Shown here piece by piece: positions 1-64,000 of a DNA stretch of 64,000 bases. The stretch spans positions 124,001-188,000 of the forward strand of contig CACJUF010000001.1 of NCBI GenBank assembly GCA_902596515.1, given 5' to 3'. Every line of letters starts with the position of its first letter. Position 1 is the first letter of the stretch. Source of the DNA: an uncultured Pelagibacteraceae bacterium (GTDB taxonomy: Bacteria; Pseudomonadota; Alphaproteobacteria; Pelagibacterales; Pelagibacteraceae). The notes beneath the pieces are model-generated. The model saw nothing but the letters and a program-made list of their open reading frames with translations, was not told the origin of the DNA and searched no databases. A program made the translations under genes and the position numbers.

Positions 1-347
1 GTTGCTTTTGGCTGATGAGTAGGATTTTCACAATTTAAAAACTCACAATCTTTAAAAAAACTTGAAGTTACTTTTTCTGTGAGTTCTTTTGCAGAAATTT
101 TTTGCTCTTGTGATGATTTAATTATTTTATCATCAATATCAGTTATATTTCTCACATATGTCACTGCGGGATATTCGTTTTTTAACAATTTAAATAAAAT
201 ATCAAAAATTACTAAGGGTCTTGCATTTCCTATATGAGGATCATCATAAACTGTAGGTCCACAAACGTACATTCCAACATTTTTTCTTTCTTTTGGAACA
301 AAGTGTTCTTTTTTATTGCTTAAATTATTTGTTAAAAAAATATCCAT
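1..347 (-). CDS. cysS: Cysteinyl-tRNA synthetase, N-terminal part (runs off window)
   Basis: Reverse-strand reading from ATG at 347: MDIFLTNNLSNKKEHFVPKERKNVGMYVCGPTVYDDPHIGNARPLVIFD; MYVCGPTVYD...HIGNAR is the CysS signature. Confidence 0.9.
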   Translation of the reverse strand, partial: MDIFLTNNLSNKKEHFVPKERKNVGMYVCGPTVYDDPHIGNARPLVIFDILFKLLKNEYPAVTYVRNITDIDDKIIKSSQEQKISAKELTEKVTSSFFKDCEFLNCENPTHQPKA

Positions 348-398
348 ATCAGCTGATTAAGAAATATACCTTATTTAATGATTTGTTAATCTAATTGA

Positions 399-1136
399 TT
401 AACTAGGAATCTTGCAAACTGGAATTGGCTCCATTTTATGCAAGTTTTGATTTCGAATTTTTTCGTATTGTTCTCTGTGAGGCGAATTTGGGTTACCCAT
501 TGCATCTTCAAGTTCTGAATAATTGAATCCTAACTGACCTTCATCTGTTCTTCCATCATCCCATAATCCGTCGGTTGGTGGAGCATCAATAATTTCTTTT
601 AATATACCTAATTCTTTGCCAAGTTCCCATACTTCGGTTTTATTGCAATCTGCTATAGGAGATATATCAACACCACCATCTCCATATTTTGTATAAAAAC
701 CTACTCCAAAATCCTCTACTTTATTCCCTGTTCCAACTACAATACCTTTATTTGCTGCTGCAACTTGGTAAAGAGTAGTCATTCTAAGTCTAGCTCTAGA
801 GTTAGCAAAACCATGTTCATTATCAAATTTATTTAGGGTTGTTGAAAATGTTTCAAAAAGTTTATCTAAACTTAAGGTATGCGCTTCAACATTTTTAAAA
901 TTTTTTACCAGCCATTGTTGATGCTTCAAACTAAGATCGTGTTGATTTTCTTTTTGTTTAATCGGCATGGTTAAGACTATAGTTTTAATTCCTGTCATCG
1001 CACTCAGAGTGCTTGAAACAGAGGAATCTATACCACCAGATATTCCAATGACTAATGATTGTGCCTTGTTTGGCATTTGATCTACGTATTTTTTGATCCA
1101 ATTAGAGATAAATTTCACTTTTTCTGATGGTAGCAT
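399..1136 (-). CDS. nadE: NAD(+) synthase (ammonia-dependent type)
   Basis: ORF with SGGIDSS PP-loop, GTGNKVED, KYGDGGVDISPIADCNKTEV motifs; no glutaminase domain. Confidence 0.9.
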   Translation of the reverse strand: MLPSEKVKFISNWIKKYVDQMPNKAQSLVIGISGGIDSSVSSTLSAMTGIKTIVLTMPIKQKENQHDLSLKHQQWLVKNFKNVEAHTLSLDKLFETFSTTLNKFDNEHGFANSRARLRMTTLYQVAAANKGIVVGTGNKVEDFGVGFYTKYGDGGVDISPIADCNKTEVWELGKELGILKEIIDAPPTDGLWDDGRTDEGQLGFNYSELEDAMGNPNSPHREQYEKIRNQNLHKMEPIPVCKIPS

Positions 1137-1174
1137 ATCAAATATTTAACTATCTTAAAATTTTATGCAATAGC

Positions 1175-2560
1175 TTAAGATGCCGCTTGAATAGCATTTT
1201 TAGAATAGCTGCTATTCTTTTTAATCTCATCAGAAATTAAAAAGGCTAATTCTAAAGCCTGGTCTGAATTCAATCTTGGGTCACAATGAGTGTGATATCT
1301 ACTTGATAAATCAGCATCAGATATTTTTCTAGCTCCACCTGTACACTCTGTCACATCTTGGCCAGTCATTTCAACATGTAAACCACCTGCATATGATCCC
1401 TCAGACTGATGGACGCCAAAAACATTTTTTACCTCATTAACTACATTGTTAAATGGTCTCGTTTTAAAACCAGTAGTTGATACAATTGTATTCCCATGCA
1501 TTGGATCACATGACCAAATAACATTAAGACCTTCTTTTTTAATTCGTCTTATTAACTTTGGTAAAAACTTTTCTACATTTTGATGACCAAATCTTGAGAT
1601 TAAAGTTATTTTACCTTTTTCATTTTTTGGGTTCAATACTTCACAAATTTTTGCAATCTCCTCTGGTTTAGAAGTAGGACCACACTTTATTCCAATAGGA
1701 TTTTCTATTCCTCTGCAAAATTCAACATGTCCACCATCTAACTGTCTTGTTCTATCACCAATCCAAACAAAATGAGCAGATGTATCGTGATACTCACCAG
1801 TAGTAGAGTCTACTCTAGTCATACTTTCCTCAAAGGGTAAATGCAACGCTTCATGTGATGTCCAGAAATTTACAGTGTATAATCTGTTATTAAAGTCTGA
1901 AGTTATTCCGCATGCTTCCATAAAAGCTAGTGCATCAGCAATTTTGTCCTCTAGGTCTTTAAATTTTTTCGCTTGAGGACTTTTTTTAATGTAATCTAAA
2001 TTCCATAAATGAACTTTGTTCAAATCTGCAAAACCACCTTTTGAAAATGCTCTAAGTAAATTAAGCGTTGAAGCTGATTGAGAATACGCTTTGTACATTC
2101 TTTTTGGATCAGGTCTTCTAGCTTTTTCGTTAAAGTCTATTGCATTAATGTTATCACCTAAATAACTTGGTAATTCTACATCACCTTGTTTTTCTGTTGG
2201 AGCACTTCTTGGTTTAGAAAACTGTCCAGCAATCCTTCCAAGTTTTACAATAGGTAAAGACGCAGAGTATGTCATCACCAAAGCCATTTGAAGAATTACT
2301 TTAAAAGTATCTCTTATATTGTCAGGATGAAATTCTGCAAAACTTTCGGCACAGTCACCGCCTTGCAATAAAAAAGCTTTGCCATCAACTACTTTTGACA
2401 ATTGATCTTTTAAATGTCTTGTCTCACCTGCAAATACAAGTGGCGGAAATGTTTTTAATTTGTTTAAAACACTATTAAGCTCCTTCTCATCACCATACGT
2501 TGGTATGTGTTTGACAGGATACTTTCTCCAGCTATTTACTTTCCAATTTTTCATATTCAA
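1175..2560 (-). CDS. Class II 3-deoxy-7-phosphoheptulonate (DAHP) synthase
   Basis: ORF with FLLQGGDCAESF, KPRSAPTE, GIKCGP, WSCDPMHGNT motifs of plant-like class II DAHP synthase. Confidence 0.92.
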   Translation of the reverse strand: MNMKNWKVNSWRKYPVKHIPTYGDEKELNSVLNKLKTFPPLVFAGETRHLKDQLSKVVDGKAFLLQGGDCAESFAEFHPDNIRDTFKVILQMALVMTYSASLPIVKLGRIAGQFSKPRSAPTEKQGDVELPSYLGDNINAIDFNEKARRPDPKRMYKAYSQSASTLNLLRAFSKGGFADLNKVHLWNLDYIKKSPQAKKFKDLEDKIADALAFMEACGITSDFNNRLYTVNFWTSHEALHLPFEESMTRVDSTTGEYHDTSAHFVWIGDRTRQLDGGHVEFCRGIENPIGIKCGPTSKPEEIAKICEVLNPKNEKGKITLISRFGHQNVEKFLPKLIRRIKKEGLNVIWSCDPMHGNTIVSTTGFKTRPFNNVVNEVKNVFGVHQSEGSYAGGLHVEMTGQDVTECTGGARKISDADLSSRYHTHCDPRLNSDQALELAFLISDEIKKNSSYSKNAIQAAS

Positions 2561-2589
2561 CTCAAGATTGTTGTATCAGAGTTTTTCTA

Positions 2590-4410
2590 TTATTCAACGG
2601 TTACTGATTTAGCTAAATTTCTAGGCTTATCTATATCAAATCCTTTTTTGAGAGCTGAATAATAAGCTAATTTTTGCAAAGGTATTGTTAAAAGAAAGGG
2701 TAAAAGGTCATCATTAGCACTTTCAACTTCTATTTTTTCCCAAATATTCTCTGAAACCACCTCATCACTACTTTTATTTGTTACTAACAAAACTTTTGCT
2801 CCTCTTGCAATAACTTCCTGCATATTAGAAATAGTTTTTTTATAATAATTGTCTCTTGGTGCTAACACAACAACAGGCATCCCTTCCTCAATAAGTGCTA
2901 GTGGTCCATGTTTCATTTCCCCAGCTGGATAGCCTTCAGCATGGATATAAGATAGTTCTTTTAATTTTAATGCACCTTCTAATGCTATTGGAAAAGAAAA
3001 ACCTCTTCCTAAAAACATTGAACCTTTAGCCTCATTAAAGGTATTAGAAATTGTCTGTATCTTATTATCGGTTAATAAAGTCTTTTCTGCTAATTTAGGA
3101 AGAGATTTAAGATCTTTAAGTTTTTCAGTGAATAATTCTTTTTTTAAATCTTTTCTTAATAATCCTAGTTTTAAAGCTAAAATGTATAATATAAGGATTT
3201 GACCCAAAAAGGCTTTGGTAGAAGCAACCCCTATCTCGGTCCCACAATGTATTGGTAAAACAAATTTAGAGTCTCTAGCAATCGAACTCTCGATTACATT
3301 CACAACTGCACATGTTTTCATATCATTTTGATTACACAAATCTAATGCTGCATAAGTATCTGCTGTTTCACCAGATTGAGATACAAATATATATAAAGTC
3401 TCTTTCTTAAATCTGTTTTTTCTATATCTAAACTCTGACGCAATATCTACATTAACATCTAATGAAGTTAATTCTTCGAACCAGTATTTTGCAAGTAGAC
3501 AAGAATGATAGGCTGTTCCACAACCAATTAAAGTTACTGAGGAAATTTCACTCATTTTCCAAGGAAAATTATAAATATTAATATCATTATTTAATGTATC
3601 TACATATTCATTAATTCCATTTTTTAATGTTGTCGGTTGTTCCTCTATTTCTTTAGCCATGAAATGTTTGTAATCACCTTTGTCATATTTTTCATCTTCT
3701 AAAGATAATTCTAAAACTTTTTTATTTATCTTATCCCCATCCTCATTAAAAAATTCAACGTGGTCTTTTTTTATAATACAAAATTCACCGTCATTAAGAT
3801 AAGTAATCTTATTTGTCATTGCCTTCAAAGCGTATGAGTCTGAACCTAAATAATTTTCATTTGGACCATACCCCACAGCTAATGGAGATCCTCTTCTTGC
3901 ACCAACAATCAAATCAGGTTGATCTTTAAATATTATACCTAGCGCAAAACTACCATGAAGAGATTTTAGAGTTTTTTGAATTGAATTAACAATATTTTCA
4001 GTTTTTAAATTTTCTGTAATCAAATGCACAATCACTTCAGTATCAGTTTGTGACTTAAATTTATGACCCTTGCTTACCAAAAATTTTTTTAATAACGTAG
4101 AATTTTCAATTATTCCATTATGAACTACAGAAACATTTTGTGAAGAATGAGGATGAGCATTAATACTATTTGGCAGTCCATGGGTAGCCCAACGAACATG
4201 TCCTATACCAATAGTTCCTTCCATTTTTTGAACTAATAAATTATTTTCAAGATTATCAACTCTTCCTTCAGATTTAACTTCGTTAATTTCATTGTTTGAA
4301 AGCGTTGCTATACCTGCTGAATCATATCCTCTGTATTCTAATTTTTTTAAAGAACTGATAATTGTTGATGAAACAGGTCTATTACTATTTATTCCAATAA
4401 TGCCACACAT
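2590..4410 (-). CDS. glmS: Glutamine--fructose-6-phosphate aminotransferase (isomerizing)
   Basis: MCGIIG N-terminus, GHVRWATHG, two SIS domains, C-terminal DKPRNLAKSVTVE. Confidence 0.97.
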   Translation of the reverse strand: MCGIIGINSNRPVSSTIISSLKKLEYRGYDSAGIATLSNNEINEVKSEGRVDNLENNLLVQKMEGTIGIGHVRWATHGLPNSINAHPHSSQNVSVVHNGIIENSTLLKKFLVSKGHKFKSQTDTEVIVHLITENLKTENIVNSIQKTLKSLHGSFALGIIFKDQPDLIVGARRGSPLAVGYGPNENYLGSDSYALKAMTNKITYLNDGEFCIIKKDHVEFFNEDGDKINKKVLELSLEDEKYDKGDYKHFMAKEIEEQPTTLKNGINEYVDTLNNDINIYNFPWKMSEISSVTLIGCGTAYHSCLLAKYWFEELTSLDVNVDIASEFRYRKNRFKKETLYIFVSQSGETADTYAALDLCNQNDMKTCAVVNVIESSIARDSKFVLPIHCGTEIGVASTKAFLGQILILYILALKLGLLRKDLKKELFTEKLKDLKSLPKLAEKTLLTDNKIQTISNTFNEAKGSMFLGRGFSFPIALEGALKLKELSYIHAEGYPAGEMKHGPLALIEEGMPVVVLAPRDNYYKKTISNMQEVIARGAKVLLVTNKSSDEVVSENIWEKIEVESANDDLLPFLLTIPLQKLAYYSALKKGFDIDKPRNLAKSVTVE

Positions 4411-4412
4411 AA

Positions 4413-5033
4413 TTATTTAGATTTTCTTTTATAATTTTTTACCTCTAGTTGTTGGCTTCTAGTGAGCGCTAGAGATTTTTTACTTACATTCCTGGTAATT
4501 ACTGATCCTGCTCCAACTATACTATTTTCTGCAAGTGTAATTGGGGCAACTAAAGAAGAGTTAGAGCCAATAAAAACATTATCTTTTATTGTAGTTTTAT
4601 ATTTTTTTATCCCATCGTAGTTGCACGTAATTGTCCCCGCTCCAACGTTAACTGATTTACCAATTGAGGTGTCGCCAATATAAGTTAAATGATTTACCTT
4701 AGATTTTTTTCCAAGAGTACTTTTTTTAATTTCAACAAAGTTTCCAATTTTAGATCCTTCCTTTAAAGTGGTACCAGGTCTTATTCGTGCATAAGGACCT
4801 ATTTCAACTTTATTTTCGATTTTACAATTCTCTAAATGACTGAAAGATTTAATAATAACATTGTTACCAATCTTCACTTTTGATCCAATAACTACATATG
4901 GTTCTATAGTCACATTTTTTCCAATTTTTGTATCTTTAGAAAAATAGATTGTTTCTGGAGCAATCATATTTACTGACTTCAAAAATTTATTTCTTAATGA
5001 ATTCTGTAGCTTGTTTATTTGTAACTGTTTCAT
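4413..5033 (-). CDS. GlmU C-terminal-like left-handed beta-helix acetyltransferase, no uridylyltransferase domain
   Basis: [42 protein letters not shown] motifs of the GlmU C-terminal domain; only 206 aa. Confidence 0.85.
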
Positions 5034-5104
5034 CTAGAAAATTACTTACAATAAGTATATACCTTTCTTAATTCACAAAATATTTCTTAAAAATACTTTT
5101 AATT

Positions 5105-5794
5105 ATGAAACAAATTTTTACAATTCTTTTTGATTTAGATGGCACTTTAGTTGATACAGCTCCCGACTTAATGAGGGCCCACAATCATGTTATGAGTAAA
5201 TTTGGATATCCAACCAAGTCTACTGAGGAAATAAGAAACCTGGTGGGTCAAGGTGCTGGTGCAATGCTTGGTCGATCTATATGGGGTCAGGCAAAAAAAG
5301 AATTTGGAAAAGTCCAGGATGAAAAAATTAAAAAAGAAATGGTCAAAGAATTTGTAGAGTATTATGGAAATAATATTGTAAATGAAAGTAAATTAATTGA
5401 TGGAGTTAAAGATTTTTTAATATGGTCAAAAGAAAAAAAAATTTCAATGGGTGTTTGCACAAATAAACAAGAACATCTAGCAATTGATCTTTTAAAAAAA
5501 ATTGGAATTTATGATTTTTTTGAATATGTAGCGGGTCACAATACATTTGATTATTGTAAACCTGATCCAAGACACTTAACGTCTGTAGTTGAAATTTTAG
5601 ATGGGGATCTTAAAAAAACTTTAATGATTGGCGATAGTGAAACAGATGCTAACGCCGCAAAAGCTGCTGGAATTCCAGTTATTTTACTTGAGGATGGTTA
5701 TACGGAAAAAAATACAACTGAAATTTACCATAATCACTTAATAAAAGACTTCATAGGTATTGAAAAAATCGTAACAAAATATCTTAAATATTGA
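5105..5794 (+). CDS. gph: HAD-family hydrolase, phosphoglycolate phosphatase-like
   Basis: FDLDGTLVDTAPDL, CTNK, KPDP, MIGDSETDANAAKAAGIP motifs. Confidence 0.85.
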   Translation: MKQIFTILFDLDGTLVDTAPDLMRAHNHVMSKFGYPTKSTEEIRNLVGQGAGAMLGRSIWGQAKKEFGKVQDEKIKKEMVKEFVEYYGNNIVNESKLIDGVKDFLIWSKEKKISMGVCTNKQEHLAIDLLKKIGIYDFFEYVAGHNTFDYCKPDPRHLTSVVEILDGDLKKTLMIGDSETDANAAKAAGIPVILLEDGYTEKNTTEIYHNHLIKDFIGIEKIVTKYLKY

Positions 5795-5839
5795 TTATTT
5801 TTTTTAAACTATTAGAACAGTTTTCAATTAGGAGTTATT

Positions 5840-7342
5840 TTGATCATACATAACGTAAAAGTTTTCCCATCTAAAGTTCATTTATCCAAAAAAAAACAGC
5901 TGGCTTGGAAAATCGCAGAGATTGCAAGTGATAATGCAAAGTTAGATAAAGAAGCAATAGAGATGGTCATTAATAGAATTATTGATAATGCTTCAGTTGC
6001 AATAGCTTCTTTAAATAGACGTCCAGTTATTTCATCTCGAGAGATGGCCCTAAAACATTTAAGAAAAAATGGTGCAACATTATTTGGTGTTGATAATAAA
6101 TTAAAATTTGATTGTGAATGGGCAGCATGGAGCAACGGAACAGCTGTAAGAGAACTTGATTTTCATGACACGTTTTTAGCAGCTGATTACAGTCATCCTG
6201 GTGATAATATTCCTCCCCTTATAAGTGTTGCACAACAAAATAAAAAAAGTGGATTAGATCTTTTAAGAGGGATAATTACTGCCTATGAAGTGCAAGTTAA
6301 TTTAGTTAAAGGAATTTGTTTACATAAGCATAAAGTAGACCACATCGCTCACTTAGGACCAAGTGTTGCTGCTGGATTAGGATCCATGTTAAGACTAAAT
6401 ACAGAAACAATCTATCAAGCTGTTCAACAAGCTCTACATACAACTATTTCAACTAGACAGTCTAGAAAAGGTGAAATCTCTAGTTGGAAAGCTTATGCTC
6501 CAGCGCATGCCGGTAAACTTGCAATCGAGGCTGTAGATAGAGTTATGCGTGGTGAAGGTGCTCCAAGTCCAATTTATGAAGGTGAGGATAGTGTTATTGC
6601 ACGAATTTTAGATGGAAAAAAAGCGTTATATAGAATTCCACTTCCAAAAAAAAATGAGACTAAGAAAGCTATTCTTGAAACTTACACAAAAGAATATTCT
6701 GCCGAATATCAATCTCAAGCATTAATTGATCTTGCAAAAAAACTTAAAAATAAGATATCAAATCTAAATCAAATAAAAAAAATTGATATTTATACCAGTC
6801 ATCATACTCATTATGTGATTGGTACAGGTGCAAACGATCCTCAAAAAATGGATCCTAATGCAAGTAGAGAAACGTTAGATCATTCAATAATGTATATATT
6901 TGCTGTAGCTTTAGAAGATGGTAGTTGGCATCATGTAAAATCTTATTCGAAAGCCAGAGCAAAAAGAAAAAGTACAATTAAGATATGGAGGTCAATCAAA
7001 ACCCATGAGGATAAAAAATGGACCAAAAGATATCATGACCCAAACCCCAGAAAAAAAGCTTTTGGTGCAAAAGTCATAATTACCCTTAAAAATGGAAAAA
7101 AAATTACCGAAGAACAAGGAGTTGCAGATGCTCATCCTTATGGCTCAAGACCGTTCAAAAGAAAAAATTATATAAACAAATTTTTAACACTTACCGAAAA
7201 TATTTTAGATAAAAAAGAAATTGAAAGATTTTTAAAAACAGTGCAAAACTTAAGAAAACTAAAGTCAGGTCAATTAGATAGATTGAATATTATTGTTAAA
7301 AAGAGCAAAATTAAACGAAATTTAAAAAAAGGAATTTTTTAA
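5840..7342 (+). CDS. prpD: MmgE/PrpD family 2-methylcitrate dehydratase
   Basis: PrpD-like sequence ([42 protein letters not shown]) adjacent to prpB and prpC; exact start uncertain. Confidence 0.9.
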
Positions 7343-8238
7343 TGCATTTTGTTGAAAAAGAACCAATACAAAAAAGAAAAGACTTTACAGATAAATTAAA
7401 ATCTAAAAAAATATTAAGAGTTCCTGGTGCTTATAATCCTTTAACAGCAAAATTAATTGAGGAGATTGGTTATGATGCTGTTTATGTTTCAGGAGGTGTT
7501 ATGGCAAATGATCTTGGATTTCCTGATATTGGATTAACCACACTGCAAGATGTTAGTACGCGGTCGTACTTAATTTCTAGAGTTACAAATCTTCCTACAA
7601 TTGTAGATATAGATACAGGATTTAAATCATGTAAAGAAACTATAGAAACTTTTGAAGAGTTTGGAATTACTGGAGTTCATTTAGAAGATCAAATTGAAAG
7701 AAAAAGATGTGGACACCTAGATAACAAAGAATTGATATCCACAGATGCAATGGTGAAAAAAATTAAAGAATGTGTTTCTGCAAAAAAAGATGAAAATTTT
7801 AGGATTATTGCAAGGTCCGATGCAAAAAGTGTAGAAGGGATTGATAAAATGATCGAGAGATGTAAGGCTTATATCGATGCCGGAGCAGAAATTATTTTTC
7901 CTGAGGCGCTTCATGATGAAAAGGATTTTGAAAAAGTTAGAAAAGAATTATCGTGTTATTTGTTAGCCAATATGACTGAATTTGGAAAAACTAAATTATT
8001 AAATTACAAACAATTAGAAGAACTGGGTTACAACATCGTTATTTATCCTGTTACAACTCAAAGGTTAGCAATGAAAAACGTTGAAGATGGTTTGAGGGAC
8101 ATTTATGCAAATGGACACCAAAACAACATTATTGATAAAATGCAAACTAGAAAACGTTTATATGATCTTGTGGATTACGAGAAATATAATAGTTTAGATG
8201 AAAAAATTTATAACTTTAACACCGATGGTCACGATTAA
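7342..8238 (+). CDS. prpB: 2-methylisocitrate lyase
   Basis: VPGAYNPLTAKL...DIDTGF...HLEDQ...KRCGH motif of the ICL/PEPM superfamily; context prpD-prpB-prpC. Confidence 0.93.
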   Translation: MHFVEKEPIQKRKDFTDKLKSKKILRVPGAYNPLTAKLIEEIGYDAVYVSGGVMANDLGFPDIGLTTLQDVSTRSYLISRVTNLPTIVDIDTGFKSCKETIETFEEFGITGVHLEDQIERKRCGHLDNKELISTDAMVKKIKECVSAKKDENFRIIARSDAKSVEGIDKMIERCKAYIDAGAEIIFPEALHDEKDFEKVRKELSCYLLANMTEFGKTKLLNYKQLEELGYNIVIYPVTTQRLAMKNVEDGLRDIYANGHQNNIIDKMQTRKRLYDLVDYEKYNSLDEKIYNFNTDGHD

Positions 8239-9362
8239 TGAGTGATGATATTAAAAAAGGCTTATTAGGAATTGTTGTAGACGAAACAGAAGTCTCAAAA
8301 GTAATGCCTGAAATTAACTCTTTAACTTACAGAGGTTATGCTGCTCAAGATCTTTGTGAATATTGTAGATTTGAGGAAGTAGCTTATCTTATTTTAAATA
8401 AAGATTTACCAAATACTATTCAGCTTAGAAAATTTGAAAAGGAAGAGAAAAATAATAGAGAATTATCTAAAGATTTATACTCAGTTATAAAAAAAATGCC
8501 TAAAAAATCTCATCCTATGGATGTGGCTAGAACAGCCGTAAGTATTATGGGTTTAGAAGATAAAGAAACAACTGATTCCTCTCCTGAAGCAAATATGAGA
8601 AAAGCAATTAGAATCCTTGCAAAAACTCCTACTGCATTAGCTGCTTTCTACAGAATTAGAAAAGGTAAAAAAATTATCAAACCCAAAAAAAATTTAAATA
8701 TAGCAGAGAACTTTTTTTATATGTGTTTTGGAAAAGTACCTCAAAAAGAAATAGTAAAAGCTTTTGATGTGTCTTTAATACTATATGCAGAGCATAGCTT
8801 TAACGTTTCAACTTTTACTGCAAGAACTATTACCAGCAGCTTGTCTGATATTCACGGGGCAATTACTGGAGCAATAGCAAGTTTAAAAGGTCCATTACAT
8901 GGAGGAGCTAATGAAGAAGTAATGCATATGATGAACAAAATTAAGGATCCTAAAAACGCTCTTAAATGGATAAATGATGCCTTAGATAAAAAAGAGGTTG
9001 TTATGGGTTTTGGTCATAGAGTTTACAAAAGTGGAGACTCAAGAGTTCCTACAATGAGAAAATATTTCTCTAAAGTAGCAAAAATTAAAAAGGATAAAAA
9101 ATTTGAAAAAATTTACGACATTGTTGAAAAAGTAATGATTGAGAGAAAAAACATCCATCCAAACGTGGATTATCCTACTGGACCGACTTATCACTTGATG
9201 GGTTTTGATACAGATTTCTTTACACCGATATTCGTTATTTCAAGAATAACTGGTTGGTCAGCGCATATAATGGAGCAACATGCTGCAAATAAACTGATCA
9301 GACCTCTTGCAAGTTACAAAGGTAACAAGCACAGAAAAGTTTTACAATTAAATCAAAGATAA
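8238..9362 (+). CDS. prpC: 2-methylcitrate synthase / citrate synthase family
   Basis: Citrate synthase motifs LHGGANEEVM, MGFGHRVYK, WSAHIMEQ; prp context. Confidence 0.92.
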   Translation: MSDDIKKGLLGIVVDETEVSKVMPEINSLTYRGYAAQDLCEYCRFEEVAYLILNKDLPNTIQLRKFEKEEKNNRELSKDLYSVIKKMPKKSHPMDVARTAVSIMGLEDKETTDSSPEANMRKAIRILAKTPTALAAFYRIRKGKKIIKPKKNLNIAENFFYMCFGKVPQKEIVKAFDVSLILYAEHSFNVSTFTARTITSSLSDIHGAITGAIASLKGPLHGGANEEVMHMMNKIKDPKNALKWINDALDKKEVVMGFGHRVYKSGDSRVPTMRKYFSKVAKIKKDKKFEKIYDIVEKVMIERKNIHPNVDYPTGPTYHLMGFDTDFFTPIFVISRITGWSAHIMEQHAANKLIRPLASYKGNKHRKVLQLNQR

Positions 9363-10379
9363 TTAACTAAAAGCTTCGACCCAAGTCCCTTGTGTAGATG
9401 CTTTAGAATACTCTGTTGCACGACCCTCAAAGAAGTTCATGTGCTCAACTGCATTTAACATTGTATCTAACCATCCAAGAGGATTTTTTTGTACATCGTA
9501 AATTGGTTCCAAGCCTAGTTGAACTAGTCTTCTATTACCAATAAATCTAATATAGTCTTTTACTTCTTTTGCAGTTAATCCTTCCATTGGACCCATTTCA
9601 AAAGCTAAATCTATAAAGGCATCCTCATGTTCAATAATAGTTCTGCAAGCTTCATATAATTCTTTTTTTAATTTTGGTGTCCAGATTTCTGGATTCTCTT
9701 TGATGAATTCTTTAAAAATTCTAATCATAGAATTACAGTGAAGAGTTTCATCTCTTACAGACCAAGTAACTATTTGTCCCATTCCTTTCATCTTATTGTG
9801 TCTTGGGAAATTTAAAAGAATCGCAAAACTTGCGAATAACTGTAGACCTTCGGTGAAAGCACTAAAGACTGCAACAGTTTTAGCAATGTCTTCTTTCGAA
9901 TTAACATTAAATCCTTGCATGTAATCATATTTGTCTTTCATTTCTTTATACTTCATAAATGCAGAATATTCTGACTCTGGCATTCCAATAGTATCTAATA
10001 AATGAGAATAAGCAGCGACATGAACTGTTTCCATTGCAGCAAAAGCTGTCATCATCATTAAAACTTCAGTTGGTTTAAAAACAGTTGTGTAATGTCTTAA
10101 ATAACAGTTATTAACTTCAACATCAGCTTGAGTAAAAAATCTAAAAATTTGAGTTAAAAGATTTTTTTCAGGTTGTGATAAATTTTTCTGCCAATCTCTA
10201 ACATCATCACCAAGTGGTACCTCCTCAGGTAACCAATGAATTCTTTGTTGCGTTAACCAAGCGTCATAACACCAAGGGTATCTAAATGGTTTGTAAACTG
10301 GATTTTCTACTAAAAGACCCATCTTTTTAGGTTGGATAATTTCTTTTTTTTCTACTTTGATTTTCTCTGCTACTGACAT
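9363..10379 (-). CDS. nrdB: Ribonucleoside-diphosphate reductase beta subunit (class I)
   Basis: R2-like sequence with E..H...Y (METVHVAAY), RDETLHCN; start taken as MSVAEK within the supplied ORF (9363..10388). Confidence 0.93.
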   Translation of the reverse strand: MSVAEKIKVEKKEIIQPKKMGLLVENPVYKPFRYPWCYDAWLTQQRIHWLPEEVPLGDDVRDWQKNLSQPEKNLLTQIFRFFTQADVEVNNCYLRHYTTVFKPTEVLMMMTAFAAMETVHVAAYSHLLDTIGMPESEYSAFMKYKEMKDKYDYMQGFNVNSKEDIAKTVAVFSAFTEGLQLFASFAILLNFPRHNKMKGMGQIVTWSVRDETLHCNSMIRIFKEFIKENPEIWTPKLKKELYEACRTIIEHEDAFIDLAFEMGPMEGLTAKEVKDYIRFIGNRRLVQLGLEPIYDVQKNPLGWLDTMLNAVEHMNFFEGRATEYSKASTQGTWVEAFS

Positions 10380-12310
10380 GATAAACACTCCTCGTATTCT
10401 GGTTCTTCGTTAGTTTGTTGATTTTTAGATTTATATACATTAGCCGTGATATCAGTTGATTGAGCATTATTGATATTTTCAGCTCTTTGAATTGATTTTG
10501 ATCTACAGTAATAAAGGCTTTTCAAACCTTTTTTCCATGCATCAAAATGAATTCTATGTAATTCTTTTTTGTGAACGTCTGCTGGTAAAAACAAATTGAC
10601 TGATTGTGCTTGAGAAATAAATGGTGTCCTATCACCACTCAACTCAATAATCCATTTTTGATTTAACTCAAAAGCAGTTTTAAAAACATCTTTTTCTAAA
10701 TCAGTTAAAAAATCTAGATGTGAAACTGAACCTTGATTGGTAGTTATTGTTGACCATGTTTCATCATCATTCTTACCGTGACTTTCCAAAATCTCTTCAA
10801 GATACCTATTTCTGACATTGAAAGATCCTGACAAAGTTTTGTGAGTATAACTGTTAGCTGCAATAGGTTCTACTCCTGGTGATGCACCTCCGCAGATTAT
10901 TGAAATAGATGCAGTTGGTGCAATTGCAGTTTTGTTTGAAAATCTCTCTTTAAAACCATATTCTGCAGCATCTGGACATGCACCTCTTTCTTCAGCTAAA
11001 TCTTTTGAGGCTTGGTTTACCTTTTCATGAATATTTTTAAAAATCTTTTTATTCCATGACTTTGCCATAACAGACTCGAGTGGAATTCTTTTTTTCTGCA
11101 AGAAAGAATGGAAACCCATCACTCCTAATCCAACACTTCTTTCTCTCTCAGCAGAGTATTTAGCATCTTTAAACTGCTCAGGGGCTTTGTTAATAAAATC
11201 AGATAAAACATTATCTAAAAATCTCATTACATCTCCAATCATATCTGGATCATCTTTCCACTCATCATACTTTTCTAAATTTAATGAAGACAAACAACAA
11301 ACAGCTGTTCTATCTCTTCCATCTTTATCGATACCAGTAGGTAAAGTTATTTCACTGCAAAGGTTTGAAGTTTTAACTGTAAGGTTAGCAAGCTTATGAT
11401 GTTGCGGTATTTGTCTATTAACAGTATCGATGTAAATAATGTAAGGTTCGCCTGTTTCAATTCTCGCTGTTAATAATCTAATCCATAAATTTCTTGCGGA
11501 TATAGTTTGTTGAATAGTTCCGTCAGCAGGACTCTTTAGCGCCCATTGCTCATCATTTTCTACAGCTCGCATAAATGCATCTGAAACTAAAACACCGTGG
11601 TGTAAATTTAATGCTTTTCTGTTCGGATCACCACCAGTTGGTCTTCTCATTTCCATAAACTCTTCTATTTCAGGATGGTCAATCGGAAGATAACATGCTG
11701 CAGATCCTCTTCTTAATGAACCTTGGCTGATTGCCATAGTTAATGAGTCCATCACTTTTATAAACGGAATAATCCCAGAAGTTTTTCCAACTTTACCAAT
11801 CTTCTCACCTATTGATCTTAAATTTCCCCAATAACTTCCAATACCTCCACCTTTTGCGGCTAACCAAACATTTTCACTCCAAAGATCTAGAATGCCACCT
11901 AAGCTATCTGATGCTTCATTTAAAAAACATGAAATTGGTAATCCTCTTTTAGTTCCACCATTAGACAAAACAGGTGTAGCCGGCATGAACCAGAGATTAC
12001 TTATATAATTATAAATTCTTTGCGCATGCAAATTATCGTCAGCATATGTACTAGCTACTCTTGCAAATAAATCTTGAAAAGACTCATTGTGACCAAGGTA
12101 TCTGTCTTTTAAAGTTGCCTTACCAAAATCAGTTAGGTTTATATCTTTTGATCGGTCAATTTTAATTATTATGCCCTTATCATTTTGAAATAATTCAGTT
12201 TCATTATTTAAAGAGAATAAATCTGGTCTATTGCTTTTTTGGACTTCTTTGACCTCGGGGCTATATTCAGAGACAGCTTTCTTTAATGCCTGCGATAGTA
12301 TTTTATTCAT
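10370..12310 (-). CDS. nrdA: Ribonucleoside-diphosphate reductase alpha subunit (class I)
   Basis: MPATPVLSNGG, NLCSEI, PTASIS, C-terminal CLSCQ; N-terminus lacks a recognisable ATP-cone. Confidence 0.94.
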   Translation of the reverse strand: MNKILSQALKKAVSEYSPEVKEVQKSNRPDLFSLNNETELFQNDKGIIIKIDRSKDINLTDFGKATLKDRYLGHNESFQDLFARVASTYADDNLHAQRIYNYISNLWFMPATPVLSNGGTKRGLPISCFLNEASDSLGGILDLWSENVWLAAKGGGIGSYWGNLRSIGEKIGKVGKTSGIIPFIKVMDSLTMAISQGSLRRGSAACYLPIDHPEIEEFMEMRRPTGGDPNRKALNLHHGVLVSDAFMRAVENDEQWALKSPADGTIQQTISARNLWIRLLTARIETGEPYIIYIDTVNRQIPQHHKLANLTVKTSNLCSEITLPTGIDKDGRDRTAVCCLSSLNLEKYDEWKDDPDMIGDVMRFLDNVLSDFINKAPEQFKDAKYSAERERSVGLGVMGFHSFLQKKRIPLESVMAKSWNKKIFKNIHEKVNQASKDLAEERGACPDAAEYGFKERFSNKTAIAPTASISIICGGASPGVEPIAANSYTHKTLSGSFNVRNRYLEEILESHGKNDDETWSTITTNQGSVSHLDFLTDLEKDVFKTAFELNQKWIIELSGDRTPFISQAQSVNLFLPADVHKKELHRIHFDAWKKGLKSLYYCRSKSIQRAENINNAQSTDITANVYKSKNQQTNEEPEYEECLSCQ

Positions 12311-12344
12311 TTTTTGTTAATATATCTTGTTAATATAGCGAAAA

Positions 12345-12360
12345 CAACTATATGTTGTGT
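12345..12360. promoter_or_regulatory. Putative NrdR box 1 upstream of nrdAB
   Basis: caactatatgttgtgt; 13/16 match by eye to recalled consensus acaCwAtATaTwgtgt. Confidence 0.65.
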
Positions 12361-12375
12361 ACGCTTGGTGTTAAT

Positions 12376-12391
12376 ATACTAAATATTATGT
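12376..12391. promoter_or_regulatory. Putative NrdR box 2 upstream of nrdAB
   Basis: atactaaatattatgt; 13/16 match by eye; start exactly 31 bp from box 1, the expected helical-phase spacing. Confidence 0.6.
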
Positions 12392-12468
12392 AAATCAACA
12401 GAACATTTATAGAACAGTGAAAAAAAAATTCAACTATAAAAATGAAAAAAATGTAAGTAATTAACAGC

Positions 12469-13923
12469 ATGTCTCAATCAATAAAAATAGACCCCTTCGG
12501 TTTTAGAGAATATGACGCAAGATGGATTTACGAAAAAGACATTAATGAGCTAGGAATTACGAATCTTGGAAAAGGTCTAGGTACCCAAATTAAAGAACAT
12601 ACTAAAAAAACAAATCCAAGAGTAATAGTTGGACATGATTACAGATCATACAGCGAAAAAATAAAGTCAGCTTTAAAAAAGGGTTTGCTATCAACTGGAT
12701 GTTTTATTGAAGATGTTGGTTTATCTCTATCACCAATGGTTTATTTCGCACAATTTAATTTAAATGCTGATGCAGTTGCTATGGTAACAGCTAGTCATAA
12801 TGAAAATGGCTGGACGGGGGTAAAAATGGGTATCGAAAAAGGATTAACGCATGCACCCGAGGAAATGAAAGAATTAAAAAAAATTACCTTAAATGAAAAT
12901 TTTACTAAAGGTAATGGTAATGAAAAAGAAATTAAAAATTTTGATAAAGTTTATAAAGAGGATTTGATAAGTAAGAATAAGTTAAAAAAGAAAATAAAAG
13001 CTGTTGTTGCTTGTGGTAATGGTACAGCAGGGATTTTTGCTCCTGATATACTAAGAGGTATTGGGTGTGAAGTAATAGAATTGGACTGTAATTTAGATTG
13101 GAATTTCCCAAAATATAATCCAAACCCTGAAGATTTAGAGATGCTTCATGCAATTGTTAAATCAGTAAAACAAAACAATGCTGATATTGGTTTTGGTTTT
13201 GATGGAGATGGTGATCGTGTTGGTGTAATTGATAATAAGGGAAACGAAATTTTTTCTGATAAAATAGGCTTATTGATTGCTAGAAATTTATCTAATTCGC
13301 ATAAAAATTCAAAGTTTATTGTTGATGTAAAATCTACTGGTCTTTATTCAACTGACAAAATTTTAAACAAAAATCAATGTGAAACTTTATATTGGAAAAC
13401 AGGTCATTCTCACATCAAAAGAAAAGTGCATAATGAAAAAGCTTTAGCTGGATTTGAAAAAAGTGGACACTTTTTTTTTAATCAACCATTAGGTTACGGT
13501 TACGATGACGGAATTAATTCAGCAATTCAAGTTTGTCACTTATTAAATAATGAAGATAAAAAAATGAGTGAAATAATTAAAGAACTTCCAACCACTTACC
13601 AGTCCCCAACAATGGCGCCTTTTTGTAAAGATGAAGAAAAATACAATGTAGTTGACGAAATGGTAAGAGAGTTTAAAAAAATAAAAGACCAAAAAATAAA
13701 AATAGATAATCAGGAAATAAAAGAGATTATAACTGTTAATGGGGTTAGATTTTCTTTTGAAGATGGTTCTTGGGGTTTAATTCGAGCATCCTCTAATAAA
13801 CCCTCTTTAGTTGTAGTGACTGAAAGCCCTACTTCTGATGAAAGAAAATTAAATATTTTTAAATTCATCGATAAAACATTAATGAAAACTGGCAAGATTG
13901 GTGAGTACGATCAAAAAATTTAA
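12469..13923 (+). CDS. Phosphomannomutase/phosphoglucomutase
   Basis: TASHNENGW phosphoserine loop and GFGFDGDGDRVGV metal loop. Confidence 0.92.
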   Translation: MSQSIKIDPFGFREYDARWIYEKDINELGITNLGKGLGTQIKEHTKKTNPRVIVGHDYRSYSEKIKSALKKGLLSTGCFIEDVGLSLSPMVYFAQFNLNADAVAMVTASHNENGWTGVKMGIEKGLTHAPEEMKELKKITLNENFTKGNGNEKEIKNFDKVYKEDLISKNKLKKKIKAVVACGNGTAGIFAPDILRGIGCEVIELDCNLDWNFPKYNPNPEDLEMLHAIVKSVKQNNADIGFGFDGDGDRVGVIDNKGNEIFSDKIGLLIARNLSNSHKNSKFIVDVKSTGLYSTDKILNKNQCETLYWKTGHSHIKRKVHNEKALAGFEKSGHFFFNQPLGYGYDDGINSAIQVCHLLNNEDKKMSEIIKELPTTYQSPTMAPFCKDEEKYNVVDEMVREFKKIKDQKIKIDNQEIKEIITVNGVRFSFEDGSWGLIRASSNKPSLVVVTESPTSDERKLNIFKFIDKTLMKTGKIGEYDQKI

Positions 13924-13987
13924 TAAGGGAAAGATTCAACTAAAAAGTGTTCATAAAACTGTAAAGAATCATTTATTATAAGTTTGT

Positions 13988-14026
13988 GAGGTGATGGAGG
14001 GAGACTGAAGTCACCTCTTTTTTTTT
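13988..14026 (+). terminator. Rho-independent terminator-like hairpin abutting the next start codon
   Basis: gaggtga (13988-13994) ... tcacctc (14011-14017) stem followed by T9 and directly ATG at 14027. Confidence 0.7.
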
Positions 14027-14227
14027 ATGGCAGATAAAAAAATTAGATCAATAGCTAAAACTTTTTCTTGGAGATTTATCATTTTTGTTTATTGGGTAAT
14101 TTTTGGATACATTTACACTGGAACATTTACAGGTGCAGGGATACTCGGTGTTGGATCAATAGTTCCACTTTTTTTTTACTATTTTCATGAGAGAATTTGG
14201 AACAAGGTTAAATGGGGAACTGGTTAA
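14027..14227 (+). CDS. DUF2061-family small membrane protein
   Basis: IRSIAKTFSWRFI...FHERIWNKVKWG pattern of DUF2061. Confidence 0.8.
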   Translation: MADKKIRSIAKTFSWRFIIFVYWVIFGYIYTGTFTGAGILGVGSIVPLFFYYFHERIWNKVKWGTG

Positions 14228-14229
14228 TA

Positions 14230-15066
14230 TCAATTTATTGATAAGTATTCAAAAAAAGATCTAATCGATACAATAATTAAGAATATCCCAAAGATCTTGC
14301 TCAATATATTTTTATCTATTTTATACACCGCTTTCGCGCCTACTCTAGCCATTATCATTGTCACTGGCACGAAAACTAGAAATCCGAGTAAATTCACATA
14401 TCCAAGACTGTAGGGTGTATTAATATTATCTATAATTTTACCTCCAGTAATCATTGTAATTGTACCAAATACAGCAATCAAAAAACCAACTCCTGCTGCA
14501 GTTCCTATTGATCTCCTAATATCGTATCCAAAAGTTCTCATAAAAGGAACCATTAATGAACCACCACCAATCCCTAGTAATACAGATATGAAACCAATAA
14601 TAACTCCAGAAATATTTTTAGCAGAGTCAGAAATCATTTTTGGATTTTTTAAAAGCTGTTCTCTAAAAAAGATAAAGAATAAACCAACTATAAAAGCCAT
14701 AATAGAAAAGAATAAAACGAAAGCTGGTGTTTTTAAATTTACTGCTAAAAATGTTCCCCCGATAACTCCAAATAAAATAAATATACCAAAGGATTTTATG
14801 AGTTTAAAATCAACTGCATCATACTCCATATGAGTTTTTGTTGATATGATAGAAGTTGGAATTATAATTGCTAATGAAGTACCAACTGAAAGATGCATTC
14901 TTGTTGCAATATCAAAATCTAAAACAGTAAAAGCATAATAAAGAGCAGGCACTATTATAATACCACCACCAACTCCTAATAAACCCGCCATAAAACCAGC
15001 AACAGATGCTGCTAAAGATAAAACAAATAAAAGATTTATAATTTCATTTATGTCTAAAGTTTCCAT
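14230..15066 (-). CDS. TSUP/TauE-SafE family sulfite exporter-like permease
   Basis: GLLGVGGGIIIVPAL and GIGGGSLMVP repeat motifs; many TM segments. Confidence 0.9.
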   Translation of the reverse strand: METLDINEIINLLFVLSLAASVAGFMAGLLGVGGGIIIVPALYYAFTVLDFDIATRMHLSVGTSLAIIIPTSIISTKTHMEYDAVDFKLIKSFGIFILFGVIGGTFLAVNLKTPAFVLFFSIMAFIVGLFFIFFREQLLKNPKMISDSAKNISGVIIGFISVLLGIGGGSLMVPFMRTFGYDIRRSIGTAAGVGFLIAVFGTITMITGGKIIDNINTPYSLGYVNLLGFLVFVPVTMIMARVGAKAVYKIDKNILSKIFGIFLIIVSIRSFFEYLSIN

Positions 15067-16070
15067 TATGAGTTGGCCTGAATTGCCTTTTCATTATTCT
15101 GAACAATAGTCATAATATGTTTTGCTTTTTGAAAATCAGAGTCTCTTGCCATCATGTTATCACTTAAATATCTTTTCCATTCTTTTGAGCCAACTTGTCC
15201 GTGATATAAACCTACTGTATGTCTCATTATATGATTTATTTTTGTTCCTAATTTTACTTCTCTATCAGCATACTCTAAAAGTTTTTCTACAACTTGTTCC
15301 CTTGTAGGACTAATCTTTGTTTTGAATATTTCTTTTTCAATATCAATTAAAGAATATGGATTTTGATATATTGATCTTCCTATCATTACACCATCACAAA
15401 GCTTTAAATGATTATTTATTTCCTCAACTTTTGTGATTCCACCATTTATAATTATTTCTAAATTAGGATTATCTTTTTTAATATCATAAACCATTTTATA
15501 ATTTAATTTTGGAATGTTTAAATTTTGTTTGGGAGATAAACCTGTCAAGATTGCTTTCCTTGCATGCAATATAAATGTTTTTGAACCAGCATCTCTCATC
15601 TTATGAATAAAATTATTTAAATAATCAAATTCCTCTGTATCATCGAAACCAATTCTTGTCTTAGCTGTAACAGGAATTTTACATGCATTAACCATTGAAT
15701 TAATACATTCGGCAACCAAATCGGGTTCTTTAATTAAACATGCACCAAATTTATTTTTTTGAACTTTTTTGCTAGGACAACCAAGATTAATATTAATTTC
15801 ATCATAACCCATATCCTCTGCAATTTTAGCTACTTCTGCTAACTCCTCTTTATTAGATCCACCCACTTGTAGAGCTAATGGTTTTTCTTCAGGACTAAAA
15901 GATAAAATTTTTTTTCTATCGCCATGAATTGCAGATTTTGTTGCAACCATCTCAGTATAGAGCATTACATTTTTGCTCATTAGTCTTAAAAAGAAACGAT
16001 CATGCCTATCAGTACAATCCATCATTGGGGCAACTGATATTTTTCTGTTTATTTTTTTTTTAGAATCCAA
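15066..16070 (-). CDS. dusA: tRNA-dihydrouridine synthase A
   Basis: SVAPMMDCTDRHDRFFLRL, INLGCPS, FGACLIKEP, HARKAILTGLSPK motifs. Confidence 0.93.
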   Translation of the reverse strand: MDSKKKINRKISVAPMMDCTDRHDRFFLRLMSKNVMLYTEMVATKSAIHGDRKKILSFSPEEKPLALQVGGSNKEELAEVAKIAEDMGYDEININLGCPSKKVQKNKFGACLIKEPDLVAECINSMVNACKIPVTAKTRIGFDDTEEFDYLNNFIHKMRDAGSKTFILHARKAILTGLSPKQNLNIPKLNYKMVYDIKKDNPNLEIIINGGITKVEEINNHLKLCDGVMIGRSIYQNPYSLIDIEKEIFKTKISPTREQVVEKLLEYADREVKLGTKINHIMRHTVGLYHGQVGSKEWKRYLSDNMMARDSDFQKAKHIMTIVQNNEKAIQANS

Positions 16071-17391
16071 GGTCTTTACCCATTATTTTATCAGGTAACC
16101 ATGTAACAATCTCAGGAAAAATACATAAAATTACTATAGCTAAAGCCATAATTATCATAAACGGTATAGATCCTTTTAAAATTTCTGACAAACTAACGTC
16201 TGGGGTAATTCCTTTTATAATATAAAGATTTAATCCAACTGGTGGTGTAATTAAGCCAATCTCCATATTGATTGTAAATACTATTGCAAACCAATATGGG
16301 TCAAAACCTAAAGTAGTAATAACTGGCAATAATATTGCTGAAGTCATTACAATAACTGCAACCGGCGGTAAAAAGAAACCAGCTATTAAAAGAAATATGT
16401 TTATTAGAATGAACACAACCCATTTGTTAGAGCTTAATTCGACCATGCTCTGTGCTAATGACTGAGTTACATACAGTTGTGATAGAGTGAATGCAAAAAG
16501 ATATGAGGCAGCGATAATGAACATTATCATTACACTTTCTTTCATAGAAACTTTAACAATGTTCCAAATCTTTTTTGGCTGATAAATTTTGTAAACGACA
16601 GCGATTAAAACAAAAACTAAGAATGCCCCTACTCCAGATGCCTCAGATGGTGTTGCAACTCCTCCATAAAGTACATACAGAACTCCTGCTATAATTGCTA
16701 AAAAAGGAAGAATTCTCGGTAAAACTTCAAGTTTTTCTTTTAGAGTTGGTCTTACTCTATTTCTTAAAGCTTTTGCTGCATCTTTATCAATAAAATAACT
16801 GTGTATTAGAGCCCATATCGCAAACATACCTGCCAACATAAAACCTGGCACAAGACCACATAAAAATAATCTTCCAATAGATGTACCCGTTGCAATTCCA
16901 TAAACTATCAAAACAATACTAGGTGGAATTAAAACTCCTAAAGTTCCACCTGCTGCAATGGTTCCTGTTGCGATTTGATCGGAATAACCTCTTTTTCTCA
17001 TTTCAGGTATTCCCATTGTCCCAATCGCAGCACAAGTTGCAGGACTAGATCCGCTTAAAGCTGCAAAAATTGAACAAGCGCCAATATTTGAAATTACCAA
17101 TCCACCTGGTACTCTCCAAAGCCATCTATCTAATCCTGTATATAAATCTTTTCCAGCGGGAGAGTTGGCAACAGCCATTCCCATTAAAATAAACATTGGT
17201 ATAGAAAGCAAAACAAATGAATTTAATCCTGCAAAAAATGTTTCAGCAAATACATCAAGCATTTGAAAACCTTCAAATGTAACTAAAAGAGCTATCGAAA
17301 CAAAACTCAAACCAAATGCAATTGGAATTCCAGAAAAAAGTACCAATAAAGTAAAAACCGCAACAATTAATGCTATAATCAGTGGATCCAT
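16060..17391 (-). CDS. dctM: TRAP transporter large permease (DctM)
   Basis: SGSSPATCAAIG, GGTLGVLIPPSI, ITPPVGLNLY motifs. Confidence 0.94.
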   Translation of the reverse strand: MDPLIIALIVAVFTLLVLFSGIPIAFGLSFVSIALLVTFEGFQMLDVFAETFFAGLNSFVLLSIPMFILMGMAVANSPAGKDLYTGLDRWLWRVPGGLVISNIGACSIFAALSGSSPATCAAIGTMGIPEMRKRGYSDQIATGTIAAGGTLGVLIPPSIVLIVYGIATGTSIGRLFLCGLVPGFMLAGMFAIWALIHSYFIDKDAAKALRNRVRPTLKEKLEVLPRILPFLAIIAGVLYVLYGGVATPSEASGVGAFLVFVLIAVVYKIYQPKKIWNIVKVSMKESVMIMFIIAASYLFAFTLSQLYVTQSLAQSMVELSSNKWVVFILINIFLLIAGFFLPPVAVIVMTSAILLPVITTLGFDPYWFAIVFTINMEIGLITPPVGLNLYIIKGITPDVSLSEILKGSIPFMIIMALAIVILCIFPEIVTWLPDKIMGKDLGF

Positions 17392-17886
17392 TTATTTAAA
17401 ATCCTTTTCATCAGTTAATTTTATAATTTCTGCAATATACTGTAATATCATCAATAAAGCCCCTAACATCATTGATGAATATGGTATCCATAGTGGTGGA
17501 TCCCACACTGTTCCTGTTGAATAATTTTTGGTAAATGCTTCCTCGAACATTAAGAAACCAAAATAAAATAAAATTAGGAAAAATAATAAACTTATAGAAG
17601 ATGTAAAAATTTTTAATCTAATTATATTTTTTTTGGATAAAAAATCATAAATCCATTCCATGCTCACATGAGCTTTCTCACTTAGAACGTATACACTTCC
17701 TATAAAAGTTGAAGCAACTAACAGCATAGTTACAAGTTCTGTTTGCCATGTAATTGCTCTTTGAAAAAAATATCTTTCAAAAACAAGTTCAACGATTACC
17801 AAGATTGATAAGAGCAATGCTAATACAGCGAAAGCACCACATGCTTTAGCTATTAGATCACAAAATTGAAGATACTTTTTTTTCAT
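17392..17886 (-). CDS. dctQ: TRAP transporter small permease (DctQ)
   Basis: 4-TM small protein between DctP and DctM genes. Confidence 0.88.
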   Translation of the reverse strand: MKKKYLQFCDLIAKACGAFAVLALLLSILVIVELVFERYFFQRAITWQTELVTMLLVASTFIGSVYVLSEKAHVSMEWIYDFLSKKNIIRLKIFTSSISLLFFLILFYFGFLMFEEAFTKNYSTGTVWDPPLWIPYSSMMLGALLMILQYIAEIIKLTDEKDFK

Positions 17887-17923
17887 AAAAAAAACCCCTA
17901 TTTAATAAGAATAAATAGGGGTT
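17885..17923 (-). terminator. Strong hairpin plus T-run between dctP and dctQ
   Basis: aacccctattta (17893-17904) / taaataggggtt (17912-17923), 12-bp stem, 7-nt loop; minus strand then runs T8 into the dctQ ATG. Confidence 0.8.
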
Positions 17924-17937
17924 CTTTATATATTATT

Positions 17938-18948
17938 TTATTTAACTGCTAAAGCCATTTCCATTAGCTTATCGCCACCTGGAACTTTATCAGCAAATGC
18001 CTTATGAGAAGATTTTTTCGCAATCTCTACCCATGCAGCATGGTCTTTTGCGTCCATGTATACTAATTTTACACCTGCAGCTTTATAAGCATCTTCAAAC
18101 TTTTTATCTAAGTTTTCTACTTGAGCTGTCATGTATTTCTCAGCAACTTTTCCAGCCTTCATTAAAGCTTTTTGCTGCTTAGAGTTTAAAGCATCAAAAG
18201 ACTTTTTTGACATCAAAATTGGCTCATACATAAACCATAGACCAAATTTTCCTGGAGGAGTAGCACATGAAACTTGTTCATAAATTTTGTAACTTACAAA
18301 ACTTCCTGAACTTGTGTTAGCACCTGTTAATACACCAGTTTGTAAACCTGTGTAAATTTCAGATGAAGGCATACTTTGTATACCAGCTCCAGCTGCTTCT
18401 AACATTTGGTTAAATGCTTTTCCTGCAGCTCTCATAACTTGACCTTTAGCATCGCTAGGATTTTTGATACATTTTGTTTTTGAAGCAAAACCACCACCTA
18501 ACCAAGCATCAGATAAAACTACAACACCTGCATCATTAATGATCTTTTTAATTTCAGTCATCATTGGACCTTTATTAAATCTTAATGCGTGGTCATGATT
18601 TTTTACTGTTCCAGGCATTAAAGTTGCATCAAATTCTGGATGGAATTTAGAAGCATATGCTAATGGAAAAGCAGAAATATCTAATTGACCAGTTGTCATT
18701 GGTTTCCACTGTTCTTTTGGTTTGTATAATGATTTAGCTGGGTAAATTCTAATATCTACTCCAACGTTTGCTTTTTTAACCTCGTCAGCAATGATTTGAA
18801 CCATTTCATGACGTGGGTCATAAGATCCATCAGCTCTTGGTGTACCTGGCCATTGGTGACTTGCTTTCAGCGTAACTGCATAAGCAGAACCAATAGTAGT
18901 AAAAACAAAAACTAATGAAGTTAAATATAAAGATATCTTTTTTAACAT
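17938..18948 (-). CDS. dctP: TRAP transporter substrate-binding protein (DctP)
   Basis: Signal peptide, LKASHQWPG start, GQVMRAAGKAFNQMLEAAGA motif. Confidence 0.92.
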   Translation of the reverse strand: MLKKISLYLTSLVFVFTTIGSAYAVTLKASHQWPGTPRADGSYDPRHEMVQIIADEVKKANVGVDIRIYPAKSLYKPKEQWKPMTTGQLDISAFPLAYASKFHPEFDATLMPGTVKNHDHALRFNKGPMMTEIKKIINDAGVVVLSDAWLGGGFASKTKCIKNPSDAKGQVMRAAGKAFNQMLEAAGAGIQSMPSSEIYTGLQTGVLTGANTSSGSFVSYKIYEQVSCATPPGKFGLWFMYEPILMSKKSFDALNSKQQKALMKAGKVAEKYMTAQVENLDKKFEDAYKAAGVKLVYMDAKDHAAWVEIAKKSSHKAFADKVPGGDKLMEMALAVK

Positions 18949-19043
18949 TATTTTTTCCCTCTATTGTTATTTTTAATAATTGAATTAAAGTGAACTTATT
19001 AATAAGAGTCAAGTCGTCAAAAACTCATGATATATATAATTAT

Positions 19044-20186
19044 ATGGATGGACCATTAAAAAACCTACTAGTAGTTGATTTAACAAGGGTATTAGTCGGT
19101 CCTTACTGCACAATGATACTATCAGACCTTGGTGCAAGAGTAATTAAAGTTGAAGCCCCAGAAATTGGAGATGACTCTAGAAAGTTTGGACCATTTATTA
19201 AAGATTACTCAGCCTATTTTATGTCATTGAATAGAGGTAAAGAAAGTATTGCACTGAATTTAAAGAACAGTGAGGATAAAAAAATTTTTGATAAAATTTT
19301 ATCTAAAGCAGATGTCTTAGTTGAAAATTTTAAACCAGGTACTTTGGAAAAGTGGGGTTATGGTTGGAAAGATATAAATAAAAAATATCCTAAATTAATT
19401 TACGCATCTGCTTCTGGATTTGGTCAAACCGGTCCTCTCAAAGAATTGCCTGCTTACGATATGGTTGTACAAGGTATGGGTGGATTAATGAGTGTAACTG
19501 GACAGCCTAATTCTGAACCAACTAGAGTTGGGACATCAATTGGTGACATCACTGCTGGTTTGTTTACAGCAATTGGAATTAATGCAGCTCTTTATGATAG
19601 ACAAAAAACAGGTAAAGGAATGTTTATTGATGTGTCAATGCTAGATTGTCAAATAGCAATTTTAGAAAATGCTATAGCTCGTTACTTAGCAAAAAATGAG
19701 ATACCAAAACCAATGGGGTCGCGTCATCCGTCAATTGCACCGTTCGAGGCTTTTAAAACAAAAGATAGCTACATTATTATAGCGGCTGGAAACGATAGAT
19801 TATTTGAAAAACTTTGTGAACTTTTAGTAATGCCTGAAATGAGTAAAGATCCTAAATTTTCTGACAATTCATCTAGAGCCAAAAATATGGATGAACTTAA
19901 AATAATTCTTGAAAAAAAATTAGCATCTAGATCGACCAGTGAATGGGTTAAAGATATGGAAAAAGAAAAAATTCCTTGTGGTCCAATATTCAATATTAAA
20001 GAAGCAGTAGAAAATCCTCAAGTAGATGCAAGAAACATGATTGTTAAAGCTTTTCATAAAGAAATTGGAGATTTTAAATTAGCTGGTAATCCAATTAAAA
20101 TGTCTACTTATAAAGATGAAAAAACTAGGGGTGATATCCCTGATTTAGACGAACACAGAGAAAAAATTTTAAAAGAATTTACTTAA
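19044..20186 (+). CDS. CaiB/BaiF family CoA-transferase
   Basis: [52 protein letters not shown] motifs; start taken at MDGPLKN within the supplied ORF. Confidence 0.93.
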
Positions 20187-20716
20187 TTATTCTCAGCTTC
20201 GTTTGAAGTATCTTGCTCAGTAGCTATATTTTCTGTTTCAGTTACTTCATCTAATGAAACATCTCCTTGCTCATCACCTGTTTCATCTGTTGCTGCTGTA
20301 TCAATGTCTGGTTTAGCAGTTTGAGATAGTTCTGCTAAATCTTCATTAGAAACTTGAATTTTTTCTGGAGTTTTTCTTGCTCTCTTAGATGGTAAAATAG
20401 GTGTACCACTTTTTGAAATTTCACCTTTATATAGACTTTCAAAATCATCACCTACGTCTTCATCATCCTCAGCACCATCGTCAACTTGCTCTACATGCTT
20501 TCTTAATTTGTAAACTGCACTTTCGGTAAGTTCATTTACTTTAATATTTTCCTCTGCAATTTCTCTTAGAGCTATAACTGTATTTTTGTCGTTATCTCTA
20601 TCTAAAGTTGGTTCTATTCCTGTGTTTAGCTGAGTTGCTCTTTCTTTAGCAACTAACACTAATTCATAAGGGCTCTCAACTTTATCGATACAATCTTCTA
20701 CTGTTACTCTAGCCAT
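20183..20716 (-). CDS. rpoZ: RNA polymerase omega subunit with extended acidic C-terminal tail
   Basis: [30 protein letters not shown]...[14 protein letters not shown]; residues ~100-177 acidic/low complexity. Confidence 0.93.
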
Positions 20717-20759
20717 GCGGTGTATCTATACAGTGATCTTTAGAAAATCAAGGAGAATT

Positions 20760-21965
20760 TTATAAATATTGTGGATTCAGCTTATTTCTAACAAAAAATA
20801 ATAAGACGGCAGCTAAAGAAATATAAATAAATGATACAAGAGCAACCTGTTCTATTGAAAATCCTGTATCAATTAAAAGACCAAACAATGCAGTGCCAAA
20901 TGCTGTTGAAAAAACCATTAATGCTGTGGTAAGTGCTTTTATAGAGCCAATGTATCTTACACCATAAATTTCTGCCCACGTTGAGGAACCCAGTACGTTT
21001 GCAAGTCCATTTGATATCCCAATTAAGCCTAAAAATAAGAAAGCTGAAAATGAAATGTCAAAATAAATTAAAACTATAGTCGAAATTAACAATGGAATAT
21101 TCATAAAAATAAGTAGTTTTCTGCTAGTAAATTTATCGATCAAAAAACCTGCAACTAGCAAAGTTATTACTGATAAAACTGAATAAACCATAAAAGATTG
21201 GGCAATTACATAAGTGCCCCAGCCTTTAGACTCTGTAATAAAAGATTGGTAAACAAAAACACCTGTTGCAATCCATGGCATAGCTAACATATTCAAACAA
21301 ACGATATAAAATCGATAATCTTTAAGAACTTCAATTCTTTTCCATTGTTTTATTTTTTGATTAAATTCTTCTTGGTTTGTCTCTTCTCTTGACTCAAAGT
21401 TTAAATTTTTTACTAAAATAAAAGAAGTAATTGGAAGAAATATCAAAACTAGTATTGAGATGTATAACCATAAATTTTGCCAAGATGTAATAGTAAGCAA
21501 ATATACAATTAAAACAGGTAATATAAATTCAGCAGTGGAAAGACCGAACCAACTTGTACTTAAAGCTTTTCCTCTAGATTTCGTAAAATATCTAGAGATT
21601 GTTGTTGTTGCTGTATGAGACATCATACCCTGACCTGAGAATCTCATTAAAAAAATTGCAATAAATAAAAAAGTTACCGAAGAAATCTTTGAAAAGAAAA
21701 AACACGAAAAAGATAAAAGTATTGTTACAAAAAATGCAAATTTAAATATATTGATATCATCTATTTTTTTTCCAACCCATATTAATAAAAAACTACTCAA
21801 TAAAGTTGCGGATGCATAAATCGTTCCAAATTGTCCCTGGGTGATAGATAATGCTTCTCGTATACTAGAGTTAAAAAGACCAAGAAAAAAACTCTGTCCA
21901 AAACTAGAAAAAAATGTAAATATGAAACCGAATATAATTACTTTTAAATTTAAACTTTTAAACAT
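20760..21965 (-). CDS. MFS transporter
   Basis: 12-TM pattern, GQFGTIYASATLLSS. Confidence 0.85.
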   Translation of the reverse strand: MFKSLNLKVIIFGFIFTFFSSFGQSFFLGLFNSSIREALSITQGQFGTIYASATLLSSFLLIWVGKKIDDINIFKFAFFVTILLSFSCFFFSKISSVTFLFIAIFLMRFSGQGMMSHTATTTISRYFTKSRGKALSTSWFGLSTAEFILPVLIVYLLTITSWQNLWLYISILVLIFLPITSFILVKNLNFESREETNQEEFNQKIKQWKRIEVLKDYRFYIVCLNMLAMPWIATGVFVYQSFITESKGWGTYVIAQSFMVYSVLSVITLLVAGFLIDKFTSRKLLIFMNIPLLISTIVLIYFDISFSAFLFLGLIGISNGLANVLGSSTWAEIYGVRYIGSIKALTTALMVFSTAFGTALFGLLIDTGFSIEQVALVSFIYISLAAVLLFFVRNKLNPQYL

Positions 21966-21976
21966 ATTAATTAATT

Positions 21977-22846
21977 ATGAGCTGTAATGTTGCTTTCATA
22001 GGTCTTGGTGTCATGGGTTATCCAATGGCAGGTTATATATCAAAAGGTGGACACAATGTAACTGTTTTTAACAGAACAAAATCCAAAGCTGAAAAATGGA
22101 TTAAAGAATACAAAGGGAATATTGCTGATACTCCGGCTGATGCAGCAAAAAATGCTGATTATGTTTTTACATGTGTTGGTAATGATGATGACTTATCAGA
22201 AGTAACAATTGGAAAAAAAGGTATTTATAATACTATTAAAAAAGGTGCTGTGCATATCGATAACACAACTGCATCAGCCTCAATAGCAAGAAAACTTTAT
22301 AAAAGTTCTAAGGCTCATGGATGGGGATTTTTGGATGCGCCAGTGTCAGGTGGACAAGCTGGTGCCGAAAATGGTGCTTTAACTGTGATGATTGGTGGAG
22401 ATCAAGATGATTTTGAAAAAGCAAAAGATAAAATTGATTGTTATAGTAAGAAAATGAAATTGCTTGGTAAAGCTGGTTCTGGACAATTAGCAAAAATGGT
22501 CAATCAAATTTGTATAGCAGGATTAGTTCAAGGTTTATCTGAGGGAATAAATTTTGGAATAAAAGCTGGGTTAAACATGGAAGATGTTATTGAAGTCATC
22601 TCAAAAGGTGCGGCTCAATCTTGGCAAATGGAAAATAGATACAAAACAATGATTGATGATAAGTTTGATTTTGGTTTTGCAGTTGATTGGATGAGAAAAG
22701 ATTTAAAGATTGCAATGGAAGAAGCTAAAAATAATGGATCATTGTTACCTATCACTGAACTAGTAGATAAATATTATGAAGAAGTGCAAATAATGGGTGG
22801 TAATCGTTGGGATACCTCAAGCTTAATAAAAAGATTTAGAAAGTAA
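21977..22846 (+). CDS. NAD(P)-dependent beta-hydroxyacid dehydrogenase (3-hydroxyisobutyrate dehydrogenase family)
   Basis: FIGLGVMGYPMAGYI, DAPVSGGQAGAENGALTVMIGG, GQLAKMVNQ motifs. Confidence 0.92.
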   Translation: MSCNVAFIGLGVMGYPMAGYISKGGHNVTVFNRTKSKAEKWIKEYKGNIADTPADAAKNADYVFTCVGNDDDLSEVTIGKKGIYNTIKKGAVHIDNTTASASIARKLYKSSKAHGWGFLDAPVSGGQAGAENGALTVMIGGDQDDFEKAKDKIDCYSKKMKLLGKAGSGQLAKMVNQICIAGLVQGLSEGINFGIKAGLNMEDVIEVISKGAAQSWQMENRYKTMIDDKFDFGFAVDWMRKDLKIAMEEAKNNGSLLPITELVDKYYEEVQIMGGNRWDTSSLIKRFRK

Positions 22847-22849
22847 AGT

Positions 22850-23449
22850 ATGCATCCAGCATACTATGAAGATTTTGGGGAAATTCAAAATAAGTATTGG
22901 TCTATGTTAGATGATGCTGTGACCAATAGAGGCTCGCCATTTAGAATTCCAGTTTTTATTTGTGCTCATCAAAACGAAGTTGATGGTAGAATAGTTGTCT
23001 TACGTAAATCAGATAGAAAAAATAATCTGTTACAGTTTCATACTGATTTAAGATCCCCAAAAGTAGATATACTTAAAAAAAATAAGAATGCCTCTTTAGT
23101 TTTCTACGATAAAGAAGAAAAGATACAGTTAAGAGTTAAAGTAGAATGTGAGGTTAATAATCAAAATTCCATAACAGAGGAATCTTGGAAAAAAACTCAA
23201 CATATCAGTAGACGTTGTTATTTAACTGATAGCCCTCCTGGAACTTCATCAGAAAATCCAACTTCTGGAATGATATCTAAATTAGAAGATTTTGATTACA
23301 CTATGGAACAAAGTGAAGAAGGTTATAAAAATTTTACAGTTATAAAATGTAAAATTAAATCCATTGAGTGGCTATATCTTGCAGCTAAAGGTCACCGAAG
23401 AGCAAAATTTAATTTGGAAACTAATAAAAATGAATGGTTAATTCCATAA
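22850..23449 (+). CDS. Pyridoxamine 5'-phosphate oxidase-like flavin protein
   Basis: FHTDLRSPKVDIL, LRVKVECEV, IEWLYLAAKGHRRAKF pattern. Confidence 0.78.
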   Translation: MHPAYYEDFGEIQNKYWSMLDDAVTNRGSPFRIPVFICAHQNEVDGRIVVLRKSDRKNNLLQFHTDLRSPKVDILKKNKNASLVFYDKEEKIQLRVKVECEVNNQNSITEESWKKTQHISRRCYLTDSPPGTSSENPTSGMISKLEDFDYTMEQSEEGYKNFTVIKCKIKSIEWLYLAAKGHRRAKFNLETNKNEWLIP

Positions 23450-23454
23450 ATGCG

Positions 23455-23715
23455 ATGATAGATTTTATTATAAAATATATTGGTTTTTTCGCAGCTTTTT
23501 GTACTACATTCGCTTTTTTACCCCAAGCTATAAAAGTTTATCAAACTAAAAGTACAAAAGATATTTCTCTTTATATGTTTTTAATATTTACAATTGGAGT
23601 TTTGTCTTGGCTTATATATGGATTAATAATAAAGGACTTACCAGTAATTTTAGCTAATGCTGTAACACTAATTTTAAGTTTTTTTATATTGATTTACAAA
23701 TTAAGATTTAAGTAA
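23455..23715 (+). CDS. SemiSWEET/PQ-loop family transporter
   Basis: FLPQAIKVYQTKSTKDISLYMFLIFTIGVLSWLIYG; 3 TM; start taken at MIDFIIK. Confidence 0.88.
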   Translation: MIDFIIKYIGFFAAFCTTFAFLPQAIKVYQTKSTKDISLYMFLIFTIGVLSWLIYGLIIKDLPVILANAVTLILSFFILIYKLRFK

Positions 23716-23738
23716 TCAGAAAATTTTAAAAATATTTT

Positions 23739-24368
23739 TTATAAGAAATTAAAAATACTTTTTTTTATTGTTTCAGCAATAATCAATACTCCTTTTTCAT
23801 TAGGGTGTAATCCATCATCCTGATTAAAATTTGGGTTAAGAGCAACACCTTTTAATAAAAATGGAATTAATTCTATTTCAAATTTTTTTGATAAATCAGG
23901 ATAAATTTTATCAAATTCTTTTTTATAACTTAATCCATTTGTAGGTGAAGCAACCATACCTGCAAGAATTACCTTAATGTTATTATCTAGTATAATGTTA
24001 ATAATCTTGTCTAAATTTTGCTTTGTTTGATTTGGGTTAATTCTTCTTAACATGTCATTTGCTCCAAGACCAATAATTATCAAATCATAACTTTCATCTA
24101 ATAATTCATCTTCTATTCTATTTAAACCATCTAAAGAAGTGTTACCAGAGACACTGCCATTAAAAACTTGAGTTTCATATCCTTCAGATTTTAAACTTTT
24201 TTCTAAAATTACAGATAAATGATCCTTCTCAGGTAGGCCATAACCTGACATAAGGCTGTCACCAAATAATAATACTTTTTCTAATTTAATTTGTGATTTT
24301 TTTTCACCGCAACTTATTAATAAAATTGAAATTAAACTTAGGATAACGATCCCTAAAAGTTTTTTCAT
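23739..24368 (-). CDS. GDSL/SGNH arylesterase, TesA-like, lipoprotein signal
   Basis: LISCGEKKS lipobox, LFGDSLMSGYGL, GANDMLRR, DGLHPNEKG. Confidence 0.87.
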   Translation of the reverse strand: MKKLLGIVILSLISILLISCGEKKSQIKLEKVLLFGDSLMSGYGLPEKDHLSVILEKSLKSEGYETQVFNGSVSGNTSLDGLNRIEDELLDESYDLIIIGLGANDMLRRINPNQTKQNLDKIINIILDNNIKVILAGMVASPTNGLSYKKEFDKIYPDLSKKFEIELIPFLLKGVALNPNFNQDDGLHPNEKGVLIIAETIKKSIFNFL

Positions 24369-24374
24369 AAATTT

Positions 24375-24887
24375 TTAAAAAATTGATTTAGAATATCTTT
24401 TCCAATTATCTTGATAATGTTTTGTATTTTCAATAATAGCTTTTTTTTCATCTTCCGTAATTTCTCTTACAACCTTACCAGGTGAGCCAATTACTAAAGA
24501 GTTGTCTGGAATTTCTTTGTTTTCTGTAATTAATGCTTTTGCTCCAATAAGACAGTTTTTTCCAATCTTTGCGTTATTTAAAATTACTGCTCCAATACCA
24601 ATTAAACTATTATCTCCTATGGTACAGCCGTGAAGCATAACCATATGTCCAACGGTAACATTCTTTCCAACTTTTAGCGGATAACCTGGATCAGTATGTA
24701 AAACACTTCCATCTTGAATATTAGATCCTTCACCAATATGAATATTTTCTACATCACCTCTTAAAGTTGCATTAAACCAAATACTAGAATTTTTTTCTAA
24801 AGTAACATCACCTATTATAGTTGCATTAGGTGCTACCCAATTTTCGCCAGAGTTTTTTGGTTTTTTATCTTTTAAATCGTAAAACAT
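24375..24887 (-). CDS. Gamma-carbonic anhydrase family protein
   Basis: [58 protein letters not shown]. Confidence 0.92.
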
Positions 24888-24907
24888 TATTTATATATTA
24901 TTACATT

Positions 24908-25462
24908 ATGCCCATACAAACTCCAATATGTGATTTTGGTCAAAAAGCTCATGACTTTAAGCTTAAATCAACAGAGGGTAAAATTCTTTCCTTAGCAGAT
25001 ATCAAAGGTGAAAAAGGAACGCTTATTATGTTTATCTGTAATCACTGTCCATATGTTAAAGCAGTAACGAAAGACATTGTTGAGGATTGTAAAAAATTAA
25101 AAGATGTCGGTATCAATTCAGTAGCTATTTGCGCTAATGATGCTGAAAATTATCCTGAAGACTCATTTGAAAATATGATTAAATTTTCAAAAGAAAACCA
25201 ATTTGGTTTCCCTTATTTAGTTGATGAAACTCAAGAAATTGCAAAAACTTATGATGCAGTGTGTACACCAGATTTTTTTGGTTATAATAAAGATTTAGAA
25301 CTTCAATATAGAGGAAGAGTGAGAGAACTAAAAAAATTGGTACCGGTAAGAGATGGGGACAGTGATCTATTAAAAGCAATGATACAAATTGCTGAAACTA
25401 ATAAAGGACCTGAGAACCAAATTCCTAGTGCTGGATGTGGTATTAAGTGGAAAACTAATTAA
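24908..25462 (+). CDS. Thioredoxin-family (AhpC/TSA-like) redox protein
   Basis: FICNHCPYVKAV...TPDFFGYNKDLELQYRGR; start taken at MPIQTPICDFGQ. Confidence 0.87.
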   Translation: MPIQTPICDFGQKAHDFKLKSTEGKILSLADIKGEKGTLIMFICNHCPYVKAVTKDIVEDCKKLKDVGINSVAICANDAENYPEDSFENMIKFSKENQFGFPYLVDETQEIAKTYDAVCTPDFFGYNKDLELQYRGRVRELKKLVPVRDGDSDLLKAMIQIAETNKGPENQIPSAGCGIKWKTN

Positions 25463-26544
25463 TGTTCATTATTGTTACCAGAACTTTCCCGCCAGAATTA
25501 GGTGGAATGCAAAGTTTGATGTGGGGTTTATCTCGTGAGATGTCAAAAAATTTTATGATTAAAGTTTTTGCAGATTATCAGGAAAATCATAAAGATTTTG
25601 ATGAACAAGCTAGTTTTTCAATTGAAAGAGTTGGTGGAATAAAATTTTTAAGAAAAATAAGAAAAGCTCAATTAATAAATGAATTTTTAAAAGAAAATAA
25701 AGTTGAGGGCATCATTGCTGATCACTGGAAGAGTTTAGAATTAATCAAAACTAATAAAAAAAAATATTGTTTAATTCATGGTAAGGAAATCAACCATCCT
25801 AGAGGAAGCTCATTAAATAAAAGAGTTGTAAAAGTTCTTAATAATGTAGAGAAAGTAATTGCGAATTCTGAATACACAAAGAATTTAGCAATAAATAATG
25901 GTGTAGAACAAAATAAAGTTATAGTCATAAACCCTGGGGCTGATCCAATTCAAGAATTAAATAAAAAATCTCTTGAGAAAGTTGAAAGTTTATTAAAAGT
26001 CAAAACACCAAGACTAATTACAGTTTCTAGATTTGATAAAAGAAAAAATCATGAAAAAGTAATTATGGCATTAAGAAATTTAAAACAACTATACCCTGAT
26101 ATTGTTTATATTTGTATTGGTTACGGTGATGAAGAGGAGAACATGAAAAAATTAGTTGAAGAATTAGATCTAACTTCACAAGTAATGTTTTTTAAAGATA
26201 TAAGTTCTGATTTAAAAAATGCTTTAGTAGCTAAATCCAATATCTTTGTCATGCCATCTATAATACATAAAACCTCTGTAGAAGGTTTTGGGATAGCTTA
26301 TGTTGAAGCTGCACAATATGGAGTTCCATCGTTAGGAGGAAAAGATGGTGGTGCATCCGATGCAATTGACCACGATAGAACTGGATTAATTTGTGATGGG
26401 AACAATCTAGATGACATTTATTCATCATTGAATTCAATGATTGAAAATAAAAAATATATTGAATTTGGAAAAAATGCCAAAGAGTATGTTTCAAAATTTC
26501 AATGGGATAAAATCTTTGAAGAATACAAAAAAATTCTTAATTAA
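25462..26544 (+). CDS. Glycosyltransferase family 4
   Basis: FPPELGGMQSLMWGL, VSRFDKRKNHEKVI, EGFGIAYVEAAQYGVPSLGG. Confidence 0.9.
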   Translation: MFIIVTRTFPPELGGMQSLMWGLSREMSKNFMIKVFADYQENHKDFDEQASFSIERVGGIKFLRKIRKAQLINEFLKENKVEGIIADHWKSLELIKTNKKKYCLIHGKEINHPRGSSLNKRVVKVLNNVEKVIANSEYTKNLAINNGVEQNKVIVINPGADPIQELNKKSLEKVESLLKVKTPRLITVSRFDKRKNHEKVIMALRNLKQLYPDIVYICIGYGDEEENMKKLVEELDLTSQVMFFKDISSDLKNALVAKSNIFVMPSIIHKTSVEGFGIAYVEAAQYGVPSLGGKDGGASDAIDHDRTGLICDGNNLDDIYSSLNSMIENKKYIEFGKNAKEYVSKFQWDKIFEEYKKILN

Positions 26545-27482
26545 TTTAAAGAATTAACTAATCTTTCAAAAACTTTTTCTGCACTTAAATTATTTAAGTC
26601 TGTTACTTCAATTGCTTTAAAATTTTCTCTTTCAATGCTAACTTTGTAAGCAGTAGTATGTTTGCCAAATAAAGTTAGCCCTTTAGCTCCAACATGAGCT
26701 GCGATATGAGCAGGTCCTGTATCATTAGCAATAATAAAAGAGCTATCTTTGATCAAAGAAGTTAATTGAGAAATATCAAGCGCTTTTCCATTATCTAATA
26801 AAACTTGAGCATTTATTTCTTTTGCATCATTTATCTCAGATGGGCCCGGAGCTAAAACAATTTTATATTCGTTACCAAATTTATCTAAAATAAGTTTTAT
26901 AAGATCATTATAATAAGGCCATTTCTTAATATGTAAGTGAGGTGAGCAAAAAGGAAATAATAAAATAAATTTATTCAATTTGAAATGGTCTTTGATTTTA
27001 CTGATCTCAGAGCCAGCCCAACTAAAATTAGGATTTAAAGTATGAGATGTTTTTAGTCCTGATGTTTGTAATTGATGATTAAATCTGTCTAAAACAGAAT
27101 GTTTATCAAATTCATTTTTATCTATTACATCTGGCAAAGTAGTAATTGAGCTAGACCATGTTTCTTTTTGTGCTTTAGGAAAAAGAATATTTTTATAAAA
27201 ATTTGTTCTTGAAGAATTTTGAAGGTCGAAAACTTTTGAAAAACTATGTTTCTTAAGATCTCTCATTAAGAAGTATAAGTATATCAGATTATATCTTGGT
27301 AACCTTTTATCTAGAATTACTTCATGAATAAATGGATTTTTTTTAAAAACTTCTAAATAAGCTTTTGTAGTTAGTAAATAAATTCGATCATTTTTATGAT
27401 TTTCAGATATGTCTTGAATTGCACCACTTGCTTGAGCTATATCTCCTAATGATCCGTGTTTAATAATTAAAATATTAGACAT
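26541..27482 (-). CDS. Glycosyltransferase family 9 (heptosyltransferase-like)
   Basis: IIKHGSLGDIAQASGAI, FIIANDTGPAHIAAHVGAKGLTLFG. Confidence 0.9.
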   Translation of the reverse strand: MSNILIIKHGSLGDIAQASGAIQDISENHKNDRIYLLTTKAYLEVFKKNPFIHEVILDKRLPRYNLIYLYFLMRDLKKHSFSKVFDLQNSSRTNFYKNILFPKAQKETWSSSITTLPDVIDKNEFDKHSVLDRFNHQLQTSGLKTSHTLNPNFSWAGSEISKIKDHFKLNKFILLFPFCSPHLHIKKWPYYNDLIKLILDKFGNEYKIVLAPGPSEINDAKEINAQVLLDNGKALDISQLTSLIKDSSFIIANDTGPAHIAAHVGAKGLTLFGKHTTAYKVSIERENFKAIEVTDLNNLSAEKVFERLVNSLN

Positions 27483-27514
27483 ATTTATAACAAGATAGCA
27501 CAGTATTAAATTTT

Positions 27515-27904
27515 ATGAATAAAATTATAGTTGAAGTTTCGATAGGTGAACTTTTAGATAAAATTTCAATTTTAGAAATCAAACAAGGAAAAATTAAAGA
27601 TTCAGAAAAACTAAAATTTATCAATAACGAACACTCTATTCTAAAAAATCAGTTGGATAAGAATGTAAAATCTGATGATAAACTTAATGATCTTTATCAA
27701 TCATTAAAAGAAATAAATTCTAAACTATGGGTTATTGAGGATGATAAAAGACAATGTGAAAAAGATAAAGATTTTGGCGAAAAATTTATTAAACTTTCAA
27801 GAGACGTCCATTTTCTTAATGATGATCGTGCAAAAATAAAATTAGAAATTAATAATCACACCGGTTCAGTTATAAAAGAGATAAAAGAATATACGAGTTA
27901 CTAA
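27515..27904 (+). CDS. DUF6165-like protein
   Basis: IIVEVSIGELLDKISILEIKQGKI...LKEINSKLWVIEDDKR; adjacent to GT9. Confidence 0.7.
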   Translation: MNKIIVEVSIGELLDKISILEIKQGKIKDSEKLKFINNEHSILKNQLDKNVKSDDKLNDLYQSLKEINSKLWVIEDDKRQCEKDKDFGEKFIKLSRDVHFLNDDRAKIKLEINNHTGSVIKEIKEYTSY

Positions 27905-27913
27905 ATAATTCTA

Positions 27914-29065
27914 ATGGCGCTTCATTTTTCAAAAGAGGAGTTTTCTAGCAGAAAAAATAAAGTTTTAAATTCAATGAAAGAGCAAAATATAGATGCTCTT
28001 TTAATGTTTAGACAAGAGTCCATGTATTGGTTAACTGGATATGACACCTTTGGTTATGTTTTTTTTCAGACATTAGTTCTAGATAAAAACGGAAATTTAA
28101 TACTACTCACAAGAGCTCCTGATTTAAGACAAGCTCATAATACATCCAACATAGAAGATATTAGAATATGGGTTGATAAAGATGGATCAAATCCAACCGA
28201 TGATCTTAAAACTATTTTGAATGAATTAAATCTTAAAGGAAAAAATTTAGGAATTGAATATGAAGCTTATGGTTTAACTGGTCGTAATGCTCTTCGATTA
28301 AACAAATCTTTAGAAAATTATTGTTCTATTGAAGATAAATCAGACTTAATAACAAAATTACGAGTTGTAAAATCCAAAGAGGAAATTGTTTATGTTAAAA
28401 AGGCTGCAGAGCTTGCGGATAAAGCTTTAGACGAAGTATGGAAACATGCAAAAGCTGGTGTTAGTGAGTCTAAGATATTAGCAGAAATGAACAGGGTAAT
28501 ATTTGAGGGTGGTGGAGATTATCCTGCAAATGAATTTATAATTGGTTCTGGTAAAAATGCATTGCTTTGTCGTTATCAAGCAGAAAAACAAATTTTAGAT
28601 AAACAAGATCAATTAACTATTGAATGGGCTGGTACTTATAGGCATTACCATTCTGCAATGTTTAGAACTATTCCTATTGGTAAAGCAGATCCTAAACATC
28701 ATAAAATGCATGAAGCATGTGTTGAAGCTCTTAAAAATTGTGAAGGTAAGTTGAAAACTGGAAACAAAATTGGAGAAGTTTTTGATATTCATGCAAAAAC
28801 GTTTGATGACCTTGGTTACAACAAAGCTCGAATGAATGCTTGTGGTTACTCGTTAGGAAATACTTTTTCTCCAAATTGGATGGATTGGCCAATGCTATAC
28901 ACCAACAATCCTTATGTAATTCAGCCAGGAAATATTTTTTTTATGCATATGATATTAATGGACTCAGAAAACCAACTAGCAATGAACTTGGGTGAAACTT
29001 ACTTGGTTACAGAAAATAGTAATGAAAGACTCGGTAAACAAAAATTAGATTTAATAATACTTTAA
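27914..29065 (+). CDS. M24 family (Xaa-Pro peptidase-like) metallohydrolase
   Basis: Creatinase-N domain followed by M24 fold: MYWLTGYDTFGY, LRVVKSKEEIVYVKKAAELAD, YSLGNTFSPNWMDWPMLY. Confidence 0.85.
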   Translation: MALHFSKEEFSSRKNKVLNSMKEQNIDALLMFRQESMYWLTGYDTFGYVFFQTLVLDKNGNLILLTRAPDLRQAHNTSNIEDIRIWVDKDGSNPTDDLKTILNELNLKGKNLGIEYEAYGLTGRNALRLNKSLENYCSIEDKSDLITKLRVVKSKEEIVYVKKAAELADKALDEVWKHAKAGVSESKILAEMNRVIFEGGGDYPANEFIIGSGKNALLCRYQAEKQILDKQDQLTIEWAGTYRHYHSAMFRTIPIGKADPKHHKMHEACVEALKNCEGKLKTGNKIGEVFDIHAKTFDDLGYNKARMNACGYSLGNTFSPNWMDWPMLYTNNPYVIQPGNIFFMHMILMDSENQLAMNLGETYLVTENSNERLGKQKLDLIIL

Positions 29066-29736
29066 TTAAAACTATATTTTTTCTCTAAAAATTTAATCAC
29101 GTTATGAATTATAAAAGTCATAAATAGATAAATTCCACCAGCAACTATAAATACTTCAATTGGTTTAAAAGTTGTTGAAATTATATATTTTGCAACACCT
29201 GTTAGGTCCATTATGGTGACTGTGCTAGCTAAAGAAGTTCCTTTCATCATTAGGATAATTTCGTTTCCATAGGCTGGTAAAGATTGTCTTACAGCTATAG
29301 GTATCTGAATTTTATAAAAGATTACTTTATTAGAAATACCTAAGCTTTTACCTGCCTCTATTATTCCAGGTTTAATTGTTTGAAAAGCTGATCTTAATAT
29401 CTCAGAAGTGTAAGCACCTGTGTTTAAAGCAAAAGCAATAATTGCACACCAATATGGTTCTTTTAAAATTACCCATAAGGCTGTCGATCTTAAATATTCA
29501 ATTTGACCCAATCCAAAATAAATAATGAATATTTGTACTAAAAGAGGTGTGCCCCTAAAAATATATGAATATCCATAAGCAAATCTATTGATTAATATAT
29601 TCTTACTTAATCTTAGAATTGCAAAAAATAATCCAATGAATAATCCTATTATTAAAGAAACTGAAAGAAGTTTTAAAGTTATTACTGCTGCACTTAATAA
29701 TTTAGGGAAACTGTTAGTCATTAATTCAAGATCCAT
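29062..29736 (-). CDS. ABC transporter permease, polar amino acid type (HisM-like)
   Basis: YSYIFRGTPLLVQIFIIYFGL, EILRSAFQTIKPGIIEAGKSLG. Confidence 0.9.
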   Translation of the reverse strand: MDLELMTNSFPKLLSAAVITLKLLSVSLIIGLFIGLFFAILRLSKNILINRFAYGYSYIFRGTPLLVQIFIIYFGLGQIEYLRSTALWVILKEPYWCAIIAFALNTGAYTSEILRSAFQTIKPGIIEAGKSLGISNKVIFYKIQIPIAVRQSLPAYGNEIILMMKGTSLASTVTIMDLTGVAKYIISTTFKPIEVFIVAGGIYLFMTFIIHNVIKFLEKKYSFN

Positions 29737-30428
29737 TAGTACCCCCTACTATATTTGACTTCTAATCTATTGATTAATTTCATGCTTACAAAAGTGAGTA
29801 GTAAATACAAAACTGCAGCAAATGAATAAAAGAATAATGGATCTCTCGTTGATCCAGCAGCAATATAAGATTGTCTCATGATTTCAACTAAACCTGTAAC
29901 TGAAATTAGAGAAGTGTCTTTGAGTGTTATCTGCCAAACATTACTTAGATTTGGAATAGCTAATCTTAATGTTTGAGGTAAAATAATTTTAAAAAATTTT
30001 CCAAATTTATTAAGACCTAATACATTAGCAGCTTCGAACTGGCCTTTATCAATTGATTGTATTGCTCCCCTAAAAACTTCTGTTGAATAAGCACCGGAAA
30101 TTATTCCAATTGCAAATGCACCTGTAATGAAGGCATTTATTTCAATATATTCATTATAACCAAATATTGATGCAACAAACATAACTGCACCAGTTCCACC
30201 AAAAAAGAAAAGGTAAATTACTAATAATTCTGGAACACCTCTTATTATAGTTGTGTATGAATTGGCGATAAAATTTAAAAACTTATTTTTAGATAATTTT
30301 AATGGAGTAAAGATTAATGCAAAAAGAAAACCTATAAACATTGCTGTTATTGAAACAGCTATGGTCATTAGGGTTGCATAAAATAATTCATCACCCCAAC
30401 CAGTATCTCCGAATGCTAGAAGTTCCAT
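29736..30428 (-). CDS. ABC transporter permease, polar amino acid type (HisQ-like)
   Basis: YTTIIRGVPELLVIYLFFFGG, EVFRGAIQSIDKGQFEAANVLGL. Confidence 0.9.
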   Translation of the reverse strand: MELLAFGDTGWGDELFYATLMTIAVSITAMFIGFLFALIFTPLKLSKNKFLNFIANSYTTIIRGVPELLVIYLFFFGGTGAVMFVASIFGYNEYIEINAFITGAFAIGIISGAYSTEVFRGAIQSIDKGQFEAANVLGLNKFGKFFKIILPQTLRLAIPNLSNVWQITLKDTSLISVTGLVEIMRQSYIAAGSTRDPLFFYSFAAVLYLLLTFVSMKLINRLEVKYSRGY

Positions 30429-30435
30429 ACAGATC

Positions 30436-30458
30436 GGCGACTATACATGATAGTCGCC
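30436..30458. repeat. Intergenic inverted repeat between SBP and permease genes
   Basis: ggcgactat-acatg-atagtcgcc, perfect 9-bp arms, 5-nt loop; no following T-run on the minus strand. Confidence 0.8.
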
Positions 30459-30473
30459 AAATCTAAAATTTAA

Positions 30474-31301
30474 TTACATAGAAGCGTCGAAACCAAACCA
30501 CTTAGTAGCAATTCTACTAATGTCTCCGTTTTTTCTCGCTTTATTGATAGCGGCATTAAACTTTTTCAAAAGTTCAGTATCATCTTTTCTAATACCTACT
30601 CCAACACCGTTTCCAAATGCACCACCTGAGAAAGTTGGTCCAGTTAAGACAACTGGCTTACCAGATTTTTCTGCATAATCGCTAAATGCAACAGCAGCAG
30701 CTAATGCAGCATCACATCTTCCTGATGCTAAATCTAGGTTTACTTCGTCTTGCGTTTTATAAGTTCTTACATTTACTTTTCCAACATCACCAGAGTCTAA
30801 AAAGTTTTGGTGAATTGTAGCAGTTTGTACACAAACAGTTTTACCTGCTAATGCAGCAGTAAGTGTTTTAAGATCTTTTTTTGCTGCAGCATTTGGTTTT
30901 GTAAGATTTATCCCAGCAGATGTATCTAAACCTTCTAGACTAGATCCTTTCATGACTGCTAAAGATGCAACCTCATCTGCATATCCTTGAGAAAAGCTAA
31001 TAGCTTTTTGTCTTTCTGCAGTAATTGACATACCTGCCATTATTGCATCAAACTTTCTCATGATTAGAGCTGGAATCATTCCATCCCAATCTTGCTCAAC
31101 TATTACACATTGCTGTCCAATGTATCTACATAGCGTGTAAGCTAATTCAACTTCGAAACCTATTAACTTACCTGCTTCATTTTTTGAGTTCCATGGAGGA
31201 TAAGCACCCTCTGTTCCAATTCTTATTTTATCAGCATAAACATTCCCCATTACCAATAGAGAGAGTAAAACTGAAAAAATAGTCTTCTTGAATATATTCA
31301 T
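30474..31301 (-). CDS. ABC transporter substrate-binding protein, basic/polar amino acid family
   Basis: Signal peptide, IRIGTEGAYPPWN, GFEVELA, DWDGMIPALIMRKFDAIMAGMSITAERQKAISFS. Confidence 0.92.
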   Translation of the reverse strand: MNIFKKTIFSVLLSLLVMGNVYADKIRIGTEGAYPPWNSKNEAGKLIGFEVELAYTLCRYIGQQCVIVEQDWDGMIPALIMRKFDAIMAGMSITAERQKAISFSQGYADEVASLAVMKGSSLEGLDTSAGINLTKPNAAAKKDLKTLTAALAGKTVCVQTATIHQNFLDSGDVGKVNVRTYKTQDEVNLDLASGRCDAALAAAVAFSDYAEKSGKPVVLTGPTFSGGAFGNGVGVGIRKDDTELLKKFNAAINKARKNGDISRIATKWFGFDASM

Positions 31302-31361
31302 TGTTATCTCCTTTAATAAAAAAATAGTATTTCACAGATTGTGGATATTAAAAAGAAAAAA

Positions 31362-32402
31362 TTAATGATTTATCGAAGAAGAAAAATTCCAAGAACAATC
31401 AAAACTAGGTATGTAAACTCTGGATAAATTAGTGTTTCCAAAATGATGATTAAATACATTCAACCAATTTTCAACTTGAAGAGGTTTTTTATCTTGGCTG
31501 CCAACCTGAGCAGTAATAACTCCTTTAGGTTTAAGTATTTTCACTAAAGAGTCCATATTTTTAGCAGCAAGGTCTATACAAAACTGATCATCATTTAAAT
31601 CAACAAAAATATGATCGTAAGTATCTTCATTTACTGTCTTTATACTTTCGAACGCATCACCCCATACACATTTTACAGAATTCTTTTCTGTAGATTTTTT
31701 TCCTATATCACCAAGATGTTTATTACAAACTTCTACAACTTCTGGATCTAATTCGTACCAATCAATAAAATTAAACTTTTTTGATATACATTCTCTTGCA
31801 ACACCACCATCACCACCACCAATTATTGCTGCTCTTTCATTTTTTTTATTTAACTTCAGACCTGCTCCAACAAAAGTTGAACTATATAAATGTTCATCCG
31901 AGGCAGCAACTTGTATTTCACCATCAATAAATAAAGATTTTCCAAATTGTTCTAATTCTAAAATTTCAATGTGTTGACCAACTCTTGATTTAAAATCCTC
32001 TAGAACTTCGTTTACAACATATGATTTTTGTAATCCAGGTGAACTATAGATATCATGGTAAAGAGATCTGGTATCTCTATTAAATTCTTTTTTAACAATT
32101 CTTTTATGTTCAAATTCTTTTTTAACAATATCAATTGCTACTGATGGACTTATTTTTCCACAGGTAAAAAAATCAAAACTAATTATTCCTTTTTCTGGAA
32201 ATGTATGAAAGCTGATGTGACTTTCAGCTAATAAAGCTAGAATTGTAAAGCCCTGAGGTTCAAATTTATATTTAGAAATATTTAAAATAGTTACATTAGC
32301 TGCTTTAGCTATTTTATTTATAACTCTTTCATAAACTGAGGGATCATACTCTTTTGTGGTACCTATAATATCTAAAGTAATATGCTCCCCAACTTTAATC
32401 AT
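31362..32402 (-). CDS. Fused S-adenosylmethionine decarboxylase (SpeD) - spermidine synthase-like (SpeE) protein
   Basis: N-terminal LLAESHISFHTFPEKGIISFDFFTCG (pyruvoyl Ser motif), C-terminal FGKSLFIDGEIQVAASDEH...AAIIGGGDGGVARECI...YELDPEVVEVC in one uninterrupted frame. Confidence 0.92.
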   Translation of the reverse strand: MIKVGEHITLDIIGTTKEYDPSVYERVINKIAKAANVTILNISKYKFEPQGFTILALLAESHISFHTFPEKGIISFDFFTCGKISPSVAIDIVKKEFEHKRIVKKEFNRDTRSLYHDIYSSPGLQKSYVVNEVLEDFKSRVGQHIEILELEQFGKSLFIDGEIQVAASDEHLYSSTFVGAGLKLNKKNERAAIIGGGDGGVARECISKKFNFIDWYELDPEVVEVCNKHLGDIGKKSTEKNSVKCVWGDAFESIKTVNEDTYDHIFVDLNDDQFCIDLAAKNMDSLVKILKPKGVITAQVGSQDKKPLQVENWLNVFNHHFGNTNLSRVYIPSFDCSWNFSSSINH

Positions 32403-32403
32403 C

Positions 32404-33057
32404 TTACCCTTTTTTATAGTTTTTAGCCTTATCTAAAACTTTTTTCATTTCTTTAAATGAAAGTATCTTAGGTTGTCCTAATTTTAAAGCAATAGTATAT
32501 TGATGACAAATATTTTCTATCTCTTGTGCGAGTTCAAATGCATCCTCTAAATTTTTTCCAAAAGCAACCTGTCCGTGATTAGACATCAAACAAGCAGATC
32601 TATTTTCTAAAGCTCTGATTACATTTTTAGATAGCTGTTCAGTTCCAAAAGTCGCGTAATCAGCACATTTAATGTCATCTCCTCCTGCAAGAGCAATCAT
32701 GTAATGAAAAGGTGGAATGGGTTTTCCATGTGAAGATACAGCCGTTGCGTGTGGAGAATGAGCATGAACAATGGCATTTGCCTCTTTTTTATTTGTATAA
32801 ATATCTCGATGAAATCTCCATTCAGATGATGGTTTGTTAGTTTGGTCGTTTTTTTCATCCTCATTTAAACCCATAAAAACAATGTCTTCAGGTTTTAATG
32901 TTTCATATTTTTTTCCTGATGGGGTAATTAAGTATCCCTCTATATCATCCTCCGTTCCTCTTAATGATATATTGCCAGATCTAAGAGGTGAAAGGTTTGT
33001 AGAATTTAATTTTAATGAGTACTCAATAATTTGATTTCTTTGATCTAAATTCTTCAT
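32404..33057 (-). CDS. Class II aldolase/adducin-family protein, FucA-like (possible 5-methylthioribulose-1-P aldolase)
   Basis: SGNISLRG, LITPSGKKYETLKPEDIV, PSSEWRFHRDIY, AHSPHATAVSS, SNHGQVAFG; adjacent to mtnA/mtnP. Confidence 0.82.
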   Translation of the reverse strand: MKNLDQRNQIIEYSLKLNSTNLSPLRSGNISLRGTEDDIEGYLITPSGKKYETLKPEDIVFMGLNEDEKNDQTNKPSSEWRFHRDIYTNKKEANAIVHAHSPHATAVSSHGKPIPPFHYMIALAGGDDIKCADYATFGTEQLSKNVIRALENRSACLMSNHGQVAFGKNLEDAFELAQEIENICHQYTIALKLGQPKILSFKEMKKVLDKAKNYKKG

Positions 33058-34124
33058 TTAAATAATTCTTTAAGTCCTTTTTCCGATGCTTCACACACAC
33101 CTTTTTCAGTAATTAATCCCGAAATATATTTTGCAGGAGTTACATCAAAGGCTAAATTCATAGCTTTACTTTTTTTTGGATATATTTGAATCTTTTTAAT
33201 ATCTCCTTTTTCATCTAAACCTTCTATATGAGACAATTCATATGAATTTCTCTCTTCAATTGGAATATCTTTATGATCTTTTAAATTCCAATCAATTGTT
33301 GAACTTGGTAATGCAACATAAAAAGGAATCTTGTTATCATGAGCTGCTAGTGCTTTAAGATAAGTTCCAACTTTATTACAGACATCTCCATTAGCTAAAG
33401 TTCTATCTGTTCCAACAATACACATGTCAACATCACCTCTTTGCATTAGTATACCACCTGTGTTATCTGCAATGATTGTGTTCTTTATTCCTTCCTCATT
33501 TAATTCATAAGATGTAAGATTTGCACCTTGATTTCTTGGCCTAGTTTCATCTACCCACACATGAACAGGAATTCCTTTTTTGTGTGCATGATAAATTGGA
33601 GAAGTTGCTGTCCCCCAATTTATTGTTGCTAGCCAACCTGCATTACAATGAGTTAATATATTAACTGTGTCTTTTTTTTTATTATAAATTTCTTCAATAA
33701 TTTTAAGTCCATTTAATCCTATATTTTCACAAAATTTTACATCCTCTTCACATATTTCTTTGGCTTCATTCAAGGCTATTTCCAAGATTTTATCGCTATT
33801 AACACCTGATAATTTATTCATCATTCTATCAACAGCCCACTTTAAATTTATTGCTGTTGGTCTTGAACTAATTAAATCTTCTGCAGATTTCTTTAAAAAT
33901 GATTGGTCATTATTTTCAATAATAGCTAAAACTATTCCATAAGCTGCAGTAGCTCCTATTAGAGGTGCGCCTCTTACTTCCATTACTTTAATTGCATTTA
34001 TTGAGTCCCTAACTGTTTTAAGATCTTTTATTACGAATTGGTGTGGAAGTTTTGTTTGATCAATAATCTTTATAATATTATTTTCAAACCATATAGTTCT
34101 ATACTCTTTTCCTTCTATTCTCAT
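33054..34124 (-). CDS. mtnA: S-methyl-5-thioribose-1-phosphate isomerase
   Basis: MEVRGAPLIGATAAYG, THCNAGWLATINWGTATSPI, VWVDETRPRNQGANLTSYEL, IVGTDR. Confidence 0.95.
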   Translation of the reverse strand: MRIEGKEYRTIWFENNIIKIIDQTKLPHQFVIKDLKTVRDSINAIKVMEVRGAPLIGATAAYGIVLAIIENNDQSFLKKSAEDLISSRPTAINLKWAVDRMMNKLSGVNSDKILEIALNEAKEICEEDVKFCENIGLNGLKIIEEIYNKKKDTVNILTHCNAGWLATINWGTATSPIYHAHKKGIPVHVWVDETRPRNQGANLTSYELNEEGIKNTIIADNTGGILMQRGDVDMCIVGTDRTLANGDVCNKVGTYLKALAAHDNKIPFYVALPSSTIDWNLKDHKDIPIEERNSYELSHIEGLDEKGDIKKIQIYPKKSKAMNLAFDVTPAKYISGLITEKGVCEASEKGLKELFK

Positions 34125-34993
34125 TTATTTAAAACTCTGCCTGCAACAGTATTTAATTTTTCTATAGTTTTTTTTGTTCTTCTTTCCGGAGCAGTAATTA
34201 TAGCTACATCCAAACAATTATTAGTTGGATCATTAGGATCAATGTGATCTTCAAAATTTTCAATTAAATTTTTAATCATATTTTTTGCTTTAGCAGCATT
34301 GCCTAACAAAACTTTCACAACTTGTTGAACATCAACATTTTCATGATCTGGATGCCAACAATCATAATCAGTGACCATCGAGACAGAAGCATATCTTATC
34401 TCTGCTTCTCTAGCTAATTTTGCCTCTGGCATATTAGTCATTCCGATTACATCTGCTTTCCAAGATCTATATAAATTTGACTCTGCTAATGTTGAAAATT
34501 GAGGTCCCTCCATTACAACGTATGTCCCATTCCTTTGATATTCAATTTTCTCTTTTTTTATTGCCTCCTCACATGCATTCATCAAACCATTAGATGTAGG
34601 ATGAGCCATAGAAACGTGAGCAACAATTTCATCTTCAAAAAATGTTTTTTCTCTTGTAAATGTTCGATCAATAAATTGGTCAACAATTACAAATTTTCCT
34701 GGAGGTAAGTCCTCTTTTAAAGATCCAACTGCTGATACTGACACAATGTCAGTTACACCTAGTTGTTTAAGAGCATCAATATTTGCTCTAAAATTTATTT
34801 TTGAAGGAGAGATAAAATGACCTCTCCCATGTCGAGGTAAGAAATAAACTTCTTTATTATTGTAATTAGTTTTTAAAATTTTGTCTGAGGGGTTTCCCCA
34901 AGGAGTGTCTAAATCTAATAATTCCCTATTTTTAAACTCTTCAACATCATAAAGACCACTGCCACCAATAATTGCTAATTTACTTATTGTCAT
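34121..34993 (-). CDS. mtnP: S-methyl-5'-thioadenosine phosphorylase
   Basis: AIIGGSGLYDVE, PRHGRGHFISPSKINFRANI, EGPQFSTLAES, DVIGMTNMPEAKLAREAEI. Confidence 0.95.
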   Translation of the reverse strand: MTISKLAIIGGSGLYDVEEFKNRELLDLDTPWGNPSDKILKTNYNNKEVYFLPRHGRGHFISPSKINFRANIDALKQLGVTDIVSVSAVGSLKEDLPPGKFVIVDQFIDRTFTREKTFFEDEIVAHVSMAHPTSNGLMNACEEAIKKEKIEYQRNGTYVVMEGPQFSTLAESNLYRSWKADVIGMTNMPEAKLAREAEIRYASVSMVTDYDCWHPDHENVDVQQVVKVLLGNAAKAKNMIKNLIENFEDHIDPNDPTNNCLDVAIITAPERRTKKTIEKLNTVAGRVLNK

Positions 34994-35034
34994 GTTATAA
35001 AATAAATCTATTTATACTTTTATAAATTACTCTT

Positions 35035-35562
35035 ATGAATTTAAAAGACTTTATTAGATCTATCCCAGATTATCCAAAAAAGGGTATTTTATTCAGAGAT
35101 ATCACAACTCTGATTAAAAATGAAAAAGCTTTTTCAGAAACAATTGATCAAATTATAGAAAAATCAAAAAAAACAAAATTTAATAAAATAGCTGCAATTG
35201 AGTCCAGAGGATTTGTTTTCGCCTCAGCAGTTTCTTATATTTTAAAAAAACCATTTATAATGTTTAGAAAGAAAAACAAGTTACCGTCGGATGTGCACTC
35301 TGTCGACTTTGAACTAGAATACGGAAAAGCTACTATAGAAGTTCACAAAGATTCGATTGATGAGGGAGATAGTATTTTGATTATTGACGATCTAATTGCC
35401 ACTGGTGGTACAGCTGATGCTGCAGCTAAACTTGTTGAGATTTCAAACGGAAAAGTTGCCGGATTTATATTTGTTATTAATCTTTTTGATCTTCATGGTT
35501 CAGATAGTTTAATAAAAAAAGGATACAGAGTAGAAAACTTAATTGAATTCCCTGGTCATTAG
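35035..35562 (+). CDS. apt: Adenine phosphoribosyltransferase
   Basis: IRSIPDYPKKGILFRDITTLI, AIESRGFVFA, ILIIDDLIATGGTADAA. Confidence 0.95.
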   Translation: MNLKDFIRSIPDYPKKGILFRDITTLIKNEKAFSETIDQIIEKSKKTKFNKIAAIESRGFVFASAVSYILKKPFIMFRKKNKLPSDVHSVDFELEYGKATIEVHKDSIDEGDSILIIDDLIATGGTADAAAKLVEISNGKVAGFIFVINLFDLHGSDSLIKKGYRVENLIEFPGH

Positions 35563-35566
35563 ATTT

Positions 35567-36490
35567 TTAAAGTTTAGGCCTATAATAAGAATTTTTTCCC
35601 CTCATAGAACTTAGAAGTCCTAATATTCTCATCTCATAAATTTTTCTTTTGAAAGTATTTAAAGTGATTAAATAATAAAAAAATTTTATTTTTGCTGAGA
35701 CAAAGTTTTTAAATACTTTCAGCAAAGCAATCAAATAACCATAATGTTTCTTGTTAAAATAGAATTTTGACCACATCCAATGCCAATTTCTTAAATATTC
35801 AATTTCATTTTTATACTTTGGATCTACTGCTTTTCCTCCTTGATGATGAATTTTTGATTTTGGAAATATGTAAATATTTTCTTCAATCTCTATTATTCGC
35901 TTACATAAATCCTCATTTTCAAGATATAAAAAAAAATTCTCATCAAAAAAATTAAAGTCATTTATTTTTTTCAATTTTTTTAAATTTAAAAGCATTGCAT
36001 ATCCATCAACACTTTTGACTTGAAATGGCTTTACTGGATCAAAATTATGACCTTTCTCTAAAATATAATTTGGATATTTATCTTTGCTCGAAATGGGAGC
36101 AATAACTGCAAAATTTTCAATTTCTTTGGATGCTTTTATTATTTCATCCAAACAATTATTTTCTAAAGTGACGTCTGGATTTAATATTAATGCAAAATCT
36201 TTATTCACATTCTTTATACCTAAATTATTTCCTGCACCCATACCTAAATTTTCTTTTGACAGAATGCATTTGACATTTTTATATTCTAATTCAATTTTTT
36301 TTTTGAATTCAAAATTATTAGAATTGTCAATAACAACTATTTCAATTTCACTACCTATAGAATCAATACAGTTTTTTATAACATGATCACTTCTATAACT
36401 TACGATAATCACTGAAAGATTTTGCCTAGTTATTGACATAATATATATATACTCAACTATACTAAAATTTGTTTTTAATGTAAAAATCAA
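35567..36490 (-). CDS. Glycosyltransferase family 2
   Basis: VIIVSYRSDHVIKNCIDSI, GAGNNLGIKNVNKDFALILNPDVTL, FLYLENEDLC; native start likely MSITRQN, downstream of the ORF start. Confidence 0.88.
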   Translation of the reverse strand: MIFTLKTNFSIVEYIYIMSITRQNLSVIIVSYRSDHVIKNCIDSIGSEIEIVVIDNSNNFEFKKKIELEYKNVKCILSKENLGMGAGNNLGIKNVNKDFALILNPDVTLENNCLDEIIKASKEIENFAVIAPISSKDKYPNYILEKGHNFDPVKPFQVKSVDGYAMLLNLKKLKKINDFNFFDENFFLYLENEDLCKRIIEIEENIYIFPKSKIHHQGGKAVDPKYKNEIEYLRNWHWMWSKFYFNKKHYGYLIALLKVFKNFVSAKIKFFYYLITLNTFKRKIYEMRILGLLSSMRGKNSYYRPKL

Positions 36491-36492
36491 AA

Positions 36493-37506
36493 ATGAAAAA
36501 AATCATAGTTACTGGGGGTTTAGGATTTATAGGAAGTAATCTAATAGAATTATTATTAAAAAAAAATTTTTATGTTTTAAACATAGACAAAGGAACTTAC
36601 TCGTCAAATCTTTATAATACAAATGAATTCAAAAATTCTAAAAGATATAAATTAATAAAGCTTGATATTGGAAACAAAAGAATTAAAAAAATTTTTTTAA
36701 AATATAACCCTCTGGGTATTTTTAATTTGGCTGCAGAGACTCATGTTGACAGATCTATTGATAATCCAGAAAGTTTTATCTATAGTAATATAGTTGGAGT
36801 TTACAACTTATTAGAATGTTTTAAGTATTTTTCAAAAAACAATAAATCAAAATTCATTCATATTTCGACTGATGAGGTTTATGGTGATGTTATAAAAGGA
36901 AGAACAAGTGAAAAATATCCCTACCAACCAAGCTCTCCGTACGCTGCAAGTAAAGCTTCTTCAGACCATTTGGTAAATTCATACATTAAAACTTACAAAT
37001 TAAGAGCGATAGTAACTAATTGTTCAAACAATTATGGTCCAAAGCAACATCCAGAGAAATTAATACCAAAATTAATTTATAATATTATGAATAACAAACC
37101 CCTGCCAATTTATGGTAAGGGAACTAATTCTAGAGAGTGGATATATGTAAAAGATCACTGTGATGCATTAATCAGGGTTTTTCAGAAAGGAAAAGTGGGT
37201 GAATGTTATAATATTGGATCTAATAAAAATTTAAATAATCTATTAGTAACAAAGGAACTTTTAAAAAGTTCAAAAAAATTAATCCAACTAGGAAAAAAAG
37301 TAAAAATCAACTTTGTTAAAGATCGCCCGGGTCATGATATAAGATATGCTTTAAATAGTAATAAAATCAAAAATATGCTTGGATGGTATCCTAAAACAAG
37401 TTTCAAAAAAGGAATTAAATTGACACTTGAATGGTATTTTAAAAACAAATCATATTATAAATCGCTTTCAAAAAAGGATATTATTAAAAGATTAGGAAAA
37501 GGATGA
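36493..37506 (+). CDS. rfbB: dTDP-glucose 4,6-dehydratase
   Basis: GGLGFIGSNLIE, AETHVDRSIDNP, STDEVYGD, YAASKASSDHLVNSY, NCSNNYGPKQHPEKLIP. Confidence 0.95.
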   Translation: MKKIIVTGGLGFIGSNLIELLLKKNFYVLNIDKGTYSSNLYNTNEFKNSKRYKLIKLDIGNKRIKKIFLKYNPLGIFNLAAETHVDRSIDNPESFIYSNIVGVYNLLECFKYFSKNNKSKFIHISTDEVYGDVIKGRTSEKYPYQPSSPYAASKASSDHLVNSYIKTYKLRAIVTNCSNNYGPKQHPEKLIPKLIYNIMNNKPLPIYGKGTNSREWIYVKDHCDALIRVFQKGKVGECYNIGSNKNLNNLLVTKELLKSSKKLIQLGKKVKINFVKDRPGHDIRYALNSNKIKNMLGWYPKTSFKKGIKLTLEWYFKNKSYYKSLSKKDIIKRLGKG

Positions 37507-38384
37507 TCAAAAAAGGGATTATATTAGCAGGTGGAAAAGGGACTAGAATGAGCCCTGTCACAAAAGCAGTCAACAAACAATTATTACCAATTTACGACAA
37601 ACCTTTAATTTTTTATCCCTTGTCTATTTTAATGTTAGCAAAAATTAAGAACATTTTAATAGTTGTAAACAAAGGCCAGTTACAACAATATAAAAAAATT
37701 ATACCAGATGGTAAAAGCCTTGGGATAAAAATTACATATCAAGAACAAGATAAACCCAAAGGATTGCCAGATGCTTTTTTATTAGGTGAAAAATTCATTG
37801 GTAGAGATAATGTTGCAATGATATTAGGTGATAATTTTTTTTATGGTCAAAACCTAACAGGTAAACTTCTTAATAGCACAAAACTTAAAAAGGGTGCAAA
37901 AGTTGTACTTCATAAAGTTCAAAAACCAGAAGCATTTGGTGTTGCTAAAATAAATAATAAAAACAAAATCATCATGATTAAGGAAAAACCCAAAAAATTC
38001 ATATCTGACCTTGCTATAACTGGATTATATTTTTTTGATAACAATGTGGTGAAATTTGCAAAAAAATTGAAACCCTCAAAAAGAGGTGAATTAGAAATAG
38101 TTGATTTACTTAATCTTTATAGAAAAAAAAATCAACTTTCTGCAGATTTAATTGGTAGAGGTGGCGCTTGGCTAGACACAGGATCTATAGAAGATTTCTA
38201 CAAAACTTCGGCATTTGTATCAGCTATCGAAAATAGACAAGGTTTTAAAATAGCGTGTATAGAGGAAATTGCATATTTAAATAAGTGGATTACTAAAAGA
38301 GAAATAAATTCTGCAATTAAATTTTATGGTAATTGTGAATATTCAAATTATCTCAAAAAAATTATTTTGTGGAATCAAAACTAA
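37503..38384 (+). CDS. rfbA: Glucose-1-phosphate thymidylyltransferase
   Basis: KGIILAGGKGTRMSPVTKAVNKQLLPIYDKPLIFYPLS, ILGDNFFYG, WLDTGS. Confidence 0.95.
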   Translation: MIKKGIILAGGKGTRMSPVTKAVNKQLLPIYDKPLIFYPLSILMLAKIKNILIVVNKGQLQQYKKIIPDGKSLGIKITYQEQDKPKGLPDAFLLGEKFIGRDNVAMILGDNFFYGQNLTGKLLNSTKLKKGAKVVLHKVQKPEAFGVAKINNKNKIIMIKEKPKKFISDLAITGLYFFDNNVVKFAKKLKPSKRGELEIVDLLNLYRKKNQLSADLIGRGGAWLDTGSIEDFYKTSAFVSAIENRQGFKIACIEEIAYLNKWITKREINSAIKFYGNCEYSNYLKKIILWNQN

Positions 38385-39754
38385 ATACATTTATTTTTAT
38401 TCTTATAATTTCCTTAGGATTTTTTCTTAGATTTTATAATTTGAATTTTGAAAATTTCTGGATAGATGAAACCATTACTTTTTGGATTGGAAATCCAGAA
38501 TTTTCAATTAGTCAATCTTTTCAATATCACAAGTCAATTGAACAAGTACCTTTTTTTTTCAATTTTTTAATAAAAATTTATTTTAAAATACTTGGATATA
38601 ATTTTGAAATTAGCAGATATCTCCCAGCATTACTTTCATCTTTATCAATAATTTCAGTCTCATATATTAATAAAGAAATCTCGAATGATAAATCATATAT
38701 TTTTACATCTTTTTTAATTGCTATTAATATCTATTTAATTTCATATGCTCAAGAATTGAGATTGTATTCAACTTTATTCTTTTTAATCTCGCTTACAATT
38801 TATTTTTCTTTTAAGTTTGAAAATAAGGACAAATTAATTTTTTTTTACCTTTATAATATATTTTTATTGTTAACATCTTTAATACATCCATTTGGATTAA
38901 TAATTTATTTTGCAATGATTATTTCTGAATTAAAATTTTTTCAAAAAAATGACAAATTTATTCTTAAAAAAATTATTGCTTACACTTTTTCAGCTCTATT
39001 TATACTAATATACTATTTTATCCAATTGAATGAAAGTTACCTGACTCCTATTTGGATAGAAACAATAGACATTAAATTTTTTACAAATCTTTTTTTTTCT
39101 AACTTCTTTGGATCAAGAATTATGGGATTAATATACCTTATAACATTTATAACTTTAACAGTGAAATTTTTTAGATCATTTAACAAAAATAAAAAATTAT
39201 TTTTTTTGTTATCAATATTTGTATTGTCTTATTTACTTCCTCTTATTTATGGCGTTTTATTTAAACCAATCTTAGTTCCAAGATATATTATTTTTATTAT
39301 AATACCAACAATAGTTATTATCTCACATTTCATTTTTAAACTTAATAGGTTAAAAAGAAATCTTGTCTTAACCTTTTTAATATTAATAACATTTTTAAAC
39401 CTAACTACTGAACAAACTTTTAAGCAATTTTATAAAGAAAGAGTTTCATATAAACATGATTTTGAAGGAGCATTGAAAAAAATATCTACATCTGAAATCA
39501 ATAATTATTCTATAAGTATTGACATTGAACAAAAAAAATTATCTAAAGCATGGGAAGCATCTATAAGAAATTACATTAAATTTATTATAAATGAAAATAA
39601 TCTTAATCTTTCACGTGTTGTATATTCAAATGAATTGAAAAATTCATGGGTTATATGCATTCATGATTTAAACCAAAATAAATGCGATAAAATATTTAAA
39701 AATAGATTAAAAACTGTAAAACTAAATAGAATTGACCTAATTAGAATTCCATAA
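38369..39754 (+). CDS. Glycosyltransferase family 39-like membrane protein
   Basis: Multi-TM, FENFWIDETITFWIG N-terminal acidic motif of PMT/ArnT-like enzymes. Confidence 0.75.
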   Translation: MESKLNTFIFILIISLGFFLRFYNLNFENFWIDETITFWIGNPEFSISQSFQYHKSIEQVPFFFNFLIKIYFKILGYNFEISRYLPALLSSLSIISVSYINKEISNDKSYIFTSFLIAINIYLISYAQELRLYSTLFFLISLTIYFSFKFENKDKLIFFYLYNIFLLLTSLIHPFGLIIYFAMIISELKFFQKNDKFILKKIIAYTFSALFILIYYFIQLNESYLTPIWIETIDIKFFTNLFFSNFFGSRIMGLIYLITFITLTVKFFRSFNKNKKLFFLLSIFVLSYLLPLIYGVLFKPILVPRYIIFIIIPTIVIISHFIFKLNRLKRNLVLTFLILITFLNLTTEQTFKQFYKERVSYKHDFEGALKKISTSEINNYSISIDIEQKKLSKAWEASIRNYIKFIINENNLNLSRVVYSNELKNSWVICIHDLNQNKCDKIFKNRLKTVKLNRIDLIRIP

Positions 39755-39773
39755 AAAACAGCAATTTATTATA

Positions 39774-39850
39774 TGGTAGCGGGAAGTGGGATCGAACCAC
39801 TGACCTCGGGCTTATGAGTCCCGCGCTCTAACCAACTGAGCTACCCCGCC
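39774..39850 (-). tRNA. tRNA-Met (CAT), elongator-like (tRNA-Ile2 not excluded)
   Basis: Minus strand ggcggggtagctcagttggttagagcgcgggactcataagtcccgaggtcagtggttcgatcccacttcccgctacca folds as a cloverleaf; anticodon CAT at 39816-39814; CCA encoded. Confidence 0.93.
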
Positions 39851-39941
39851 TTTTAACTTTGTTGATTTATAATATTTATTCAATTTGATTCAATAATTAT
39901 TAATTATAAAATTTAGATGAATTTAAAGTAATTATGTGATT

Positions 39942-40151
39942 TTAGCTAAAAACTATTAGCCCAAATAAGATTAAACCTGTAGAGGCTGCGGCAGAGAAAT
40001 AAAATTTATTTTTGATTTCTTGTTTTTTATCTGATTTTACCCTGTTTAAAAGAACATTTATGTCAGTTTTTCTGGAAGTAGTTTCTTGACTATTAGAAAT
40101 TGTATATTTCGAAGTAAGCTTTTGCTTTAGAGAGTTTGTTAAATTTTTCAT
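39942..40151 (-). CDS. Small C-terminally membrane-anchored hypothetical protein
   Basis: ORF with C-terminal TM; shares TDINVL...K..F.FS with neighbour; start taken at MKNLTNS. Confidence 0.55.
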   Translation of the reverse strand: MKNLTNSLKQKLTSKYTISNSQETTSRKTDINVLLNRVKSDKKQEIKNKFYFSAAASTGLILFGLIVFS

Positions 40152-40193
40152 TTGGCGTAATAAAACATCCTTTGGAATTATAAGCAAATGAAA

Positions 40194-40424
40194 TTAAAAA
40201 GAGAGAAATATTCCAATTGAGCCAAGCAGAAGAACACAGAATGAAAAAATAAAAATATTTTTCCTGAATTCTTTCCCTTGCTCAGCTTCTAATTTAGATT
40301 TTAAAACATTAATGTCGACTCTACCTGAACTAATTTTGTTAGTATTTAAAGGCTTTTCAGTTACTTTAATATCATTTGGGGTCTCGATATTGTTAGCATT
40401 CTCTGTAAAGCCTTTAGATGTCAT
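40194..40424 (-). CDS. Small C-terminally membrane-anchored hypothetical protein, paralog of the neighbour
   Basis: VDINVLKSKLEAEQGKEFRKNIFIFSFCVLLLGSIGIFLSF aligns with TDINVLLNRVKSDKKQEIKNKFYFSAAASTGLILFGLIVFS. Confidence 0.6.
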   Translation of the reverse strand: MTSKGFTENANNIETPNDIKVTEKPLNTNKISSGRVDINVLKSKLEAEQGKEFRKNIFIFSFCVLLLGSIGIFLSF

Positions 40425-40472
40425 AAATCTATTAAACCATAATATTTAAAAAAAACAATTTTCTTGAAAGTT

Positions 40473-40515
40473 CAAACTGGGTCAATAATTAATTGACACA
40501 TGTCCAATTTGGGTC
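40473..40515. promoter_or_regulatory. Putative operator upstream of the double-HTH gene
   Basis: Perfect inverted repeat gtcaat-aatta-attgac (40481-40497) plus near-identical direct repeats caaactgggtc (40473-40483) and caatttgggtc (40505-40515) 32 bp apart. Confidence 0.45.
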
Positions 40516-40537
40516 TTAACTGCCCTTTTAATAATTT

Positions 40538-41515
40538 ATGAGTATTCAAGAAATAGATTTTTCTAAAACTCTCTCAGACGGGCAAGTCTACGAGACTATT
40601 ATGTCTAATTATTCTGAACTAAGTAAAGATTGGATATCTCACCAATGGAATTGGATGAACAATGTTTATTCACCATTTAAAGATCACTACAAATATATGA
40701 TAATAATTTCGTTAGTTGAAAAGACTCTTCAATTTTATGACCAAATGAATATTCAGTATTCTTTTGATGAATATTATTCGAAATCATATGTGCAAATAGA
40801 GAAATTTAATATTACTGAACTTTGTAAAAAATTAGACTTACCTAAAGAAACGGTTAGAAGAAAAGTCTTAGAACTAGAACAAGAGAGAGTAATAACTCGA
40901 ATTAAAAAAAGGATTATAATTGATAGAAAAGCATTTGACTTTACTAAACCAAATCAACAAATTAAATTTTCAGCAAAATATATTCATCTAGTTTCTCAAG
41001 CTTTAAATAAAGAAAAAATTTATCCAAAAAAAATTGATCAAAAAACTATCGAAAATGTTATTAAAAAAAAATTTACCTTGACTTGGAGATGGTTTTATAG
41101 AATGCAAATACCTTTAATCATCGGATATCATAAGTTTATGAAAGATTTAACAACTTTTCATATTTGGGGAACAATTTGTATGAATCAAATTTTAAATGTT
41201 TCAAAACATTTAAATGCAGGTGATAACAAAAATTCTTTAGACTACTTTACAACAAATAATGTTCTTATAGAAAATCTAGGATCAGATAGTGGTATAAGTG
41301 CAATGTCAATTTCAGATATGACAAATATCCCTAGAGCAACAATTATTAGAAAATGCCAATATTTAGTTAAAGAGGATTTAATAAAGATAAACACAAAAAA
41401 ACAATATGTTTTATCTTCGATGAATTTTAAAAAAATTTTACCTTATCAAACAGAAGTTTTTAAATATAAGGCCAAGTTCATTCGAAAAGTTATTAATATG
41501 ATTATTATATCTTAA
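40538..41515 (+). CDS. Hypothetical protein with two winged-helix-like HTH segments, possible transcriptional regulator
   Basis: ITELCKKLDLPKETVRRKVLELEQERVITRIKKR and MSISDMTNIPRATIIRKCQYLVKEDLIKINTKKQYVLS look like repeated wHTH motifs. Confidence 0.7.
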   Translation: MSIQEIDFSKTLSDGQVYETIMSNYSELSKDWISHQWNWMNNVYSPFKDHYKYMIIISLVEKTLQFYDQMNIQYSFDEYYSKSYVQIEKFNITELCKKLDLPKETVRRKVLELEQERVITRIKKRIIIDRKAFDFTKPNQQIKFSAKYIHLVSQALNKEKIYPKKIDQKTIENVIKKKFTLTWRWFYRMQIPLIIGYHKFMKDLTTFHIWGTICMNQILNVSKHLNAGDNKNSLDYFTTNNVLIENLGSDSGISAMSISDMTNIPRATIIRKCQYLVKEDLIKINTKKQYVLSSMNFKKILPYQTEVFKYKAKFIRKVINMIIIS

Positions 41516-41573
41516 ATCTATCTTTTCATAAAATTTTTTTTTCAATTTTTTCATTATATAGCATAGCTGTGAT

Positions 41574-41596
41574 GCAATAAAACTGTTGCTTTTTTT
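41574..41596 (+). terminator. Putative weak terminator after the double-HTH gene
   Basis: gcaat-aaaact-gttgc (T:G wobble) followed by T7. Confidence 0.5.
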
Positions 41597-41643
41597 GAGT
41601 ACATTTAATTAACTTAAAAATTATTTATTTCATAAGGAGCGGG

Positions 41644-42495
41644 ATGGAAGTAGTAACAAAAACAGCACCTATCATACTCGCATTAATAATGTTGGGTTTG
41701 GGTTTAGGTTTAAAAATTGAAGATTTTACGAGAGTATTAAAAAATCCGAAAGATTTTTTTGTAGGTTTTTTTTCTCAATTAATCATTCTTCCATTAGTTG
41801 CTTACTTATTAATTATTATTTTAAAAACACCACCTGAAATTGCTATTGGAGTTATGATTATTGCTGCTGCACCGGGTGGAGTTACATCGAATATATTAAC
41901 TAAATTTGCCAATGGAGATGTCGCTTTGTCTATTACTTTGACAGCTATAATCAGTTTAATTTCTATTATTACAGTTCCTCTTATAATTTTTACATCTGCT
42001 GATTTATTTGGAATCACTAATATTTCTCAAAATGTTTCAATGACTGGTATAGCACTAAAGATGTTTTTAGTTGTAACGGTTCCAGTTGTATTGGGAATGA
42101 TTATAAGAAAATTTGCTGAAAATTTTGTAAATTCAAAAATTCAGATATTTGAAAAACTTAATATAGTATTATTTATCATTTTTTTTATAGCTGCATTTTA
42201 TGAAGAAAGAGCAAATTTTATAGATTTTCTAATGCAAGCAGGTTTCATTATTTTAATTCTAAATATAACAATGATGATCGTGGCTTATTACCTTAGTAAA
42301 ACTTTTGCCTCAGGAATAAAACAACAAAAATGTATTGCTTTAGAATGTGGATTACAAAACGGTACTTTAGCGATATTTGTTTCTACACAAATATTTGGTA
42401 CAGATATAGTCTACATATCTCCAACAGCTGCGTATGCTTTAATTATGTACATCACTGGTTTTATATTTGTTTTTCTTTTAAAAAATAAAAATTAA
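41644..42495 (+). CDS. Bile acid:sodium symporter (BASS) family transporter
   Basis: MIIAAAPGGVTSNILTKFANGDVALSITLTAI; ALECGLQNGTLAIFV. Confidence 0.92.
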   Translation: MEVVTKTAPIILALIMLGLGLGLKIEDFTRVLKNPKDFFVGFFSQLIILPLVAYLLIIILKTPPEIAIGVMIIAAAPGGVTSNILTKFANGDVALSITLTAIISLISIITVPLIIFTSADLFGITNISQNVSMTGIALKMFLVVTVPVVLGMIIRKFAENFVNSKIQIFEKLNIVLFIIFFIAAFYEERANFIDFLMQAGFIILILNITMMIVAYYLSKTFASGIKQQKCIALECGLQNGTLAIFVSTQIFGTDIVYISPTAAYALIMYITGFIFVFLLKNKN

Positions 42496-44936
42496 TTATT
42501 TTTAAAATTTGTTTGTTTTAAAGGTTTGTTGATTATTTCAATCGGATATTTCTTTTTTTCTACCTCAATAAATAAGTTTTTATTTTGAAGTTCTTCATTA
42601 GATAAATCATTATTGATATATCCAAATACTAAATTCTTTTTAAAATTAAATGAATAGTTTCCTGAGGTTGATTTTCCTATAATTTTTTCACCATCATAAA
42701 TTGGTTCATCATGAAGTAATAATGGTTTTCCTGGTTCACTTTCTTTTAAAGTAAACATTGAGAATCTAGTTTTAACTTTATCTTGTTTAATTTTTTCAAG
42801 AGCTTGTTTGCCTATAAAATCTGTATCTTTTTTATAGCTAATAGTAAAAGCTAAACCTGCTTGATACTGGTTTTCTTCAGGGGAAATATCATGCCCCCAA
42901 TGTAAAAATCCACTTTCCATTCGCATAATATCCATTGCATGCATACCACAATTAGAAAGATTAAAATCTTTACCTTTTTCTATAAGTAGTTCGTATATTT
43001 TTTTTGCGTCTTTAACATCTACATATAGCTCGAAGCCTAATTCACCCACATAAGACAATCTTTGTGTCCAGATTTTAACTCCTTCAATTGAAATAAACTT
43101 TGCAAATCCAAATCTAAATTGATCATTTTCAAAATTATCTTCACTTAAAGTTTTAAGTAAATCTCTACTCCTTGGACCAAACAAACCGAATACACATAAA
43201 TCATCTGTAATGTCTTTTAATTCAATATTTTTTGAAAGATGTTTATTTATATGAAATTTATCTCTCTCTCTTGTTGCTGCAGAACTTATTATTCTAAAAT
43301 GATTTTTATCAACACATACAACTGTTAAATCTGTCTCTATTCCACCATCTGAGTTTAACATATGTGTATAAACACATTTACCAGATTCATTTTTGATATT
43401 AGCTGTACAAATCTTTTGTAACTCTTGGTGTGCCTTATCTGATTTTATTTCAAACTTAGAAAAAGGAGTTAAGTCAAACAAACCAACATTTTTAATTGTA
43501 TTATTTGTTTCGTATTCTGCTGAAGGGTACCAATTTTGATAATTGTAACTATATTCATATTCTGTTTTTTCTCCATCTAAAGCAAACCACATGGGTCTTT
43601 CGTATCCACCAGAAACACCAAAACACGCACCGAAACTTTTTAATTCGTCATGATATGGAAGTTTTTTTATATTCCTTGAAGTTTTATGTTGTTTAAAAGG
43701 CCAATGCATTCCATATAAATCTCCTAATGATTCTGTAATTCTTTTTTTTATAAAACCTAAGTCAGAATGAAATTTTTGAAATCTTTTAATGTCATAACAG
43801 AAAATATCCTCATTAATATGTCCATTAATCAACCATTCGGCTGTAACTTTACCAACACCTCCCCCACTTCCGATTCCAATACTATTTAAACCACAACACA
43901 CAAAAAAGTTTTTTACTTCTGGCACTTCTCCAAGTAATGTATTTGTATCTGGAGTAAATGACTCAGGACCTGAAAAAAATTTTCTAATTCCTGCTGTTTC
44001 TAAAACTGGAAATCTTTTAATTGCTGTAGCTAAATAAGGCTCAAAATGCTCAAAATTTTCTTGAAATTCTCCAAAGGAAAAATCTTCTGGAACTTTATTA
44101 ATTTTATCCCATGCTGGGATTGATTCAGACTCAAAAATTCCAACCAATATTTTTCCAGCATCTTCCTTTATATAAGTTCTGTTATCAAAGTCTCTTATCA
44201 CCGGTAAGGTTTTAGAAAGATTTTCAATCGGCTCAGTAATAATATAGAAGTGTTCTGCTGGATAAAGAGGAATACTTACTCCAGCTTTTTCTCCAATTTG
44301 ACGTGACCACATTCCTGATGCTAAAACTATATACTCACAATCAATTTTTTTATCATTTACTTTTACACCAGAAATTTTTCCATTTTTAGTTATGATCTCA
44401 TCAACGGAAGTTTTTTCAAAAATCTTTGCCCCTTCCATTCTTGCTGCTTTTGCTAACATATGTGTTACTCCGGAAGGATCTGCAGCACCGTCGCCTGGCA
44501 TTAAAATCCCTCCTAAAACTTCATCAGTATTTACAATTGGATAATCTTTTTTAATTTGTTCTTTATCTAAAATTCTAACATCAACATCAAAAAGTTGTGC
44601 AGTTGTTGCTTGTCTTTGAAGCTCTTGCCATCTCCCTTTATTCTCAGCAATTGAAAGTGCACCGTTTAATCTTAATCCTGCAGAATGATCAACTTTCTTT
44701 TCAAGTTCTTTATAAAGATCCAAAGTATATTTTCTAATTTTGGTAATTGCTGCTGAGGGACCTAATTGACTTACTAATCCAGCTGCATGCCAAGTCGTGC
44801 CTGATGTTAACTGATCTCTTTCTAAAAGGATAGTATCTTTCCAACCAAATTTAGCTAAATGGTAAGCGACTGAACAACCAACTACTCCACCTCCGATAAC
44901 AACAACTTTAGTGCTACTTGGAAGTTTTTTTTCCAT
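42492..44936 (-). CDS. FAD-dependent dimethylglycine/sarcosine dehydrogenase-like protein with GcvT domain
   Basis: VVVIGGGVVGCSVAYHLAKFG, SGTTWHAAGLVSQLG, GPESFTPDTNTLLGE; C-terminal GcvT-like half. Confidence 0.9.
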   Translation of the reverse strand: MEKKLPSSTKVVVIGGGVVGCSVAYHLAKFGWKDTILLERDQLTSGTTWHAAGLVSQLGPSAAITKIRKYTLDLYKELEKKVDHSAGLRLNGALSIAENKGRWQELQRQATTAQLFDVDVRILDKEQIKKDYPIVNTDEVLGGILMPGDGAADPSGVTHMLAKAARMEGAKIFEKTSVDEIITKNGKISGVKVNDKKIDCEYIVLASGMWSRQIGEKAGVSIPLYPAEHFYIITEPIENLSKTLPVIRDFDNRTYIKEDAGKILVGIFESESIPAWDKINKVPEDFSFGEFQENFEHFEPYLATAIKRFPVLETAGIRKFFSGPESFTPDTNTLLGEVPEVKNFFVCCGLNSIGIGSGGGVGKVTAEWLINGHINEDIFCYDIKRFQKFHSDLGFIKKRITESLGDLYGMHWPFKQHKTSRNIKKLPYHDELKSFGACFGVSGGYERPMWFALDGEKTEYEYSYNYQNWYPSAEYETNNTIKNVGLFDLTPFSKFEIKSDKAHQELQKICTANIKNESGKCVYTHMLNSDGGIETDLTVVCVDKNHFRIISSAATRERDKFHINKHLSKNIELKDITDDLCVFGLFGPRSRDLLKTLSEDNFENDQFRFGFAKFISIEGVKIWTQRLSYVGELGFELYVDVKDAKKIYELLIEKGKDFNLSNCGMHAMDIMRMESGFLHWGHDISPEENQYQAGLAFTISYKKDTDFIGKQALEKIKQDKVKTRFSMFTLKESEPGKPLLLHDEPIYDGEKIIGKSTSGNYSFNFKKNLVFGYINNDLSNEELQNKNLFIEVEKKKYPIEIINKPLKQTNFKNN

Positions 44937-44940
44937 TTAA

Positions 44941-46059
44941 TTAGTTTTTGATTGCATCTCCTGGGTTAACATATTCAAGTCCAAATACATCTGCAACAGC
45001 TTTATAAGTCACATCACCCTTATGAACATTTAATCCTGCTAAAAAATTTTTATCTTCACTAAGAGCTTTTTGATAACCTCTATTGGCTAATTTGACTAAA
45101 TAAGGAAGTGTTGCTTTGTTTAATGCGATAGTTGATGTTCTAGGAACCCCTCCTGGCATGTTAGCCACACAATAATGAACAACATCATCAACTATAAAAG
45201 TTGGATCATTAAAATTTGTCGGTTTACTTGTTTCTACACAACCGCCTTGATCAATTGCAACGTCAACAATAACAGAGCCTCTTTTCATCAATTTTAACAT
45301 ATCTTTAGTGACTAATTTAGGCGCCTCTGATCCGGGGATCAAAACACCTCCTACTATTAAGTCTGCTTCAGCTACTAACTTTTTTAAATCTATCTTATCA
45401 CTTTGTTCTGGAATAATTTTATCTCCAAACATTTCAACTAATTGTTTTAGTCTTGCCTCTGATTTATCTACAACATGAACTTTTGCTTTCATGCCAGTTG
45501 CTATAGTTGCAGCATTTTCTCCTACTACACCTCCACCTAAAATTAAAACGTTAGCTGGTTCACCACCGGGAGCTCCACCCAATAATACTCCTCTACCTTT
45601 TTGGTTTTTTTCTAAACAATGTGCTCCTGCTTGAACTGACATACGTCCTGCTACAGCACTCATTGGTGCAAGTAAAGGAAGCCTTCCATTATCATCAGTA
45701 ATGGTTTCATAAGCTATATTTATACTTTTTGATTTTACCAAACCCTCTGTCAATTCTTTTGCAGCAGCCAGATGTAAATAAGTGTATACGATTTGATTTT
45801 CTTTAATCATTTCAACCTCAACTTTTTGAGGTTCTTTAACTTTAACAATTATTTCAGCGTCATTAAAAATATCAGTAGCTTTTTCAATAATTTTTGCACC
45901 AGCATTTTTGTACTGATCATTGTCAAAACCCGCTTCAAAGCCTCCATTATTTTCGACTAATACCTCATGTCCTTCAGAGACAAGAGTTCTTACACTATCC
46001 GGTGTTAAGCCTATTCTATTTTCTTGAGGTTTTATTTCTTTAGGTACGCCAATTCTCAT
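44941..46059 (-). CDS. ald: Alanine dehydrogenase
   Basis: MRIGVPKEIKPQENRIGLTPDSV, TYLHLAAAKELTEGL, DVAIDQGGCVETSKPT. Confidence 0.96.
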   Translation of the reverse strand: MRIGVPKEIKPQENRIGLTPDSVRTLVSEGHEVLVENNGGFEAGFDNDQYKNAGAKIIEKATDIFNDAEIIVKVKEPQKVEVEMIKENQIVYTYLHLAAAKELTEGLVKSKSINIAYETITDDNGRLPLLAPMSAVAGRMSVQAGAHCLEKNQKGRGVLLGGAPGGEPANVLILGGGVVGENAATIATGMKAKVHVVDKSEARLKQLVEMFGDKIIPEQSDKIDLKKLVAEADLIVGGVLIPGSEAPKLVTKDMLKLMKRGSVIVDVAIDQGGCVETSKPTNFNDPTFIVDDVVHYCVANMPGGVPRTSTIALNKATLPYLVKLANRGYQKALSEDKNFLAGLNVHKGDVTYKAVADVFGLEYVNPGDAIKN

Positions 46060-46068
46060 TAACGAAAC

Positions 46069-47415
46069 TTAATTCTTTTTACTTTTTGCGTAATTAGTTA
46101 TTCCGGTTCTAAGTTTTTCTATAATTTCATCAATATGTTTTTTTTCACAAATAAACATTGGTGCAATTATTAAACAATCACCTGTAGCTTTGAAATTTAC
46201 TCCAGCATCATAACAATGTTTAAAAGTAGCTAAGCCTGCCTTACCAGGTCTACCATCAGTTTTAATATCTATACCGCCCATCATTCCATAGCCTCTAATG
46301 TTATCCACTACATCAATGTCTTTTAATGAAAATAGTCCTTCTTGGAAGTAAGGAGCTAGTTCTTTTGCTCTATTGAAAATATCTTCTTTTTCAAAAATAT
46401 CTTGAACAGCTAATGCTGCTGCAACAGAAACTGGTATTCCTGAATAAGTATAACCATGAAATAATTCTATCGCACCTTTTGGAGAATTATCCATAACCGC
46501 ATCATAAATCTCTTCTTTACAAGCAACCACACCAAATGGAACTATCCCATTAGTTGTTGCTTTAGCCATAGTCATTATGTCAGGTGTTACACCAAACTCT
46601 TGAGCTCCAAAAGCTGAACCAGTTCTTCCCCATCCAGTAATAACTTCATCAAAAATCAAAAGAATTTTATGTTTGTCACAAAGTTCTCTTAATCTTTGTA
46701 AATATCCAACTGGTGGAACTAAAGTTCCTGTTGAACCAGCAATAGGCTCAACAATGCAGGCTGCAATATTTTCTGAACCAAAATTAGTACAAATTCTTTC
46801 TAGGTCATTAGCAATTTCAGCGCCTGTTTCAGGTTGGCCTGATATAAATTTATGTTCATCTAAATGTGTATGTCTCATATGAACAACACCTGGCATCAAA
46901 ACACTTGCATAAGCTTTGACATTATTAATCATACCACCTACTGATGTTGCTCCAATATTCATCCCATGATACGCACGTTCTCTTCCAACAAATCTAAATC
47001 TTTGTCCCTCGCCTCTTGCTTTATGGTAAGCAATACTAATTTTGATCGCTGTTTCAACTGCAGTAGATCCACAAATTGTATAAAAAATTTTATTTAAATT
47101 TCCTGGTGTATGTTTTGAAATTCTAGTTGCTAATTCAAAAGATCCACCAAATCCTTGTTGGAAGGGTTGACAATAATCTAAAGTTTGTAATTGATTTGTT
47201 ATTGCTTCAATAATTTCTTTTCTACCATGTCCTAAAGGATTGCAGAATAATCCTGAGCTAGCATCAATTTGAGTTTTACCTTGGTGATTTTTTAAATATA
47301 CACCTTTTGCCTCCACTATAAGTTTTGGATTTTCTTTAAAATCTTTATTAGATGTAAACGGCATCCAATGTTCATTTAAAGAATTAGGTACAGATGTTCT
47401 TTTTTCTGAGCTCAT
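46069..47415 (-). CDS. Class III omega-amino acid:pyruvate aminotransferase (beta-alanine or taurine type)
   Basis: LNEHWMPFTSNKDFKENPKLIVEAKGVYL, DASSGLFCNPLGHGR, LIFDEVITGWGRTGSAFGAQEFGVTPDIMTMAKATTNG. Confidence 0.87.
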   Translation of the reverse strand: MSSEKRTSVPNSLNEHWMPFTSNKDFKENPKLIVEAKGVYLKNHQGKTQIDASSGLFCNPLGHGRKEIIEAITNQLQTLDYCQPFQQGFGGSFELATRISKHTPGNLNKIFYTICGSTAVETAIKISIAYHKARGEGQRFRFVGRERAYHGMNIGATSVGGMINNVKAYASVLMPGVVHMRHTHLDEHKFISGQPETGAEIANDLERICTNFGSENIAACIVEPIAGSTGTLVPPVGYLQRLRELCDKHKILLIFDEVITGWGRTGSAFGAQEFGVTPDIMTMAKATTNGIVPFGVVACKEEIYDAVMDNSPKGAIELFHGYTYSGIPVSVAAALAVQDIFEKEDIFNRAKELAPYFQEGLFSLKDIDVVDNIRGYGMMGGIDIKTDGRPGKAGLATFKHCYDAGVNFKATGDCLIIAPMFICEKKHIDEIIEKLRTGITNYAKSKKN

Positions 47416-47487
47416 ATTAAATTTTATAATTGGTTAATTAATGAATCCTTAGACTAATTAGGTCCAATAAACCACCAAAATAATTGT

Positions 47488-47504
47488 CACAACTTAAAGT
47501 TGTG
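47488..47504. promoter_or_regulatory. Perfect palindrome in the divergent aminotransferase / sulfonate transporter intergenic region
   Basis: cacaactt-a-aagttgtg, perfect 8-bp arms around one central base. Confidence 0.6.
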
Positions 47505-47590
47505 TAACTAGAATGAGCATTTTTTTGTTTTACATATAGGTCAATTTAATCTTAAAATTGAAACATATAAATAAACAAGGAAGAGGAAAA

Positions 47591-48532
47591 ATGAAAAAAA
47601 TAATTAGTTTTATTCTTGGATGTTTTGTAGCTCTTAATCTTTCAATTTCAGTTGCTAATTCTGCAGCTAATGAAGTTAGAGTTGCATACTTCTTGGAGTG
47701 GCCAAGCCCAAATCTAGAGGATATGATGAAGAAAAACTTCGCTAAAGCTCTAGGGGTTCCTGTTAAGTGGACAAACTTTACTAACGGTGGTGCAATGACT
47801 GATGCTATGTTAGCGGGAGATATTGATATCTCTTACTCTCAAGGTTTAGTTCCATTCATTAATGCTGTTAAATCAAAAGCTCCTATCAAACTTGTAGATG
47901 TTGCTATGGAATACGGAATGGGTGGTACAACATGTGTAACATCTAATGCTTCAGGTATAACAAAAGCTAACGCTACAGAACTTGAAGGTAAAAAAGTTGC
48001 TGTTCCACTAGGTACAATGGCTGAATACGTTTTTGATGAAAGTATGAAAGTTGTTGGTGCGGACAGAAAAAAAATGGATATCATTCAAATGGACCCTGAA
48101 GAAGGCGCTGCTGCTTTGGTAAGTGGTGATGTTGTAATGGCATGTTTATTCGGTGGTAACTCAATTAAAGCTGCAACTGCAGTTGGATCTAGATTACTTA
48201 CAGTTCAAGAGGCTAGAGACGCAGGTATCTTAGGTATTGATATCACTTCAGTAACTACTAAGTTTATGAAGGAAAATCCAGGTATGCTAAGAACTTTTAT
48301 TGAAGTAACTCATGAGGCTAATGCAAGATATAGAGCTGGTAAAAGCGATATGAATGCAATGTCAAAAGCTTCTGAAATGAAAGTTGCTGATATGAAAGAA
48401 ACTTTAAGTGGCTTTAAATTTCTAACACCAGAGGAAACTAAACAATCTATGGAAAGTGGAAATCTTGATGCATTCTTAAAAGGAATGGGAACACCAAGAG
48501 GAAACGTAGATACTAGTTTCTTACCTTTATAA
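47591..48532 (+). CDS. tauA: Taurine/sulfonate-type ABC transporter substrate-binding protein
   Basis: Signal peptide, VRVAYFLEWPSPN-like start, LAGDIDISYSQGLVPFINAVKSKAPIKLVDVAMEYG; start taken at MKKIISF with upstream purine-rich RBS. Confidence 0.82.
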   Translation: MKKIISFILGCFVALNLSISVANSAANEVRVAYFLEWPSPNLEDMMKKNFAKALGVPVKWTNFTNGGAMTDAMLAGDIDISYSQGLVPFINAVKSKAPIKLVDVAMEYGMGGTTCVTSNASGITKANATELEGKKVAVPLGTMAEYVFDESMKVVGADRKKMDIIQMDPEEGAAALVSGDVVMACLFGGNSIKAATAVGSRLLTVQEARDAGILGIDITSVTTKFMKENPGMLRTFIEVTHEANARYRAGKSDMNAMSKASEMKVADMKETLSGFKFLTPEETKQSMESGNLDAFLKGMGTPRGNVDTSFLPL

Positions 48533-48554
48533 TTAAAAGGTAATTTAAATTTTA

Positions 48555-48595
48555 ATAGGCGCCAATTGTAATAAATTGGTGCCTATTTTTTTATT
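48555..48595 (+). terminator. Rho-independent terminator/attenuator between SBP and ATPase genes
   Basis: ataggcgccaatt (48555-48567) / aattggtgcctat (48574-48586), one G:T wobble, 6-nt loop, followed by T-rich tract. Confidence 0.85.
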
Positions 48596-48620
48596 AAAAA
48601 TTCAAATATAAAGTCTCTTT

Positions 48621-49418
48621 ATGAGTGATTTAATTTCACAAAATCTAAACATGATTTTTAAAACTCCTAAAGGAGAAACTGTTCACGCTTTAAAAGATTT
48701 AAATTTTACTCTTAAAAAAGGAGAGCTTCTTACTGTTCTTGGGCCGTCTGGTTGCGGAAAAACTACATTGCTTAACATTACTGCAGGATTTATTAGACCA
48801 ACTTCAGGAAGTATTACTCTTAATAATAAAGAAATAGATGGACCAGGAGTTGAAAGGGGAATGGTTTTTCAACAAGGTGCTTTATTTGAATGGCTAACAG
48901 TTGCTGAGAATGTCAACTTTGGATTAAGAATGAAAAAAGAAGATCCAATTGAAACTCAAAAAAAAGTTGATGAATGGTTAGAGATTGTTGGATTAAAAGG
49001 TTTTGGAAACACTCCAACTTATCAATTATCTGGAGGAATGCAGCAGAGAGTTGCCCTTGCAAGATGTCTAATCAACAACCCAGATTTGATTTTAATGGAT
49101 GAACCATTAGGAGCCCTTGATGCTCTTACAAGAGAAAAAATGCAGTCCCTAGTTTTAAAAATTTGGAAAGAAACTGGTAAAACTATTATTCTTATTACTC
49201 ACTCAGTTGAAGAGGCCTTACTTCTAGGTGAAAGATTATATGTGATGGCTCCAAGACCAGGAAGGATACATAAAGAATATAATCTGCCATTCGCTTCAAT
49301 GGGTTTAAAAGAGGATTTAAGAGAAATCAAAAAAAATAAAGAATTTTCACAAAAACGAGAAGAAATCCTTGAAATGATCTGGAACATGGAAGAGGAAATT
49401 ATGGGGAAAGATAATTAA
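48621..49418 (+). CDS. tauB: Taurine/nitrate-type ABC transporter ATPase
   Basis: GPSGCGKTT Walker A, LSGGMQQRVALARCLINNPDLILMDEPLGALDALTR. Confidence 0.9.
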   Translation: MSDLISQNLNMIFKTPKGETVHALKDLNFTLKKGELLTVLGPSGCGKTTLLNITAGFIRPTSGSITLNNKEIDGPGVERGMVFQQGALFEWLTVAENVNFGLRMKKEDPIETQKKVDEWLEIVGLKGFGNTPTYQLSGGMQQRVALARCLINNPDLILMDEPLGALDALTREKMQSLVLKIWKETGKTIILITHSVEEALLLGERLYVMAPRPGRIHKEYNLPFASMGLKEDLREIKKNKEFSQKREEILEMIWNMEEEIMGKDN

Positions 49419-51344
49419 ATGTTAACTCAAATATTAACTTTTCTAATATTCTTTGCCGTAGTCGGCTGTATTCTTTACGGAAGAAGATTGATAAAGACTG
49501 AAAAAGTAGATGCTGTATTTGGAAATCCAGAGAGAGCATTAGGTGGTACTCACTGGGTAATTGTTGGAAGTAGTTTTTTACTTTTAATTTGGCTCTATTA
49601 TTCTTGGGATATTGCTAAAGGATTTTATCCAAAATCTGCCAACGAGTTATGCCAAGTTGCGAAAGTTAATGACTCTTTGCTTGGATTAAAATATCAATTT
49701 CCAATTGAAGAAAGAGAGTTCAAAAGTACTTCGCAAATCAAAAAAGAGAATAAAAATTTAAAATTAATTCAAAATGAGATTCAAAATTCTGAGGAACTAA
49801 ATAGCCAACAAAAAACGATACTAATTAGTTATATAAGTAAAACTAATCAACTAATCCCTTTACTTACAAATGAGGATTTGTTGGAGATTGAAACTCAACA
49901 AAAAATAGATGATATCACTGGAAAAATTAATCTATTAACTGAAAATTTCCAAAAACTTGATTATCCATTTGAAAGTGAGCAAGAACTCAATGAGCGACTT
50001 AAGGCAGTAGCAGAAGAAGGTGGTTGGGGTATAACTAAGGTAGATGCAGGCTCAGGTTCTATTGAAAATACATTAGAAGTGCCTTTAGTGCCTGCAACGT
50101 ATAGAGGTTTAAAGTTTCACACTGCCGCTCAAGAATTAAATTTAATAAGTGATGAATTTTTTAAGTTAAGAAATCATAATCCTCAATTCAAAAATAAGAT
50201 TAAAGAGCTAAAAGAGGAAATCAAATCTTATAGAAAAAGTTTAAGTGATAGTGAGGAAGTGGCTTCAACATACGCAAAAAATATTGTTAAGATCGCTAGA
50301 AGAATAGAATTTGCAAGTATCTACCCTCCTAATGCATTAGATAAGATGCAGACAGCAATTGTTAAATTTGATAATGCTCAAAAAAAAGAACAAGGTGGAT
50401 TGAGATTAATTGATATTTTTTTATTTCCTGCAGGAACTATTGTTGCCAGTGGTCCAAGTTGTTCAGAACAGGGATCAGGTAGGTGGTTGCCTAAACCATC
50501 TGATACCTTTAATAAATTTATATTAATGTCAAAACCCAGTGTAGGGTATAAAGATATTCCTTTATTGTGGATACAAATGGTTGATGTGAGCAAAATGATT
50601 GGCTTTATTTTGCCAGACTGGATTGCAGATATTTTACCAGGTGAGTATCCTGTTCATAGTAAAGATGGAATAGTAAAACAAAACTTCAAAGGTGGAGTTT
50701 TAAAAATTGTAACTGGTGATTTTAATTTATTTAAAGTGCCTGTTCCTTATGGTCATATTTGGGATTCTTTTTTAAGAGTTTTTCTTGGTTTAGTTTTTGG
50801 CATATTAATTGGTGTCCCTCTTGGTCTATTTATGGGTTTAAATAGATTTGCAAAAGGTTTTTTTGATCCTTTGATTGAGCTTTATAGACCTGTTCCTCCT
50901 CTTGCATGGGCTCCTCTTATAATTTCGGTCTTAGGAATTGATAATACTGGAAAAGTTTTCTTACTATTTATGGTTTCTTTATCTATAATGATTATTTCTG
51001 CAAGAGCAGGTGCATCGGGAACGCAATTATCAAAAATCCATGCAGCTCACTCATTAGGAGCATCAAAAAGACAAATATTAAGACATGTTATTTTTCCAAA
51101 CTCATTACCTGAGATACTCACTGGTATAAGAGTTGCAGTGGGTATGTGTTGGGGAACCTTGGTAGCTGCTGAATTTTTAGCTGGTACAACCGGTATTGGT
51201 TTTGTTGAAAATGTAGCCAAGAAGTATTTTCAATATGAAGTGATTTGGATAACAATTTTTATCATGGGAATGCTTGGATTGTTATTTGATATAACACTTA
51301 GAAAAATAATTGATAAAACAATTCCATGGCGTGGAAAAGGTTAA
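49419..51344 (+). CDS. tauC: ABC transporter permease with large N-terminal extracytoplasmic/coiled-coil extension
   Basis: C-terminal BPD permease (PVPPLAWAPLIISVLGI, HAAHSLGASKRQILRHVIFPNSLPEILTG); ~400-aa N-terminal region with no permease motif. Confidence 0.85.
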   Translation: MLTQILTFLIFFAVVGCILYGRRLIKTEKVDAVFGNPERALGGTHWVIVGSSFLLLIWLYYSWDIAKGFYPKSANELCQVAKVNDSLLGLKYQFPIEEREFKSTSQIKKENKNLKLIQNEIQNSEELNSQQKTILISYISKTNQLIPLLTNEDLLEIETQQKIDDITGKINLLTENFQKLDYPFESEQELNERLKAVAEEGGWGITKVDAGSGSIENTLEVPLVPATYRGLKFHTAAQELNLISDEFFKLRNHNPQFKNKIKELKEEIKSYRKSLSDSEEVASTYAKNIVKIARRIEFASIYPPNALDKMQTAIVKFDNAQKKEQGGLRLIDIFLFPAGTIVASGPSCSEQGSGRWLPKPSDTFNKFILMSKPSVGYKDIPLLWIQMVDVSKMIGFILPDWIADILPGEYPVHSKDGIVKQNFKGGVLKIVTGDFNLFKVPVPYGHIWDSFLRVFLGLVFGILIGVPLGLFMGLNRFAKGFFDPLIELYRPVPPLAWAPLIISVLGIDNTGKVFLLFMVSLSIMIISARAGASGTQLSKIHAAHSLGASKRQILRHVIFPNSLPEILTGIRVAVGMCWGTLVAAEFLAGTTGIGFVENVAKKYFQYEVIWITIFIMGMLGLLFDITLRKIIDKTIPWRGKG

Positions 51345-52350
51345 GTTGAGAGTTCCAATACTAAAAAAAGAAGTTATCAAAATATTTAAAAAATATGGTC
51401 TAAGTCAAGACCACGCCAAGATTTCTGCTAATGCTTTGATCAACGCAGAGCTTGTCGGTGCTTTCGGTCATGGTATCTCAAGATTAAAAATGTATTGTGA
51501 TCGAATATCAAAAAAAGTAATTAATCCAAAACCGAAAATAAAGATTAAAAAGATATCACAATCAATTTCACTTATTGATGCCGATAATAGTATAGGGTTT
51601 GTTGCAGCTGATATAGCTATTAAAAAGGCTATTTCAAATGCCAAAAAAACCGGAATAGGTTTAGTTGCTGTTAGAAACAGTGGTCATTATGGTCTCTCTG
51701 GTTATTACGCAGAGCAAGCCGTAAAAAAAAATCTGGTTACCATGATTTATACCAACGGTCCACCAGCTGTGGCTCCGCATGGTGCTTTTAAAAGTTTATT
51801 TGGTACTAATCCAGTTTGTTTCGGAACTCCTAGCGGCTCAAAAATACCATTTATTTTTGACTCATCAATCTCCATGATCAATAGAGGAAAGATTAGATTT
51901 GCATCAAAAAATAATCAGAAACTACCATTAGGTGTTGCTTTAGATAAGTTTGGTAAACCAACAATCGATGCGAACAAAGCTCTTAAAGGTGTTCAGTTAC
52001 CTATTGCAGGATTTAGAGGTTCAGGATTAGCATGGATGGTTGATATATTGAGTGGTGTTTTAACTGGTGGCAATCATGCTGGTAGAGTTAAGGATCCTTT
52101 TGAAGATTTTACTGGACCACAAAATATAGGGCATTTATTTATCACATTTAAAACAAATTTATTTGTAAAAGATTATAATCAAAGAATTAAAGATAATATC
52201 AAAAGAGTAAAACGACTACCTAAAGTTAAAGGAATAAAAGAAATAATGTATCCAGGGCAAAATAAATATAAAAGATATAAAATGAATTTAAAAAAAGAAA
52301 TTAAAATGTCTAAAATTATTAAAAAAGAATTTGAAATTCTAAAAAACTAA
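51310..52350 (+). CDS. Malate/L-lactate dehydrogenase (Ldh_2) family, candidate sulfolactate dehydrogenase (ComC/SlcC-like)
   Basis: FGHGISRL, SIGFVAADIAI, VRNSGHYGLSGYYAEQA, FGTNPVCFG, LAWMVDILSGVLTGG; exact start uncertain (overlaps previous gene). Confidence 0.8.
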   Translation: MIKQFHGVEKVKLRVPILKKEVIKIFKKYGLSQDHAKISANALINAELVGAFGHGISRLKMYCDRISKKVINPKPKIKIKKISQSISLIDADNSIGFVAADIAIKKAISNAKKTGIGLVAVRNSGHYGLSGYYAEQAVKKNLVTMIYTNGPPAVAPHGAFKSLFGTNPVCFGTPSGSKIPFIFDSSISMINRGKIRFASKNNQKLPLGVALDKFGKPTIDANKALKGVQLPIAGFRGSGLAWMVDILSGVLTGGNHAGRVKDPFEDFTGPQNIGHLFITFKTNLFVKDYNQRIKDNIKRVKRLPKVKGIKEIMYPGQNKYKRYKMNLKKEIKMSKIIKKEFEILKN

Positions 52351-52352
52351 TT

Positions 52353-53264
52353 ATGCTTTCAAATAAAGAAATTATTGTTCCAAATAATCTATTAAATGCT
52401 GCTCTAAAAAATAAAGGAGTGAAAGCTGGAATTGTTAATGCTGGGAAACCATTACCAATGTTATCTGTTCAAGATGCAGTCAAAGAAAATTTAATTGATC
52501 CGATTTTTATAGGAGATAAAAAAGAAATTTTAAAGTGTGCAGAAGATTTAAAGTGGGATATTTCCAAATATGAAATTATTAATGAACCAGTTGAAAAAAG
52601 TACCGCAGGTATAGCTGCAAAACTCGCTAGTGAAGGAAAAATAAGGATTATAGTCAAAGGACATATACATACAGATATTTTAATGAAAGAGGTTTTAAAA
52701 AGAGAATATAACTTGTTGGGAAAAACAAGGTTAAGTCATATCTGGCATATGACGTTAGAAAAAGACGATAAACCTCTTATAATTACTGATGGTGCTTTAA
52801 ATGTGTTACCAAATGTAAAAACCAAAATACATATCTTAAAAAATGTAATTAATTTTTCTCATAGAATTGGAATTGAAAGACCAAAAATTGCAATATTGTC
52901 AGCCACGGAAGAAGTTTTAGATAGTGTTCCAAGTTCAAAAGAAGCTGAAGAAATTACAAATCTTGCAAAAAAAGAAAATTTAAATGCTGATGTATTTGGG
53001 CCTTTGGCTTTTGATAATAGTATATCAAAAAAATCTGCAACTATTAAAGGTATTAAAAATGATGTTGCAGGAATTGCTGATGTTTTATTAGTGCCCAGTG
53101 TTGAGACAGGTAATGCATTGGTAAAGATGTTAATATATTTTAGTGGTGCATGTGCTGCAGGAGTAGTTGTAGGTGGTAAAGTGCCTGTGGTAATTACTAG
53201 CCGCTCCGATGAAGCACCTGCTAGACTAGCATCAATAGCTGCAGCTGTTGTTGCACTAGATTAA
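52353..53264 (+). CDS. Phosphate acetyl/butyryltransferase family protein
   Basis: IVKGHIHTDILMKEVL, RLSHIWHM, ITDGALNVLP, DVLLVPSVETGNALVKMLIYFSGA, SRSDEAPARLASIA. Confidence 0.88.
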   Translation: MLSNKEIIVPNNLLNAALKNKGVKAGIVNAGKPLPMLSVQDAVKENLIDPIFIGDKKEILKCAEDLKWDISKYEIINEPVEKSTAGIAAKLASEGKIRIIVKGHIHTDILMKEVLKREYNLLGKTRLSHIWHMTLEKDDKPLIITDGALNVLPNVKTKIHILKNVINFSHRIGIERPKIAILSATEEVLDSVPSSKEAEEITNLAKKENLNADVFGPLAFDNSISKKSATIKGIKNDVAGIADVLLVPSVETGNALVKMLIYFSGACAAGVVVGGKVPVVITSRSDEAPARLASIAAAVVALD

Positions 53265-53326
53265 ATGTTTGATTGCAATAAAATTAAATTTGTCTTAAAT
53301 AATTCATCAATAATAAAAATGTATTA

Positions 53327-54613
53327 ATGGCTATTACTTATTTAAAAAAGTCTCCAAAAACTTCGTCCACTGACGATAATAAGACAACCGGAATAGTTCA
53401 AGATTTATTAAAAAATATCGAAACAACAAAAGAACAAGGCTGCATAGATTTAACTAAAAAATTCGATAAGTATGATGGGGACATCATAGTATCAAAAGAT
53501 AAAATTGAAGAAATTAAAAAAACTTTAGATCAAAAAACCAAAGATGATATTCAATTTTCATTTGAAAGAGTTAGAAAATTTGCTGAAGCACAACTTAAAA
53601 ATTATGGACAAGATTTTGAGGTAGAACTTTCTGATGGTTTGTATGCAGGACAAAAATTAGTGCCTGTTAATACAGCAGGTTGCTACATCCCGGGTGGAAG
53701 ATACGCTCATATTGCATCTGCTGTAATGAGTGTAACTACAGCAAAAGTTGCTGGGGTAAAAAATATTATTGCATGTAGTCCTCCTAAAGAAGGTGTTGGT
53801 GCCCACCCTACTATTGTATACACAGCTGATCTTTGCGGTGCAGATGTTATTTTAAATTTAGGAGGAGTTCCTGCAATTGCAGCAATGACCAATGGATTAT
53901 TCAAAAATCCCCCAGCAGATATGATTGTAGGTCCAGGAAATCAATTTGTGGCTGAGGCTAAAAGAATTTTGTATGGAAAAGTTGGTATTGATTTGTTTGC
54001 AGGACCAACTGAAATTGGAATTATAGCTGATGCTAAAGCTGATCCAGAAATTGTTGCGGTAGATTTAGTAGGACAAGCTGAGCATGGATATAACTCACCA
54101 TGTTGGCTTTATACAACTAGTAAAGAATTAGCTGAAAAAGTAATGAAAAGAGTTCCAGAATTGATTGCAGAACTTCCAGAAGTTCCAAGAACAAGTGCTG
54201 AAGCAGCGTGGAGAGATTATGGTGAAGTAATTCTTTGTGACACTGATGAAGAAATAGTGAAAATTAGTGACGAATATGCACCTGAACATTTAGAAGTACA
54301 GACCGAAAACTTAGAATGGTTTCATGAAAGATTAACAAATTATGGTTCGTTGTTTGTGGGTGAAGAAACAACTGTTGCTTACGGCGATAAATGTTCTGGT
54401 ACAAATCATATTTTACCAACTAAAGGTGCTGGAAGATATACTGGTGGATTATTTGTTGGAAAATTTATTAAAACTTTAAGCTTTCAAAGAATGACAAAAG
54501 AATCTACTAAATTGGTAGGTGCTGCTGCAGCTAGAATTTCTAGATATGAGGGGATGGAAGCTCATGCGAGAACAGGAGATGTAAGACTTAGAAAATATGG
54601 TTTTTCTAATTAA
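53327..54613 (+). CDS. Histidinol dehydrogenase family, candidate sulfopropanediol dehydrogenase (HpsN-like)
   Basis: GCYIPGGRYAHIASAVMSVTTAKVAGV, GPGNQFVAEAKRILYGKVGIDLFAGPTEI, EHLEVQTENLEWF; located in sulfonate context. Confidence 0.8.
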   Translation: MAITYLKKSPKTSSTDDNKTTGIVQDLLKNIETTKEQGCIDLTKKFDKYDGDIIVSKDKIEEIKKTLDQKTKDDIQFSFERVRKFAEAQLKNYGQDFEVELSDGLYAGQKLVPVNTAGCYIPGGRYAHIASAVMSVTTAKVAGVKNIIACSPPKEGVGAHPTIVYTADLCGADVILNLGGVPAIAAMTNGLFKNPPADMIVGPGNQFVAEAKRILYGKVGIDLFAGPTEIGIIADAKADPEIVAVDLVGQAEHGYNSPCWLYTTSKELAEKVMKRVPELIAELPEVPRTSAEAAWRDYGEVILCDTDEEIVKISDEYAPEHLEVQTENLEWFHERLTNYGSLFVGEETTVAYGDKCSGTNHILPTKGAGRYTGGLFVGKFIKTLSFQRMTKESTKLVGAAAARISRYEGMEAHARTGDVRLRKYGFSN

Positions 54614-55068
54614 TTCTCTGGTACAAAAATTAAACACAATCCATTATTACAAAATCTTTTTCCAGTAGCAGTAGGCCCATCTAAAAAAACGTGTCCATGA
54701 TGTGCACCACAATTTGCACAATGATATTCAATTCTTTTCATTCCAAAAGAATAATCAATCTTAGTTTTAAAAGCTCCCGGCAAAGCTTCAGAAAAAGAAG
54801 GCCAACCCGTGCCACTATCGAATTTTGCTTTTGATGAAAATAACTTTGCTCCACAGTTTGCGCAATGATAAAAACCATTTCTCTTTTCTTGAAGTAGTTT
54901 ACTGGTAAACGGTCTCTCAGTGCCCTCATTAAACATTATATCTTTTTGGGCTTTAGTCAGATCAGGATTAATAATTTTTTTTGTAGCTGATTTTAAAAAT
55001 TGATAAGGCAATGATACAAAAAGTATAGAAAGTCCAAATAATTTCAAAATTTTTCTTCTTAAAAGCAT
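54610..55068 (-). CDS. msrB: Peptide-methionine (R)-S-oxide reductase with N-terminal export-like signal
   Basis: YHCANCGAKLFSSKAKFDSGTGWPSF, YHCANCGAHHGHVF, KRFCNNG; N-terminal LLRRKILKLFGLSILFVSLP. Confidence 0.93.
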   Translation of the reverse strand: MLLRRKILKLFGLSILFVSLPYQFLKSATKKIINPDLTKAQKDIMFNEGTERPFTSKLLQEKRNGFYHCANCGAKLFSSKAKFDSGTGWPSFSEALPGAFKTKIDYSFGMKRIEYHCANCGAHHGHVFLDGPTATGKRFCNNGLCLIFVPEN

Positions 55069-55137
55069 ATTAAATAAGATTAATTTGAAATTAAGATTTT
55101 AACATGCGCTATAATTGTCACTCAAAAATGCTTTTAA

Positions 55138-55752
55138 CTAGAGAAAATATACCGTTTCTTTAATTATATAAATTGTCAGCAAAGACATGAAACTAATAAT
55201 GAATCCATTAATATATTTCCACGTTTTATCACTCTGAGCATATCTTGAAAAATATACCGATGAATAACCAAGTAAAAAGAAAAATATAAAAGATGCTACT
55301 GAAGCTCCAATAGCAAAATAGATTTTTTCATCAAATAAAAAATTTTTTGAAAAATTTCCTAAAAAGAAAACTGTATCCGAATAAACATGTGCATTTAGGT
55401 AGGTGAAACCAAGTGTCTTAAATATAATCTTAGCACTAGTGGTCTCTTTTTTTTCAATATTGAAATTAGCACTAACACTAAAAGATTTAATTTTTGAATA
55501 TATGAAATAGATTAAAAAAATTATTAAACAGATGTTTAAAGTGAGCTCTACAAATATATTAAAATATTGATGAAAAAAGTGGAATAAAAGAATGCCTGAA
55601 AATATTAAAATTAAGTCTGAAATGGAACAAATTAAACAGACCAAAAAAACATACTGTTTTTTAAGCCCTTGCTCTATTACAAAAATATTTTGAGCACCAA
55701 TCGCTAGGATTAAACTAAGCCCGGTAATAAAACCTAGTACCAGGTATTCCAT
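55138..55752 (-). CDS. LysE/ArgO family amino acid exporter
   Basis: LSLILAIGAQNIFVIEQGLKKQYVF, LGFTYLNAHVYSDTV. Confidence 0.88.
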   Translation of the reverse strand: MEYLVLGFITGLSLILAIGAQNIFVIEQGLKKQYVFLVCLICSISDLILIFSGILLFHFFHQYFNIFVELTLNICLIIFLIYFIYSKIKSFSVSANFNIEKKETTSAKIIFKTLGFTYLNAHVYSDTVFFLGNFSKNFLFDEKIYFAIGASVASFIFFFLLGYSSVYFSRYAQSDKTWKYINGFIISFMSLLTIYIIKETVYFL

Positions 55753-55763
55753 CTAAACTAAAA

Positions 55764-56174
55764 TTATTCTGGATTAGCTGTTAAAGTTTTAATCTCTAGA
55801 ATATTTTCGTTAGGATCTTTTACAAAAAATGTTTCTTGCTCGTATTTTGTTCCTTTAAATCTAAGATAAGGCTCATCGTAGTACTTTGCACCTTTTTCTT
55901 TTAATCTATTTTTTAGAGTATCAAAATCTTTTCTTGATAAATGAACTCCAAAGTGAGGAACAGAAACGTTACCCATATCTACATCGTGTCTCTCGTTATC
56001 TAGTTTATGCTCACTTGCATGGAGAGTTAATTCATTTCCCCAAAAGTCAACATCAGCCCATTCTTGTGCTGAATTATCAAGTCGGCAGCCCAAAGTTTCA
56101 CTATAAAACTTTTTTGCTGTTTCTAGATCTCCACATGGGATTGCTAGATGAAAACAATTAGTATTTTTGTACAT
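55764..56174 (-). CDS. VOC (glyoxalase/bleomycin resistance) family protein
   Basis: FHLAIPCGDLETAKKFYSETLGCRL, VPHFGVHLS, FFVKDPNENILEIKTL. Confidence 0.9.
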   Translation of the reverse strand: MYKNTNCFHLAIPCGDLETAKKFYSETLGCRLDNSAQEWADVDFWGNELTLHASEHKLDNERHDVDMGNVSVPHFGVHLSRKDFDTLKNRLKEKGAKYYDEPYLRFKGTKYEQETFFVKDPNENILEIKTLTANPE

Positions 56175-56246
56175 TATTTCTCCTTTAAATACTGTTTAAA
56201 GGCACTATATAGACATTAATTATTTTTATCAAGCTGACAAAATTAG

Positions 56247-56816
56247 ATGACTGATTTTTTACAATCTATAATAGACAGAGATCCTGCGGCAAAATCTAAG
56301 TTAAGTCTTGTATTAACTTACCCAGGGGTTAAGGCTATTTTTTTTCATAAAATTGCAAATTTTTTTGCAATAGCAAAATTTGATTTAGTTGCAAGAATCA
56401 TTTCTCAATTTTCAAGATTTTTAACAGGAATAGAAATTCATCCAAAGGCAAAGATTGGAAAAAATTTATTTATTGATCACGGTATGGGCGTTGTTATCGG
56501 TGAGACATCTGAGATTGGAAACAATGTTACGATTTATCATAATGTTACATTAGGTGGAATTGCTCCAAGTATAAACACTAATGATCAAAGAAATACTAAA
56601 AGACATCCAACTTTAGAGGATAATGTTGTTGTTGGATCTGGTGCTCAAATTTTAGGACCAATAACAGTTGGTAAAAATTCCTTAATCGGTGCAAATGCAG
56701 TAGTTACTAAAAATGTTCCAGAGAAATCAATAATGGTAGGAATTCCAGCTACAAGAGTTGGTGATGCTACAAAAGGATTTCAACCTTATGCTGTTACTGA
56801 TAAAGATAAAGATTAA
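56247..56816 (+). CDS. cysE: Serine O-acetyltransferase
   Basis: [62 protein letters not shown]. Confidence 0.93.
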
Positions 56817-57817
56817 TGTCACAAATTAAAAATAACTTTATTGAGTCAGTTGGTAATACTCCATTAATAAAATTAAAAGCAGCCTCTGAGATCACTGGAT
56901 GTAATATTTATGGAAAAGCGGAGTACCTAAATCCAGGTGGATCTGTTAAAGATAGAGCTGCTCTTGCGCTAATAAAAGATGCACAAGAAAAGAAATTAAT
57001 TTCAGAAGGTGGGATTGTTGTTGAAGGAACTGCAGGTAATACTGGGATTGGTTTATGTCTCCTAGGAAACTCCTTAGGTTATAAAACAATTATTGTAATG
57101 AATGACAACCAAACCCAAGAAAAAAAAGATACGTTAAAAAATATTGGTGCAGATCTTAGACTGGTACCGCCCAAGCCATATAAAGATGATGGTAACTATG
57201 TAAAAGTTGCGGGCCGTCTTGCTGAAGAATTAAAAAGTACAAATAATAATGGTGTAGTTTGGGCAAACCAATTTGATAACACTGCTAATGCAAAAGGTCA
57301 TTACGAAACGACTGGACCAGAGATTTGGGAACAAACCGGTGGTAAAGTAGATGGCTTTGTCTGCGCATCAGGAACTGGAGGCACCATTGGTGGTGTAAGT
57401 AAATTTCTAAAAGAAAAAAATAAGAATATAAAAATTTATTTATCAGATCCAACAGGCTCTGCACTCTATAATCATATTATGAATGGTGAACTTAAAGCTG
57501 AGGGTGGATCAATAACTGAAGGTATTGGTTCAAGCAGAATAACTAAAAACTTTGCTGAAGCTAAAATTGATGGTGCTTTTTCAATCAGTGATCAAGAGTC
57601 TTTACCCGTGCTTTATGATTTAATACAGAACGAGGGGTTAAGTTTAGGAACTAGTTGTGGAGTAAATATTGCAGGTGCAATTAGATTAGGAAAAGAGCTA
57701 GGTCCAGGAAAAACAATTGTAACAATTCTCTGTGATAGATCAGATAAATACAACTCAAAGATGTTTAATAAATCCTTTTTAAAGGAAAAAAACCTCCCTA
57801 TTCCTAGCTGGTTATAA
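56816..57817 (+). CDS. cysK: Cysteine synthase family PLP enzyme
   Basis: IESVGNTPLIKLKAASE, NPGGSVKDRAAL, GTAGNTGIGL, SGTGGTIGGVSKFLKE. Confidence 0.92.
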   Translation: MSQIKNNFIESVGNTPLIKLKAASEITGCNIYGKAEYLNPGGSVKDRAALALIKDAQEKKLISEGGIVVEGTAGNTGIGLCLLGNSLGYKTIIVMNDNQTQEKKDTLKNIGADLRLVPPKPYKDDGNYVKVAGRLAEELKSTNNNGVVWANQFDNTANAKGHYETTGPEIWEQTGGKVDGFVCASGTGGTIGGVSKFLKEKNKNIKIYLSDPTGSALYNHIMNGELKAEGGSITEGIGSSRITKNFAEAKIDGAFSISDQESLPVLYDLIQNEGLSLGTSCGVNIAGAIRLGKELGPGKTIVTILCDRSDKYNSKMFNKSFLKEKNLPIPSWL

Positions 57818-57885
57818 TAACGCATACCAGGCATGTAACAAAACAGTTACATTTTTATATTAATATTATTTAACGTCGATAGATT

Positions 57886-58257
57886 ATGAAAAAAATTATT
57901 ATAATTTTATCTTTTTTCATCTTTACATCTGCTAATGCAGGAATGAGTGATAAAGATAAATCAAAAGCATGGGATTGTGTTGGTATTTATATGGCCAACT
58001 ACTTTCTTCCATCAGGTGAAAAATTTGAGTACGGAATGAAAGAAAAATCAATTTCAACTGTGAAAGTTTTAAAAACCTATGCCCTTGAAATAGGTATACC
58101 AGAAAAAGATTGGGATGCTGGAGTAAACAAAGCAGTAGATAAACATTATGGATCCAAATACGACAAAGCTAAAACTGACAAATGCCATACATTTGTTGAG
58201 GCTTTAGTACCAAATGGAGCCGAGAGAGTAAAAAAAGTCGTTCAAACTTTATATTAA
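57886..58257 (+). CDS. Secreted hypothetical protein
   Basis: Signal peptide MKKIIIILSFFIFTSANA; no family recognised. Confidence 0.65.
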   Translation: MKKIIIILSFFIFTSANAGMSDKDKSKAWDCVGIYMANYFLPSGEKFEYGMKEKSISTVKVLKTYALEIGIPEKDWDAGVNKAVDKHYGSKYDKAKTDKCHTFVEALVPNGAERVKKVVQTLY

Positions 58258-58268
58258 AAAGGAGATAA

Positions 58269-58748
58269 ATGAAAAAAATTATATTCACAATATTGTTTTC
58301 AATGCTTTCAACCACAGCATTTGCTAATTCAGGAAAAATTAATTTGGAAGGTTTTGGATCATGGGATATTACCGCGATAAACGCTGGAAAAGGAGATTTA
58401 GCAATTACTTATGACGGAATAGCAAGTATGAAGGATAAAAACGGTGACCAAGTATTTAATAATGTTTCAGTTCATTGTGTTGGAGGATTGACTACCCAAG
58501 GTGGAAACTTTGTAGATGAAACTGGTATGTGTAGATTTGATCTTTTTGATGGTGAAAGTGTATTTATAAAATATACTGGTAAAGGAACTACAGGTGTAGA
58601 TGGATCTGGTGCATTTGTATTTGTAAGAGGAACTGGAAAATATGAAAATATCAAAGGTAGTGGAACCAGTAGTAGAACTAATCTAAAAACGAAGAAAAAG
58701 GGTTTTGCATCAACTTTAAATATATTTAAGGGTGAGTACACATATTAA
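58269..58748 (+). CDS. Secreted hypothetical protein (beta-rich)
   Basis: Signal peptide, aaaaggagataaATG RBS; GTGKYENIKGSGTSSR-like segment reminiscent of allene-oxide-cyclase-barrel/DUF3224-type proteins (tentative). Confidence 0.65.
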   Translation: MKKIIFTILFSMLSTTAFANSGKINLEGFGSWDITAINAGKGDLAITYDGIASMKDKNGDQVFNNVSVHCVGGLTTQGGNFVDETGMCRFDLFDGESVFIKYTGKGTTGVDGSGAFVFVRGTGKYENIKGSGTSSRTNLKTKKKGFASTLNIFKGEYTY

Positions 58749-58767
58749 TAATCAATAAAGGAGTATT

Positions 58768-59139
58768 ATGTCAGAAATAAAATGTATAAATTTAGGATAT
58801 GTTGTTCCAAAAGATAAGGCTGATGAGGTTCTAGAATTATTTAAAACACATGCCGCATGGATGCAAGAATTTTACTCAGACACAAATGATGGTTCTAAGT
58901 ATTTAATAAGTTCATTTTTCACAAAAGCAGATGAATTTGTAAATCCTGCAGACCCAAGCCAAGGATTGACTGGAAATGTTGTTTTTACAATTAATGAAAG
59001 ATTTACCTCAATGGATAGTGTTAAACGTCACGTGGAAAATGCAATGAAAAATGATTACTTTCCAAAATTTGGTGAAATAATGGAAAAATATGGTGTTGCT
59101 CGAAGCTTGGGCGGAGAAATATATCATTCAATAAGATGA
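58768..59139 (+). CDS. Small hypothetical protein, possible dimeric alpha/beta-barrel fold
   Basis: aaaggag RBS; predicted beta-alpha-beta-beta-alpha-beta by eye. Confidence 0.65.
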   Translation: MSEIKCINLGYVVPKDKADEVLELFKTHAAWMQEFYSDTNDGSKYLISSFFTKADEFVNPADPSQGLTGNVVFTINERFTSMDSVKRHVENAMKNDYFPKFGEIMEKYGVARSLGGEIYHSIR

Positions 59140-59157
59140 GATTAAAAAAGGAGGAAA

Positions 59158-59448
59158 ATGGAAAAAGAAATGTTAGTACATCTAAAACTTAAAGAGGGTA
59201 AATTAGAAACTTTCATGGGTTGGATGCAATCAGATGAAGGTATGAGTGTCAGAAAAAGTGTTGCTTATCCTGAAAAAACTATTGGGGCTATGATACCAGA
59301 TAAGAGTGGGATGTTATTCAAAGTTAATGTTCATAATGAAGCTGGAATGAAAGAATTTGTAACCGGTAATAATCCTACTGCAAAAGCTATCTATGCAGAG
59401 TGTGTAGAGAGTGCTCAGTTATTTGAACTATCTAAAATAAATTTATAA
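59158..59448 (+). CDS. Small hypothetical protein, possible dimeric alpha/beta-barrel fold
   Basis: aaaggaggaaaATG RBS; 96 aa. Confidence 0.65.
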   Translation: MEKEMLVHLKLKEGKLETFMGWMQSDEGMSVRKSVAYPEKTIGAMIPDKSGMLFKVNVHNEAGMKEFVTGNNPTAKAIYAECVESAQLFELSKINL

Positions 59449-59458
59449 AGGAGAAAAT

Positions 59459-59746
59459 ATGAAAAACTACATGGTAACTCACACTTTCAAATCAAAGGAG
59501 ATGAAAGATAAATTTTCAGAGACAGTTGCATCAATGAAGATGGAAGATATTGTAAAATCAATGACTAGTGAAGATGCAGCATGTCAAATGACTTGGAATA
59601 CTCCAGGAGATACAATGCAAATGTTTTGTTGGTGGAAAGGTAAAAATCCAGAGGCTATTAATAAACAATTAGCATCTATGAATGACTTTTTTGAACCTCA
59701 TAAATTTACTGAGTGCACAGATGAAGTAATGGATTACAACGCCTAG
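59459..59746 (+). CDS. Small hypothetical protein, possible dimeric alpha/beta-barrel fold
   Basis: aaaggagaaaatATG RBS; 95 aa. Confidence 0.65.
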   Translation: MKNYMVTHTFKSKEMKDKFSETVASMKMEDIVKSMTSEDAACQMTWNTPGDTMQMFCWWKGKNPEAINKQLASMNDFFEPHKFTECTDEVMDYNA

Positions 59747-59767
59747 AATAGGCCAAAACTTTTTTTA
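59741..59767 (+). terminator. Putative intra-operon terminator/attenuator
   Basis: gccta-gaa-taggc (59741-59753), overlapping the TAG stop of the preceding gene, followed by caaaactttttttaatt. Confidence 0.5.
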
Positions 59768-59789
59768 ATTAAATTTAAGAGAAAAAAAA

Positions 59790-60107
59790 ATGAAAGTAAT
59801 TTACACAAGAACAATGAGAGTAAAAGATGATGGTTTAGGAAAAGCAATGGAGATTGGGAAAGGTTTAGCTGCAGTAAGAAAAAAACATTACCCCAATCAT
59901 GATGTTTATTTCTCTTTTCAAATGGGTGGAGACCCAAGAACAATAAGAGAGACTTTAATTGGACCTATGTTTGAGGGTGATAATGAGGCTGACGCTAACA
60001 TGTCTGCTGATCCTGAATATATAAAACTTTTAGAGCAATTAAAAGAAGTTGCAATAGAAGGAACTATTAAGGACGAGATAAGACCGATATTTAGTGAAGG
60101 AGAATAA
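59790..60107 (+). CDS. Small hypothetical protein, possible dimeric alpha/beta-barrel fold
   Basis: 105 aa, co-directional in tight gene run. Confidence 0.65.
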   Translation: MKVIYTRTMRVKDDGLGKAMEIGKGLAAVRKKHYPNHDVYFSFQMGGDPRTIRETLIGPMFEGDNEADANMSADPEYIKLLEQLKEVAIEGTIKDEIRPIFSEGE

Positions 60108-60110
60108 ATA

Positions 60111-60527
60111 ATGTTAGAAAAATTTAATGGGATATTTTATTTAATAATTTACTTAGTTCATTTTATTGGAGTTGGTGTTTACGCATTTCAAACTATTTTT
60201 GGCACTAAAAGCTTCATGGAAAGATTTGGTATCGATCCAAGTGGCGCAATAATGATTAGAATGGCAGGAGCGTTTATGCTTGCTGTATTTTTAATGTCAA
60301 TCTATGTAGGTTTTATAAGACCTGGAGGTTTGGAAAATACATGGGGATTCTTAAATTTAGTTTTTATAAATAATCTATGTATTTTTTTATGTAATTTTTA
60401 TTCTATTAAAATAAATAAAACAGGTGTGAATGAAAAAACTACAAACGAGGGTGTTATTGCACCGTTTGTATTTACGATTATGAGTGCAATTTTATGCTAC
60501 GGTTTAGCTGATAAAATTTACACTTAA
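60111..60527 (+). CDS. Small 4-TM membrane protein of unknown function
   Basis: Four hydrophobic segments; gaaggagaataaataATG RBS. Confidence 0.65.
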   Translation: MLEKFNGIFYLIIYLVHFIGVGVYAFQTIFGTKSFMERFGIDPSGAIMIRMAGAFMLAVFLMSIYVGFIRPGGLENTWGFLNLVFINNLCIFLCNFYSIKINKTGVNEKTTNEGVIAPFVFTIMSAILCYGLADKIYT

Positions 60528-60814
60528 TGTCTGGGTTTGCAATATTCAACATAGAGGTAAAAAAACCTGAAAAATATAAAGAGTACGTAGAAAAAGTGAA
60601 ACCGATTGCTGAAAAATTTGGTGGAGAATATATTGTTAGAGGTGGTGAAACAAAAGTATTAGAAGGAACTTGGGCATATCCTAGAACAGTTGTTATTAAA
60701 TTTCCAAGTTATGACAAAGCTTTAGAGTGGTATAACTCTGATGAATACAAACCAATTAAACAAATCCGTTTAGAAAACTCGATTGGTAACGGAATAATAA
60801 TTAAAGGAGTATAA
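60527..60814 (+). CDS. DUF1330 family protein
   Basis: FAIFNIEVKKPEKYKEYVEKVKPIAEKFGGEYIVRGGETKVLEGTW...VIKFPSYDKALEWYNSDEYKPIKQIR. Confidence 0.9.
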   Translation: MSGFAIFNIEVKKPEKYKEYVEKVKPIAEKFGGEYIVRGGETKVLEGTWAYPRTVVIKFPSYDKALEWYNSDEYKPIKQIRLENSIGNGIIIKGV

Positions 60815-60815
60815 A

Positions 60816-61136
60816 ATGTCGATATTAAAAAGATATACTGATGCAATAGATAAAAAAGATGAGGCAACTATGAATGAACTTTTGCATGATGATTTTAAAT
60901 TCACGATGCATAAATCTGGAAATTCTTTAGGAAAAGCTGATGTTATAAAATGGGCAATGAGTGGAGATATCAATCAAGATAAAACTAGGGTTGTATATGA
61001 AAATGATGAAGTGGGTGTACACCATTCTTTTGTTACATTTAATGACGGAAATGTTGAAGCTGTAATGGCGGTTTATAGATATAAAGACGGAAAAATTGTT
61101 AGTTTAGAAACTGGCGCTACTCCAATGTCTAAGTAA
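60816..61136 (+). CDS. SnoaL/NTF2-like protein
   Basis: LKRYTDAIDKKDEATMNELLHDDFKFTMH...VMAVYRYKDGKIVSLE. Confidence 0.78.
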   Translation: MSILKRYTDAIDKKDEATMNELLHDDFKFTMHKSGNSLGKADVIKWAMSGDINQDKTRVVYENDEVGVHHSFVTFNDGNVEAVMAVYRYKDGKIVSLETGATPMSK

Positions 61137-61685
61137 GTGAAAAAAATTTCATTCATTTTTATTTTTTTCTTATTTTCATCGTCTTTATTGGCTGACGATA
61201 ATAAAAAAGAAATTGATAAATTATTTGTTCAATTAAAAAGTGCTTTAAACTTTGAAAATTCAAAAAAAATAGAGGATAAAATTTGGGATCTTTGGACTAC
61301 TCATCCAACTAAAAATAATTTAACAAAGTTATTAGCTGATGGTTCATCTGCAATGATGGAGAATAAACTTGATGCTGCATATGATAAATTTACTGAAGTC
61401 ATTAAACTTGATCCTAATTGGGCAGAAGCTTGGAATAAAAGAGCAACGGTATTATATTTAATGGGTAAATACGAGCTATCACAAGCTGATATTGACAAAG
61501 TGCTTTTGATAGAAAAAAGACATTTCGGTGCACTAACAGGCCAAGGTTTAGTTCAAACAGCTTTAAAAAACTACGAAAAAGCTATTGATAGTTACATTGA
61601 AGCTCATAAAGTTCATCCGTTTTTGAAGTCTCCTATGATTATGATGGAAAAGCTTCAAATCGAATTGCAGAAACAAAGTATTTAA
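61137..61685 (+). CDS. Exported TPR-repeat protein
   Basis: GTG start, signal peptide, AAYDKFTEVIKLDPNWAEAWNKRATVLYLMGKYELSQADIDKVL. Confidence 0.82.
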   Translation: MKKISFIFIFFLFSSSLLADDNKKEIDKLFVQLKSALNFENSKKIEDKIWDLWTTHPTKNNLTKLLADGSSAMMENKLDAAYDKFTEVIKLDPNWAEAWNKRATVLYLMGKYELSQADIDKVLLIEKRHFGALTGQGLVQTALKNYEKAIDSYIEAHKVHPFLKSPMIMMEKLQIELQKQSI

Positions 61686-61687
61686 AA

Positions 61688-61909
61688 ATGTTTCCAAAAA
61701 AATATTCTAACCTTTTATTTATATTAGTTATGGGATTTGGGATGAGTCTTTTAATGACACTAATAATTACTTATATAAATACTGGAATGGATAATGAGTA
61801 TGTCGACCGTTTTTTTAAAGCATGGTCAGTAAGTCTTCCAATTGCAATAATTGCTGCTCTTCTTGTAGGTCCCCCGATTAAAAAATTTGTAGATAAAATT
61901 ACCAAATAA
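61688..61909 (+). CDS. DUF2798 family membrane protein
   Basis: MGFGMSLLMTLIITYINTG...FFKAWSVSLPIAIIAALLVGPPIKKFVDKI. Confidence 0.83.
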   Translation: MFPKKYSNLLFILVMGFGMSLLMTLIITYINTGMDNEYVDRFFKAWSVSLPIAIIAALLVGPPIKKFVDKITK

Positions 61910-61924
61910 GAATATCTTTTATTT

Positions 61925-62260
61925 GTGAGTAACGTTATAGCTTTTCTAATCCTTATCCTTGCTGTCATATTAGGTACTGCAGCAAATAGTTTTGCAAAAA
62001 GTGCAAATGGTTTCACATTGTTAGTTCCTAGTTTAATTACTGCAATCACAATAATTGGTTGCATGTTTACTCTTTCAATAGTGATGAAAACTATACCTGT
62101 TGGTATTACCTACGCATCTTTTGCTGGTTTATGTATCGTGGCGACTTCGATTGTTGGAATATATAAATTCAATCAAGTACCTGATCTATTCACAATCATT
62201 GGTTTGATATTAATTATATCAGGAGTCTTAATTGTTAATCTGCTGGGTAAAACAGGATAA
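61925..62260 (+). CDS. Small multidrug resistance (SMR)-like protein 1
   Basis: GTG start; 4 TM; ILAVILGTAANSFAKSANGF...IPVGITYASFAGL...GLILIISGVLIVNLLGKT. Confidence 0.85.
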   Translation: MSNVIAFLILILAVILGTAANSFAKSANGFTLLVPSLITAITIIGCMFTLSIVMKTIPVGITYASFAGLCIVATSIVGIYKFNQVPDLFTIIGLILIISGVLIVNLLGKTG

Positions 62261-62263
62261 TTT

Positions 62264-62599
62264 ATGGCAAATTTATCTGGTTATATCTTTTTAGCTTTAG
62301 CAATACTTCTTGGAATAACTTCAAATGGTTTTTTAAAATCAACTAATGGATTTACAATAATTGGGCCAACTATTTTTTGTATCATATCTATAGTTGCTTG
62401 TATTTTTTGTTTATCTAAAGCAATGAATATTATTCCAGTTGGTTTTACATATGCAACATATGGAGGTTTAACGATTACTGCAGTAACACTATTTGGTGTT
62501 TTTAAATATCAGCAAATTCCAAACTTGTATGGGATTATTGGAATAAGTTTAATAATTATTGGTGTAATTCTTTTAAATACTTTGGGTAAAACTAGCTAG
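62264..62599 (+). CDS. Small multidrug resistance (SMR)-like protein 2
   Basis: 4 TM; LALAILLGITSNGFLKSTNGF...IPVGFTYATYGGL...GVILLNTLGKT. Confidence 0.85.
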   Translation: MANLSGYIFLALAILLGITSNGFLKSTNGFTIIGPTIFCIISIVACIFCLSKAMNIIPVGFTYATYGGLTITAVTLFGVFKYQQIPNLYGIIGISLIIIGVILLNTLGKTS

Positions 62600-63395
62600 A
62601 AACTGGTTTTAAAATTTTAAGCATTTTTTTATGTAAATTATTATTAGATGAGCAAATAATATTTCCAGCTTTCTTGGCATCATCATTTTTCCAAGTCGAG
62701 ACAATCCCTTTTGCAGCCTCAATAATTGGTATTAAGGCATGAATATCCCAAATTTTATTTCCACATTGAATAACAACATCAAGTTTACCCTCAGCAAAAT
62801 GAGAATAACTTAAAGCATCCGAGCATGGAAATTGCATTCTTTTTAAAATTTGAGGAATTTTTTTTTGTTTATTTAATGACAGACTGCCGTGAAAAGCTGC
62901 TGACAATTTCATTTTAGAATAAGTTGCTTTTTGGTTTACAAGTATTTTCTTTTTCTTTCCATTTTCTGAAACATACGCAGAATTAAATGAGGTATTAAAA
63001 TAAAACTTTTTAAGAATTGGAAAATTTGCAAGACCTACGACTGGGTTACCTTTATAATTTAAAGATATCAAATTACTCCAAGTTGGATTTCCTATCACAA
63101 ATGATCGAGTTCCATCTATGGGATCTATAACCCATGAATAATCACTTTTAGTTTTTTTATAGCCAAATTCTTCACCTATAATTTGGTGATTTGGAAACCT
63201 TTTTTTAATCTCATTTCTAATGAATCGTTCAAAAGCCTTGTCAGCAGTTGTTACAGGGTCATAACCGCTTCTAAGTTTATTCGATACTTTAAAGGGTTTA
63301 TTTAATTTAGAGTAATAAAATCTAGTTAATTTCTTAGCTAAACTTTCAATGAACTTAGAATAAAGTTTATAATCTGATGATTTTAAAATTTGCAC
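62592..63395 (-). CDS. Inositol monophosphatase family (histidinol-phosphatase HisN-like)
   Basis: TTADKAFERFIRNEI, IGEEFG, WVIDPIDGTRSFVIGNPTW, IWDIHALIPIIEAAKG. Confidence 0.9.
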   Translation of the reverse strand: MQILKSSDYKLYSKFIESLAKKLTRFYYSKLNKPFKVSNKLRSGYDPVTTADKAFERFIRNEIKKRFPNHQIIGEEFGYKKTKSDYSWVIDPIDGTRSFVIGNPTWSNLISLNYKGNPVVGLANFPILKKFYFNTSFNSAYVSENGKKKKILVNQKATYSKMKLSAAFHGSLSLNKQKKIPQILKRMQFPCSDALSYSHFAEGKLDVVIQCGNKIWDIHALIPIIEAAKGIVSTWKNDDAKKAGNIICSSNNNLHKKMLKILKPVSS

Positions 63396-63460
63396 AACGC
63401 TCTAATACTATTTTATTACTATTGATTAAAGCAAAATTTTAAATAATGATTTAAAAATAC

Positions 63461-64000
63461 ATGAAATTAGAGTTAAAAGATAACAAAGTATTTTTTGAAA
63501 ATAAGGGTCATAAAAAAGAGATCCACCCATTTTGGCTTAGAGAAAGAGTTAACGGAGAAAAATTTGTTGATAAGTCTACTCAACAAAGATTATTTGACCC
63601 AACTCAATTATCAGAAAACATTCAAATCAAAGATTTAAGCTTAAATAGTAATTTTTTAGAAATTAAATTCAATGACGGGGCTTCAACAAAAATTGCTATA
63701 TTTGATATTTTTAAAGAATTTTCAAATATTAATGATGTGAAACAAATTGAAAAAATAAAGTGGGACTCTTCATTTAGAGATCAAAATACTTTCAAATTCA
63801 AAGAAAATTTATTTGAAACAGATGAAATGTACAAAGCCTTGATTAATTTTTATCAATATGGCTTTGTAATTTTTAAAAATGTGCCAACAAAAAATAATTT
63901 TATTATAAACTTTGCAAATTCTATAGGAAGTGTGAGACGCACAAACTTTGGTGAATTCTTTAATGTAAAATCAAAACCAAATCCAAATGACTTAGCTTAC
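63461..64000 (+). CDS. Gamma-butyrobetaine dioxygenase-like protein, N-terminal part (runs off window)
   Basis: MKLELKDNKVFFENKGHKKEIHPFWLRERVNGEKFVDKSTQQRLFDPTQL...IKWDSSF...YGFVIFKNVP; DUF971-like N-domain plus TauD/TfdA start. Confidence 0.8.
   Translation, partial: MKLELKDNKVFFENKGHKKEIHPFWLRERVNGEKFVDKSTQQRLFDPTQLSENIQIKDLSLNSNFLEIKFNDGASTKIAIFDIFKEFSNINDVKQIEKIKWDSSFRDQNTFKFKENLFETDEMYKALINFYQYGFVIFKNVPTKNNFIINFANSIGSVRRTNFGEFFNVKSKPNPNDLAY

Follow-up and report, generated by a model that had tools for sequence, protein, structure and literature searches.

Behind cysE-cysK, the window (the whole stretch of DNA analysed here, 64 kb, corresponding to C1:124001-188000 of a 1.13 Mb source genome that is 92% complete) carries a row of nine small open reading frames (ORFs) on one strand (Table 1). 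An ORF check bears out what a preliminary description of this DNA had proposed at 57886-61136: all nine are present, each encoding a protein of 95-159 aa. From A to SnoaL, the spacers measure 11, 19, 18, 10, 43, 3, -1 and 1 nt; the gaps had been described as mostly under 20 bp, which holds for seven spacers but not for the 43 nt between E and F (59746-59790). A ribosome-site-like motif lies 5' of most modules, the clearest exceptions being DUF1330 (34%) and A (43%). Since dozens of genomes contain these families and dN/dS is low, we regard the array ORFs as real genes. The array may be transcribed as one operon. Promoter and terminator scans of the locus stayed at chance level, a scan of 54-64 kb against Rfam gave no match even at E<=1, and the only repeats in the array were ribosome-site and signal-peptide-like matches, with no cassette repeat among them.

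Table 1. Features at the array site, in window coordinates; 'pool' denotes the restricted set of gene families that fill the site in related genomes
Feature	Position	Strand	Remarks
cysE-cysK	56247..57817	+	Left-hand flank of the site, conserved in Pelagibacter; outside the pool
A	57886..58257	+	123 aa; signal-peptide-like N terminus; invariant Cys C31 and C100; median dN/dS 0.079
B	58269..58748	+	159 aa; signal-peptide-like N terminus; Gly-rich; invariant C70/C88; in 38/118 arrays
C	58768..59139	+	123 aa; in 13/118 arrays; DABB-like by eye only
D	59158..59448	+	96 aa; predicted dimeric alpha/beta-barrel-type fold (AF2 pLDDT 96)
E	59459..59746	+	95 aa; invariant C42 and C57; weak SCO4226-like (PF14026) match below cut-off
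F	59790..60107	+	105 aa; predicted DABB/NIPSNAP/LsrG-like fold (AF2 pLDDT 90); two main allele classes
TM	60111..60527	+	138 aa hydrophobic membrane protein; sole pool gene seen antisense (21 arrays)
DUF1330 (PF07045)	60527..60814	+	DABB superfamily
SnoaL_2/NTF2-like	60816..61136	+	Commonly the final pool gene; in 104/118 arrays
Right border	61137..62599	+	TPR protein, 73 aa membrane protein and two adjoining SMR-type small membrane proteins (61925-62599), the latter forming the right array border in many Pelagibacter genomes

Two of the proteins had been assigned to families from the sequence, and Pfam agrees on both (DUF1330, E 2.7e-32; SnoaL_2, E 3.2e-9); likewise, the two proteins described as secreted, at 57886 and 58269, both begin with a signal-peptide-like segment. 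For A, B, C, D, E, F and TM, Pfam gave no family above cut-off. A second DUF1330 gene, 39% identical, lies outside the array at G000:C12:9854-9919 (L002).

The four small soluble proteins left without a family (C, D, E and F) had been read as sharing a beta-alpha-beta-beta-alpha-beta topology. AF2 models of D and F agree with this reading, but E offers only a weak family match to SCO4226-like (E 0.0025; 18.4 bits against a cut-off of 28.5), which recurs below cut-off in 11/11 diverse members. The D monomer model, built from 26 sequences, has a mean pLDDT of 96 and the expected order of elements, with both helices split in two. Its neighbours in the PDB are ABM monooxygenases, olivetolic acid cyclase, LsrG, NIPSNAP and SnoaB, at TM-scores of about 0.5-0.6 that indicate a fold class and not close kinship. 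The F monomer model (pLDDT 89.8) has the same topology and matches NIPSNAP and LsrG with TM-scores of up to 0.76. On the strength of these models, D and F belong to the dimeric alpha/beta-barrel (DABB) fold class. Their predicted fold is that of the DABB superfamily (ABM monooxygenases, NIPSNAP, LsrG, olivetolic acid cyclase), whereas their sequences are only about 4-22% identical to it. Searches of PDB sequences with D, E and B profiles yielded nothing significant.

Gene content between cysK and SMR

Few cell types in the ocean are as abundant as bacteria of the SAR11 group, whose genomes are streamlined; the relatives of the window are uncultured Pelagibacteraceae and thus belong to this group. 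Within the genus, cysK was detected in 103/114 genomes (E<=1e-80), while D is present in 91/247 genomes of the family and in 60/103 of the good ones. Between cysK and the SMR genes, the number of small genes ranges from 0 to 12, and they come from 17 families, namely the nine of the window together with x3 (GYD), x7 (SnoaL-like), x9 (DUF3764), x11 (weak ABM), x12 (68 aa, secreted by eye), x13 and x40 (both cupins) and x63. This pool is almost closed, with 791/803 gene slots filled from the 17 families and 12 from outside. A common ancestry of the pool families was considered and rejected: in profile-profile comparison, matches above 50% probability mostly reflected shared signal peptides, and the best remaining pairs, DUF1330-x9 (34%) and D-DUF1330 (27%), are unconvincing.

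Loci were mapped by anchoring on D and on cysK, so that array frequencies describe a biased sample; within it, 118 unique SAR11 cysK arrays represent 79 arrangements, 61 of them seen once, and 90 distinct arrays can be told apart at the allele level. All pool genes other than TM are co-oriented with cysK. They encode about 70-160 aa, mostly as modules of one gene plus its own ribosome-site-like leader, and are separated by a median of 12.5 nt, with 92% of spacers at <=30 nt. The order of many gene pairs conflicts between arrays, DUF1330 preceding TM in 25 cases and following it in 24. In one genome (G026), cysK and SMR enclose a single 69 aa ORF and no array, and another (G003) carries A-E-TM only, despite flanks similar to those of genomes with the full set. 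The array of a further genome (G035) consists of TM, F, x9, B, A, D, E, x13 and SnoaL. The matches to F in 17 genomes of the genus all map to the array. At the right border, the place of the TPR gene is occupied by different genes in other genomes. Relatives of C in two loci (L044 and L129) have a signal-peptide-like N terminus. The array is thus a flexible genomic island, in that gene content varies among close relatives at a conserved site.

Exchange between close relatives and purifying selection

Genes of the array are shuffled between close relatives. Pairs of genomes were taken as close where cysK is at least 97% identical, and content or order differs in 29/70 of them; in a few pairs both entries represent a single genome, an effect that can have inflated only the number scored as the same. 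Identity of F in close pairs is 60-75% in 21 and above 90% in 33, with none between, and E, TM and DUF1330 split in a similar manner. The SMR flank, in contrast, is above 90% identical in 41/42 close pairs and has no allele split. The closest relatives of the window combine the allele classes of D, E, F and TM in several ways, and in comparison with G003 the blocks of homology begin and end at gene edges. Mis-assembly is an unlikely source of this variation because the arrays lie inside single contigs and because genomes consisting of a single contig also vary in array content.

Comparison of the 64 kb with three relatives (G003, G162 and G261) shows three main breaks in gene content, the array among them, and the remainder is collinear. 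The other two breaks fall at about 23.4-24.4 kb (23430-24374) and 38.3-39.8 kb (38346-39787), the latter adjoining a tRNA-Met gene at 39774-39850. In one complete genome (G017), the array D-E-F-A-TM-SnoaL lies at 662 kb (L066, G017:C1:656305-668583, about 5754-8845), behind polysaccharide genes and a cysK remnant made up of 168 bp of its 3' part, and a full cysK is found at 342 kb with no array; this layout is a rearrangement that broke at the array.

Purifying selection acts strongly on every family of the pool. Median dN/dS ranges from 0.024 to 0.103 for the nine families of the window and from 0.024 to 0.131 across the pool, and the medians for the comparison genes are 0.067 (cysE), 0.079 (cysK) and 0.079 (IMP). 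Such low ratios argue against decaying or neutral genes as well as against a diversifying arms race. Close relatives thus hold different subsets of a limited repertoire of small proteins, all strongly conserved, which suggests selection for a function that differs from place to place.

Origin and possible function of the array

The same families also occur together at other sites. In a further SAR11 genus (g4), a nearly fixed row of A-DUF1330-D-E-TM-x11-x3 stands between other genes, away from cysK, and in a lineage with 1.4 Mb genomes (f31), which we take to be HIMB59-like, three genomes carry D+SnoaL, D+x13+SnoaL and D+x13+F+SnoaL, respectively, at a third site. The preliminary description had looked to neighbourhoods in other genomes for linkage, and this part of it stands, as the families co-occur in several unrelated chromosomal contexts; the presence of one pool at unrelated sites supports a functional linkage. 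Relatives of D were absent from the sampled genomes of the class outside SAR11 and f31, and E had none among 299 genomes of the phylum except in the source genome. We do not favour a functional tie to cysteine synthesis: other lineages have the pool at sites remote from cysK, and sulfur limitation did not induce cysK or cysE in HTCC1062 (PMC5069961).

What comparison does not support is the proposal that these genes form one multi-component system. In its strict form, a complex or pathway in which heteromeric DABB barrels act together to handle small metabolites, it would account for the conserved company across contexts, the tight spacing, the several DABB members in one row and the near-fixed order in g4. 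It fits poorly, however, with a site that has no fixed arrangement, at which relatives carry from none to twelve genes in many orders, any given member is absent from many arrays, some arrays have one to three members and genomes with similar flanks hold either A-E-TM or the full set; we therefore regard a fixed system as unlikely. Accessory genes that pass neutrally through a permissive insertion spot would leave array-free genomes such as G026 and further variable spots in the same 64 kb, both of which are seen, but they would not be expected to come from an almost closed pool or to have dN/dS as low as core genes, which makes neutral passage quite improbable.

Strong purifying selection in all families likewise weighs against a locus for defence, toxin-immunity or another arms race, even though such loci typically combine a high turnover of presence and absence with discrete allele classes. 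The folds that can be recognised are DABB, NTF2 and cupin, and PADLOC produced no credible match, its one hit to Cas11 (E 4e-4, over 59 residues of B) being judged due to chance; a role in defence is thus very unlikely. Least probable of all is that the array is the product of a mobile element, be it a set of integron cassettes, a phage satellite or another recombinase-driven island. Its modular single-gene units in one orientation do resemble integron cassettes, and chromosomal integrons are likewise rows of small modular genes. The array differs from these in its almost closed pool and in its spacers, whose median of 12.5 nt is too short to accommodate attC, and no integrase, transposase or other recombinase was recognised in the mapped arrays, no tRNA lies at the array site and no relatives of D and E were found in viral contigs.

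Our preferred reading, to which we give an even chance of being correct, is a flexible island fixed between cysK and SMR whose single-gene modules are combined for the handling of small molecules. Homologous recombination would be the simplest explanation of the exchange: recombination between cells may swap and add modules, with homology provided by the pool genes themselves and by the flanks. A passage in PMC12421898 that cites earlier work describes homologous recombination as widespread in SAR11.

Members of the DABB, NTF2/SnoaL and cupin groups often bind or act on small organic molecules without complex cofactors. Several pool families have small barrel or cone folds of ligand-binding type (DABB in DUF1330 and, by model, in D and F; GYD and DUF3764; SnoaL/NTF2; cupin), next to secreted proteins and one membrane protein, which makes small-metabolite handling plausible, although the DABB fold spans enzymes, binders and proteins of unknown function and does not by itself give such a role; A, B, TM and x12 fit the theme of barrel enzymes poorly. 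Each module may bind or transform a different small organic or reactive molecule, the subset carried by a cell being suited to the local chemistry, so that the array looks like an interchangeable kit for small molecules. More tentatively, balancing selection could possibly maintain an almost closed SAR11 repertoire of small, cofactor-light barrel proteins, of which each cell carries a different hand, put together one gene after another at a single site with no dedicated recombinase.

The theory of flexible genomic islands (Lopez-Perez et al. 2014, PMC4033161) covers the general kind to which the array belongs. Akin to the replacement and additive islands described there, the array occupies a fixed site and varies in content between clonal frames, and homologous recombination has been proposed for replacement islands (PMC4033161). 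Replacement islands, however, swap complete clusters, mostly for surface structures, whereas in the array the units exchanged are single genes, which encode small proteins of an almost closed pool; additive islands consist of cassettes flanked by integrase or transposase, whereas the arrays run from cysK to SMR with almost only pool genes. The hypervariable regions HVR1-4 of SAR11 were defined on HTCC1062 (Wilhelm et al. 2007, PMC2217521). These regions and the polymorphic gene indels reported with them share with the array a local loss of synteny within a conserved genome and variably present genes under purifying selection, but HVR2 comprises 48 kb of mainly cell-surface genes and the array only a few kb that encode very small proteins of a single pool; neither cysK nor cysE is mentioned in that paper. 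Among open-access papers, we found no published description of this locus, which is a clear natural example of how an operon can be put together gene by gene.

Some pool families (x13, TM and C) also occur outside arrays, a point against our preferred reading, and TM and C do so in other alphaproteobacteria. One alphaproteobacterial locus (L290:5998-6855) contains two tandem, divergent TM homologues with no other pool gene nearby. The cupin x13, missing from the array of the source genome, sits alone at G000:C6:33365-33712 (L264, L283). In two other alphaproteobacteria (L285 and L287), a GYD-type gene and an x13-type cupin are neighbours at a distance of no more than about 1 kb, a hint that similar clusters of small barrel proteins exist outside SAR11.
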